Assembly (NCBI GenBank): GCA_019055375.1 | Contig: JAHQIW010000269.1 | Coordinates: forward strand, 1-64,000 | Source of the DNA: Parelaphostrongylus tenuis | Lineage: Eukaryota > Nematoda > Chromadorea > Rhabditida > Metastrongylidae | Direction: 5' to 3' | DNA length: 64,000 nucleotides | Shown here: piece by piece, positions 1 through 64,000 of the stretch | Layout: each line of letters opens with the position of its first letter | Numbering within the stretch: the first letter of the stretch is position 1 | Program-made: the position numbers and the translations under genes | The notes under the pieces: model-generated | Seen by the model: only the letters and a program-made list of their open reading frames with translations | Database searches by the model: none | Told to the model about the DNA's origin: nothing

Positions 1-431
1 AACGTGATGCTGCTTGTTGAAGGCGAACGATCCATTTCAATCCTTTTTTCAGTCGCCAAATTGCATATAATTCAGTGAACAAACGAACTCCTGCATATGT
101 CTGTATGCACACTTTGTACAGATCAGACCACTACGGAATGAACAAAAAGTTAACAGCGACTCATGAACGCAGAAAGCAAATAATTTCTTCAAGCTTAAGT
201 TTATCCCTCTATCATTGATTTGTAAAGGTACTGCATTTCTTCGCAACTAAGCAGTACAAGATGCTTGGTGAGATAGATACTGAGGCTGACTTATATTCAC
301 AAAAGTTAATCCGCAGTGAATTTGCTACATTTCAAAATTGTCAGCACAAAGTTTTTTATATCAGTGACATCCAAGAAGACATCACTCCATAAAATATGAA
401 TTGAGAAGTTAATATAGAAAGATAAACTCAC

Positions 432-3400
432 CAATGGTCAGCTGCGTCTTGCTAAGGTGATCTATGAAGAGATCCACGGAAACGAACGGTCCTTGGAACG
501 TCCCACGGTGGTGGAAGTAGTGAAATAAGCTCCGCAACAGCAGGTGGAGGAGGAAAAACACCTTAAAAAGATTTCATTGTGTAGATTAGCCATAAAGATG
601 AAACAATGATGTTTATATAAACGCTCACCACCAGGTACGGGATGGAATGATGCCGCACTGTTCGCCTTTGGTTTAAAAGGAATCATTTGATCAATATCAG
701 GACGAGGATACCTCAAAAGTGGCAAAGAACAATTAGGAATGAAGAGATAAAGAAGAAACTGAAGGAACTTACCCGCCAATTTCAAGTTGCACACTTGACG
801 CGCCACCCATTACCACACTCGCTGCTTGTGGGGTCGGCAAATTCCGTTGTGGTGCCATCAATGAACCTGTAGAGACGCCCGTCATACCACCAATCATACC
901 AGTGTTCGCCTTCTGAATATCGAATTTAGTTGTACATCACTTTAAAAGAAAACCTGAGGCGTACAAGAATCCCTAATTCCTAAATTCTATACCAATTACA
1001 ATGGGCATGCACACTAAAGTAGAAAGAAAAGCGCGTTACAATCATCTGCTTACATTATAACCCATGAGTTTCAACTGGTCCAATGTGCACGGAACGAGGT
1101 TAAGAAATCGATATCTGGAAATGAAAAACTCAGTGAATCACAACAGTACTCGTACTATACAGAATGGCTCAAACTATGATCATAGACGAGACATCTTAGG
1201 AACTCACCTATCAATCAACATTAACGTTGTTCCCTCGTCTCTGCCACCAGTAACAGCAGCTTTGCGCCTTTCGTCAACTTTGAGTGTACTAGCCAAATCA
1301 CCCACAAGAGATTCAAACTCCAAATATCGATCCCAAATATCACTAAACAAAACGCTCCTCTGTAAAGGTAGATAATACTGCATTTGGCTTAAGTTTCACA
1401 AATTTACTCACGACGATTTTTCGGGCGAAAGGGCTTCAGAAGTAAGGATACGCTCAAACACAACTCGAGTGTTATTATCTTCTATAATTAGATATTAACA
1501 AACTTGATAATGCAGACTGGTACGCAAAATTTTGAATTTCTGACGGAAAATGAACCAGTATTTCATCCTTTCCGACGGGGTGAGCTAACCACTGCGCTAC
1601 GGAGCCTCCTGTTATGGTACCACTCTCTGATACTAGCACACGCTCTCGGAAAGACTGGTTCATTTTCGGTCTGAAATTTAAAGTTTTGCATATCAGTCTA
1701 CTTACCGGATATATACTTACTAGGTTGAAGAAAAAGCTCTTTAACACCAGCAAAAAATTAGAACCTTATGTCACCTTTACACAGTATCAGTTGTTGTGAA
1801 ATCATGGGATTATCTCAGGAAAACTTTCATAAAAAAACTCCCAAGGCAGCGCTAGTTGAACCGAGTCCACGATTAGCTGAACAAAAGTATCCCCAATTGA
1901 TTTGTAGAAAGCGCGCTGTTTCAGCAAGACAATGCTATACCTCACACAGCAAAAGGACTAAGACAAAGTTTGATGAATTGAAGGAAGTCGAGTCTTACTG
2001 CCTGCTCCAGCCTAAGACCACATGCTGTGCCATCATATTTCGGGTACTCGCCTGCTCAATGGAACACTTCCTACGTGGACGCCGATTTGAAACATTTTAT
2101 ATTAAGTTGAAGAGGCATGTGAGTTCTTTGATTCAAAGCCTAGCAAATGACGATTCGAGCAGATCCAAAAGCTTGCTGATCACTGGTAGAAGATTGTGGA
2201 TAGTGATGATGTTTATTTTGAAGAATGACTACACTTGGGTTTGATTAAATTCATGTATAAACTTTAGATTTCAGCGGGTGTAAGAACTTTTCCGTCAACC
2301 TAATATAACACTATATCAGCGCATTGGAGAACCAAAAATACCGTTTAAGTGTGTCAAGAAGTCAACGTAAGCGCACGCATACTCCGGTTCATCGCCATAT
2401 TTCTTCAAACCAAGATCGAATACCCTCATAGCCACGTCTTTATCCTAGACAACAGATTGAATGAAAAATAAGAATGTACTGAAGAAAGGGTGGTTCAATT
2501 CCGTTTGATAGGACAGATATTCAAGCCTAAACCCTACGCTCGACAAGAAGTTCTCATAAAGATTGTCATTAATCAATCGAAAGCTTGAATCTCGAACTAA
2601 TCGCATACGTGGCCAGTGTTCTGAAAAGACCATTCTATGATGCTGGAAAAACTTAAAACAAGATTTTGTTTCACACACGCATATTTATCGCCAGATTCAG
2701 CCCTTTCTCTAGACTTTTTATTATCAACAATAGCATGAAATTTACTGAATCAACTCTGCGCTTATAGCCTGAGAAGGCCGTTTCTCTCTAGTGAGGGAAA
2801 ATCAGCTAAATTCACATACGCGAGCGAGGTGGTCTATGGTCAATACGCCGTTGGCTGAGGCAGCCAGATGGTCATAACGCGATGATCGTTCGATTTTCGG
2901 GCATATGAACGTGTAGAGAAATCTCGTAGTATCTTAACGTCTTAGACACATAGACGTTCTACCCTCCTGATCCATCAAAGTGTTCTATAAAGACTGATTT
3001 CCGTGTTCAGGCAAATAAATAGTCAAGTCTTTTGTACCGAGTTATGTTTGTTCTGGGTTTCTCTTAAAGCAAAGAAACCATTTCCTAATCGATTAACAAA
3101 GATTGCACCTGCATATAGGCCGCTCAAAAGTCGATCGATATTGCGCCAACCCCCATTGCCGCCTCACCCAGCTGCCCGTGGATTGGCCAAAGACCACTTT
3201 GCTCGCATATGTGCATTCAACTTATTTTCCCTGCTCCACTGACAGAGAACGGTCCTTTCCAGAGAATAAGCCTAGAGTTGGAATCAGCAAACATTCTTCT
3301 ATCAAATGATTACTAATAGTTTAAGAAAGAGCTCTGTCCGCGACAAATTTGCGTTGGTGAAATATAATTTCATTTCAAATTTTTCAGCGTCGTAGAGGGT

Positions 3401-6400
3401 CTTTCCAAAACATCGGTTATGTATACGGATAGTTCAAGACTTATGCTTTCGAATGACTATTAAGATTCCTCTATGAGAACTTCTGTCGAGCAGTAGGAGA
3501 TAGGTTTGAAATTCGTGCTACCAACGGAATTGAACCGAAAGGTTAGCTGAAGGGTTTCTGACTATTTTTAAACGCCATGAAACTATGATACCTTACTGCA
3601 GTAGACTCCATAAGAGCAGCGGCGATGAACACGTGATGTCGACAACGATTATCTTCGCGAGCTCTCTTAATACGAGTCTCGCTGCCGAACCCCTTCGGTA
3701 CGACGAGTGAACTTCATCAACTGGATGTACGTCTTAAAGCAATAACTTAAGCATGATGACATGAATGTCATTCAATGTTGGATAATTTCATACCAAGGTC
3801 GGATCAATATGATCAATGGCAAGCAGATTATCGTATATCTTTTCACATTGTCGAACTTCATTCGTTCTTCCTCAAAATCAGCGTATGCAAAGTAGAGCAA
3901 CTGTGAGTGTTTCATCAACCCAGAGATCGCTCGATCAAACAGCTCTAGAACGTAACATCAGAGTAAGCTTAGCGGGTAGGAGATTGCCAGATGCCCTTCA
4001 AACATTTGAACTTACGCATAGCTTCAGCTGTCATTTGTTGGGCAAGTTTGACATCTCTCTTTTCTTCGAGCTGTTTGCCAGCCTGTTGGAGAAACAGATG
4101 CCGCTTCATACCACATGTCAGGGTAATAGCCGAGACACAACAACGATTGCTCGTATGCATATACCACTAAACAGAACAGTTTCTCACAGTGGTAAGAAAA
4201 GATAGTACTATTTCCTCATTGCAACCGACTCTCAACCTTTTGGGGCCAAGGCCTTCATCGTCTATTCTTCACACTTTTAGTACTCATTCAACAGTTTGAA
4301 AAGCGGCGATCACATTATTATATTTACCTCGGAAGAATTCTTATTTTTAGAGCGTCGCATCAGCTAAAATAAGATCACGTTTCACACTTGAAACGCAATT
4401 TTACTCGCTTGGTCTTTGTGAATGGTTTGACAACGGATTCTAGTAATTAATCGATAGTAGACATTTTGGTGATTCTAAAAGAGCGACAAGAAAATTATCC
4501 TTTGCACTGACTAGCCTTCACAGCCGATTTATATGGCGATATAAAATGAAAATAAGAAGCTGATCCCATATAACGACATAAATAAGCTTCATTCTACAAA
4601 TCTGATGAAAAAAGCTCAGGACTTTCTGAGAAACGGAGAAAATTTTCCAGGAAAAATTACGGAACTCTCACCATTTTGAGGTGGTTTCGAATTCGCCGAG
4701 CGCAACGCAATTCAAGAAGGCGTGAATGATGCGCAGTAAAAATGGAACGTAATCTTATTTCCCCTACTACAACACAGTAAAAAGAACTTCTCAAAAGACA
4801 AGGTCAATTCCAAAATCGCCGACATTTATACCACCGCATGACTACTGAAAGTATGAAGCAAAAATCGAGGAAGGCTTCGTCCAATGGCCGAAAATGGATT
4901 GCGATGAAGGATTAGTACCAAGCCCTTTCAGACATGGATTGAACAACTATAGGACAATCTATTCTCACCACGCTTTGCAAACTGCCCATATTCTTCGGTC
5001 TCCATGGGATTGCTCTTCTCCCACTGGATATACTTCTTCCACATCTCCACCTAATAAACGTCGGATTTAATGTGCAATTTAGCGAATGTAATGAGAAAAT
5101 TAATAATGCAGTAGCACTCGAATTCCTAGAGCAATTCACCTGTTTCATTTCAGGAGCAGTGCCACGAGGTGGAACAGACACAGCTTGCCGATTGACACCT
5201 CGAGTAACGGCTTCCAGTTGTTTGGCAATTTTTTTTGGAAACTTTGATTAATCTTTCAGTTAGACAAAACTTTAGCTTTCAATCTATGACAATAGTGCAC
5301 TGATACACACCTGATATTCCTTGTTACGCTCCGAAATAAGTTTCTTCGCCAGGGTTGGATTGACACTTTTCTCGTAGTTACAGTAGTCAGACCACAGCGA
5401 TTCTACGTTGACCATGGGCGTAGAAATTCCACGTTGATAGATCTTCCGTACTGCAGAGATGCGCTGATTTTCGGCATACTGTCCAATCGCCGGGCTACAA
5501 TAAAAAGTTGTGACAGAGAAGGATTGAACGTCAGATAAAAGGATAGAAAGACGCAGCTTTCGGTGTTGATTTATCCCAGGGATGCACCATTTCGACTTCA
5601 TCATGCATCTTTTGAAATGACTGAATGTATACTTGGCATTTAGAACTTACTGTAGCCTACTGATGCATCAAGTCAGCACTGCTATCCTCCCGAACAAGTC
5701 TGATGCGAATTCGTCGACCCGTAGGAATGAAAGGGTTAGCGCACTTTAGGCGCGAGATAGAACCATTGACCTCATATGTGTTGAAAGACACTTTTCAACA
5801 CTGTGGCATACGCGCATCACGTCAAATAGGAAGATCAATCGACCACGTGGGAGATGGTGTACACTTGAACGGATGCACAACTATTTGGGAAGCTTTTCTT
5901 CTCTGGATAAAGTTATTTCCGTATACTTTTAGCAATCATTCGATAGCTTGAGAAACGACGATTTTGATGAATACTTGTCTTCTGAGAAGGCCTTCTCAAT
6001 GCGCTGTAGCAGCGAAAATAGAGTGATGTTTCACTATCGTAGTGCTTTGTTCTCGCGGCAAGAGTCTGAAGACAGCTTTTCCCTAGACTTTTAGTAGCTA
6101 TTTGATAGCTCAAATTTCAACAAATCTGAAACTGTGATTGGTTTTTTGAAATTTCTCTCCAGAGAATCAAAAGAGCGAAAAGAAGACCACGACCCCAATT
6201 GCACTTTTCCTTGCACATAGGAATTAAATGTGCACAAAGAGCATGTGAACAGGTGGAGAATATCTCATAGTGTATCACAGTGACCAAAAAACTCGAATTG
6301 TGTTTCAAAACAGAGAAGAAAACCCTAATAAAATATCTAAGAACACTGTCCGCTTGCGAGATCCGGTATAAGCAGCAATTTTAACTGCCCCCTGGAATGG

Positions 6401-9400
6401 GCGGAACATTCGCTACTATTTACTACAAATTTTTTCTCCACCATGAAAAAATCTTCGTCGCTCATGGTATTAGAATTGTAAGAGAGACCACGTTCTACCA
6501 TTCTATGGGTATAATATTCTATTTAGGGAAGACTGCTCCGAGTGCGTAACACAATACTTTCTTCGCTCTCGCGGCGTTCTATGAAGATCTTTATAGAAAC
6601 TAAATCTAGTTTCAAAATCATTGCTTTTCAAGCCATTGAGTGAGTATCAAAATTTCACGTAAAGTCATTTAGAAACTCAGGCTATTCGAACAAAGCTCTT
6701 CGAGTGGAAAACATAGGATTCTTTCTGCTTATGAGGGGACAAAAGAAAAACCGATCTCATTCGCTGTAGAGGAGATTTTATAGGAGTGTTAATAGCCCTT
6801 CGAGATCATAGGCTACAAGCTACAGCTCTACGTCGTCGGTTTTCGAAAAACCTTTCTTGACGCTTTTGAAGAAGGAATTTTCGTGCGTTGCAGACACTTA
6901 TATTTTTCGCTGTGAAGAGCCCTTTATTGGACTATCTACAAGAAAAATTCCTCTCCAGCGAATGAGGTCGGTTTTGCATTTGTCCTTTTATAATCATAAA
7001 GACTAACATAGTTTATTTTAACTTTTCCTGCCACAGCGCACTAAAGAGATCTTTTCGGAAAACCAAGCACATTCTCAAAATCGCCGTCTCTCAAGCTATC
7101 GGATGATTACTGAAAGTGTTAGAAGAACCCCTACCGAAAGAAAAAGTCCTCCAAACAATCGCCCATCCACTCGGGTGTATGCCGTCCCGAAACGGGTACA
7201 TTCTTAGATTTCATGGCGCTTTGGTGTCGTGGTAAGATCTGTCCTTCAACACGCACACACAGTCGATGATTCGCCTTTGCAACCCGTGATCACCAAGCCA
7301 TGCAAACTTCCGGAGTCGGCGAATTGGTACCATACTTAGCCAGGAGTATGGCATCAAGCCTTCGTACGTAGGTAGGCCACCAGAGTCATTCGAGAGCGTT
7401 TAAAAGAGTAACGTTGAGGGATCTCTTAGATAAGGATATGACATATTTTGAGCCATAGGTCTAGTGCTATATAGCGCAAAACCTAGACCTAGACCGCTAT
7501 AGACCTATGGCTCAAATATGTCATATCCTTATCAGATTAAATCATTTTGAGCGGGTCTGTAAAAAAGCAGTCGATAGCAGAAGATCTCTTAGATTCAGAA
7601 AACTTGGATTATGTTTGTTAACTTTGGAAATCATTGTTAAACGCAGCAATGAAAGTAGTAGTAAGAAGCAAAGCTGGTCGTTGTTTGACCTACACTGTCT
7701 TCAAGAACGAGATGTAATCCGAATAGATGGAGTACGAGTTCATATCAAGTCCAACCTTGTCGGGAGCAAAGTCATACGCTTTAGCCATTTTCTCCCTGAA
7801 CGTCAGTGCACAAAGCTTAATGAAAATCACGACAACAAGTAGGAAGGAATACCCTCCAACAAAACGAAGTGAACCACACGGACTCTGCCTCTTTAACCCC
7901 AGCGCATTGCGTCTAACATTGACGTCTAATCCTCAGCATGCCATTGCTAGACGCGAAACTCCGGAGGCTAGAGACGCAGAGGCCGTGGGTCCACGGTCCC
8001 TTAAGGGTTAAAGCCAAAACCAGATCATATGAAGAAAGAGATATCTACCTGCAACGGAATGAAGGATGAAACCCTCACCTGAACGAACTCAGATGACCTT
8101 TTGTCTCTCGCACATAGAAAACGTAACACTTCCATATATCAATGTTTAAAACTTTTACCAAACATCGGTTGAATAACTGAAATGCTACGCACTCCATCCT
8201 GATTTTTATGAAGGGAAAAGTTCAAACAAGATCAACCACAACCCACGTTTTCGACATTCTCGAAATTCTTGCCGCGAAGCTGAAATAAAAGCAAAATTGA
8301 CGAGTCAATTCCTTCATTCAGGAAGGTATTTTATTGAAGAATAAGTGTAAAGAAATAAAATTACCTGGTGAGAGTGTCTTACCGAAGTCTGCAAAGCCTA
8401 ACCATCCACAAACAAGCGGTTGTGGATAGATGAGCCCTGTGAAAGAGGCCTTAAAGAGGCCCAGCCCCACACCACATGTGAATGTGGAGGCGACACTCCT
8501 TCCCATTTCTTTAACTCTGATTCTCCTGATTCAACCAACATACTCGATCGAAATCGGCCAACAATATTTATTCGAAAGTATTTGTGATTACGAGTAAAAG
8601 CATAAAAACTACGACACTACGGGGGGTTGGTGTTGCCGAGCAAATATTTATTATTCAAGGGATGGTAAAGGGGAACAGAAAGAAACGAAAGAAGAAGTGG
8701 CGGCGTCCGTTATCGGAAAGTCGGGGTGACATGAACAGCCGCAAGATGCAAGCCAACTGCAACATGAGCAGATCACGGTTGAACCGGTTCAATGTTCACA
8801 TCACAAAATCTGATTGCACCCGACGAAAAGACGTTTTCGTACTTACCTCGTGTTCGATGTAAGCCTTCCATAGCGTCCAGCATTAGGGAACTGCGTCACC
8901 AATTTCTCATAGAAATTTCGAGCCTGGTCTATCGGTCGTGCCTACAAAAATCGACTGAGTATAGCAAAGATGGGCGCCGAGAAGATTACTTGGGATGAGA
9001 AATGCGGTGTAGCACCAAGCTTCAGCCTTTCGGGACCATAAACTCAACCCCCTTCACCTCTAACACCCAGCGTGCTGCGTCTATCAAAGCATGCTGAGGT
9101 TGGGTGCAACAGGGTAAGCGTTAGAGACGCAGAGGGCTGGGTTCACGGTTCCGAAAGGGTTGACCTATCGCGGACAATTAAGGGCCCCTCGACTCCTCGA
9201 CTTTTCAAAGGTTTTTTTCGCTCCACAAACCGTTCTATCTAAAATTTTAGTGGTCACTCGAAAGCTTAAATCTCAGCGGTTTTATAACTGCGCTTGTTTT
9301 CTGGAAAATATCCTCTTATTGAGCTGCAGCAGCAAAAAATTAAATTACGTTTCATTTTGGGTTTGCTTTGTTTGCTCGGCCAAGCCCTATGGATCGCTGT

Positions 9401-9882
9401 TTATTAGAATTCTGATACTGATTCGACAGAGCAAATGTCGACGTCTCTGAAGCAAAATTTGGTTTTCGAAAAGGTTTTCGTAGTACGCACTAAGAGTGAA
9501 TGTAAATTCCGGTTCACAGTCGAAATTTTTCTTCGCGCACAAGGGCTATATATGCACAAAAAGTGTATAAACGTGTAGAAAAAGCCATGTTCTGTCAAAT
9601 CAATACAGAAAACCCACAAAATTTTTCTTAGAGCATAAAAAATCCTTATAAAATAACGAAAATCGCTCGCCGCTTGTGATATCGATTATGCCGCCGTCCG
9701 TAAGGAATTAAGCCTAAGCCCACAGCACTCAATCAAATATAGCGAAGAAGAGCTTCGAGAAAATCGACAAAAATGGCAAATGTGCATACCTGTGACTCTC
9801 TGAGGATCAAATTCCATGCGTCTATATCGAAAGGATTCAGCTCGATTCGCCTCTCAGGAGTTAGTATTGAAGAACTCGCCAT
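432..9882 (-). CDS. suf-1: Cleavage stimulation factor subunit 3 (CstF-77, SUF-1), 18 exons, C-terminal end off the window
   Basis: Nuclear scaffold of the CstF complex, which binds the GU-rich element downstream of poly(A) sites and links CstF-64 and CstF-50 during mRNA 3' end cleavage (family knowledge). Exons, read from high to low coordinates: 9790-9882, 8847-8941, 8247-8279, 8079-8176, 7696-7795, 5311-5494, 5140-about 5241, 4969-5050, 4016-4166, 3794-3944, 3597-3732, 2342-2444, 1412-1481, 1208-1342, 1054-1114, 773-912, 629-711, 432-561. Together about 650 codons against roughly 720-740 in the family. They follow the order of animal CstF-77: LNPFDIDAW in HAT repeat 1, [96 protein letters not shown], then the Pro-rich [14 protein letters not shown] and [16 protein letters not shown] region. 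Most intron phases agree. Several exons carry one- or two-base frameshifts (see findings). Start chosen at MASSS, directly after a TTTCAG acceptor. The last exon is missing; a weak candidate lies at 1-46. Confidence 0.93.
1523..1622 (-). repeat. tRNA-derived SINE, family A, in suf-1 intron
   Basis: The minus strand reads GGCTCCGTAGCGCAGTGGTT, a tRNA D-arm/A-box, and ends in AAATTCAAAATTTTGCG. The copy at 10018-10112 shares head and tail, which marks it as a SINE rather than a tRNA gene. It lies between the exons ending at 1481 and starting at 2342. Confidence 0.65.
5640..5830 (-). repeat. tRNA-derived SINE, family B, in suf-1 intron
   Basis: Plus-strand text runs backwards through the family: the GTCGACCCGTAGGAATGAA segment, then GCGAGATAGAACCATTGACC (the reversed B-box), as in the full copies at 24832-25130 and 58418-58718. 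Confidence 0.55.
6728..7005. repeat. Short MITE with about 60-bp inverted ends, in suf-1 intron
   Basis: Left end AAAAACCGATCTCATTCGCT pairs with right end AGCGAATGAGGTCGGTTTTG. The copy at 38179-38940 has the same ends and a longer interior. The left arm also occurs alone at 24118-24260. TIR-only structure with no coding content. Confidence 0.6.
7205..7400 (+). repeat. tRNA-derived SINE, family B, diverged, in suf-1 intron
   Basis: Contains the family's middle segment: ATCACCAAGCCATGC, CGGAGTCGGCGAATTGGTAC and the following CCAGGAGTATGG. The head is badly worn. Confidence 0.5.
7431..7532. repeat. Near-perfect inverted repeat (hairpin) in suf-1 intron
   Basis: Arms 7431-7462 and 7501-7532 pair through TAAGGATATGACATATTTT, differing by one T, around a 38-base spacer that can pair further (TATAGCG/CGCTATA). 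Confidence 0.75.
7887..8015. repeat. Small palindromic element, suf-1 intron copy 1
   Basis: Ends CTTTAACCCC and TAAGGGTTAAAG are inverted, and inner blocks GCGTCTAA and TTAGAGACGC partly pair. Same plan as 9022-9163. Confidence 0.5.
9022..9163. repeat. Small palindromic element, suf-1 intron copy 2
   Basis: Ends CAGCCTTTCGGGACC and GGTTCCGAAAGGGTTG are inverted. Inside, CTCTAACACCCAGC pairs with GTTAGAGACGCAGAGGGCTGG. Confidence 0.55.
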
Positions 9883-9892
9883 CACTGAAACT
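9883..9892 (-). promoter_or_regulatory. Probable spliced-leader or 5' acceptor site of suf-1
   Basis: On the minus strand a TAGTTTCAG acceptor ends two bases before the chosen suf-1 ATG. A strong acceptor this close to a start, with no coding exon joined to it, is typical of a nematode trans-splice site. Whether SL1 or SL2 is used cannot be seen. Confidence 0.5.
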
Positions 9893-10017
9893 ACAGGTGG
9901 ACGTAGAAGAGTAGCAGCAACGGCATAGATCAAATCACGCGACGTAAACAGTCAACCAACAACAAAACAGGGAAAAGAGATGGAATTTTTCCCACTAGAA
10001 ATCGAATGATGAATAAG

Positions 10018-10112
10018 ACGCAAAATTTGAACGTCAACGGGAATCGAACCCTCATGTCACCCTTTACGAGAGGGTGCGCTAAGCAACTGCGCTACTGAGG
10101 CTCCTGCTCTGC
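10018..10112 (-). repeat. tRNA-derived SINE, family A, between the upstream gene and suf-1
   Basis: Minus strand: A-box-like TAGCGCAGTTGCTTAGCGC, a 5-bp anticodon stem around loop CTCGTAA, and B-box GGTTCGATTCC. The acceptor stem does not pair and the T stem has a mismatch, so this is not a functional tRNA. The tail TTCAAATTTTGCG matches the copy at 1523-1622. Confidence 0.65.
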
Positions 10113-10158
10113 CACCACTTTTTTCTGCGATGCAAGACAACTTTGACACTTTTTTCCG

Positions 10159-10955
10159 TTATCCGCACACTGTTTCAACCGCTTCAAAAACCGTACTTTT
10201 TGGTTGCCGTGGAGAGAAAAGATTTATGATTTTCCTAGCGATCTGGATTGGATCTCTCCTTTTTCCGTTGGCAAGCTCTTCTTGTATAGGCAGAGCTGTT
10301 GTCAATCTCGTAGCTAGACTGGATAGTGCAACTATTTCATGATGTGGTGAAGATGCAATCGCTTCATTCTTTGGAGTGCTAGCTTTTTTTGACTGTTTTT
10401 CCAGTAGATGACGGCGTGGACTCATTGGATGTCTTCGATTTTGTTGGTGTTTCAAGGTCGTCAAAGAAACTGTTCTTGAGATGAGCAGTGACGTCTTCAA
10501 AATTCTCGTCGTTTTTCAAATTGACTAGGATCGGTATTGTGACTTTTGGTATAGTTGTGGTGATTTCGACTGTACTGCCTGTCTCGGATTCAACTGCGAC
10601 GTTCTGGGTAGAGTTATTAACCACAGCAAACCTTGCGTCTATCTCACTTGCAAAGTTTGTTGACAAAGCAATATTTAGATTTGCAGCTTCGTGATCACCT
10701 GCTTCTCTTAGATGACCTTAAAGTCGATAAATTTACTGAATGACGGAGTGAAAAAACAGCTGAGATTTGGAATTCAAAACTAAGTGGAGAAACTCGCAGT
10801 GGATTGTTTACATGAATGTCTTCAATGTGATTCTAACTCGGCTTTTTCACTATGTGCTCAAGTGGACTAAAAACAACGAAAAGACGAAGAACTATACCTT
10901 GGTCATCAGTGCTTTCGTCGCTTGCCGCACTAAAAAGGATATCATTAAGAACCAT
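10159..10955 (-). CDS. Unrecognised two-exon gene directly upstream of suf-1
   Basis: Exon 1 is 10898-10955 (MVLNDILFSAASDESTDDQ, donor GTATAG). Exon 2 is 10159-10716, joined in phase through acceptor CTTTAAG. The product is about 205 residues, hydrophilic, rich in Ser, Thr and Glu/Asp, with no signal peptide or membrane segment. Its middle part reads NIALSTNFASEIDARFAVVN, followed by a Thr-rich stretch and a basic C-terminal part (RRDPIQIARKIINLF). The reading frame shifts at a run of seven A (plus-strand T run 10384-10390); the two overlapping frames join smoothly there, so one base is probably wrong. It ends 276 bases before the suf-1 start on the same strand. I recognise no family and propose no function. 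Confidence 0.6.
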
Positions 10956-11309
10956 CTTAGTGCTCTCAAAGGAAAAGAAAGACTTTCTTCCAAAAAGGCG
11001 AATAACTTACTTTGATAGTGCGACAAAGAGTAACACGAAATAGAGTATTCTTGTCATATGGACCGCAATCATTTACACTTGTTCCAGGTTGCCTTAGAAT
11101 GTCCCAGCCTACGGCTACCGTTACTTATCCCTCTAAACAGAATAAAAAAATTAAGGAAAGAAGTTCTTCACTGGCATCACGGGCTTTCTAATATGTCGAT
11201 TATCTATGTATTTAGTGGTAGACAGATGAAATAGATCACTTTGCTCACTATTAGGCATCGAGCATTGAGAGCCAATAGTGTTAATACAGGAGTTGCATGC
11301 ATGTGTACG

Positions 11310-11480
11310 GTCATATATATATATATATATATATATATTTATTATTTATTATTTATTTATTTATTTATTTATTTATATTTATAATTATTTATTTATAACA
11401 CATACTTATGTATGCACATATATCTGCATACGCGCATATATATGCATATATATATATATACTATATATATATATACGTAT
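11310..11480. repeat. AT-rich microsatellite tract
   Basis: A run of (AT)n, then (TTTA)n, then again (AT)n with interruptions. The Tyr/Ile-rich frames across it are artefacts. Confidence 0.95.
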
Positions 11481-11917
11481 TCATGTCTTTTGTGTTTATA
11501 TACTTATTTGAAGAAAGTGCAAGAATTAAGAATAGGGATGAAAAGCTATATGGTACAGATAAGAAGATTCAGAAGGGTGTCTTACTGTATTACTTTCACA
11601 GAATTGCGCTAAGTCTTATATCTTCATCAAAAATGATAGCCAACATTTTGGCGACTTCGCCTTCGTCTGAGCCTACACTCATCCAATCTTTACCCAGCTA
11701 ATGGTTGTGCATCATTGATCATGATGTTGACTATATTAATCATTAATTGGTCTCTCTGGATAGATAGCAAATGAATTGACACAAGTGTCGTAATGCTAAG
11801 AAAATTATGAGGCAACCTGATTAATAATCACAAGAGTTCTTTCCTCAAGCGCTTTTGGCGGCTGGCTGCTGACAGAATCGATACCATATATCACAAAAGG
11901 AGTGGTAGCAAAACAGG

Positions 11918-12003
11918 AGCCCTGGTAGTGAAGTGGTCAGCATGCATCCCGGGAAAGGAAGAGACGCTGATTTAAATATTGCCCGAAGTTCAAAGCTTCG
12001 CGT
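11918..12003 (+). repeat. Degenerate tRNA-like SINE, family A related
   Basis: CCTGGTAGTGAAGTGGTCAG resembles a tRNA A-box region, and the 3' part CCCGAAGTTCAAAGC resembles the tail of family A. Divergent. Confidence 0.35.
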
Positions 12004-12275
12004 ATTAACCGTTAACCGCATTGAATAAATCACATCATACCAGTACTATGAAGAAGTGGTCATAAAAGAGTTTCTGTCTACCGGTTTGATAGATGGTTTC
12101 CACTACTCATTTCGAGATTAGGTGGAAATCAGTTTTTCGATATTTCAAAAGGATGAGGCACTGATGGGACTGACAGTGAAACTTGCATTAAATTACTTGC
12201 GGACTGATAAAATAGTTGTTAGGCGCCGTAAACATTTGACATATTGACGACATGTAAGTCACACACAACCCATAT

Positions 12276-12323
12276 GGATTCTTACATTATTGTGCAAGTG
12301 GATTCTTACATTATTGTGCAAGC
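12276..12323. repeat. Tandem duplication, 24-bp unit
   Basis: GGATTCTTACATTATTGTGC followed by AAGT (second time AAGC) occurs twice back to back. Confidence 0.85.
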
Positions 12324-12710
12324 GGAAATAATTACATAGCCACTGGACAAAACGCAGTGGTGGAGAATTTGATAGTACGCATAATTATTCTTGTTCAACG
12401 CCGTCTTGTGTCAGTTTTTCCGGTGAATTTATCACCCACTGTGTATGGGCAGACCTGTTTAAAGAGCCATGTTCTTCGGCCATTAAAGTACCTTTACAGA
12501 GCTGCACAGGAGTCCTATCGAAACGTTGTCGCTCACCATTTACAGAAGAACACTACAAAATCCCCAACCATTAACCAAAACACACGTAAATTCGAAGACC
12601 CGTAAAACCGTAGCATAAAGTTGACACTTTCAGAAAAAGTCGGCGTGCCGATAAAAAGCTGAATTTTTTTATCTTAGAAGATAAATGTTATAAATAATTT
12701 TGACATCATA

Positions 12711-12930
12711 AAAAAATTTTCCATGGATATATTAAGAAATCATACTTTTCGAAGAAACATTCGCCTTTCAATGATCTTCATGAAAATGGTTCTTTTTCCT
12801 TCCCAAATATTTATACGAAAAATTTCCCTTAGATAGATTAGGAAATCAAACTTTTCAAGGTACATTCGCTCTCAAATAATCCAATGAAAAAGTTTTTTCC
12901 CTGCAAATATACGAAAAATTTCTCACAAAT
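12711..12930. repeat. Two diverged tandem copies of about 100 bp
   Basis: Both copies run through AAAAATTT(T/C)CC, a TTA(A/G)GAAATCA block, ACATTCGC and ATATACG in the same order; a third copy begins at 12915. Confidence 0.7.
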
Positions 12931-14374
12931 AAGTTGTCAGGTTCTGTCTTAAAGAACTGTATAAGTTCACTGATAACCTTCACGTACACTTCTTATAGAG
13001 CAGAAATGGATCTCATTTGGTGGAGATTAAGAAGACGGCCTGTTCAACTCATGATAAGACATTTTCTTGATTTTCATTGAAACTATCAAGAATACTATTT
13101 CGAAACCATACGAAAATGACAGTCCATGCACTTAAATACTCACAAAGAATGACTTTGAGGCGTATTTTTGTGACGAAATAAGACAAATAATCTGCAATCA
13201 CATAAATCAGTAACGATGACGAACGAACGGGAAATTTTACACCATATTTGAGGCGGCACGGGGTGAATTCCTGTTTGATGGCTTTTATTTTGCTATGATG
13301 TGTCATCACAGTCGCAGTCTCATCATATATGGGCATCAACTCGTTATTGATACAAAAACATAAATTCTATAAACTTCACATATTTTGGTGGCAATTTTCG
13401 TATTTCGACATTTTTCGTGATTCATTTGTTATTTACTCAAAAGAATTAATTGATCAACAACATAGCAGCCATCACGATCACTAATTGCAACGATTTACAG
13501 GGTAGATCATGGATGCCTTCCTCTCAAAGAAGATGAGGATAGAGATCAAAGAAGTCGGTGGGGTTATACTTAAGCTGATTGTAATCTTCAAATATTTCTC
13601 CTCCAGATGCTGCTTCAGGAAGCGGAAGAGACGACAATTCGATATAGCAATATTAGGGCTGTACGGTGGATGTGGTACAGTGGTCTAGCTCAGTTTCTCC
13701 GACAAGAGTGCAATGTGAGGTCGAGGGTTGTCCTGGAGAAAAGCAACCACAATCGTTTCGGACGCTTCTTTCACATGTTCCAGCCATCTTCCGGAGCTGC
13801 TCTCCGCAAACGTCCGCACTGAGTGCTGCTTGTTGTGGAGTAGTTTCCAAAACAGCATGCCCTGCCAATCCGGAAAAACAGCGAGGCTATGGTGCGGAAG
13901 AAATTATGAGACAATCTAAACAGGTGCGTACAGAGTGTCAATAGAGCTATAGACCTTATAATACATACAGAGCAGTCGAATCAATCCTGTGCCAGAGCAT
14001 ATCAAACTTTTCGTATTTCTAAAAGAAGACTCTTTCTGCATAAGTCGGGAGAAGGCCATAAGTCACTGTACAAGTGACGTATATATTAAGTCACTCTACT
14101 GTCTGCAGTGGAGTTGAGTTTATGGAGCATAACTCGAGAATTGATTACTCTCAAACTCTTCATCTTTTACGATCTTGTTATAACTTATATTTCACCTCAT
14201 CGTAATACTAAGTCTACTGGATTTAGAAAAACTTTTCGAATCTCTTCTAGAATCCTACACCATTTTTGGATCTTTTCTAAAATACTACCACATCATATTT
14301 TACTGTAAAAATCAGGTAATGCTGTTGTCAAATGTTTTTATTCTTACTATCTGAACGTATAAGTCAAAATCAAT

Positions 14375-15295
14375 ATCAATCAGGCTTTCTTCTCTAGTGG
14401 CATGAACAACGCTACCGGTTTCTCTGCACACTCCACCAAACACCCACTGCTGGGGAAGGAAACGGCCGACGTGGTTCTTGCGCCTTGAGAACAGGAGTAA
14501 CAAGATGCTGCTACTGGGTTTGATGGACAGAATCCGAGACGAAGAAACTGCCCTCGCTTTTCTGCAGGGCTATGGAGTGGTGGATAACTCGAGAATTTGC
14601 GCCAATGGTCACGAGATGAAGGCAAACTTCGGAGAGAATCCTCATTGGCCAGGGTGGGCACATTCTTTTAGAACTCTAACATGAAGTTCCGCGTGCCGGT
14701 CACCTTCCTCTAATTGTGGGCAAACGAGAAGCCTGTCGTTGAGTTCTGCCACACCTCACTGGGCATCGTCGCGCAGACTGTGGTCGAGTGGTCCAACTTC
14801 ATGAGAGACATTTGCGCGGATAGCGCCATCAAGCACGGAACGATCGTCGCCGGTGGCGAAGGGCTGACTGTGGGAACCTTGTTCTCTAGGCGCAAGAACC
14901 ACGTCGGCCGTGTCCTTCCCCAGCAGTGGATGTGGTGGAGTGTGCAGAGAAGCCGGAGAAGTGTTCTTGGAAAAGGTTCCTGATTGTTTGGCTTAGACAC
15001 TTCTAAAGGTCATCAATGGCGGCATCGCCCCTGGAACGACCAACATATTGGACAGTTGGAGGGCGTACAATCTGATTCAGAACCAGAAGGACAAGGACTA
15101 TGAGCAATTCCGCGTCAACCATCGTCACCACTTCGTCGACGAAGAGACTGGTGTTAGTGTGGGACGAGCCGCACTCTTCTCGACACGAACCTGGCAGAAT
15201 TTGCTTGGTGACGCATGGTCAAAAGTCGGGGTCGCTATCCATCCGAGGCACTTCTCAGTTTTCACAATGGATTCGAACCGTATATCTTTTTAGCG
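14375..15295 (+). mobile_element. Merlin-type DNA transposon relic (IS1016/ISXO2-like transposase), with an inverted internal piece
   Basis: The plus strand carries pieces in the order of a Merlin transposase: LLLGLMDRIRDEETALAFLQ with a C-x-NGH block (14508-14625), KFRVPVTFL.LWANEKPVVE (14680-14740), VVEWSNFMRDICADSA (14778-14826), LFSRRKNHVGRVLPQQW (14880-14931), GGVCREAGEVFLEKVP (after a frameshift), NILDSWRAYN containing the second acidic residue, and VNHRHHFVDEETGV (to 15150). The first catalytic Asp region is worn, and frameshifts or stops occur near 14665, 14712 and 14935. At 14388-14493 the minus strand repeats the FSRRKNHVGR...QQWVFGGVCRETG block, so a piece of the element is inverted in front of its own N-terminus. 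Not active. Merlin elements are known from nematodes and other animals. Confidence 0.85.
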
Positions 15296-17992
15296 ACACA
15301 GGAGGCTGATATTACCTTAATACTTGTATACCTCACTAATTATGCAGTTGCTTTTCAACTGTTTCTGGTCAAACAGGCAACACTTAATTGTTTCCTTGTC
15401 AACCCTTAAAAGCTTCTGCTAGGTGAGATTTGCAGAAAGGTCAAATTTCCAGCGTTAATTTCCAACGATTACCAGCATATTTTGGTTTGTTATATCGTGC
15501 ACAAGTGGTCAGTTTATGATTTTGCCTAAGTACTTGAATTATTCATAAGTGTCATATACTGAATTATTGATTTTCTTGAATTTGGCATGGTCTTGGCATA
15601 ATTTTTTGCATCACTAGGGTTTCAAGCAACTAACGTTGGATTGGTATTCAAGACCTCAATGAAGAGATACATCGGAAGCCGACTTTCCTTTAAGACTATT
15701 TTTCGGGGAAAAATTTTGTCAAGAAAACCTCACCATGATCCAAAAAGGCCTGCGCTGAGCCCTGCTGCTCCAACATGCCATTTAAGTGAACAGTTGTGGA
15801 GATCCAGAAGAAATGTTCCATTGCGAGGCAAACACCAATGAGACAAAATGTGAGAGGATCGTTTTAAAAAAATTCATATGACTTAGGATTCAGTATAGCT
15901 GAGCTTCTACTTTTTGGAAACTTTTCAAATGCCTGATTCTACTGAACTATGTGTTTTTAAATATGATGTCCGATGCGCTTCTCTAGTACAAAGCGAAAAA
16001 TGAAATCAAATTTCGTGCTATTCTTCGCTGAAAGTGAAATTTACATTGTAAAACTTTGAATCTTTGAAGGAACCATGTTTATTACGTATCGTGCATCACA
16101 GAATATTTCCCTTCCACTTTTAGCCATTTCAATTCCGTACCAAGCTATTCCAACGTTTTTACAAGTAGGTTTGAAAACATTTCGCTAGGAAATTGTTTGC
16201 CCGGTTACAACTATGCGATCTCCAAGGCAACATGAAACCATCCCCTGGAAGTGTCGGAATCCTTTTCAGCATGATAGAGCTACGGTGAGGAGAAAACTAT
16301 GCTCAACATTCACAAACCCTCTTCTGCTCTTGCCATAACTGCACTAATGGCCATTATTGTTATCGAAAGATTAGAAGGCAAGATTCATCTTACTGTCACT
16401 AAGATTGAACTACTAATGAGAATATTTTTAATTCTATTAATGCTTAAACAAATAGAGGTAAAAAAATAAAAGATTCCTCCTCCCCTTCCGTTGATGTTAA
16501 CTGGTATAACTTCAGTCCATCAGTTGTCTAAATCAGGTACGTCAACATTTTTCAATGTCAACAAAAATAGCTGCCATTATGCTTTGAGTTTTGAAATTTT
16601 TATGGCCAGTTGAATGTCTTAGTGAAACGAGTAAATCGAATATATCTAAAAAGTTTTTAACACTTCCATTTTTTTTGGCTGACTGAAATTTCTTCCATTC
16701 ACCTGCAAAATATACCTCTAACACTAACACGGTTGTAAATCTTTTCATAGTCTTCCTGTGCAACAATTCCTGTGCAACAAGCTTCTGCTTCTCCCCAACA
16801 CCGCGTTTTTTTTTCTTGAGAGCCAAAACATTGCATTACCTTTTCTATTGGAACCTTGTATATGAGCGACTTATACTGATGATACATTAGCAAAAACGTG
16901 CAATTTGTCGGCAGTACAACTTCAGTTTCTCCTTTACTTCTTCTAGCGCAATGTTATTTTCATTCTGCTTATGAAACGTGTGATTACGTTTGATTATACT
17001 AATTGTTTAATCCCACGCAAGCTTGAAAATAAGGTAGTTCGCATTTGAATAGTCACTCCGGGCTCTAGCGAGAGACGATCTTTTGTATGAATACATTTTT
17101 TACTAAGACATTGATAACCACTCAAGAGGCGGTGTGGTCCTCCATTCCATCTAGCAGTAAGCGATCTTCATAATTTGCGCCATTTATGGAATTCCTACAA
17201 ATCATTAGCGAAGTGAAGGCTGCTTTCGTAACCGCCTCCTATTATCACCAAGGTTTTCTTTAAGCAACAGCGAACAAGTCCAGCGCAACCGCACCTTCTT
17301 CTTTGTGTGAACAATTAAACCATTGACAAGATCGTTGAAACCTCTTACGGAAAGCAGCAATAGTGGTAGTTATCTGAAGAAACTTAGGTTTCTATCGTGG
17401 TTTAAGGACACATTCAGTGCTAGTCAATGTTAAAATAGCAAAATATATTATAACTGCTACAAAGGTAGAAAGCGCCAATGTTTACACTAAAACCCACAGC
17501 TCTGGTGGGTAAAACCAAATGGTTACAAAAAATCTTATTTCGAAGTGTAACTAAAGATTTTCATTCTTATTGACATTTGCAGATATTTCAATCATATCCA
17601 TCTTCATTTACTGTGCCAACAACAATTTTCGTTCATACACTATGACAGATAATAAAGTTTAAAAACTGATTACATTATTATTTTGTGGCCACTCAGTTAG
17701 AGTAATACGGCATACATCTATAATTTCAACATTTCCTTAATCCATTGATTACACAAAAGTCATTACAATGCTCGAATATTCGAAAAGAATGAATGTTTGG
17801 TGAAAATGATGCTGCACACTGCATATAATACCTCTGCATCAGTGACCTACAAATATGACTCCACCGCTTTTTTTGCTGTAATAGTAGTAAGAAATAAAGA
17901 TACGCAAATCATGCTTTCTTTTGAAAATGCATTGAAACGCTATTTATTTGAATGTTTTTATATACAAATATTTTATTTGATGGTTTTTGCAG

Positions 17993-18318
17993 GACTTCGA
18001 AGATGACGACTTTTGTGGCCGGAAAACGCCATTGAGAGAGCATTACTTTGCAGATTTACTAACCAAAAGAAATTTCAATTGCTTGATTTTATTATCGCAC
18101 AATTTCACATTTTTTGCGAACATTTTGGTAGACATTTCGCCTATACTTGTTTCAAATGGAGCTGTCTTGGGAACAAATTCACTTGCTTTTCGTGCGCGAA
18201 TGGAGCGAAGGGGCAGAATGCTAGTGAAGTGGCGCACAAGATTGATAGAGCATGGAGCAAGCTCCATTTTGAAGCAAGAACAGGCAATGTGGATGCCAAA
18301 ATGTTTGCAGCAAAATAC
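17993..18318 (+). CDS. Isolated putative exon, product unknown
   Basis: A strong acceptor (TTTTTGCAG) and a strong donor (GTAAGT after AAATAC) frame 326 bases. Two frames are open for most of this: one starts DFEDDDFCGRKTPLREHYF, the other ends VAHKIDRAWSKLHFEARTG then NVDAKMFAAKY at the donor. If an indel links them, the exon would read from the first into the second. I recognise no family and found no partner exon. Confidence 0.25.
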
Positions 18319-18517
18319 GTAAGTGTAAGGTACTAAAGTCAAACAATTTCATTGCAAGAAGCACATTGGAAAGCCAAAACGGCATAAACTTTGCAATTTT
18401 GTTGCATGATAATGCTTAACTTCATTATGCAAAACCGATCGAAAGGTTTTAGGAGGTTTTACCTTACCCGCCTTACTCTCCCGACATTATATCTTCAAAC
18501 CACAACTTGAAATTGAC

Positions 18518-18620
18518 TTGAACCCAGATCTTACTCCTTCCGTGAGCATGTGCTAAACCGTTGCACCAACAGCACTCGTTTTGCACTCCACTCTTTCTAC
18601 GTTACAACGCATTATCTTTG
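18518..18620 (-). repeat. tRNA-like SINE, family C (inverted partner of 18815-18925)
   Basis: Minus strand reads GCAACGGTTTAGCACATGCT, then AGATCTGGGTTCAAGTC: A-box- and B-box-like blocks spaced as in a tRNA. The flanking CTCTACATCATTGG recurs next to the second copy. Confidence 0.5.
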
Positions 18621-18814
18621 CCAACCACTCTACATCATTGGGTTTATTTCAACGTCATAGCACTGCAATAGGCGGTCAAATAAGATGATTTCCGGATAAT
18701 TATTGAAACCCAATATCTGTCAACAAAAGTGGGCTCAATGTCGGTAATGACTGACCCGCCTTACCGTAGACGGTTGGCTGTTGACAGATAACGCGTTGCA
18801 TAGAAAGAGCGGTG

Positions 18815-18925
18815 TGCAAAACGAGCAACGTGCAATCGGTGTGGCGTGGTGCAACTGTTCAGCACATGCTCACGGAAGAAGTAAGATTTGGGCTCAAATC
18901 CCGGCTGATGCAAACGTTTTTGCAC
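18815..18925 (+). repeat. tRNA-like SINE, family C
   Basis: TGCAACTGTTCAGCACATGC followed by GGCTCAAATCCCGGC repeats the plan of 18518-18620 in the other orientation, and both are followed by CTCTACATCATTGG. Confidence 0.5.
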
Positions 18926-19019
18926 ACCACTCTACATCATTGGATATAAAAAACATGCAATTAAACATTTTTTATCGTACTTTCGAACAAGAAAAGACGG
19001 CTCTTTTACGTTTGGTTGC

Positions 19020-19260
19020 ACAGATTGTCAAGCGAATTTCCTACGCTGGACAAGAAGTTTTCTTTAAAAGTGTTAATAATCATTCGAAAGCTTGAATCTC
19101 GAGCAAGCACTGAGATTGACTGGTTTTTTAAGATCCTTTTAGCGCTGAAAAATTGAAATTTAACATCGGCTGCGTAATTCATTTGTTACTTTGCTGAAAA
19201 TGCGAAAAGCACATGAACGGTTAGAGAAAATCTTCTTGTATCTAAGAGAAACAATTTCTA
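19020..19260. repeat. Dispersed degenerate repeat, family D
   Basis: Carries the family signature, a TAATCATTCGAAAGCTTGAA block followed by a GCTGAAAAATTGAAATTTAAC-like block. Related copies lie at about 3240-3420, 5920-6110, 7040-7130, 9180-9660, 20160-20480, 23190-23430, 24290-24400, 31330-31740 and 52430-52700. Probably a non-autonomous transposon, but I could not fix its ends. Confidence 0.4.
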
Positions 19261-19614
19261 TTTAAATACACCTACCATAGGCGTCATCGATCGATGTTCG
19301 CGCCCACCCGCTCTCTGCCCTCAACCCCACCTCCCGTGACTTGCTCAAAGAACACTTGTTTCTCGTATATAAATTGATCGTATTTTCCTACCAAAAAGAC
19401 CTGTATGTCTTTATTTTTACAATATTTTAGCACTTTGGCACTTTATTCAATCCGTCACCGCCGTGTTTTTTTTTCACTGTGCATATCCCAGCACTTCTCG
19501 CACTGAGTTCGTTTTTTGTCTTCTTCTTGGTTGGCGTAGAATACTGGCTAAATAACTCTCCTTGCAATCTAAAGGATAGCCTTGCTGTGACGTACCATAG
19601 AACGTTGTTGTTGG

Positions 19615-19730
19615 CTGCCGGAGAGGTGGGGGAAAGGAGGGGGGGGGGAGGCGTGGGAGCGTGGCTCGGCCCACGGGTGCCGTGACGAGCATCACAACCA
19701 CTAGGCCATGGCGCCCTTTTGCAGGTGCAG
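19615..19730. other. G-rich block with potential quadruplex, next to a tRNA-like segment
   Basis: The plus strand has G5, then G10, then GGG runs at 19627-19652. At 19665-19725 the minus strand reads CATGGCCTAGTGGTTGTGAT, A-box-like, followed by GGGCCGAGCC, B-box-like. Confidence 0.4.
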
Positions 19731-20594
19731 GATTTTTTTTACTTTTATCACAGCAAGAAAATACGGCAGAGCCTTTTTTGCACCTAATGTATAATTTTTC
19801 AGTCATCAGTGTACATGGCGCTGGAACTTTCATAGAATTGTAGGATGGGCTTTGTTCTGTCGTTGACTGAGTACCGACTTTTATTGCTATGTGCTTTTAC
19901 AATGAGTGTTCTTAGCAAGAAATGATAGTCAGTTTCAGGAAAATACAATTTCTTCGAAGACATACTTCTCGAATTGACGATTGAGGAACTCTGAACGGCT
20001 TCATGCTTAAATCCCTTAATATAAGTTTCTCTCTGAAAGTCGTACAGTGCTGGAATTGTGTTGTCGAAATAAACTTTTAGACCACCTACGAAAGAAATCT
20101 AAAATAATTGGGAATGCCTTGCTTTTCCTAAAACGTGTTCTTCGCATCAAAAATTAGGATTTCTAGGACCACTTAGTGAAAAATGAAAAATACGCTAACA
20201 GAACTCCCTCAGCAAGAACTCCTCAATCTTTTAAGAACATAGAAAACATAGAAGGCGTAACAATGAAGTTTTTCAGAATTGAGTTTTACTATATAGTATC
20301 ACGAAGTTCGCTGTGAGTATTGAAGAAAGGAATAAGTATTCCACAGGCAAAACGTAATCTTCTTATCTCTGCTAGAACATAGTGTCGGAGCTTTTTAGAA
20401 ACCAGACTCTGTATGGAAAGCAGCATTTCTCAAGCTATCGAATGACTACAGTGAACTCAATCTGAATAGGAAATAAATGCTGCATAACAGTTAGAAATAT
20501 TTTAATTTTGGAAGTATGTGGCTTTTCTCTACGCAACATAGAAGGCTTTGTGATACACAAGCGCTCTTCTTACTCAAAACCATTTTATGAAAGT

Positions 20595-20812
20595 CTACTT
20601 CTGAACATGACATCGTTTTACCACGATAATTTTTTCCAAAATTCCAATTTCTTGAGCAATTTCCCATATTCCCATTGCAGCTTGTGATTCTACAAACTTT
20701 CCGCCACAGGGGCAGCGCGCAGCATGGCTTAATCCAGACCGTATCCTTTTCAAGGGTTGAACGAGTGCAGTTTGTTCATAATCTAGTAACGTCAAGATAA
20801 TTTTTGTCTTTT
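20595..20812 (-). CDS. Putative terminal exon, product unknown
   Basis: Acceptor TACTTTTCACAG opens a frame of about 72 codons to a TAG at 20595-20597. The residues look like real coding sequence: LLDYEQTALVQPLKRIRS, then RCPCGGKFVESQAAM with a CPCG pair that could bind metal, then GIWEIAQEIGILEKIIVVKR. No upstream exon could be identified in the next few kb of the minus strand and I recognise no family; it may be the tail of a decayed transposon protein. Confidence 0.35.
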
Positions 20813-20819
20813 CTGTGAA

Positions 20820-23800
20820 AAGTATCCAGCATTCACTGAATTAGAATCATTTTTCTTTCTTAATTACCAACCTTTCCAAGGTCATCCTTGATCCCGTATG
20901 GCCGTCCGGTAGTTCAGGTATAGCAACTCATACACATTCGTTGCTATTTTCTTTATACTTTACTTATATCAGTGACGTCACAACACAACAGACGGTTTAG
21001 GCAAGTTTAAAGGACGGAGGGCGAGCACGACAATGGGGTCTTGCACGGAGAATGATATGATGAATTTGATGCGCTGGCAATGGGCAGCGATACGCAGCTA
21101 ACGGCAGGCAAGCGGATTTTAGACCAGTCCACTGCGCCAATGCATCATTGCATCATTGTTTCTCTCACGCATATCTTCGTCGTTCCTTTCCATATTTTCC
21201 TTGTTGCCTATCTGTTACTAATTTAATGTTGTTCACGACCTAATGTGGCCGTAAGACAGAACATCGTTTTGTTGACGATATCGACCCACATCATATTGGA
21301 CGCAGGATTGTTTGCCACATTTAGCTAATGATTATCGATTACTTGATGCTTCAATGACGACTGTAATTACAAACTTGTACCATGTAGGCGAGCAGTATAG
21401 TGAGGGTCATGATCCACTCACCCCGAAAAGCAGGTATCAGGCTGTTGAAATCGGTCTTGATCAAACTATGCTGACACTAATATGACTTGTATAATATGCG
21501 CAAACCTTCAGCCTTGCATACCACTCCGGGCTTTCGTTTTTCCGAGACGACCGTGGTATCTCTCCAGGTCCCCGTCTCCTGGTCGCTGTTTGCAATCATT
21601 CTACTTATGAGCAACACTTCTCATGAATTTAGTCGTTGCTTTACGACCTCCGCTCTCATAAGTACACATGTCGTCATGTCACTGCTGTGGGACTGAGTAA
21701 GGATCGATAGGATCTTGATAGTTATCGATCAATTGCAGTAATACGTAATCTACCGTCGATCCGATACTGTGTATTGTTGATGGGTACTGATGTATAATTA
21801 TGTGATTATTGTTTCTTATAAATTGTTTTCTCGTGCTATAAATATGAATAATCCGCATGACAGGCACTCTATTCCACACTTCCACACCGAACACATCAAC
21901 AACTGAACCGAACATTCAATACTCGAGTCACTACAAATTTGGGCATTGACCTTCTCCACTGAACTACACTTGCTACACTAGGCCGAATTTCATTTATTAC
22001 AGAGAAACTAGCTTTTTAACAATAGACAACCTTATTCGACAATTTGAAGCACTGATGGTATGTGAACGTGAAAGGATTGCAGATAATAGTCTGCTTCACC
22101 ACTTTGCAGCGTTATTATGTGGTATGTTCAATGCTGCATGCTATATGCTACTGAAGCCGTTATACAAACAATGCTGTGATTTTGAAAATGTTTTCACAAC
22201 TAACGGTGTAAATCTCTCGACATTTTTTCGTATCCGAGCACTCTATGGGACAACTATGATTCACTGTAGAAACAGGGGATTGGATGGTAGGCTATTCTCA
22301 CTCATTTCCTGGTCAGTGAACTAGTTCGGGAATCGGCTTTTGTGTATCACTAGGTACAGAACAGAACATCTCCTGACCAGCATCTAAAGCAACATCTGTG
22401 ATCGACCGGCTGTCGATAGACTATAAAAGAAAGCATTTCAAACATGCGCACTGAAGTCAATATGTATGGTCAGTAGTGTGTTCTGACGTACAGGTCGAAA
22501 TTCGCATGCTCACCAAAGGGCTGAAACCATTCTCAAAGATTGTGCATAGCACGTTCATTGCATTTTGTCGTTTCAAAACTATCAAACGTGCCCAAATCAG
22601 AAGAATTTAGCGATGATGAAAAGTTCTAATCTGACATAGCAAATTCATATCCTCTTGCCAAAGAACAGCAATAGATTCTGTGTTCTTTCTTCCGTAGACT
22701 GCAGCGAGGATCCATAAACTCTTTGCAAACGTTGAACTTGAAGAAGGAAACATGCATATGTAGCTTATAACTTCTTTTAGTCAAGCTGTTGAGGAATGTC
22801 GTCTGGTAATAATCGCAAAGTTGAGAAAAACTTTATAGATACGGAGTTTGGCTGATTCGAGACTATGCATTCCAGCAGGCTTAGTGATACGCAAAACTCT
22901 AAATTTCATACGGAAGTTGAATTCACGTTTCACCCATAACAGGAGGTTTGCTACAATTGCTCCATTAAGGCCGAACCCTCTGTTACCATACTTGTTAGCG
23001 ATGTAAAATATCGAAACTGTCAGCAACCACTCGTCAACAGAGTCCTACAGAACATATATCGGCATTCAACCTAATTAAGCTCACAACTTCTTATGATTGG
23101 GAACCTCAATCAATTTTTATATGGCTTTGCATCCTTGGATATACAGTTTTAAAAATTTTTTTCAAGTGGGTACTTGTTCGTTACCACCAATCAATTTGAG
23201 TCCTTCGAAAAGAACGCTTTTCTAATTCGTTTCAGACTTCCTTCGATTATTTGATAGCTTTAAGTTAGGCAAGTAACTGTGCTTGCTTCCTGTAAAAGCG
23301 TTTATAGTGCGCGAGAGCAGCCATAGACTTTCACTAACCATTCGATAGCCTGATCTCAGTGATTTCGAGACTGCACATGGCTTAAGAAAAGTCCTTTCTA
23401 TTGTTTTGAAGCAGCTGAAAGGTAAGTTCCTTCTCTCATCGTGCATAACCCCACTTCTTTCGAGTCGTGTTGTGCGCAGTAAGGCTTAAAGCCACCTCGA
23501 AACCGCACACTTTTCGTTATTTATCCTATACTTTTCCGCTTTGTATAGATTTCAAGGTTTTCCAGATCAGAAATGTAGGAAAAGATTTTGCTCTATCATT
23601 CCGTGGTCTTCAGTTTCTATTTTCATAGAAATTATGGAAGAGTAAGGAGATTATAGCGAGATCTATTAGGCATAAGATTCCGAGTTGATTATTGTCATTT
23701 GGAGAAGAGTTGAGATAAACAGTGATGCGATCAATCCGGATAAATAGGTTATAGTCGGAAAAAGAATATAATGAATAGGAAATACAAAGCATGTTATGAG

Positions 23801-24430
23801 ACAGACGCAATAACATCAATTTCAAAACTGAAATGAACATTACAATACTTGTTGAGATGTTATGGTTGTACGTTTCAATAAAATTACTACATGGCTGAGA
23901 AGGCAAGGTAAAAATTGTGGTGATACGGTGAATAGCACTTAACGATGAGATCCCCGAGAAAGAAGATAGTGGATTATAAGTCCGTCAGGATTCTAAGTTC
24001 TACTCGTATCGCAGCATTCTTCTTGTTGTGGTTCACATTGTGACTTGAGATAAAATGAATAGCCATTGAGTAAACGTCGCAAAGTATTGACTTCTTATAG
24101 CATTTTAGGTAATATTCGGTTATGAGGGGCAAATGAAAAACCGATCTCATTCACTGGAGGGGAACTTTTCATAGGACATATCAAAGTTAGTAACCGTTCG
24201 AAAGCTGAGACTTCAGGCCATAGTCCCACGTCGCCGGATTTTGATAAAACCTTTTTTATGTTGCTAGAGGAAGACATTCCCTGTGTTGCAGACGCGCATA
24301 TTTCTACCCTGACAGAGCTCTTTCTTTGGACTATTAGTAATCATTCGACAGCGTAATCGCTTTTGACTTCAACGTTGTGCTTATATCCTAAAAAAAAACC
24401 GTTTCAGTGCAAGTGAGTAGGTAAAAAAAT
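20820..24430. other. Gene-poor stretch
   Basis: Dispersed repeat D near 23190-23430, a solo MITE arm at 24118-24260, and otherwise no supported gene. The frames at 21.5-23.9 kb lack splice sites and recognisable domains. Confidence 0.45.
24118..24260 (+). repeat. Solo left arm of the 6728/38179 MITE family
   Basis: ATGAAAAACCGATCTCATTC and the downstream GTCCCACGTCGCCGG match the left arms of the two complete copies; I see no right arm. Confidence 0.5.
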
Positions 24431-24441
24431 CGAAACACGAC

Positions 24442-24504
24442 GGGTTTTGTCCGACTGACGAGTTTGTAAGGACGAAACACGTGTATCAAGCTCTACAAGA
24501 GCCC
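24442..24504 (+). ncRNA. Hammerhead ribozyme motif, type I, core intact (copy A)
   Basis: Core CUGACGA (24455-24461), stem II GUU/GAC with loop UGUAAG, GAAA (24474-24477), a micro stem III CACGUG, then UA, with predicted cleavage after 24485. Inner stem I is GUCCGA against UCAAGC: the two pairs next to the core hold, then two mismatches. The outer stem GGGUUUU/AGAGCCC pairs, leaving an internal loop opposite loop II as in natural type I ribozymes. All invariant core bases are present. Flanked downstream by the shared repeat end CAAATAATAATGAAAGGATC. Confidence 0.75.
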
Positions 24505-24831
24505 TTACCAGACCACATGACAAGTTGGGTCAAATAATAATGAAAGGATCTGTCCAGTTTTAGGAGAAGACTTTTCATTACGTTGCAGCAGTGAAATCAA
24601 AATTATGTTTCACACTCAATTTTTATATTTTCTCGGCTGAGGCTTAGACATGGCTCTTCGGTATAGTTATATCGGTTACTAGTTATCCCAAATCTTGAGA
24701 ATTTTGATAATATAATTTTTTTTGAAAGGTTATCAGAACGCTGTGAGAGCAAAAAGAAGACCACAATTCATGCCTGAAATGCTACTTCGCCGCTTGGATA
24801 TCATAGATGGTTTATTATTAATTATAGGAAA

Positions 24832-25130
24832 GAGCGCATGTGGCGCAGTGGTTAAAGGTGCTCTGCGTTGCACACGAGGTCAATGGTTCGATCTTGCGCT
24901 CATGGCTCACCAAGCCATCCATCCCTTCGGGGTCGGTAAATTGCTACCAAACAGATCTCAGACTTGTCTGGGAGGATAAGCAGCACTGGCTCGGTTCAGC
25001 GGGAGGGCAGCGCGAGTCATTGTGAAGGCCAGATATGCATTCAATCACCTCAAACGAAGATAAAAATTGAAGTCGAATGCATCCTCAAGGATTGATCAAA
25101 GCCGAGAGCTTTATCCTTTAACCTTTATAT
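24832..25130 (+). repeat. tRNA-derived SINE, family B, near full length
   Basis: The head starts with GAGCGCA and pairs with TGCGCTC about 70 bases later, a perfect 7-bp acceptor stem. Between them are A-box GTGGCGCAGTGGTTA and B-box-like GGTTCGATC. The body contains CACCAAGCCATCCATCCC and the 3' end GCCGAGAGCTTTATCC. The same roughly 300-bp unit recurs inverted at 58418-58718. Confidence 0.75.
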
Positions 25131-28100
25131 AGGTAGAATCTATATGTCAGAGGTATCTTATCGCTACTCAAGAAATGGAAAATCACGAGTGAACCTTTCA
25201 CAAAGGCTTTTTGGCATAAAGAGTGATTACTTCTCATGAAATACTTCTTGTTTCAGCGGTAGAACCATGTAAGCAGAGAAAAACAGTCTCAACCCCTATT
25301 ATGCATTTCTATCGTCTGCCTTGCGAGAACCACAGCTTGAAAACACATCTTTTACAACTAGACATTTGTAATAAGGTTTATGTGGAGGCAATACTATTAT
25401 ATAGCCCGAGTAAATGGAACAGCGCGCGTTCATCATTGCTTATGACATGGTGTTTCCCCATCACCACCCATATTCAGAGAGAAACGTATTTCCCGCTCTC
25501 TGCAGACATTTCAGTAATCATTCGACAGTTCAAATCTCGAAAATTCAAAAGGTGTATTTCATTTTTTGAAAGGTCTTCATATTACGCTATAGCAGTAAAA
25601 AGAAAATGTTATCTAATACTCAATCATCCTTCAATGAGCAAAGCTTCCCCTCAAAGTTCCAGCAATTTTTTGATAGCACAGATCTCTGCAAATTTAATAG
25701 TGTTTTTCGTTTTCCAAAAAATCTCTTCATGCGCTACAACACTGAAATCAAAAATGAATTTCACATGCGGCGCGTGTGCCTTCCATCGGTATGTGGATGG
25801 GCATTGCAGCATTGACATCAAGCCTCAGCGCTCAATAACCAGTCGGCAGCTGAAATCTCGAAAATGTCAATGGTGTGCTTGTCTTTTAGAGAAAGTTTCT
25901 TTGCTAGCTTTAGCAACAAGGATAAAACTCTATTGCACATTTGAGTATTTTCAGCTAGACATGCCTTTTTCTCAGACTTTCACACCCAATCTATAGGACA
26001 GATCTTAGCAATCTTAAGGATTTTCTTAGTTTTTGAGAGAAACTTCGTAGTGCACAGTTATGAGTAAAAAAATATTGGGTTTTACACTCGGCGCGCACCG
26101 CACTCCACGTGTAAATTGCGCTGCGCGATCGACGGAGCCGAATATGAAATTCAATAATCTCTTAGCTGTAGCAGCGCACTAAAACGTTTTTCTCGGAAAC
26201 AAAGATTATCGTTGAGATCGTTGAGATGTGAGCTATCGATTGCTCATTGAAAGTCTGATTGAAAACTACTGCCCAGTGAAGGCTGCGTGTGGAAGAAAAT
26301 TTCACTTTACTTTTACAGCACTATATAAAAGCCATTTGAAAAATAAGATAAACTCCTCAGGTTTTGGATATTCAAGCTGTCGAATAATAACTAAAATCTC
26401 AAAAAGGAATAAAAATACCCTGTTTTGAATGTGGTTGCGAATAGGGAAAATGTACCGAAAATACTATTCTGGAGACATATATTTCTGATCAATAGTTTGC
26501 ATAATGCCAATGTTCTAAGCCTTTTATTGAGACCGGTTGTCTTTTACCGCTCGGAATTCTTCCACTGCCCACAAGCTTTCAACTTTTTTTCACTTACATC
26601 AACTTTAAGTAATTGGAAGTATACGAATGACTGATATAATAGCTAAATTGTAGTTATCGATGACCTTGCATCGAATATAGCATGAATCATCATTTTGAAC
26701 AAACTACTCATTGTTTCCTATTTTTTATTCACTACGAAAACTTTTGGGCCTTGCAAGGAATTAGGGAAGATCAATACGGGAGGTGACTTATGTAACAACC
26801 TTTGTACAAAGCAATACAATCGATTGAATGTCAAATTCAGTACGACTGCGTAGTAAACCAGCGTTTTTCTCTACAGAAGACACACCTAACTAAATCAAAA
26901 GCGTGAACAGGTAGAGGAAATCTTGTTCTATCGGAGTAATACAAAAATTCCGAAAACTTTTGCAAAAGGAAGAGAAAAACCTTAATGAAACAACGGAAAT
27001 CGCGCAAATCGCTCTAGGCGCATCGATTCTTGTAGCCGTCCTTTATGGCTCAAGCGAAGGATACCGCCGAAACGTACGTATGACTCTGACTTAACAACCT
27101 CGGTAAGGCTTGTTACACCCTCACAGACTAAACTGAATGCTTACAGCGAGATTTAAATGGGCGATAAGATAGATTCTTATATATTCTTTACCAGTCGTGA
27201 CCCCTCACTAGAAAATTTGAAATAACACGTTATCATGTGCTATCACCTTTAACAATGACTTCCCATCACATCTATAAACTAAGGTTAAGTGCGACGCGTG
27301 GGCCACTGATGAAAAGGGCTACTCCTCCGAAACGTACGGCTTTGGAGTATCAACCTCTGAGAAGACTTTAAACATTCTCGCAGACTATATTGAATGTATA
27401 TAGCGAGGTTCGAAAGCAGTCGATGAGATGAATAAATAGTGATAGACATATTTTGCCCTTTAGTGCTTACTTTCCTAATGCAATAAATTCAGAAGATATC
27501 ATTTTGCATGGCTTAGAATTATGCCAAACTCTGAAATATTGTTTTTTTGTGTCTCGAAATGATAATGAAGCAACGAAGGTATTGAGATGGCTATAGTGCA
27601 TAAATCAACTTTCAAAAGTGCAAGTTCCTCATTAGATGGCAACTTTGAGAACAGAAGAGAGCCGTCTTCTAACTTATGTCTGCTCCTGAAACATCTCAAA
27701 TCCCAGAATCGCGGTGATAATGAGCAAAGAAATGAGGGACGAGCGTCGCGGAACATTCAGTATGCCAGTCTGTTAATTTCTAAGCAGAATCAGCCCTAAA
27801 CATATTTATAAAAAAGAACTGACTAATTGGGTTAGCGAGAGACAAAACTCCACCATTTACCAAAGTATTCGTACCTCAGTAACTTCGCACCGCGGACAGT
27901 TTGGCGGAGTTACATTCATCCAAGAGTTTTATATTCTCCAAAACTCCGATTTTTCATGATCACTACGATCAATATTGCTACTGAGATAACCTATACCCTG
28001 AGACATATGAAATCTGTCTCTGCAGATATTTAAGAAATGATGTACTTAGACTAATAATTTGTCTTTTGCTTGAGCTTAATTCGTGTACAAATAGATTTTT

Positions 28101-28970
28101 CTATGCTCTTTGAAAATACGACAAAACTTTTTCTAGGCTTGAAACCTGAATCTAATAATTATATGAATTGACAAATGAGAAGGACGCATGTGAGAACGAT
28201 CATTTAAAAACAACTCAGCGAATGCCTATTTCATATCATCCACCCTAAAGTGAATTTGAGTCACTTTATTCTTTGTCGTCGTTGCTGCCGATGCTTCCTC
28301 AAATCTCAACGCTTTCACAAATAAGAAGATGTGATAATGAGCTGCAGCCAAAAATGTACTTTTGAGAAGAACATCGTCAAATAAGTGCATCAAGTGATTA
28401 GAAAGGAGCAACTTTTGACACGTAACATTCTTAAAAGCAAATTCCTAAGCTACAAAAGTTATATTCATTCAACTCCACTCATTTCCACACTTCTCGTGTA
28501 AGGTGGCCTTCGACTTTCTTTCCTGTTGGTGAAGCAGCTTGATGGCTTGTAAAAGAACGCTGCAGTGTTCCGCCCAATGACGCAAGAATCGCATCGTGGG
28601 ACAACAACTACATCAGGGCGTGAATTGTTGTCGAGACGTGCTAGTGTCCTACACTCTGATACTAACAAGAGTCCGGTGAAATAAAAAATGAAACTGTATG
28701 CCTCTTAAAGATAGACAGCCAACAAACTAAGTCTATTTGAATTAGTTGTACACCAAAAACTGAATGACTGTACGTTTCGATAATCTGTGAGTGGTCCAAC
28801 ACCCATTGTACAACTAGGATGAGCAAAAAGTTTTGGGAAATTTCTGAAAGTCTCAATTTTTAACACCTTTGTGTCGTTCTCCATTGATAGTTTGGTATAT
28901 ATCTGACCAGTTCATTGATTTCAGCTCCAAAATGCTTATTAGACAATAATTTTCATCTTTAGATTTTGAC
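25130..28970. other. Gene-poor stretch dominated by dispersed repeats
   Basis: Contains a repeat-D cluster (25480-26240) and repeat family G at 27050-27180 and 27290-27430, marked by CTCCGAAACGTACGGC, ACAACCTCGGTAAGGCTT and CTCGCAGACTA. Further G copies are at 61790-61900 and, reversed, 62720-62840. No supported gene. Confidence 0.45.
25480..26240. repeat. Clustered copies of dispersed repeat D
   Basis: Four to five successive copies of a unit of about 140-190 bp, each with a CATTCGACAGTTCAAATCTC-like block and then a block around GCGCTA(T/C)AGCAGTAAAA. The longest open frame of the window (25223-25996) runs through them. Confidence 0.5.
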
Positions 28971-28979
28971 TAGGAAGAA

Positions 28980-29175
28980 ATGCCTCGTTCTAGCCGGCCA
29001 TCTGTTGTGGATCAAAGTGACTTGCAAGTCGCTTTGAATGCTGGCTCTTCATCGAGCACTCGTGACTTCGCCGTAGAGTTTGGGGTTTCGTAGAGGACCG
29101 TTGTTAATAAACTGCACCAATATGCTTTGTCTAAAAGAAACTCACCACGATCCGCATCAACTCACAATGGTGGTT
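28980..29175 (+). mobile_element. Mariner transposase N-terminal remnant
   Basis: MPRSSRPSVVDQSDLQVALN, then STRDFAVEFGVS, a stop, RTVVNKLHQ: a helix-turn-helix DNA-binding start of a mariner/Tc transposase with a stop inside the recognition helix region. The catalytic part is absent. Confidence 0.55.
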
Positions 29176-29384
29176 TATGGTTTGAAGAATAGTTATTGTA
29201 GTTTTTACTGTCAATTTGCACATAAAAACAAAACTTTCAAAAAAATTCCCAAAACATTTTGCTCAACCCTAATATCACTTACCTTTACAGTTCCAGCGCA
29301 CAGGCAATCGATTTTGCTGACAAAATGTTTACATTTTGAATTTAAAAGAGAAAAAAGGACTTCGTTAATGACAACTACCATACA

Positions 29385-29640
29385 TAGGTCGCGCGAAAAG
29401 TCCGGCAATTTTGTGTCGTGTTAATAATATCACTGATATGATATTTTTTTCATCGATTCTGATGAATTTACTGAGTTTTTTTGCTCAGTTTTGGCCTGGA
29501 GTCTGTTTCAATTACTTGTCTATTCTCAATTGTGCCAAAGTTAGGGATTTTGAACACGAACATACTGCAGTTCTTGAGTTGCATAAGAAGGGAATGAAAG
29601 TAGCCGATATTGTTGAAATCGACTGATTTCATACCAGCAA
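29385..29640 (+). mobile_element. Tc1/mariner 5' end fragment
   Basis: Starts with a terminal-repeat-like TAGGTCGCGCGAAAAGTCCG. About 160 bases later the frame DFEHEHTAVLELHKKGMKVA then DIVEI matches the first helix-turn-helix of Tc1-like transposases. Nothing of the catalytic domain follows. Confidence 0.45.
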
Positions 29641-32600
29641 GTACGTTTAGGCCCCATTCCGTTGTCATATAGGTAGTTTTCCAAGATATGTCAATCAATT
29701 GTTACTTGTACCTCTGAGAAGATAAATTAATCAGCAAATCTTATCGTGCTAGGATATGTACACAAAATGGACTACTGAATCGTTGTTGTTCTGTGGCGTA
29801 CAATGATTTTTCTCCACGCATCTTTCGAATTCACTCATTTATTTCAAACGAGCATTCCGAGTTGGTTATGAGGAGCCACATAACGTGTCTCACGTGACAG
29901 ATGGCGGCTCAAATGTGGACCTAAAGCGACCTGCTTTTCTATGGCACCGCGTGAAATCAGTGGGTAGACCTCCTCCTTCCACTTCACCTTTCAACACATA
30001 TCTACTCGGTATTCAGCAAGTCCATTTGGCCTAAACCTTGCTTACAGAGAAGTACGCTTAGAGAGTTTATGAGTCGCCTGTGATAAATGAGTTCTCTGTA
30101 AACTTTGGGAGAAGCTGGTTACTACCCGCAAGTATCCAACTCACATCTGGAGCTCAACAAGCTACGTGATGACGTAAAGAACGCAAAAACAACGAAAAAA
30201 ATTGGGCCTTATTTTTCTGACACAGAAAGGCCCTTGATGCGGCTGCGTTGGGAAGGGACAGATGTTAGAATCTCAAAAAATTCACATAAATCTACCTACG
30301 AACACCCTCCCTATAGAGGACCTGAACTACAGCTGAGAAGTATGAGGTAAAAAGTTACGGGCTGAGACAAGAAGACGCTGCTTATTCCGTCTATGACACC
30401 AAAGAAAAACTTTTCTTCGGAAAATGCGACAATAGAGAAATCAGCGGCGTTGGAATTCTCCAACACTAATTTCTCTATAATGTGATTCATTCGCGCAACT
30501 AATGTCTCGAATCATATGCGACGATATGAGTCAATACCGACTCTTACCAGTTCTAGTGGTTGCACTTCGGCATAAAACCACTTATGACCAATACGAAATT
30601 GACGCGCTCTATACGGACGGAGAAGAGTTCTACAAGAAAACCAAAAATTTTTCAAAGTCGTTGAAAATTTACGAAGACATTTCGCCCAGAAGAATGCTTG
30701 AAGAACATACATTGAGCGACATTTTAATGTAATAGGATAGAAAAAGAGTTTGTCTTAATTTATCATACTATCAAAACAGTGTATACTTGTTAGCAATCTG
30801 AAAAGCCTCCAGTCTCAAAACTCAAGTTTTTCCTGCGTCGTTGTAGTTTCGAAACACTTGACACAGGGTCAGGCCATCGCAGCTCTTTCATGACTCCTTT
30901 TTCGAGAAAAAATAAAAAGCCACTGAATTAAAAAAAACGAGTTCATCAAACCCATGGTCACTACTGATAACGAGAATCTTTGAAAATGGACGTGGTGCTT
31001 GAGGAGTTCCAATGGTCACAAAAACTGAGCTCCTCTCATACACGACAGGATTGAAGATATACTAATGCATCCTCGAATCAATAGATGGGCAACGGCACGA
31101 AAGGTGATGCAGATAATTTTTTCTGCTGTTACGAAATTTATGGGGTACTTCTGAGTTCACAATTTATATACCGGTCCTCGTCAGTCGTGCCACCTGAAGA
31201 ATTGGATAGATTCTTATTCATGTTTCGTGCTTTAGATATTACAAAAACACTAAGCAAACTGCCATTTGCTAATTGAATATAGGCTACCTCTAAGTTCATG
31301 TTCTATGACACCGTCAACTGCTGTCTTGCACAACTGTTTCTCAGAAAAGCTTTTTCAGCGTAGAAAGTAGCAAAAATCGACATAAGCAAACAAACTGGTA
31401 TTCAACAGTCCAAAATACTCTAATTGCCCTACCTATACAGAACAGATGACGAAACGCTTGTCTTAGTCAGTTATGAGGCTCTTTTCTATATCTGGCGGCA
31501 AAAAATGAAGCGACCACTTTTGCTGGACAAGAACTTTACGGAAATGTTCGTAGACATTTGAAAGCTTAAATCTCGGGCTGCTGCGCCGCATGCCCCTTTT
31601 TTGACCAAACAAATTTTTCACCTAAACTCTCCTGTATTCCTATATATAACACGCTACAGCTTTTAAAATAAAATTGTGTTCTATACCGGCCGCGCTTTTT
31701 CACTATTACTTTGCTGAAAGCACGAAAAGCAATGGTTATATAAGGGAAGTCTTGCAGTAACAGAGCCATACGTTTTGTATTGAATCCCTTCAAAACGAAA
31801 AAAACTCGCATCAAGTAAAAAAATCGCACTCCACGTGTGTAATGCGTCAACGCGATCGACCGATTGTTCATCGCATGGATTCGACGGCCAACATCCCCTC
31901 ATCTCCCCCTCCCTATGCTCAGCCCGCACTTCAGTCGAATAATCAAGCCAGTGTATGTGAATCTCAATTATATTTTCTCTAATATATTGCAATGAAGCGG
32001 TATGTCGGGAACATGAGCACAGCGTTGTAATCATCAAAAATCAAATTATCAAAAAGCTCTCTCCTGCGAAAAATGTGCGAGTGAAAAACGCAATTTCCCT
32101 TCTACGACCGCACTATAAATAGACTTTTCAAAAAAACGGTTATGTAGCTAGTGGCCAGTGGCATAAGCTTTTGAATTATTACTAAAAGTGCAATGGAAAG
32201 TCCTTGTCCAACGAGAGGGATCGTTTCTTCATTTGCATAACAGAAAAGAACCCGTCATGATCAATAAGAAAAATTCTCTGAAGTTCGCATAGCAAACATC
32301 AAAAACCATGCAGTAGTTGATGCTAGTAGGTAATAGGTATAAATTGTATACTAATATTGTGTAGCTTACATGCATTGACCATCATTCTTCACACAAGTCA
32401 AATTAAGGCGTTTAGAGGCTTTGCAACTATGGAAACACTTCAAGATTACCAGCAAATGCCGAACGATAAGCCATACGTGTTCAGCGCTTGAAGCAACAGC
32501 TTGAGTTCCTTGGAACCGTTGCTACACCGCTGCTTTGTGGTTTATAGTGATGAAACCTTACCCTCCACGGTCTTCATTTATTGCAGCGTTGCACCTGAAT

Positions 32601-33150
32601 AAACAATTGAAAAATATGTTGATTTTTTTTGTATTTTCAGGCCTTATGTGTCGTATATTTTTCCACCGGCCGTTCAGTGAAGGATTGCCGTTTGCCGTTG
32701 CTCTATGAGCACTTAAAATTTTTACCATTTGCAAGCGTGTCTACTACCCAACGTCAAATGTTATATGAAAGGAAGTCTTCGTTGGCTCATGGACGAACAA
32801 AAGCTGTATTTAAGTTAGTTGCGTGCTGCTGCAAGTGCTAGGCGTTACTATTCTGCATGTGTACGATCGTTTAGAGCTGTCAATCAAAAGGTCGTGCGAA
32901 CAGAGGGCATAGATTGAACTTTTCCGGTTAACCGTAAATTTTTTTATCCCGTTGAAATACATCTTATCATCGAAAGGACAATTGGTGATATGGCTCTATT
33001 TTGAGATATTCAGGTGTTTTCGATCAATAACTGTTGCATAAAGGCAAAAAGTTTATTCTGCACCAAACTACATTTCGTAGAAATCTGAGAGAACTTGAAA
33101 AGGTAGTCTATGACCGTTCATGTTGCAAGCTAGAAAAAGTATGTCGTATC
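29640..33150. other. Gene-poor stretch
   Basis: Repeat-D relatives at 31330-31740 and 32040-32230. Short frames at 30.1-30.7 kb lack splice sites or domains. A good acceptor at 32640 leads only to a frame I do not recognise. No supported gene. Confidence 0.4.
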
Positions 33151-33159
33151 ACACTTGAA

Positions 33160-33230
33160 CACTTAGAAACTTAGATGGTCCGTTTTTACTAGTCATGCGG
33201 ACCCCAACACACATTTCAAATGATACATTG
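33160..33230 (+). repeat. Fragment shared with 54310-54370
   Basis: TGGTCCGTTTTTACTAGTCA then GCGGACCCCAACAC corresponds to TGGTCCGTCTTCACTGATTG then GCGAACCCCAGTAC at 54.3 kb. The protein-level reading WSVFT..A.P resembles the block around the second aspartate of Tc1/mariner transposases, but this is weak. Confidence 0.3.
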
Positions 33231-36075
33231 CTGGTCGAGCATATGATTTCCTTGGTTTCCTGACTAACCTTACAAGGGCGTTTTCTGGTCTTCAGGATGT
33301 CGTTTCCAAGGAATGGGTTCTGGAGGTATGACAACATGCTCCTTCATATTTAGCGTTTCTTGCTTTCTAATTGCGAATGATTGCAGGAAAATGACCATTG
33401 CTAGTAATTAAAGCATTCTGTTACTTTATCGCATTCAAAAATGTCAGTCGTAGATTATAAAGTGGCAAATACTATACGAGATCTCGTGGTATGAAATTGG
33501 TGCAAAAGAAACTGCGGTCTGGACCGTGAACCCCAAACCGTTGTAGTTAGGCTTAAACACATTCCTGTTAGTCAAAACGAGATCCTCTACAATGCAGCAC
33601 ATTTTTCCCAAAAGAAGAAAGTTGGTTATCATTTTAGCAGATAATTGGTGCCTCAGGATTTGATGAGCTCTTGAAAAGAACTTTTCAAAGAAAAAATTTT
33701 TCCTTGTAAAGTGATGTTGAGATGCTTGAGGAAGTGGTGATTGATGAACTACAAAGTTTTACTTCGCATTACATATTCGCCAAAGTTCTGTTCACCATCT
33801 ATCACTTCTTCAAGTGTCTCGACATCTTTTTACAGGAGAAACGTTCTCACAAATAACAATACGTAGAAGAAATTCTCTAAGAGTTTGTGCTACAGAAATG
33901 AACTGCCTATGTCGAGTTGGTAACTCATTGATGGTTTTTATTTTTATTGATAAAGATGTGCTTGAATCTAATCATAATAGTCTCAAACACATCGCTAACC
34001 GCATTTACTTTTGTACCAATCTCAAACTCTACCGAATGCAAAGAATATCAGTGGTAGGAAAAATACTGCAATTGTTGCTCATATGACTACAGCTATGATC
34101 TTAGACTGTTGGACAAAACAACTCTTTTGTACTTAAGCTCGTATCTGCCAGCACATTAATTTCTTATATTTTTCCGGGTATTATTCACGGAATTACAAAC
34201 ATGAAAAGTTGCGAAAAGGTTTCACTCAGTAGTGTTCGTTTGATGCGATCTAGTAGTTATGGTGTGTAACTGTGCTCCACCATCCAGCTCTAATGTTGCC
34301 GAATATGTTGAGCACATTGCCTACTTTTCTTTTTATTGCTTTTTGCTTTTTGTGATGTCGGTTTGTCAATAACTATCCATATATTTCTGATGACTGAAAA
34401 ACTTGAGGAGTGAACACTTTTACAGACTCGTAGGTATTGCTTGTTCTAATGTTATGCTCATAGTATGAAATTTTGTTCAAGTAGTTAAACTTTTTTCTAA
34501 TGCAAGCAGTATACTGCACTTACTTCCATGTTACGAGATTATACTCTTTCTTGTGCAGAACTTACATTTTTTATTGTACTGTTACCTATTGTAATTTTTT
34601 GCCTAAGCTGTTACTTGTAAATGTGAGTGTCAAGACTGCTGATTACACAAGAGCCTCAATAACCATTTTTGCCTGTTCATGAGAAGAGTAGAATCCAGAT
34701 GGCAATTCCCAATCACACGTAGAGAGCGCGTTTTGTAAAAATATGAAGTTTAATCTGTATATGTAAGAAACCTGGTACATTCCAAAACGTTTCAACTCCA
34801 AAGAAATAAAGGTTCCGTGCAATAGAGGTGGTCTCTTTTCTTATAACTTGCTGAAGAAATTCTAGCAAAAAAGCACTTGAAAGACTAGAGAATGAGAGCG
34901 GCTTCTGAATTCGCTGCTCGAAATTACAAAGTAAGCAATCTATGCCCTTCCTATGTACTATAAGTGGTTTTGGTGACGACGACTATTATCTATACAAGAA
35001 GTTTAAATAAAGATGCTTCTTCATCGATCTACCATCTCATGAGACCACAGAAATATTTCAAGTTATCGTGTTCTTGAGTTAAAAAAAGAATGCACTCTGC
35101 AAGGAACACCAGCGAAAATTTTTTCGCCAATTATTCAGTGTGTGGACGATGCGTGCAGCGCGATCGTTGGAAGTGTTCTGTAATACACACGTGGTCCTCG
35201 ATTCGATTACGTACTAGAACTTCCAAACACCTCCATGCTTTAGGGTCAGAACATTGGCAATACACTTTTCAGAGATTTTAGAACATTACATATAACATTC
35301 TAATAGTCAGCAGCAAATCGTCACATTCAAACACAAGAACTTAGTTCTCGCTTTGAACCTCTTGCTCTACTCCATACATACCGATGGCTCTCTTGTTTCC
35401 TGACATATATCCACACAAATGCCTATGATTAACTGTCTTGGATTGCTAAACATCAATATGTTTTATTCTTCACTCATCATTTACCTGTGTGATAAACGCT
35501 CGTAAAAAAACTCTCATAGTGACAGTACTTTGCACTCTTCGTCAACATAGTTTGGGGAAGCCATACTCGAGTGACCAACCTGTTGTGTCAGTGCAACTTC
35601 TAAGAACAGCAGTATTCATGTATGAGACTACACAAATTGTTCAAGGTTTTGAACTTGGCAGAAGATTTGAGAATTCAAGCTGCTGAACCGAATATTTCTT
35701 CATAACTTAGTTAAAATGTTGCCAGAAAAGGAGAGGTGTACCATACATAAGAGATCAGTCAAAAGTTATTCTTTGAGCTTGCTTACACTTCACAATAATG
35801 CTAACTCTGCTCTAAAATGCATGCAGCCACTGCTTGGCAGATTTTGTTATATTGCGCTATTGATAAGGAAACAATGAATAAGAATACCTGATCATTAAAA
35901 TGTTTTGCGTGATATACATGTCCGACCCAAGCAAAATCTACGACAGGGTGACTAAGCTTGATTTTTTGTGACATCAAACGATTGTCAGACTAAATAAGAA
36001 CAACGAAACATACGGTAGTCGTAGTAATCGCATACTCTAGTCTGTTCTTTGTGTTGCCTCTAAAAAAATTGTTAT
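33230..36075. other. Otherwise featureless stretch
   Basis: Apart from the mariner fragment at 33805-34000 I see no gene, tRNA or clear repeat. Confidence 0.4.
33805..34000 (+). mobile_element. Mariner transposase C-terminal fragment
   Basis: HFFKCLDIFLQEKRSHK then YVEEIL matches the segment after the third catalytic Asp of mariner transposases. Shares DNA with 42912-43060. Confidence 0.45.
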
Positions 36076-36079
36076 AATA

Positions 36080-36608
36080 GGTTGGGGAAAAGTTCTGAGA
36101 AAATGCTTGTGATATTTATCTGTGCACCTATTAAACACGAATAAAGACGAAACTAAAAGTCAAAGTACTCCCTCTCAACTTTAAGCACTTCCTGCCACTT
36201 CTCCAGCGAAAGATCGTATTCCGCAAGCATAAAATTCCGACTTCTTGCTGTTCAAAAATGAATGACTGAATTGTGCAATTCAATATCGAGTGCCAAACTT
36301 TCCTCACCTTCGTCAAACTGTAGAACTACCTGTACACCGTACTTTTGCCAACTGTGTCTTGCCCATTGCCCCATTCCCCGACCCAGATTGATTGCGTTCA
36401 CTTGCCACCGTTGCATTTGAACCCAACAGCCATTAGTGCATCATCAATAACCCAATTTGCCCGCTTGCTAACTCCATGTTGAAATAAGGAGATAAATTGT
36501 ATACCAATGAACGTGGGAGAAGACGGGCATTCAAATGAGCTCGAAAACACAAGAATTGGCCATAGCCAGAAAAGTTACAAACATTTTCTTAGAACTTTTT
36601 TCCCCACC
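36080..36608 (-). mobile_element. Deletion-derivative mariner (MITE), copy 1
   Basis: Inverted ends GGTTGGGGAAAAGTTCTGAG and TTAGAACTTTTTTCCCCACC, flanked by TA on both sides (36078-36079 and 36609-36610). The interior, on the minus strand, is the same N-terminal-to-C-terminal mariner fusion as in 54864-55417, more decayed. Confidence 0.8.
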
Positions 36609-36609
36609 T

Positions 36610-38175
36610 ATTATGATAACCAGTACATTTCACACTTGTTTTTGATTGAGCCCGATTACATTATTATTAGCAAATATAAAAACTGATGTGTAAATGTAAT
36701 ATAAGTTTGTGCTTTATCCATCTACTTTTTCTAGCATTTGATGCTCGGTCGTGGCAAGGCCTCTAGCAATAGTGACATTAACTACATAAACCTTTGTTAA
36801 GCGACAGCGTAACAAATACGCTCAGGTGCAGAACGAATTATGCCCGCGATCGTTTTGCTTCTCAGTCTAAATTCTTTGAACCTAGTTGTTCATTTCTCAC
36901 AGGTGTCACATAAGACCGGTCACCTCTTCCAAATAAGAATTAAAAAAGCGCCATTTTTATTTGTTGCAAGGATTTTGTAAAGCTTTGGTATAAGCATTAG
37001 ATTGCTGTTGATATCCACAAATACTTTGAAAATCGCGGACTTCTGCTTTGTTCGGATCCATTATATAATTAATTCCGCGATTTCAATTATAGATTACTAC
37101 TTTTGTGGAAAATTCTTGAAAAATTAGTAGACAAAAATTTTTTGCTAGGTAACAGAAACCTACTTTTGTTCATGAAACGCAAAAATACAGAGTTTATGCT
37201 TTTGGAGTTTGGTTAATTCAAAGGTCATTTCATTTGTATGGCACCTCACTTTATTCAAATTGATTTGATGCGATACTGGATGCACACATGGAGTACTCGA
37301 GTGTCCGCTCACAACCGAATGGAATCACTTTGGCTGTGCGAAGCTGAAGGTACCAAAATTTTAGTCGAAAACGCTTAACTTTTTCCTTTTTCCCATTATG
37401 AGTTGAAATTTTACCTCACCCAGCTATAGACGTTGAAGGAATGAACACATTACATTTCAACCAGCTATGCACGCAATAGATTTGAGAAACTTACTTTGAT
37501 CTCAGAAGCAGTAGAAAAAGAAGAATTTTCTCGTGTATGTCCTCAGATATGCGTCCTCATTGTAAAGGTAGCTTTGCCATTAGAAAAAAAGCTGTTTCCA
37601 AAACATCAGTGTATTTTCTTTTTGCTTTGTAAAATACCGAGTCTCGGCAAGCTCATTACAGTGGTGAAAACTACACGAAGTATGTAGCCTGTCAGACCAT
37701 AGCAATCAAGCTACTGAACATTGCAGTACGACTTCTTTGTATCTCTTTTTAATATGAGCGGAGTATCATGTACCAGAGACTTTACACCTCCACTTACTTG
37801 CCTGTTCTGACTCTCACTAGATCTTTTGAGCTTTTCATTGGAGGCCTATCTATACTCTTGTTGAGATCTTGTCATACTGATATCTAACTCTTCGTCTGGA
37901 AAATGGCATAAGGTGAGGGTATTCTAATCTGATCACTGCATGTCCATGAAAACTTGAGGCATGGGGAAAACTTGGGGCCTGATGAGGACGAGATAGACTT
38001 GAACAATAACTATCCTTTTACATGCAGCGCATAGTTGCATAACATCATCGAAGTTCGATCGATGAAAGAAACCTAATCTTGGTTTATATAGATAATATTG
38101 AAACCGAGTTCAGGAAGCCCACTCTTATGCTACAAGCTCTCATTTATACGTTGGCATACAAATCTAGCTTCTTTC
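36610..38175. other. No supported feature
   Basis: AT-rich sequence between the mariner MITE and the 38.2 kb MITE. The short frames have no splice context or recognisable domains. Confidence 0.4.
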
Positions 38176-38178
38176 TGA

Positions 38179-38940
38179 TCAGGAGGAACGAATGAAAAAC
38201 CAATCTCATTCGCTGTAGAGGAGCTTTTCACAGGAGTGTTAGTAACTATTCGAAAAGCTGAGACTTGAGGTTACAGCTCCACGTCGCCGGTTTTTCAAAT
38301 CACCTCGATATGATGCTGTCTGCAGAATTTAAATAAAATCTTTATTCGGAGTTTCTTCCAAAGCGGAGGAAAAATTCTCAATTGAATAGCAATATAACAA
38401 TCGTCGCGCCTCGCCCAGCTCCTGCCACGCCTCTGCCACGATCGTCGTCTTGTCGAATAGCCAATAAAGAACTTATCGAAAATGTGAAACTTGATTTTGT
38501 TTTTCCCTGCTGAGCCGTATTTACAGAAAGTAAGCACATGGCAAGAATCAGAAAACATTACGCTGTCAGATGATTAGATGATTAATCAGAGGTTTGAAGC
38601 ACATTTCAAAAGTCCAAGGGAGATCAAAAGATCAAAAGAGCTTTTTGTAAAGCAAACAAATTTCTGAGTTCTTTGAAGCTCGTGCTATAGTCTGAATACT
38701 AGCACTCTAGGGAAGGAGTTTTGTCTAGCGAAATATAGTTGTGACAAGAGAAAAGACACGTGGTTTTATGGAACTTTATTTCATTCCAAATGTTACAGTG
38801 TTCATAAAAAGTATTTTGAAAAGCTGGACGAAGTGGGGCTGTAGCCTCAAGGCTCAGCTTTCAAATGATACTAACACTCCTGTGAAAATTCCTCTCCAGC
38901 GAATGTGATCGGTTTTTTACTTGTTCCCTCCTAATCAGAA
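38179..38940. repeat. MITE of the same family with about 110-bp inverted ends
   Basis: Left arm AACCAATCTCATTCGCTGTA, then CACAGGAGTGTTAGTAACTA. The right arm at 38830-38940 reads the same backwards, with CTAACACTCCTGTGAAAATT then CCAGCGAATGTGATCGG. The interior has no convincing gene. Confidence 0.65.
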
Positions 38941-39332
38941 AGAACCGAAATCAAAACAATTTGTCTCATTCCTGAGGACTTTTGAAGCGCAGAACAAATT
39001 TGATTGGTCCTCATTTATGGATAATTTCGTTGCTCCAAAAAACTTCTTCACCTTTGGTTCTTCGAAATGGACGTGCTATAATTTGCCAAGATTCGATATA
39101 TGACCACGAGAAAACGGAGATACGAGAAAAGTTGAAGGCTGATGTATGTGCAATGAATCGATCAGTCACTGTACATTTCTGAGGAAGCCCGTCTTCGCAT
39201 TACATTATGAAAGATCTCAATTTACCTTCCTCTCAGCCGCGCCTTAATAGCATCGAGGACTGTTTTCTTTTTTTGTTGTTATCAGCAGTCACCGTTACCT
39301 TGAAACAAGGATGAGAGAAAGGAAAGGTTGCG

Positions 39333-39420
39333 GTGGTGTAGTGCTAGCGCACTGCACCAGATGGGTATAGTCGCGATTTAAGCCCATTATTCATACATCA
39401 CTAAAACCTGCTCAGGTATC
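39333..39420 (+). repeat. tRNA-like SINE fragment
   Basis: GGTGGTGTAGTGCTAGCGCA resembles an A-box and GCGATTTAAGCCC a worn B-box. No 3' acceptor pairing, so not a tRNA gene. Confidence 0.35.
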
Positions 39421-39923
39421 AGTATTCTCCCAGTTATATTTCACTGCGTACCCTGGTGTTAAAATCACTCAACCAGTGGAAACTTTGTGAGTCAAGCAAC
39501 ATTGTGGTGATATGGATTTTTCGTTGTGTGACTACATTTCATTCTTTACGGCTGCGATTTCCGGTGCGTTGCGTTCTCGAAATTTCACAGATAAACTATA
39601 AAGGGATCGGCTAATTTCTCGCTTTGCTTGTTGACTATTCATTTTACCTCTTTGAATCTAAGAAGATCTTGTAGACTCAGCCAAAAAACAATTCATATAT
39701 TTTCTGCGTCAGATCATTCACAAAGTAACAACGGATAGAGCACTTATACCATGGGTGACGGAGCCTAGGCAGCACTTCAACTTTTCCAAGTGATTGAGAG
39801 GATATCAGCTCGTTTAATTCGAAGAAAATCTCTCGAAAACACGTTTCATGACAGACTCTGATATTTTGAAGTGTGGAAGAGATATTTTTATTATTTGAGC
39901 CAACTTGCCATGTGGTCTGGTAA

Positions 39924-39986
39924 GGGCTCTTGTACAGCCTATACAAGTGTTTCGTCCTTACAGACTCGTCAGTCGCGGCAGAACCC
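39924..39986 (-). ncRNA. Hammerhead ribozyme motif, type I, core intact (copy B)
   Basis: On the minus strand: CUGACGA (39972-39966), stem II GUC/GAC with loop UGUAAG, GAAA (39953-39950), stem III CACUUG, then UA with predicted cleavage between 39942 and 39941. The outer stem GGGUUCU/AGAGCCC pairs fully; inner stem I is weakened by mismatches. This is the left arm of a large inverted repeat whose right arm is copy C. Confidence 0.7.
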
Positions 39987-40202
39987 GTCGTCTTTCGATA
40001 TTTTTATAGTCAGTTCTCTCGGGAGCTCTGCTCCCTTACAGAGTGTCATCGAAGACGAACGCTTTACATTCTATATCAAGAGAAATTTTCACCTTCTCTT
40101 CGTCTTCGATAGCTCTCTGTAAGAGAGAGTTCGTCTTCGATGACTCTCTGTGAGGGAGCGGAGTTCCCGAGAGAACTGACTATAAAAATATTGAAAGTCG
40201 AC

Positions 40203-40265
40203 GGGTTCTGCCCGACTAACAAGTCTGTAAGGACGGAACACGTGTATCGGGCTGTACGAGAGCCC
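40203..40265 (+). ncRNA. Hammerhead ribozyme motif, decayed (copy C)
   Basis: Stem I GCCCGA/UCGGGC, stem II GUC/GAC and stem III CACGUG are perfect, but the core reads CUAACAA instead of CUGANGA, and GGAA instead of GAAA: G5 to A, G8 to A, A13 to G. Predicted inactive. Confidence 0.7.
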
Positions 40266-40369
40266 TTACCAGACCACATGACAAGTTGGCTCAAATAATA
40301 ATGAAAGGGATCTAATGAAATTTGAGCGTGCTCTCAATTAAGCACTCAAAGTAAAGGTATAATGTGGAA

Positions 40370-42000
40370 GAGATAATTGCTGAAATAAAAAAACTCCTTC
40401 TGAATACATCTGTTGACAGGAACTGTGTGATGAAAGTCACTTAAACAGAAGTTCCAGTGGACATGCAAATTTTTCAAGTGGCGAGGTGGCAAATTTGGCT
40501 TTCGTCCCTTATTTTGATGTGCGACATAAAATCGTGAATTTCCCCAATTTCTGTATATGTAAGCCAATCGAGATTTGTTTTTGTACATTCTCTGTAATGA
40601 AGTATCTTGTATAACGGTTAGAAAATTTCCCGTGACTTATCTCATTTCTGCAAGAAATTCTGGAAGGTCATTTAAAAGTCTGGATCGAAGGTTTTTTGCT
40701 TGACAAGTGATTAATCATACTCAATAAGTACCCTAGATTCAGAATTGACTAGAAAATTTCTCCTCAGAACAACAATTTAGAGCGAATATTTCTGTCTTAC
40801 AAAAGGAAACTGTTGCATTCGATGCAGCTCCGACGTTTTCGCCAGTAAATAACAGTAGCGTCCGTTCTCCACCTTAAAATTTGCCTGTTTAATGCATTTG
40901 ATTACATTTTGAATATCGAAGAGTCCTTTCCTGACAACCGTGCCTCTAGCAATTATGAAAATGTTTCAGAAAATCATCCTTTTGCTGTGGGAGTCTCACT
41001 TCAGTTCTGAACGACAAAGTATTTAGTGTAGAATGCTTCACTTTCTTCCAAAGTGTTTGTGAGAATTCTCCGATTAAGAATTTTGTGCTATCTTGTCTGC
41101 GTATATAACAGTGATGAGTTATATACAAAGAATTCAACATCGGGATCCGTGTCAAAAAGCGGAAAAAGAGTTGAAAATTTGTTTATTTTCGAAGGTTTTC
41201 TCCGTTTTGCTAGAAAATACGGATTGCTAGGACGTATGGGCGTTCTGTTTACTAAGAATACCTATTGGAACTTTCTTTCCACTGTCCTGTTTTTTATGAT
41301 AATTAAGTGCTCCATCATCTAATTTTTACCATACAGTTGTCAAGAGAACCTCTATGAAGTTTAAAAACTTGTTAAAAACTCCAGAAGCTGGGCGCAGTTT
41401 TCTCTTTGTTGGTACTTCTCAATGAGAAGGCCTACTTTTGGTAAATCTTTCAACGTTTACTCCGATAAATACTGACTTCCGCACAACTTTCTTCTAGAAA
41501 CCAGACATTTTAGGATATGTATCTCTTGAGCACTCTAGTTCTATTATAGTATCGTCTAAAGAAGTGTGAAAAATGAACTGGAATGCATAACATTCAGATA
41601 CGTAGCCCACGTGTCGATTTGCAAGTTGTTTAGCATGACTGGGAGTCCTTTCTACTAGTAATAAGTTTGTAGAAGCTCCTCAAATAGTGTCTTCTTTTCC
41701 GTAGCAATAAAGTTTTTTCAGAGATCTCACTGTATAACTGCCAGTTAAGTGCTCTGGAAACTCTGAATATGGGACTGATGCCACCGATAGTAAAACGCTT
41801 TGATCTTTCCGATAGTCAACATCTTTTCATGAAACAAACTCCCTATAGAAATCAACATTTTTCAAGCTATCAAATGATCATAAAAACCTAGGTAAACTAG
41901 GAAAAAATTCCTCGGCAGCAGTTGGAAATGGGTTCCTTTTTGCAAGACTATGTTTTTCTCAAGAAAGAAAAATATCGTTTTGTACAAGTGATCGTTCTTT
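40370..42000. other. No supported feature
   Basis: I see no gene or clear repeat. The frame at 41053-41322 is hydrophobic but lacks splice sites and family signals. Confidence 0.4.
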
Positions 42001-42004
42001 CTAT

Positions 42005-42260
42005 CAAAAATATCATCTGCCATATCGTTGATCGTCGAGTGACTCGAGTGAGCGCCAGCAACACTTCCATGTTTTCCTATCGCGTGCAAGAGTAGTCCAG
42101 TAGGTCTCCTTCGCTCTAGGAATTCGCTGAGCATCATATTTTTCTTCTATATCTTTCGTGAAGAAATCGGACCAACGGGTCGCTCGCCTTCCTGCAGAGC
42201 GCTTGGTATCCCGAGGAATCCAGTCGGTAACGGCTCTCTTTCATCGGTTGTCATTAAAGC
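42005..42260 (-). mobile_element. RTE-type LINE, 3' end of the reverse-transcriptase ORF
   Basis: Minus strand: AVTDWIPRDTKRSAGRRATR, WSDFFTKDIEEKYDAQRIPR, then W.TLARDR.TWK, the conserved C-terminal end of nematode RTE ORF proteins. Related pieces are at 43360-43530, 56430-56670 and 57219-57445. Confidence 0.8.
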
Positions 42261-42911
42261 ACATCACGTGTTCGGCTCACCTTACTTACTGAAAGTACCT
42301 GTATAAAAGTTCCCTAATGTAATATTCTATCTCTCCGTAGTTATTGAGTGTCTCTAGCATACAAACTTTACCTATAAGGGCCTATAATCCTAATGCGATG
42401 TCCGAGTGATCTGGAAACCACTTTGAATTCAAAACGTAATGATCCTTTCGCTCTTATACCGCTCTGAAAAATTTGCCAAAAGTCAAGCGAAAAGCCGTCT
42501 GCTAATCCAATTTGAGCAAACAAATCAAATCGAGTGCGAGACATAATTTGCTACAATACAATTAGGGTTTTTTCAAAAACGTAAGCAGCCAGGTTCCAAA
42601 TTTCGATTGATTAGTAAAACGTCGAGGAAAAGTTGCTGTCAACAATAGCGGGACAGCAGGGATACACGTCATTCCAAATGGCTTAGACAGAATAAAGACC
42701 ATTGCAATCAACATATCCACCAACAGAAGTTTGCACACTCGTAGCATTAGAATCGATGCCTAGGGATTTGATAAACGTTCGAAATTATTTTTTCCGTGTT
42801 GCATGCATGTTTTTGCTTGTGTTTGCAAACACCATGTTGTAAAAGCGTGTTGAAGAACTGGTGGTCGGTGGAGGCGAGGTCCGGCGACTACAGACGATGA
42901 AGTAACTTCGT

Positions 42912-43060
42912 AGCCCTCCAACTACTACTTCTTCAAGCGTCTCGACATCTTATTGCACAGAAAACGCTCATCAAACATACATTACGTAGAAAGCCTTTCC
43001 AAGAGTCCGTCGTATCTCAAAGCATCAATTTAAATGCAACAAAATCAATAAACTCACTTC
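42912..43060 (+). mobile_element. Mariner transposase C-terminal fragment with PSNYYFF motif
   Basis: PSNYYFFKRLDILLHRKRSS then HYVESLSKS follows the expected (D)LAPSDYHLF-type block after the last catalytic Asp. The upstream part is lost. Confidence 0.6.
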
Positions 43061-43359
43061 TCATTGGCTAATATGTGTTGGTTGTAATGGCTCCTATTTT
43101 CACTGATAAAGATTTGTCTACTTCCAGTTATATTAATGTAAAATTTGTTGTCTAGAACCGAGTTACTTTTCCACTGACCTTATGTCAGCCAGGCTGAACC
43201 AACGTTGATCGATTTCGAGAACATTTCTGAAAGGATAGGTTTCCGATCATGTTTCACAAGAACGATGTTTATAAAAAAAGCATTGTTTTTTGATGCCTGC
43301 TCACCTTAAACAAAATCAATATCGCCAAAAGGTTTAATACGAGTGTTCGCTCGCAAAGT

Positions 43360-43530
43360 CAGTATGATGAACAACCAAGATCTAGAGCTGAGCAAGAGTA
43401 AGCGAGCCACTTGGAGAGCGTTTGAGAACATTAACGATGTAGAAAAAGTACAAGGAACATCCATCTCCACACCCAACTTTCGACCAGAGATTACCGTTGC
43501 CTCTACAAATATTTCAAAAAACTAGTCGCT
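43360..43530 (+). mobile_element. RTE-type LINE fragment
   Basis: ELSKSKRATWRAFENINDVE corresponds to the R-R-A-A-W-x-A-F/Y-x-x-I segment of RTE ORFs. A shifted frame then resembles the following HLFDSTVLPAL block. Confidence 0.6.
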
Positions 43531-43534
43531 ACGT

Positions 43535-44470
43535 ACGCAGGATGTTAGATCATTTAGAGTTATGAAACGTGGAAGCGAAAAGTCGATGCAAAGAGTGTTC
43601 CGTTCCTCTCAAATAGGAGAAGGGATCCGAAAATGTGACTGTGGCAACGATCGGAAACTAAGTGCGTCGTTCTGCGTCCCGAAATGTCAGCGAACCTCAG
43701 GTTGGTACACATAATACGTTCTGATGACAGCGGATGACGATGGACGTAAGCCGGGAGAATCCTTTGACGTCGGACACACAATAAGAACTCCACCTGACAA
43801 GCTATCCCTTCAGAGGAGGACTTAGTGAGGCTGTTTGACGTATTAGGGGAATAGGGATAGCTTCGCTCTGGTCACTCAACAATCAGCAAGGCAAGAGATT
43901 ATGCGGTTGATGGCATTCCATACAAAAAAACGTCTTCAAGTTCGCGGATTTATAACAAAATCGTCTTGAAAGTGCAGGGAGAATACTGTAGCGAAATTTT
44001 GTTAGGCAATTCAACCAAAACGACGCGGACTCTCCAAACATGAAGAGGCTGTAAACGCAATAGCTTATTCAGCTTTAATCAAGACTTATTAAACTCATAA
44101 ACAGGGTTTATGATAATACAGCGTCGACGGTGCTTTCAATTTATCATTTGCGAAATAATGAAACAAAATTCACTACATTCCAAATCGGAGACTTATCGCC
44201 AGCACATTGGAAATAAGTAGAATTTTCTGCTTCGAGCACTATGTCGTTTACTATTGGAATGAGACTTCCACAGAGAAAAGATTTTTCAAAGCATTTCGCA
44301 CTATGCTTGTGAAGTGGCACTTCAATAAGCATGGGATAATCCCATGCATATCATGGAAATATTACACTTTCTCATGTGGATTTTCCCATTATGGGGCCTA
44401 GATATTGTTCGTCTTTATTCTCACTTTGTAACAAGCCTTCGCCCTGTCTAACGACATAATCGCAGTTCGT
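43535..44470. other. No supported feature
   Basis: No gene seen. A segment near 43720-43770 resembles low-copy repeat DNA at 56750, without a clear identity. Confidence 0.35.
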
Positions 44471-44472
44471 GA

Positions 44473-44790
44473 TTAATTGTGTCATCAATGGAGAATGGTC
44501 TTTCACAGCGAGCCACAGTCGATGAAATCAACGAAGCTGAAAGGGAAGACACAACAAGCAAATTTGCTATTGAACGATCGTTTCAACACCCTATTTCCGG
44601 TGATTGTGACCTTAAAGATAAGCCTCGCTCAGGACGTTCAATAAAGTTGGAGTCCTTCGATGGAGCTGAAGATACATGTGAAGACTTCTTTGACTCGATG
44701 TCGAAAGAATTGTTCACCGACCAACTTTGAAACTTGGCGGACCGATGGCAGAAAGTCGTAGAAAGCGATGGCCTTTATTTTGGAGGATAG
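44473..44790 (+). mobile_element. Internally deleted mariner, N-terminus joined to C-terminus
   Basis: GDCDLKDKPRSGRS is the mariner linker after the second helix-turn-helix. Within about 100 bases the same frame reads DFFDSMSKELFTDQL, a stop, NLADRWQKVVESDGLYFGG, the mariner C-terminus. All catalytic residues are missing. The C-terminal stop is at 44788-44790. Confidence 0.8.
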
Positions 44791-44799
44791 TTATTATTG

Positions 44800-46600
44800 C
44801 TTTTGTTTGGAATTCATGCATAAATTTCCAGTTTCTGCAACTACTCCAGAACTTTCTTTCGAACATGATAATTTGTTGGAGATGTAGGGTCATTAAAGTG
44901 CTCTTAAAAATTCGAAATCTTGGCCAACGTACGCTCCGCAACAATTCAGCGAACACGAGAGCGAGTAACATTGTCCAATTGGGAAAATGTCGGAGTTTCA
45001 TCAAATTTTGTTGCTTTTTTCTCTATAACACAGCAATATCTGCCTTGAAACGTTATTGTGGATAGACGTCTTCAGGTCTCCAAACCTCGAGAACTGATTG
45101 AGTCAAATTGATAACTTAGTGTAGTGAAGAAATTCCGAACTTTCCAGACGATTTTTCAGAAACATTACAGAAATGGAGAAGCCACCAAAGCGGTTGTAAT
45201 CACTACACAAAGAAATGAGATTCCGCTATGTGAAATGTGCAATAACAAATTTTGTTCTTCGTTTCGAGTTTTTTCTTAAGACCACAGCTCAAATTTCAGC
45301 ATGCCTGATAATCATTTTTTTGAGCCACGCATATCAGACCACAGCTCTTAAGAAGACTCTCGAAATGGGAGACATTATATATTGAATATACTAGCCAAGA
45401 GCAATCGAGTGCACAACACTCGGTGTTCCCGAGAATTTCACTGGACATAGAGTGTAAAACATTCGTCGTCACTAACTCTTAGTGTGGGGACTGGAGCACC
45501 CGCAGAGATTAGCAAAAGACGAGAAAGGGTACGTGCCCGACGGACGAGATCGCAAGATCGAAACACTTGTATCGGGCTCTATAAGTCGGCCCTCATTGAC
45601 AGACCACTGACATGCGTGGCTCAAAAAATAATTATCAGGCATAATGAAATTTTGTTGTGCCTGCACATCATGCGGAAATTGCGGAAAGACGGCGTTCTGT
45701 AAACATCCACCTTGAAACGTTTGGAAAGATGAACAGGATAGCGTCTGCTTATCATCACATCAAACACATTCTTAAACATCGCCCATTGTGCTTTCCTGTT
45801 TCAATACATTGGCGATTTCATCGATGGGAAATATTTTTCCATCTCACGGCAACATTTGATGTCTTCATGCAGCTGTTTATTCGAGGACCCAATACTGATA
45901 CGATTTTCCGTTAACGTCCTCATATTGGTGGATTTTTGCTAACATATTACACGCCTAATTCTCCCCATACTAATGAAATTCTATAGATCGATTCAATTTG
46001 GCTATCAGTTTCCACTCCGTTGGAACGATAATTCATGAGCGTGCTAAATGTAAAAGGCTAAGAAGAACATCAAAGTTTCACGAACTCAGTTTTGTAGAGA
46101 TCTGTCATCGAAAAATTTAGCAATGAGAACTGCGCTTCGTTTCTATCAATCGATATCATCTTTGGAAGACTTTTCTCAGAATTACAGTTGTGATTCAGGC
46201 GCTTTGTCGATTGTTACAGAATCAGAAATAAGGCGGGAGCCGAATATAAGCCGAACAACTAGAGAAATTAGAACATTCATTGGAATTTTTCCTCAACTTC
46301 TTGCTCCCATGCAATCCATTTTCATTAAAGATTTGACAGAGATTTTTAATCTCGACCACTGGTCTTTTGAGCATCGCATTAGCACAATGTGTCACGAAAT
46401 ACGCCTTCAAAGATTATGTTCTGAATTAAGCGAGTTAAAGATCCTTTGAAGCACTTGAAAAAACCAGAACAAATCAAAGACCGGCCAAGGCGACGTCACC
46501 CTCATATAAGTGCCGAGTGCCGAATCTGTTGTTGTTTCGTGGAAGATCTCACACAAGAGATCTAGATAGTAGTCTTAGTTGAGTCTATGATACTTATTCT
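44800..46600. other. Intergenic stretch before the secreted-protein gene
   Basis: Holds hammerhead copy D (45527-45592). A 108-codon frame at 46123-46449 (RFYQSISSLEDFSQNYS at its start) has no splice sites or family match; I leave it uncalled. Confidence 0.4.
45527..45592 (+). ncRNA. Hammerhead-like motif with U4 changed (copy D)
   Basis: Stem I GCCCGA (45535-45540) pairs fully with UCGGGC (45572-45577). Stem II is a perfect GAUC/GAUC closed by the tetraloop GCAA. GAAA (45560-45563), stem III CACUUG and UA follow. The core reads CGGACGA, so the invariant U4 is G. Predicted inactive unless the base is a sequence error. Confidence 0.65.
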
Positions 46601-46608
46601 ATTTTAGG
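46601..46608 (+). promoter_or_regulatory. Possible spliced-leader acceptor of the secreted-protein gene
   Basis: CTATTTTAG ends four bases before the ATG at 46612; no upstream coding exon was found. Confidence 0.35.
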
Positions 46609-46611
46609 AAG

Positions 46612-48886
46612 ATGATTATTCCTACAAACATGGCAGGACTTTCGAGCGCTCCATTAATGATTTTGTTGCTAGTCTCAATCTCAACCGTGTTTGGATGTGG
46701 AGTGCTTCCTGGAGGTCAAAGTAACGAATAGAAATTATTATGGCTATACAAATATTCCCACTGTTGGAAGGTTAAGAGCTCTAATCAGAATGAGCATGCT
46801 TAGCACTCCATTACTGCTTAATTGTTGTCGAAGTCTGCACTACGTTAGGCAGAGTTTTTAATTCTGTATAGAAATATAAAACCAAGAAGTTTTTCTATGC
46901 AGTGATTTATACGATTTAGGTAACACCAGGAGTTTATGAATAAACTATAATGGGTTAACGTTTTGGAGTCTTCGCCATCTTGGAGCCCATGATTAGATTC
47001 GATTGTCCACTGTCGTTCGCCATCGTTGTGGTCTTCGCCTTCGTTGCTGTGCACGTCCAGTTTTCTTCAAAGGAACATCGCTCGAATAAAGAACTTTACT
47101 TAGCGATGTTATCGTATACAAGATAACTGCCGCACAAGTTGCCAGCGTTAGTTATAAATTGATAGTGGTTTAAATGACAACATGCCAGGACTTGACAACG
47201 TGAAATGTTGTCTGAGCCTTTCAAGGTCGATGGCATGCGTTTTCATAGATATTCATCTTCAATCTGCTGTTTAAAAATATCACTTGAGAGCATCGATATA
47301 TTCTGAAAGATTACCGTAATATACATAAGCCAGTGACATGCCAAACTTTGAAAAGGCTGAAGTGGCTCTCCGAATAGATCGATGATCTCAGAAGAGATTT
47401 CTAAAAACACTCTATTGAGAAACATCATTTATGACAACAATTCTATATCAATAAACATTGCCGAGTGAGGTTTTCCATTCAGGCGGTGCTACACCAAGAA
47501 AGAATCGACTTGAACGACATCGGAAACGAATAATTGTGGACGATCGACTCAAATTATTGGCTCTGAAGAAACGAAGACGTCGAAATATCGGCCGAGTAAA
47601 TTTATTTTTCAACCACGTGATAATAGCTAAATTATAGAAGAAAGTGTAATTGAATGGTATTAACAAGAAGAGCCGGTTTTCGAGGTTCTTAATAGTTTAA
47701 TTTACAACCTTCAATACAAAAACTATGAAATTTCGTTGCAGCGAGCACTAGGACCTTTACTGCCAGCGGCCCAGCAACCTACCTATTATCGCGGTTTACA
47801 CAGATAACAAAGTAGTCTCTACCCTATTCCCTGGTGTTGCAAACAGCAAGGATGCTGTTCAGGCACTTGTACAACGTTTTGCAATGCAAACAGTGAGTTT
47901 ACAACTTGAGCATTCCATTCTTTTTCGTGATTTCTGAAAGGACGTATGAGATGAGCTGCAATTTCTTCACAGATCTTCAGTTTCTAAAGCTAACCTAACT
48001 GAAAAGTTTCACATCTTCCGAGCCACTCCTTAAAATAGTGAAGAAGATTCACCTTTTAGGTCGTCGATGTTCTCGAAATCGAAGGTCGGAGAGCACTCTT
48101 GCTTGATTTTGTGATCTCCAACATTCTGGGTCAACTTCGAGTTAATACCACTTACGAACCACTGCAATGTCAGCTCTTTAGGGAACCAGGGGGTGACCGT
48201 AAGTCTCCAGTAGTGGACATTCATATAGGAAATTCCAATCTGAACTATAAGGGGTATTCAAAAAGCAGAGCTGTACTCATTTTTTTGCAAGCAAAGATTT
48301 TTTCTATAAGCTTATTATAAAATATCTCAGAGTTTGAGGAGTACTATCATAGAAACATAACATCAAATCTTTCAAATTGAGAATATCTTTTCGAATGTTA
48401 CACATTCTTTATATTCAGAATGATATAGTATTCAGTGTGTTGATAAGTGAAGCTTTGTAGATTTGAAAATTAAAAGAAAATAGTGTCCAACATTGTTTTG
48501 ATTTTTGCAATTGTTTAGTGCAGAGAAGAAAAAGTGTTTCAAAGACTTATTGTTTTTAGCAATGGATAGGATCGACAGCTGTATTTACGTCGGTAGCACA
48601 GTGACGGGAATTTGCCCAGGAAAGCCTCAAGGGGCTATCAAATGTGCGATGCTTGCAAAGGCTATCGACGGCAAACACTTGTCCCTCTCAGGAACTCTCA
48701 CGGTTAGGACAGTTTTCTTATTTGCACAACTTCGTTTTACAGGAACAATTCTATGTAGACTACGAACATCATCATGGCTAATTGGTCGAGGTCGATGTGG
48801 CAAAATGTTGTGGACAGAGCGCTTCGAATGTTAGATCGGGTCCATTTGGTTCGCATTTGTACACGGTAACGGTCACTGTCAACTGA
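46612..48886 (+). CDS. Secreted nematode-type protein, five exons, two frameshifts
   Basis: Exons 46612-46720, 47742-47892, 48060-48198, 48560-48702 and 48759-48886, about 223 residues. Exon 1 is a signal peptide (core LMILLLVSISTVFG) followed by CGVLPGGQ. Then come STRTFTASGPATY, PIIAVYTDNKVVSTLFPGVA, DAVQALVQRFAMQTVVDVLE, AISNILGQ-like VISNILGQLRVNTTYEPLQC, CIYVGSTVTGICPG, LSLSGTLTTTNIIMANWSRS and MWQNVVDRALRML, ending SGPFGSHLYTVTVTVN. Four to six Cys and the secretion signal fit an extracellular protein. I recall similar uncharacterised secreted proteins in Caenorhabditis but can give no function. Frame slips of one base occur near 47781 and 48834. The exon 5 acceptor at 48758 is weaker than one at 48742, which would break the frame. 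Acceptor ATTTTAG at 46601-46607 just before the start may be a trans-splice site. Confidence 0.75.
46989..47126 (+). CDS. Small ORF with signal-peptide-like start, inside intron 1 of the secreted-protein gene
   Basis: 45 codons: MIRFDCPLSFAIVVVF then AFVAVHVQ, a basic then strongly hydrophobic start, followed by a polar tail FSSKEHRSNKELYLAM. It could be an alternative first exon, a secreted micropeptide or chance. No donor that joins exon 2 cleanly is obvious. Confidence 0.2.
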   Translation: MIRFDCPLSFAIVVVFAFVAVHVQFSSKEHRSNKELYLAMLSYTR

Positions 48887-48889
48887 AAT

Positions 48890-50160
48890 TGAAAGTGAAC
48901 TGTGATATTCATGAGACACACTTTTTATCTGATCGATGTTCATTGTGGCAGTACACTATCAACAAATTACCAACCATATGAGTGTTGAACAATCAGAGTG
49001 GAGAGCAGTAAATTATATTTGAATGAGTATTTTTTCTATTTCGCCGTTCCGAGGTGTTATTGATCATATTGTCGAATACTAGCGAAGCATGCAACAACAC
49101 AGTTAGTAATGCAGCTTGAACATACAATATTCATGGTGGCTAACGTTTCTGCGGGTCGCCTTCTTCAAAACCAGGAAGGGTCATATTGACCTACAATTCA
49201 CCAAGCCAAATTCTCCATAACCCTAGCAGAAAACGTTAGAATGAATTTTGGATCGCATAGTAAAAACTTCATTTTTAAACACTCACCGTTTTGATGTTTG
49301 TGTCTATCAATTATTCATTTAAGACTACCCGCTTAGGCTCAGTGCATCAGTGGGCTGTGCCTAACTTGGGCAGAAGATAAGCCACAGGTATATTCGAGGT
49401 CACACGTAATTACGAGGCACTTCTCGTTTCGGTTCACTTTTGGGCCTTTTCTATGTATCCAAAAGCTTTTATATTGACACAATGTGATGAATTTGTGCTC
49501 ACTACTTCACTTGAAAAGTAATTAAGAAGTTGCCACATACATTTTTTACAGGCCAAATTTCTGCTGTGAAATAAATAATATTATAAGGTTTGGAACAGTA
49601 GCCGGAATCGATTTTACAGCAGCGCCGCTCTGAAGTATCAGCTAAAATTCACTAATCCGCCTATCAAAAAGTTGCTAAATTTCATCTTCAGGCATTCACA
49701 GTTTGAGTGCTCTGAAATTAATGCCAGTGAATGTGCTCGCTTTTATAGATGTTATTCATATCCACAATGGAAGTTGGTGAGTAGAAACAAAAATGAAAGC
49801 ATATGATCTTGTAAATTGGCGATTTGCACGAATAGCTGCCTCTTGTCTCATGAAAAATTTTCAAAATAATGGATAAGAATGTAGCCGTTCAAAAGATTCT
49901 AAACGCTCCCTTGCGAGGGATTCATAAGTTTTGTGACATCTTTTTGAATGAAGTGTTTGAAAAGGTGCAAAAAAAAAACTCTTGATAAAATTTGAATGCT
50001 TGCTCTAGTGATATTTAGAGGGTAGTTGACAAGGGTAAGCTATTCTATCACTCTCGGGATAAGTGATCTTCAAAGTATTAACTCTGAAATTGCTGGAGAA
50101 GACGATAATGACTTTATGGTCAATTTTACGATCCCTCATTTCAGCACAATAATTCGTTCT
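48890..50160. other. Intergenic stretch, no supported feature
   Basis: A good acceptor at 49555 leads to no open frame. I see no repeats that I can place. Confidence 0.35.
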
Positions 50161-50167
50161 CTTATAG

Positions 50168-52089
50168 ATTTCAAGATTAGTCGACTTCCTACCGAGCGCA
50201 GATGGTGTGGAGGGCGAAGACCATCAGAGGTTGTCACATGAGGTACTCACTTCAAGTTCAGCAAAACGTGTTGGACGACTCCACTATACTGAAGTAAGTC
50301 ATTATACCATTGAAAAACACTAGCCAGTCGTTCTTCGCCTTTTCTCCGGTGTATAGAATGGACTGAATTCTGAATTTGCTTGTTCTGGACTCCACTTGAT
50401 AGTTCAACGAACGCCCACATAGCATGAATGAAAATTCGTCTGTGGACCATCGCATCGAATAATACGACACTAAAGACAGAGATGTCGAGATATTAGCCGA
50501 ATATTACATGTTACTCACCTTATTTTAGCCTAATAATGCAAGAAAATGGTCAATCACGTATGCCGAGATCAAATCAAGTTGACTTTTCTGATATATTGGG
50601 TTGGCCCAAGATTTCGTTTGCGTTTCGACACTTTAGTGGATTCAGCTGGCAGTTATTTAACGAAATCAGTCGACTGACAGCATAATCACTATCATAATCG
50701 ATGATACGCAACCGTTTGCTGGGAAGAAATCAAATGCTCTCCTTCCAGAAAGGATAGCGTGCAAAGAAGTTAAGAGGTAACTTTTGAGCTTGCTGTGGTT
50801 TTTGAATTTTTGTCCCCCGAAACTACCTCAGAGCATGGAAAAGATGCTAATCTGATGAAGCAATATTAGAAATTTTACTGTGATTGTGGTACCGTGGTTC
50901 AGCCAAGTTCTTCAAAATGTTGCCTGACGACTTTGCAATGTGAGATAGTCGGTCAATGCATGGTGTCTGTCGGACATCTTTCCGCGGTAACTTATTTCAT
51001 TTCGATGGCGAACGACGATATGGCGGCAGTGTTCATGTGTTTGTCAAGCTGCTAAAACATTTTCCAACATATAACAGTCTTTTAGCAACAGCCAGATTTG
51101 TAGAGAAAGAAAAACTAATGTAAACAATAAAGGATACTAGAATAAAGCTCTCGGCGCTAATCAAACCCTGCGGGATGCGCCAAGCAATCGTCTTCAATTT
51201 TTAACTGCGTTTGAGGTGATCTCGTGCGAAAATTGATTACATCGTTTTGAACAAGGTGAAATCAACTCATGCCAGAATCGTTCCATACTTTTGAATCTGA
51301 CCACGACATTCGTTGTATAAATATTCCATTTAGATAGGAGATGATCAAGAAACTGTACATCGAGTGAAACTGAGCAATTCGCATGAAACGATTAGATTTT
51401 CAACCATGTCTTATTTATCATGACTGACACAAAATTGAAGATCCGATGATTCCTTCCCTTATTCTGCAAACCAAAATCAGACACATCAGAGAGCAGGTCG
51501 AGCTACTGCAAGATAGCATAGCAAGAACCGAAGAGGTACGAGCTCCCCACAGTATCAATCCTAATGGCTACTGGTAATATCTAGGACTGGGATAATTTGC
51601 GGGAAACTTTTTCGGAAGCCTGAAAGCATTGCGGTTCACAAAGGTTAACTATCATGGTGAAGATTAAGAGATTCGGGTGCAGAGTATCAACACGATCTGC
51701 AATTGAACGATGTTCAAGAATAAGACAATGTTTTCAAATAAGAAATAGATGGGTGAACATGAGAATTTGTTTAATGTTCGCGGTTGATGGCGACGGAGTA
51801 ATGAACTTTTTCAAAAGTTCGTCACGATCAAAGAAATAAAAACCTGACGACCGATTCCTGCGTGAGATACGCATTAAGGTCGGCCACCATCTTGATGAAA
51901 GTGCTGGGGAAACTAGCCGAATGAAGGACATAAAGACATCGTCGTCAACGCGTATTCACGACCGTGAGAAGGAAGGGAAGCACGCCAGCACTCGCTCAGG
52001 GGATGACCAACTAAGAATGAGCTCGGAAACAGCCCTCGAAAAGTTTTATATTCAATGGCTTTTGACTGAACTACACTTCGTTTGCTAGT
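50168..52089 (+). CDS. Putative gene with coiled-coil segment, partial exon set
   Basis: Exon 50168-50242 after TTCTCTTATAG: ISRLVDFLPSADGVEGEDHQ then RLSHE, donor GTACTC. Exon 51481-51535: HIREQVELLQDSIARTEE, donor GTACGA. A 49-base intron. Exon 51585-51643 after ATATCTAG: DWDNLRETFSEA, then LKALRFTK after one missing base, donor GTTAAC. The last part, about 51840-52089, reads DDRFLREIRIKVGHHLDESA then GETSRMKDIKTSSSTRIHD and is rich in charged residues and Ser/Thr to a TAG; an in-frame TAA lies just before it at 51837. Heptad-like charge and Leu spacing suggests a coiled coil. I recognise no family. Connections between the exons are inferred. Confidence 0.4.
50596..51060 (+). mobile_element. 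Possible mariner-type end plus tRNA-like segment
   Basis: GGGTTGGCCCAAGATTTCG resembles a mariner terminal repeat. At 50886-50960 a block GTGGTACCGTGGTTCAGC and CAATGTGAGATAGTCGG resembles 13665-13735 (GTGGTACAGTGGTCTAGC, CAATGTGAGGTCGAGG). Neither end of an element is clear. Confidence 0.3.
51127..51245 (-). repeat. SINE family B, 5'-truncated
   Basis: Only the 3' body is present: reversed AAAGCTCTCGGCG, then TGCGTTTGAGGTGATC, matching the ends of the copies at 25130 and 58420. 5' truncation is typical of LINE-mobilised SINEs. Confidence 0.6.
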
Positions 52090-52094
52090 TCCTA

Positions 52095-54275
52095 ATTATA
52101 TAGCAACCACCGAGGGCTAAATCACCACTGCCACAGAAAAAATGGCTAATCTAAAAATGTAGAAGCTGCAAATCCCCACCAGCAAAAGTATAATACACTA
52201 TGCCAATCATTACCATCACATTTGCGACTTAGCCTAATGTTTTTCTATAAGCGGTATACTGTGAAAATGTGCCCAAAAAAAGATGTTTTTATGAAATCTC
52301 AGCAAAAAAGGAAGATATTTTATCGACTACGTTTAGGAGAGCATCTGCATCATATGGGTTCAAATTAATACAGATGTCGAACAAATATATATAAATCTTA
52401 TTTTCCTTGCTATACTGCAGAGGAAAGGTGTTTCCAGATAATAAGCCTAGCGTTGGAATCGTTGAACTTTATGTTATCGAATAATTACTAACAGTTCAAA
52501 AGAAAAGCTCTGTACTGCGAGAAATATGCGGGCATGAAGTACAAATGTTTATCTTTTCCTGAAGCGTTATAAAAAACTTCTTCAAAAAGCGGTTAAATAG
52601 CGCAGTAATCAGAGAATTAAGTTTTCGAATAATTGCTATCACTCTCACAAAAAGTTTTTGTACAGCGAAAGGGATCGTTTATCACGGCGCGCTGTTTTAA
52701 GAGAAAGTATCTAAACAAAATATAACAAATCTCGAGAGTAGAATGACTTTGAGAAAGAAAGTGAGAAGATAGGCTATTTTGCTCGTTAAACGCTCAAATA
52801 TTTGTACACAAATATGAAAGTCAATTTCAGATTCTGACGCCGTACTATAGATAAAGCCCAGAAATGCGAAACGTAGCCTTCTTTTCGCTTTTTCAGCACT
52901 CTATGATGAGTTTTTCGAGAACTAAACTTGATTTGAGAATCATCACAACATATAGCTATCAAATAACTACTTGAAATCTGTGCCTTATGGTGCGAATGTA
53001 ACAAAATTTCATCCTTACAACCACTCACACACCGTAGCTGAAGATGAACTACGCGCTAACTATGAACCACGCTTTTATGTTCACTGATGTAGATTTTTAT
53101 GAAGACTTTCGAAAAAAAAGAAAATTAGAAATCCGTATGTCCATATGACATAAATCTAATATTAAACTTAGCAGCCATGAGAAGTCGACTATTAATCACT
53201 ACTGTCAGGTGATCTTAATATTTGACATGCACTTATACGCTATCACTGCAGTGTATGGTGATCTTTTCACTCTATAAGCTTTGTAACTGATGCGGCGTCG
53301 ATTACCTCATATTTGGAGACATACTCTCCTACAAGGGACTGGCTGAACCAAAAGGCATCGTGCTGTTGAAAAGGCCGAAACATACGTCTCATTCTAATAG
53401 TGCCATAGCAGATCTCACGAAAGACTTAATATATGCTGTGAGGATGAAACAAATCTTAACCAAGTACTCAAAATGCAGTCAAATATAAATATATAGTATT
53501 ATATCGTCAGGTAAAGAAAAGCCAAAATAGGAGAGGACGTTATGTACAAACAATCCACTCAAGAAAAGTGATCTAAGCCTTCGTAAAAACCATTCGACAT
53601 GATCAGCATTACTAGCACAGAACTATCCAACCCGTAGTGAATTAGTTATATTGAGTCCTGTGATGAGTACACAGCCGCGGAGAAAACGTGCGCAGTGGAA
53701 ACATGTCGCTGTCATAGATAAATATTTTGGTCTAACTCTTTTCAAGTTAGTCGAAACATCGAGAATCTTCGATAAAGTATGTTCTGAACCTTGGAGACGT
53801 TCCAGCTGTATAGGGCAGTGCCACCAAGATGCAAATTCTACCCAATGGCGCTGTAAGTAGTAAGTAAAGAGTTTTAAGCCCTTGAAAACACAATTACTGA
53901 GCTTCGAATGTAATCACGAACAAATTTGTGTGACTTAATCACGCATAAAACACTGGTGGCGGGTGGTTCCCGCGTTCTTGTCAAATGGCAACGTCGCAAT
54001 TTGACGTGAATTACGTTGTAATATACGAGTTTCCGACCGTTCTCAAACTCGTTGCTTTGAATCATGAATAGTCTGTGTGATTGTTGCTGATAAACATCAA
54101 TGAAACATATATATGTGGATAGCAGTTCCATAATTTCATTCAGCCCGTGGCGTGAGTGCTAACTCGTACTCACCCTACTAAACTACTCACCATGACTGCT
54201 AACACAGGAATGGAAAATGGCTTGAGTTTCTCCGATGCTACTAGCAAGACAAATTACATGAACTCATACACGGAA
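52095..54275. other. Gene-poor stretch with repeat-D copies
   Basis: Repeat D at about 52430-52700 and 52780-52990; the 52440 copy parallels 3240-3420 (AAGCCTAG(A/C)GTTGGAATC). No supported gene. Confidence 0.4.
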
Positions 54276-54279
54276 GCGA

Positions 54280-54480
54280 AGCAGGTCAAGTTTTGTAAAG
54301 AATTTCTTTACTTGATACTTGAATGGTCCGTCTTCACTGATTGTGCGAACCCCAGTACATATTCCATTCGTCTCTCTGCTGCGCGACAGTCGTCCATGTC
54401 GGTGGTTCAATTTGAGCATGGCGGCTGCTGCGAGTTTCATACCGTAATCTGGAAAAATCAAGATCGCAAAAGAACGTCTT
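54280..54480 (+). mobile_element. Possible Tc1/mariner transposase fragment
   Basis: AKQVKFCKEFLYLILEWSVF then TDCANPSTYS is reminiscent of the R-F-A-x-E...W-x-x-V-x-F-S/T-D block. The key Asp is present, the rest unclear. Related DNA at 33160-33230. Confidence 0.3.
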
Positions 54481-54863
54481 TGATGTTATGATTTTGTTAG
54501 ATTAAATGGTTTTCAATCATTTCCAGAACTCTTTGGTCACTCCCTTCGGTACTCTCAATTGTTGCTCATGAGGGGAGAAAGTCCTGTTAAACTCGATAAT
54601 TCCACTAAAGAAAACGTGAGATCTTTGTCATTTAGTATCTTAGTGACTTCCCAAGAGCTCTGTAATAAATCTAATGAAGCTGTCATTGATACGAACATCG
54701 CGAAGTAGGAAATTCTGTATGAACGGCAGCGAAAATAAAATTTACATCGCCAAATGAATACGGGCTCATAATTGACTAATATCGAAGTGCTTTTTCTCTA
54801 GAAATCAACTAGAATCATGTATACAGGCTCCGTTTTGCAAGCTTTTTGAGGTTCTGCATGATA

Positions 54864-55417
54864 GGTTGGGGCAAAAGTCCTGAAAAAATCCTTGTAAGAC
54901 ATTTCTTTTTTTCGTAACTTTTTTATAGTTTTATTTACTTTAATTGATGCACCTATTGAACCTGAACAAAGACAAATCTAATAATCAAAGTACTCCTTCA
55001 AATTTGAGCACTACCTGCCACTTCTCCAGCAAATGATCGATTCCGCAAGCAAAAAATTCCGACTTCTTGGTGTTCAAAAAATGAATGGCTGAATTGTGCA
55101 ATTCAATATCGCTACCAAACTTTCTTCACCTTCGTCGAACTTTTTGAACCACCTGTACACCGTACTTTCGCCAACTGTGTCTTTGCCCCAAGCCAGAATG
55201 ATGCGTTCACTTGCCACCTCTGCATTTGAACCCAACAGCCATTCGTGCATCATTAACAACCTAATTTGCTCGCTTGTTAGCTCTGTCTTGAAATAAGTAG
55301 ATAAATTATATAGCAGTAAACGTTGGAGAAGACGGTCTTTCAAATGAGCTTAAGAAAACAAAAATGGCCGACACCCAAAAAAGTTACAGGCATTTTCTCA
55401 GAACTTTATCCCCAACC
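54864..55417 (-). mobile_element. Deletion-derivative mariner (MITE), copy 2
   Basis: Ends GGTTGGGGCAAAAGTCCTGA and CAGAACTTTATCCCCAACC, bounded by TA. On the minus strand it encodes ELTSEQIRLLMMHEWLLG then KDTVGESTVYRWFKKFDEGE, the mariner DNA-binding domain, and then jumps to HNSAIHFLNTKKSEFFACGI then LLEKWQ, the extreme C-terminus. The whole catalytic DD(D) region between is gone. 554 bp long. Confidence 0.85.
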
Positions 55418-56429
55418 TATTCTAAAGTATTTTCGGGTGAAATTTTAGTGCCTCGTTCGTTATACACTGGTGGGGTATCAATCAATATCGATTCTGTAAT
55501 GGAAAGTCCGCCCAGCCCATCAAAACACTTTGTAAAGCCGGCAAGGCCAACCCGATAAAAGGAAATAAGAAGAGGTGCAAGGTTCCTTAGCAGTGATGAT
55601 GTGTGTAAAAATTTTTGTGTGCACACTATTACACAGCAATCAATTCAACATTCATTGCTATTTTCATATTATCTTCCTTATGTGAGTGATAACATAATGT
55701 GCTCGATTATTAAGGTAAACTTGAAGGCGAGAGGTGGCGGTTGCGCTACGGGAGGACTGATGCGCAGCGGAGGTACGCAGGCAATGGGCCGACAACGATG
55801 ACAGTCGAGCGCCTCCAACTGGCCCGTGCGGCCGTCTGGTTACCTTTCCTCTTCGTATCCGTTTCCTTCTCCCTTTAGCTTATCGATCGCCTACGATTGT
55901 TGTTTATGACACGATGTGGTTTGGTTCAATTGCTAATCAGTGACTTAGGCCATAAGACGTAGTTTTTTTTACCACCTTTTGCTTGATGGTCAACTGCTCG
56001 ATGTTGCACTAAAGATTGTAATTGCAAACCCAGGTCACGGAGACGAGCCCAGTGATGGGGGTCGACTAGCTTGAAGTTTTTCTATGAAGTGGAGTATAAA
56101 CTGATTTTGATTGAAAGTCTAGCACTTACTAGACAAGATTAGTACATGAAGTCTGACTGAAAAGAGGTCTGAGACGGTCACCTCAAGATTTTAGCACAAG
56201 TCACTCACTAAAGTGCTCATGAGTAATCGTAGAGCATGTCAACCTCGGCCAGCCCTTCGAACGACAGCTGGCCGTTTAGATAAAAGAAAAGCAACTTTCA
56301 ACCACTTTTGAGAACATCTTAATCTAAGCGTGTAAGCCAGAATACAATTCTGTTACTTGGAACCTTCGACAACTAATTTGAAATTCATCCGTCTAGCGCG
56401 TTAATGAACGCCGTTCTCTCGTAAAACAT

Positions 56430-56670
56430 AAACCGTGTTGCCTGTATCACCTGCTGCTCCGTTGATCGTCGAGGGACCCAAGCAGGTATCAGCAATACTT
56501 CCATTTATCGCGTGAAAGAGTGTTCAGTGGGCCCTCCTCGCTCTGGGAACTCGTTGAGCTCGTGTCATTTCTATGAGCTTGTCGTGATCAAATAGTGCCC
56601 TTGTGTTGGTGGTTTTCTTGTGAAGCGTTTGACATTCCGAGAGATCCAGTCGGTAACGGCTCTAGCCAAT
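56430..56670 (-). mobile_element. RTE-type LINE fragment, 3' end
   Basis: DNA closely parallels 42005-42260: reversed TGATCGTCGAG, CGCGTGAAAGAGTG, CTCTGGGAACTCGTTGAGC and AGATCCAGTCGGTAACGGCT. Frames are broken. Confidence 0.65.
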
Positions 56671-57218
56671 CGGCTTTTTTAGAGCCATTACGTGTCCGGC
56701 TCCCCTTATATTCGATGGCCTGGCGTGTAGAACAAAATCTCTAATTTTCAATCATTGACGTAGGCCGGGATTTCGAATCCTTTCTCTCATTTGCGAGATT
56801 TGAGATATCATTTGCGAGATTGAGATACTCTTAGCGTCAACCTCTCCGTTACGCGTTCAGTAAAGTGATCGCGGAAAGTGAGTCAAGTGATCTTTCATCC
56901 TGCTCACGTAGCTGCTGGGTTTGTGCTGCATACGTTGAGGCAGGGATAACCACTGAGTTGAAAAGGTGGACATCATAAAAACCATTCGGACGCTTTGCGA
57001 AATTAATACTAAGAAGCCTATCTCAACGGAACGAAGCATGCGAAAAGCTTTTGCTGTGAAAATTCATATTATCATGAAAGTCTGAGGAATAAATAAACTT
57101 TTTCAGATAGCTAAATGAAAATGAACCAAGTCTATTTTTTGATTGTGCAAGTTTATGTTGACTGACTTTAAAGTTTATCTATATGCTCCCTAAATTGATA
57201 TTTTTTTCACTCTAACTA

Positions 57219-57445
57219 AGGAAAGCCGTTACCGACTGGATTCCTCGGAGATCAAGCGCTCTAAAGGAAGACCACTGACCCGTTGGTCCGATTTCTTCAC
57301 GAAAGCGATGGAAGAAAGATATGATGCTCAGCGAATTCCTAGAGCAAGGAGGACCCACTGGGCTACTCTTGCACGCGATAGGGAAAAATGGAAGAGTTGC
57401 TGGTACCCGCTCGAGTCACTCGACGATCAACGGGACGACAGGTGA
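57219..57445 (+). mobile_element. RTE-type LINE fragment, 3' end
   Basis: KAVTDWIPR, then after a frameshift RWSDFFTKAMEERYDAQRIP and RARRTHWATLARDREKWKS, ending W.PLESLDDQR: the C-terminus of the RTE ORF, ending at a stop just before 57445. Confidence 0.8.
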
Positions 57446-58417
57446 TACAGGTGAAACTAAGGAAAACTATTAAAATTTGGATAAAACTTTTTGGCAAAGT
57501 ATCAAAACCAAACTGAGACAAAATAGATTTGTTGTCAATAAATGTTTCTGAATTGATGGAAGGATCTTAAAACATAATCGCATCTACGGTCTGCTATCCG
57601 TTTCATATCAAAATTCGTTAACCGTTTTTATTAATATTATCATTTCGTATTACGGCCTCACAGCATGTTCCACTTTCAAAATTAGACTAACTAGGTAGCG
57701 CTCCTTTCAAATGAGAATAGACTATTTTTCCTCGAAATAGTAGAAATGATCAGGAGATGATTTTTTCTTACAACAAACTCGCTTCTCCGAATTTTCATGG
57801 TCTTCGAGTTTAGCGTTGAAATAGATCTCGCAAATTTCCCACATTATCATGACCGGATATTTTTCTTTTGGAATTTGTAGTTTTGAATATGGAGCCTTGT
57901 TTAATTGCTAGATAAGCATGAGTGAGAAGAACAAGCCACAAATCACAACCAATATTTAGGCATTTTATATCATGGTCTTTACACTTTCTAAAATTAGTCT
58001 CTAATCTTCATGGCGGAATACTTTACTATTTCAGCATTTGTTGCAGTGAAACACTATAGTTTACTAATAGTTTATGAATTAGTTTACTATTTTAGCAGTT
58101 GTTGCAGTATGGTAATATGTAATGAGATTTGAACTATTAGTTTTTGACGTGCACGTGCCATGAATTATGGCGAGTGTCGTAATATGTGAACCAAAATAGG
58201 CCGACAGACAGCTTCATTTCGTCGACGAATCTGCTGTTTTCACTCTTTACTATAAATCTCTCCGATCTCCATGTTTCTAGATTAACAATGAATCTGGTTC
58301 CCATTGTAAGTTACTTTAAGATTTTTTGAAATCTACAACAGATGTTGTGTGTACTAGAAAATTGTCTTTCTATTTCAGTGTTTCTTTATACGAATGAAAG
58401 ATGTTCTCTATAGTAAA

Positions 58418-58718
58418 AGAATAAAGGATAAAGCTCTCGGCGTTGATCAATCCTTGAGGGATGCGCCATGCATTCGACTTCAATTTCTAACTTCGTTTGA
58501 GGTGATTGAATGCATATCTGGCCTTTACAATGACTCGCGGTGGCCTCCCGCTGAACCGAGTCAGTGCTTCATCTTCCCAGACAAGTGTGAGACCAGTCTG
58601 GTACCAATTTACCGACCCCGGAGGGATGGATGGCTTGGTGAGCCATGAGCGCGAGATCGAACCATTGACCTCGTGTGTGACGCAGAGCACCTCTAACCAC
58701 TGCGCCACAAGCGCTCAT
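58418..58718 (-). repeat. tRNA-derived SINE, family B, near full length
   Basis: Reverse-strand counterpart of 24832-25130, with A-box TGTGGCGCAGTGGTTAGAGG, B-box GGTTCGATC, the middle GGGGTCGGTAAATTGG and the same 3' end. Any frame through it is a shadow. Confidence 0.75.
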
Positions 58719-58724
58719 TGTCGA

Positions 58725-60950
58725 TGTCATTGTCATAAACTGAATTGTCTATAGTAGGGTTTACTAAATACAATTCAATACAGAATGTGATTTCGTACAT
58801 TAACATAATGGCTGACTCGCCGGTATCGCCTTTTTGGAGCCTAAAATAATCAGTTTGATTCTCAATTTACTCGGTCTACCTTCGTAACCTTAGAAAACTA
58901 GGCATGTTGAACAAAATTTGGGGCAGTATCCAACGATGATTTGACATCTGCCAACCATTCAAAGCTCAAGATTAGATCAGCGGTAAAAATAAAGTGGTTC
59001 ACAAACTTGATAGCAGTTAAGTTGCTAAAATACATCCCAACTCATCTCACAAGCGCCTTTCTCCTCATCCATCGTACACAAAACGGAAACTTGTGGAAAA
59101 ATGCTTGGAAAACTTGCTTAGGAACTATTGAAGTATGCCGAGGTTAAGAGATAGTCGATCTTGGGAATCAATACTATATTATCTACAGCTCTTTATCCTC
59201 AGAAAAAATCTTTACTTTCTAGAGCTAGCGCTTCCGTGAAAAGGGCAATCTAAAAAAAAAAGAACGGACCTAATGGGTGATTGAAACGATATCCAGATGT
59301 ACAAGTGAAAGTGTATGGACAAGTAACCGGTGACGCTAATAAACGATCTAAGGAGAGCACGCATTAATGCACACACGTCACTAAACCATGTGCGCTTCGA
59401 AGGCACACATGCAATAGATGTTTGACAGAAGGCCTCACACAGGCATTGACCCTGTCATCGTTATTCTATTCGAAGTATCCTGAATTTTTTCGGGACACCA
59501 TTGTTTAGAACAATCATTACGTTAGTATCATCTTCTGATGACTTTTTGTACCTTAATACCTTGCTGCAAAAGTTTAGTTCCAGCAGTGTGACTTCCATAA
59601 TTTCTCAGTAAATACAGAGTTAGTGGCAAATTGTGATGTATTGTTTTATTTCGCAAATTGTGATGTATAGTTTTATTTTGCAAATTGTGATGTATCGTTG
59701 TATTTCTCGATTCCTTTTGAAGGTGATTTTGGAAGAAGTGAAGCTTATACAACTTATCTTAAAATTTCCACATGCCAACGGACTCAGTGTTAAAATTGGC
59801 TAGCAGAAGAATATTCAAAAAAAGGGGTCCTTGTCTTAAATGATTTATTGTCTCTATTCTTGACATGAAAGAAATATCAATCTAAAGTTTTGAATAATTC
59901 CAAGTGTTACAGGAAATGAATGCAGCGTAGTATTCAGTTTGTGTTCTGTGAGCTATCCAAAATAAACTTTGGCCCAAGTGATGGAACTTTCAGAATCTAG
60001 CGGGTAGTGCCATTTGTTGATAAGGAAGCACATACAAAACGATTGCTGGTAAAGTGCGAAACTGATCAGCACGATACTCATTCCACTTTGTAGTATGGTG
60101 TTTTTGTCACTGCCTGGCGAAAGAGCACGAGGTGTTTACAATAGCTCATTGAACTTTTGTACTACTCTTTTCATATACACATACGCCAGCAGGAAAAACA
60201 GAATTTGAGAAATTTTACTCGACATTTAATAGAGAAATAAAGCAGTGATAAATTCAAAACAGAAGCAGTGATAAATTCAAACACAAATCGATTTTAACTG
60301 TAGAGTTAACTAAAGGATATATATACAAATTAACTAATCAAAGTGGTGCCATCACAGATCAATGTAAAGGTAGAAGTCTGTTCGAATTGAAGGATGGAAA
60401 GGTAGGTGTAGCCAAAATCTGCTACTTTCACGTAATTTGTTTTTATATCTACAATGTCTAGGAATCTAAATTGGCCACACCGCAATGCGAAGCGTGCAAG
60501 TCGTTTTTCATTGAGATTAAGCCGCTCTCATTATTACCACCAAAATATGGGGCACTCGAGTACGTCATATAGGTGAGGAGCAAATCTCAAAAGAATTCCG
60601 CAACTTCAGAGGAAGTCGTTTGAAGTGCTCAAATAAAATCAAATAGCTGAGAAATTTATTTAAGAGGATTTAAAAGATAGAGAAAATGAATTGAAGAAAA
60701 CCCTTCGCCTGTGTCAACCGCTTCATTTTTGAATAAACGTGTATCAAATAGTTGTTAGCAAATAGTATTGACAAAACTGCATCATAGTTAACAAACTCTC
60801 AATTTTATTTCGCATCTGAATAATAGGTGGAATTTGAAACTTCGTCGTCTTTAAGCCATTCTAAAGGTCAACACTTACAACGAAAAGACGTCTCCAACTC
60901 GACGTACTGTATAACAGTGAAATATGGCTGGATAAATAGAAAAAAACTCT
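58725..60950. other. Gene-poor stretch
   Basis: Contains the 27-bp tandem repeat (59627-59708) and a short direct duplication GCAGTGATAAATTCAAA at 60243-60287. No gene seen. Confidence 0.4.
59627..59708. repeat. Tandem repeat, 27-bp unit, three copies
   Basis: Units start at 59627, 59654 and 59681, each CAAATTGTGATGTAT followed by a T-rich tail. The His/Asn-rich frame across it on the minus strand is an artefact. Confidence 0.9.
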
Positions 60951-61005
60951 CATGTGATTATACCTTTATTTTGAGTGCTTTATTAAGACCGCTCAAATTT
61001 CAATA

Positions 61006-61215
61006 GATCCTTTCATTATTATTTGAGCCAACGTTTGTTTTCGATAACTCTCTGTAAGGGAGCAGAGCTCCCGAGAGAACTGACTATAAAAATATCGAAA
61101 GACGACGGGTTCTGCGTGACTGACGGGTCTGTAAGGACGAAACACGTGTATCGGGCTGTACAAGAGCCCTTACACAGACCATATGACAAGTTGGCTCAGA
61201 TAGTAATGAAAGGAA
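61006..61215 (+). repeat. 210-bp element with about 24-bp inverted ends around hammerhead copy E
   Basis: Left GATCCTTTCATTATTATTTG then AGCCAAC; right TTGGCTCAGATAGTAATGAA then AGGA. Similarity to the 40.3 kb copy continues outward to about 60957 (TTATACCTTTATTTTGAG), so the true element may be larger. Confidence 0.65.
61107..61169 (+). ncRNA. Hammerhead ribozyme motif with A9 changed (copy E)
   Basis: CUGACGG (61120-61126) in place of CUGACGA, then stem II GUC/GAC, GAAA, CACGUG, UA and UCGGGC. Stem I has one mismatch (GCGUGA/UCGGGC) and the outer GGGUUCU/AGAGCCC is perfect. One core base from consensus. Confidence 0.7.
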
Positions 61216-61219
61216 CTCT

Positions 61220-62160
61220 TACGAGAATTTTGCTTTTATATCTTCACTACTCTCTATTTCCATTTTTTCATGACTTAATGCGCAATCTTTTTCAGTCTCT
61301 ATATGAATGATAAACAACAGGGCTCTAATATCCGATTTGCTTTTGTACTACGCTCGATGACTTAGCCAGAGATATCATCCATCAGTGGTTGCTATAGAAG
61401 AGGCACAAGTTTCATCAAAACTAAAGCATCGAAATTGCGCGTCGTCTGCCACAACATTTCACTCACTAGTGCTTCTTCTGAGCTCGTCAGTAAACTTACA
61501 TTTAAATTGTCGAATCAACATTTTGATACAGTTCACCCTTACCAACTGCCTAGTGTCATTACACGGAGAATTCAATCTATGTGGAGCTATCATAGTGTAA
61601 TCGCGCTAAGAAACGATCTGGGCAAACAATGAAAGAAGGAATGAAAGAAGTGGAACACAATCTCCTTGGCTGTTAGATGTTCACAACGTGTTGCTTATCA
61701 TGCAAATGGGAATTTTAGATTGTGTTATTATAACAAGCCTAGGTAAAAGTTGACTTGCCAAGCTTGCTCCTTGCTCTCCTCTGCCCCTCTCCTTGTTACA
61801 ATGCAGGGCATAATGTGGGGCGTGGGAGTCCAGAGTTACTTTGGAGTAACAACCTCGGTAAGGCTTCAAACATTCTTACGAATCGTGAGATTGTCAGAAT
61901 GCGAGCAAAGCTCGGAGCTTGATGGACCCGAGTTGCTAATGTACTATTCCGGTGCAGCACGCTTCAACATTCGAGGCATTCGCTCTTCATTTCATCCATG
62001 ATTCAGACATATCTTTTGCTGCGATAGCGAAAAAAGCAACAGTCAGCGATACAGTACGGCTGAGATAAAAGAAGGAGCGGGAGCCTCACAAAGGCATAGG
62101 CGTTGTTAGAGTTGATTACATATACATAAGCTGCCATTTATTTCTAGATCTCAGCTTATT
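61220..62160. other. Gene-poor stretch with repeat G
   Basis: Repeat G at about 61790-61900 (ACAATGCAGGGCATAATGTG, AACAACCTCGGTAAGGCTTC). No gene seen. Confidence 0.4.
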
Positions 62161-62162
62161 GT

Positions 62163-62570
62163 GGCTCTGCATCAAATCTAAGAACTGTGATAATGAGAAG
62201 AATAGCTTGAGAACTAAAACTTTTTTGAGCTCCACAAGGTTGGCGCCTTTTTCCTGATCGGTTGTTCTTCTTTCTGGTCGATGGAATTTCTTGGATGCTT
62301 GTGGCTGACGGTTCGGCAAATACGCCGTTTCTTCAAGGCCGTGCAATCTAGTCTAGGGACTGTTGAGAGTTGTTGAGTCCCTAGACTAGATTGCACGGCT
62401 GTGAAGAAGGCGTATTTGCCGTAACGTCAGCCACAAGCAACCAAGAAAATCCATCGACCGGAAAGAAGAACAATCGATCGGGAAAAAGATACCAACATAG
62501 TGAAGCCTAAAATAAAAATCAGTTCTTAAGCTATTCTTCTCAATAACACAGTTATTTTCAGCATGCTGAG
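62163..62570. repeat. Large foldback: two arms of about 190 bp around a 16-18 base loop
   Basis: Arms 62163-62360 and 62377-62570 are inverted and close to 90 percent alike by eye. The innermost 40 pairs are nearly perfect (GTGCAATCTAGTCTAGGGAC against its complement). The outer parts keep TTGTTCTTCTTTC and CTTGTGGCTGACG. Confidence 0.9.
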
Positions 62571-62719
62571 GTTTGAAGAAAGTGGGTTTTTCGAGTTGTT
62601 ACAAAATCTGAGAACGTTCTGGCACGCCCATTTCTATGAGAAAAAGAATCTTTTAGAGCAATGAAATGTTTTTATCAACGAACACCTGAAATAATTCCAA
62701 AAGAAGAATGTCTAAAGCC

Positions 62720-62840
62720 TAAACGAGGTTGGTACGCTAGGGGCCGTACACCGGTGTTTCGGAGGTTTCGTCCTCCTCGTCGGTGACCCCGCCCCACCAT
62801 TAAGCCCTGCATTGTAGCAAGGAGGGGAGGCGTATGTGGT
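62720..62840 (-). repeat. Repeat family G, reversed copy
   Basis: Reverse strand shows CTTGCTACAATGCAGGGC, CCGACGAGGAGGACG and CTCCGAAACACCGGTG, as in the plus-strand copies at 27.3 and 61.8 kb. Confidence 0.5.
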
Positions 62841-63059
62841 GATGGCATAGCGTGCAATGACACTGGTCCATCACCACTTTTCAGTCGATGGATTTCGGCT
62901 GTTAGATCAAAATTGATCCATAAGATCGACTGTTTCTAAAACTTCGCAATAAACATTCAAAATAATCCCAAAAGCAGTGACAGAGCAGTGAAGCGAGTGT
63001 CACAGAGAATGGAGGGGTTCAAGACCGTCCTCAAAAAGGTCATTTGATCACCTCGTTTT

Positions 63060-63960
63060 TTTTGGAAACATATTCGAAACAGGTGTTCCTGAGTTCATCG
63101 AAATTTGGACCGTTCGAACGCAAAATGACTCTGAAAAACTCAGAATTGGCCAAGTGGAGTGTCCGAAACATTGTCAGTAATAAACTGAAGCGGCGCACTT
63201 ATAAGATCGCTCATATATATTTTCTATGCAAAAAGCTAAGAAAAACGTCTTTGAAGGCTCTCTGAATAATTTGTTTGATAGCTGGTGCTCGTTTGTCGAA
63301 TGTGGTTTTTACGAATGCGAAGAGATGCACGGTCGAAGCGCTCCACAGTCGCCAGAATCGACGTTAACTTTTCGAGAGGGTCAGCAGAATCCTCAGTAGG
63401 AAAACTGACACACTTCAGTGATTTTCAGGGCCTTTGTGATGGTCTGCGTAGGCATTTGAGTCACCGGAAAGACGCCATTAGTTTTCATCAACAGAGGCGT
63501 CAAAACCAACACTGCCAGCTATCAGCAGCAAGTTTTACGGGGCGTACTGGAGTCATGGAGTATTCGACACTTTGGCACCGACGGATTTGCGTTTCAGCAG
63601 AACAGGGCTCCTGCGTAATCAGCCAGCTCGACTGCCATCTTTCAAGAGCTGTTTCCAGGCTTCTGGAGCAACGACATATGGCCATAGACTTGCCGGATTT
63701 CAACCCGGTGAATTACTCCGCTTGGTCTATACTAGAGGAAAAAAGTCTCTTAATTGATTGAAAAAGAAATATTCGCTATACTACCATAAACGCGCTTAAA
63801 GCGGTTTTACACGCATTTAGGACGGAATTACGGTGGAAAAGTGTGCGAGCATTGTGGTGAAGGTTCAGTGGTCTTGTTGTTTTGATCTGCTGCCAACTCG
63901 TGTCTCGCAACGGACAAGAGAGCAAAGTTCAAATCCTTCATATGTTATACCAAACAACCT
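63060..63960 (+). pseudogene. Decayed mariner/Tc-type transposase
   Basis: SELAKWSVRNIVSNKLKRRT then YKIAH (63153-63222) is the second helix-turn-helix and linker. FGTDGFAFQQNRAPA (63568-63613) is the block around the second acidic residue (canonical FQQDGAPAH; the Asp is now Asn, and His and the following frame are lost). DLPDFNPVNYSAWSILEEKS (63690-63750) is the third block (SPDLNPLDYSLW), and INALKAVLHAFRTE then VRAL follows. The blocks lie in different frames, so several indels and stops disable it. Neither terminal repeat was found. Confidence 0.8.
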
Positions 63961-64000
63961 GTAATATACATATATCACTATAACAAGAGTACAATAATAA

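Follow-up and report, generated by a model that had tools for sequence, protein, structure and literature searches.

The motif at positions 24442–24504 (+) of the window, by which we mean the whole 64-kb stretch of Parelaphostrongylus tenuis DNA analyzed here, raises the question of whether it is an intact hammerhead ribozyme and what kind of repeat carries it. The layout described by the original prediction is present at the stated place: the outer stem is formed by 24442–24448 and 24498–24504 (G–U pairs included), CUGACGA lies at 24455–24461 and GAAA at 24474–24477, stem II (24462–24465 with 24470–24473) is closed by the loop GUAA, and a short stem III and GUA follow, with the predicted cut after A24485. 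The core is intact, as had been claimed, but the inner stem I (24449–24454 with 24486–24491) is broken by two A–C mismatches, and the minimum-energy fold of 24442–24504 is not a hammerhead. For an intact copy of the same family, F2 (locus L050), the minimum-energy fold contains stems I and II together with a 6-nt bulge; for the hammerhead of locus L039, which is strict by sequence, it is not a hammerhead (z −0.1). Judged by sequence and fold, the named copy is a decayed type I hammerhead. The family has the core and the three stems in type I order, and the named copy fails in stem I; it is a relic of F2, which has intact type I motifs elsewhere in the 481-Mb assembly.

The bare motif alone is weak evidence, because the pattern CTGANGAG..CGAAA matches the window twice, with an expectation of 0.39, and at least two matches also turn up in 3 of 100 shuffles. 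A chance motif was ruled out by homology and by a strict descriptor. The homology among the window copies is beyond chance (a 131-bp match, E 1e-41), and the descriptor found 27 motifs in the window and the first 20 loci, compared with none in each of five dinucleotide shuffles; 25 of these motifs are distinct (L024 repeats L023), and the window itself holds no strict motif. The hammerheads resemble Rfam RF00163 in core, stems, and order, and many copies score over or near its gathering cut-off; they differ from it in a very short stem III, and the window copies fall short of the cut-off. For copy A, the Rfam match was to Hammerhead_3 and was weak (22.8 bits; cut-off 48.5).

A search of the assembly (481.5 Mb, 5105 contigs) with RF00163 gave at least 31 matches at E ≤ 1e-3, 20 of them over the cut-off (74 of 119,811 loose candidates were scored), which bears out the proposal that this nematode repeat represents a family with type I hammerheads. 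F2 copies scored 28–34.9 bits with this model, whose cut-off is 34; L065 and L078 exceeded it, and the other F2 matches listed had 28–32 bits. A 160-bp probe from the window gave at least 42 genome matches, and at 40 of the 42 places listed the identity was 93–100% (40 of 1,699 first-look candidates were scored); the family is repeated genome-wide, as had been expected. The loci read comprised 20 of ~10 kb, 38 of ~1 kb, and two more. Over all loci, the strict descriptor found 53 motifs in 291 kb, duplicate loci counted, and at least one strict motif was present in 21 of the 38 F2 loci.

Across the 23 distinct motifs, stems I, II, and III have variable positions that carry several types of standard pair, and pairs II-1 and III-1 are invariant; this covariation, anticipated by the original prediction, is our own count and leans towards pairs, since the strict descriptor demands pairing. 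The stem III insert is exactly self-complementary in 49 of the 53 motifs and in 19 of the 23 distinct ones, and such inserts are found across several families (CACGTG, TAGGCGCCTA, CACCGGTG, and CGTACG). As a hairpin needs no self-complementary central bases, these inserts suggest that the hammerheads may act as dimers. Dimeric action has been reported for the minimal type I hammerheads of Penelope-like elements (PLEs; PMC7761336).

Five related copies had been counted in 64 kb. The count was right, but these copies are arms of four F2-related insertions, and it had been missed that the named copy is a piece of a 319-nt unit, and that copies of this unit are often palindromes with target-site duplications. 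The insertion holding the named copy (24411–24561, +) is one-armed, runs from unit position 247 to 76, and has its 3′ end at a site that we call A. The insertion at 39885–40362 has an antisense arm (39885–40094, −) with its outer end at site A and a sense arm (40126–40362, +) with its outer end at a second site, B. The hammerhead core is intact in the antisense arm (39966–39972), where stem I is altered, and mutated in the sense arm (40216–40222); the duplication TGTGGAAGAGATA flanks the insertion on the left (39872–39884) and right (40363–40375). The insertion at 60959–61230 is also two-armed, with a truncated antisense arm (60959–61032, −) ending outwards at site B and a sense arm (61032–61230, +) with a mutated core (CUGACGG). 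The fourth insertion, F5 (45346–45652, +), is a divergent F2 relative that was mapped at 67% identity and contains the hammerhead relic CGGACGA at 45541–45547.

Relics of other families are also present in the window, the GC content of which is ~40%. An F1 relic, antisense then sense, occupies 7432–7582 between copies of a 12-bp duplication, GATCTCTTAGAT (7420–7431 and 7583–7594). An F3-like hammerhead relic lies at 62740–62796 (−; motif at 62777–62783), with CCGACGA and the stem III insert CACCGGTG, and an F4-like relic at 27300–27350 (+; motif at 27306), with CTGATGA and CGTACG. We also observed that window positions 40163–40322 are 100% identical over 160 bp to C195:154683–154842, 114 kb apart on one contig and with a common target duplication, and that this sequence and its duplication are present on contigs C201 and C2832 too. 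These shared copies reflect either segmental duplication or assembly redundancy.

The F2 unit, taken from L039, is 319 bp long (GC 43%) and the F1 unit is 285 bp (GC 44%); F1 forms a head-to-tail array in L035, which bears a 12-bp duplication and whose units are 97–99% identical. Both units were circularized and mapped on all loci, giving 76 elements, which were reduced to 69 insertions by removing five duplicated loci and joining neighbors. The loci dropped were L024 (the reverse complement of L023), L041–L043 (the window insertion, with the same duplication), and L044 and L049 (junctions shared with other loci), and L079, cut by the locus ends, was left unclassed. Some arms mapped at only 60–75% identity, and the ends of these arms are therefore approximate. 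The 69 insertions comprised 42 two-armed and 27 one-armed ones. All 42 two-armed insertions run antisense then sense, so that the 3′ side of the RNA points outwards. A third family, F3, in one L035 insertion, has two outward hammerheads and a 13-bp duplication, AATTCACGAATTA.

Exact target duplications of 9–15 bp were found at 20 of 65 insertions (those of the 69 remaining after elements <45 bases from a locus end were excluded), 10 of them being 12 or 13 bp long, against 0–3 of 65 in a control with reassigned right ends; 45 of the 65 have no exact duplication of ≥9 bp. Two further palindromes, at 3424–3702 of L032 (another hammerhead kind) and 716–928 of L023, have no duplication >7 bp. L023 and L024, on contig C821, are apparent reverse complements ~19 kb apart, which represent an inverted duplication or an assembly artefact.

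The outer ends of the insertions are concentrated at two sites. Site A lies in the loop of a hairpin just 3′ of the ribozyme, and site B beyond the hairpin, ~50 nt downstream. Seventy-eight of 84 outer ends fell within intervals around A (F1 28–62, F2 50–82) or B (F1 76–122, F2 100–135), which were drawn after the data had been seen and cover 29% of the F1 and 22% of the F2 unit. One end at A and the other at B was the arrangement in 33 of the 42 two-armed insertions, the rest being two AA, one BB, and six with one end outside the intervals; when the ends were re-paired in 100,000 trials, the mean was 18.3 and the maximum 32. With narrower intervals fixed earlier, the 14 two-armed F2 insertions fetched later had 22 of their 28 ends in 14.7% of the unit; eight of the 14 insertions showed A+B, and six failed. 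A later-fetched F1 insertion (L080) had its ends at 94 and 51, an A+B pair. The 160-bp probe is biased towards arms running past A, because its end lies close to unit position 76. L021–L040 and the window hold 19 two-armed insertions that were found without this probe (one is the source of the probe), and 15 of them were A+B. In a BLAST comparison of F1 with F2, the hairpin 3′ arm through site B matched (E 7e-6), with weaker matches for the ribozyme core (E 0.15) as well as the hairpin 5′ arm, GGCTCAAA (E 7.6), and nothing beyond these on that strand up to E 10.

These insertions are most simply explained if PLE machinery carries out target-primed reverse transcription at both ends of the target, usually starting once at A and once at B, with a circular or multimeric RNA as the template. 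We give a probability of roughly three in four to the reading that the named repeat is a decayed non-LTR retrozyme and that its family is moved by PLE machinery via two-ended target priming. In such a cycle, tandem copies would be transcribed, the hammerheads would cut the RNA, probably as dimers through the self-complementary stem III, and the unit RNAs (~319 nt; 285 nt in relatives) would be ligated into circles. A PLE reverse transcriptase (RT)/GIY-YIG endonuclease would bind the hairpin region immediately 3′ of the ribozyme and cut both target strands, typically ~12–13 bp apart, and both target 3′ ends would be extended on the RNA, usually one from A and one from B. The two antisense cDNAs would then meet at a variable point, leaving an antisense-then-sense palindrome between target duplications. 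We observed the anatomy, the polarity, the two preferred end sites, duplications in about one-third of insertions, arms of more than one unit, and co-resident PLEs of like layout; we infer cleavage, circularization, the action of a PLE protein on the units, and the use of one RNA at both ends.

The nature of the template was examined in the mapped segments, of which 38 of 117 exceed one unit and 106 of 117 cross the cleavage site. These features indicate a multimeric template, or a circular one joined at that site. Two-ended priming could also operate on a linear multimeric or uncleaved transcript, in which case the hammerhead would be unnecessary for transposition. Tandem copies able to give multimeric transcripts exist (L035), and in the work on PAc, the PLE of the green anole lizard, insertion persists when the hammerhead is mutated, and the substrate is mainly RNA that has not been processed (PMC11167929); the circle is therefore the weakest step of the proposed cycle, and insertion does not require it. 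However, long arrays are few among the 69 mapped insertions. Moreover, pairing is kept through two-sided changes across several families and strict motifs persist in 21 of the 38 F2 loci, suggesting selection on the hammerheads. We consider a linear template rather unlikely.

Two-ended priming on a circle allows a more specific proposal, that a PLE dimer sits on one circular RNA, each protomer cutting one strand and starting at its own site, and both running round. We offer this tentatively, at somewhat less than an even chance. If true, it would be an integration mode common to strongylid PLEs and retrozymes, and would distinguish integration of the PLE type from the priming on the bottom strand that has been reported for R2 and LINE-1 (L1). 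In L1 twin priming, the two target ends both serve as primers on the RNA of the element, which generates an inverted junction. The inversions of L1 affect the 5′ portion of a linear RNA, whereas the two arms here span one common sequence and each starts at an internal site. A literature search on twin priming in Penelope elements gave, by title, nothing on such insertion.

The F1 and F2 copies might be fragments of a PLE's own repeat (pseudo-LTR) and not a separate retrozyme, in line with the type I hammerheads that occur in PLE repeats (PMC11167929, PMC7761336) and with the abundance of PLEs in this genome. We regard this as improbable, since the units abut directly with nothing between them, at 285 bp in the F1 array of L035 and at ~319 bp in the head-to-tail F2 joins of L047 and L050, and since F1 and F2 are dissimilar outside the ribozyme and hairpin region. 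Slightly less probable again is a snap-back, in which only one target end is primed and the cDNA folds back and copies itself into a palindrome. Inner junctions a few nucleotides apart, as in some insertions (1/2 in L032, 267/264 in L031), would suit such a mechanism, but the inner junctions are scattered over the whole unit with offsets between the two from 1 to 317 nt, and one arm usually stops ~50 nt from where the other does, close to the second of the preferred sites (33 of 42). A MITE or fold-back DNA transposon with a hammerhead lying by accident in its terminal inverted repeats would share the palindromic layout and the target duplications, but is hardly credible for insertions that lack fixed symmetrical terminal inverted repeats, have unequal arms, some longer than one unit, and inner junctions that differ between insertions, occur also as one-armed and head-to-tail copies, and bear exact duplications varying from 9 to 15 bp.

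Our preferred reading, two-ended priming by PLE machinery, assigns the enzyme to other elements. The F1 and F2 units are too short to encode an open reading frame with RT and GIY-YIG domains, and separate elements in the genome have such frames. In a GIY-YIG profile search of the genome, all 150 candidates scored of 1,723 first-look candidates passed the cut-off, with frames of up to 902 aa; GIY-YIG is a broad family, which also gave matches in 12 of 14 control genomes. A decayed PLE relic (L035:6079–6900), first located with a sequence probe, adjoins the retrozyme tandem array. Its pieces scored under the Pfam cut-offs (GIY-YIG 13.8 bits, RVT_1 11.7 bits), and its sole database match was a protein with GIY-YIG and PF26215. 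Many relatives of that protein (120 of 170 listed) carry RVT_1, PF26215, and GIY-YIG; the named ones among these 120 are strongylids (Ancylostoma, Haemonchus, Necator, Heligmosomoides, Nippostrongylus, and Angiostrongylus), and none of the 120 is a P. tenuis protein. The relic is identified as a PLE from the domains of this database match and its relatives and from the GIY-YIG and RT matches across the genome, with their adjacency.

The RT-side piece of the relic was used to search the genome (best 150 scored of 5,865 first-look candidates), and the positions of RT and GIY-YIG matches were compared for all 150 GIY-YIG and about a third of the 150 RT matches, this third including, as judged by eye, those on shared contigs. 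Fifty-one GIY-YIG matches lie on contigs with a listed RT match. In 37 of the 51, the RT is 274–298 nt upstream on the same strand; in 34, RT and GIY-YIG are in a frame of equal length; and 14 have no nearby RT among the matches listed. The other 99 of the 150 are on contigs without an RT among the matches listed. Many PLE matches across the genome combine RT and GIY-YIG within a single open frame, for example C87:91574–92314 and those on C986 and C3882. Neighboring GIY-YIG matches within 6 kb were, among those listed, 20 −/+, no +/−, one −/−, and one +/+, and neighboring RT matches 20 −/+, no +/−, and one −/−; five contigs are common to the two counts, and two pairs on C3034 resemble a duplication. 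The excess of −/+ over +/− neighbors indicates that the autonomous elements often stand in an outward layout like that of the retrozymes. The published description of the P. tenuis genome lists LINEs, DNA transposons, LTRs, and SINEs among its repeats, and the word "Penelope" is absent from its main text (PMC10940269).

The PAc protein, a predicted dimer, cuts and extends both target strands in vitro, and it initiates reverse transcription at two neighboring positions inside its RNA, both in a stem-loop region that lies downstream of a hammerhead (PMC11167929). Here, likewise, two adjacent sites lie near a stem-loop downstream of the hammerhead, and the two-armed copies fit extension of both strands. 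However, PAc is an autonomous element, and it was studied in vitro. The stretch between the two sites measures 30–40 bp in PAc and ~50 nt here, and PAc is described as using the same start sites on either strand (PMC11167929), whereas A+B pairs make up 33 of 42 two-armed insertions here. Palindromic genomic copies are not described for PAc in the available part of that paper, whereas they are common in F1 and F2.

F1 and F2 agree with the metazoan non-LTR retrozymes in having a type I hammerhead, units of 170–400 nt (285 and 319 nt here), GC below 50%, tandem copies, target duplications >4 bp, and coexisting PLEs (PMC7229834); head-to-tail copies occur here, although long arrays are few in the sample. 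The kinship of the motif family with retrozymes and PLEs, put forward in the original prediction, is thus supported. A difference from those retrozymes is that the copies here often form antisense/sense palindromes whose outer ends favor two sites; the strings "inverted" and "nematod" are absent from the main text of PMC7229834. Retrozyme mobility is presented in that paper as a hypothesis, in which the RT of LINEs or PLEs acts on circular RNA. A literature search, judged partly from titles and the starts of abstracts, found no paper on retrozymes in nematodes, and among the matches listed none, by title or abstract start, on genomic nematode hammerheads. Metazoan non-LTR retrozymes are already known; what is new here is the insertion pattern, that is, the palindromes and the two outer sites. 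Our study also adds a strongylid nematode to the animals with hammerhead retrozymes. The genomic copies may record the insertion reaction, so that start sites, target stagger, and polarity can be read by computer. They link an in vitro property of PLEs, two internal starts with extension of both strands, to a natural footprint, which makes a partnership between PLEs and retrozymes directly testable.

Several other repeats were observed in the window and the loci. L033 contains an RTE-type RT frame that is 99% identical to P. tenuis KIN20_027010. MicroRNA matches in L032 were rejected, as they are located on the palindrome there. In the window, an AT-rich microsatellite at 11397–11497 gave microRNA and pestivirus Rfam matches below the cut-offs, which are produced by the AT repeat. 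A 380-bp imperfect palindrome (82%) at 62180–62556 was considered as a family member and rejected, the scans having found in it no hammerhead and no duplication >5 bp. A SINE-like repeat with a start that is tRNA-like by eye occupies 24829–25126, and further copies of it lie at 58416–58719 (−, 89%) and, in part, at 51129–51220 and 5536–5780.
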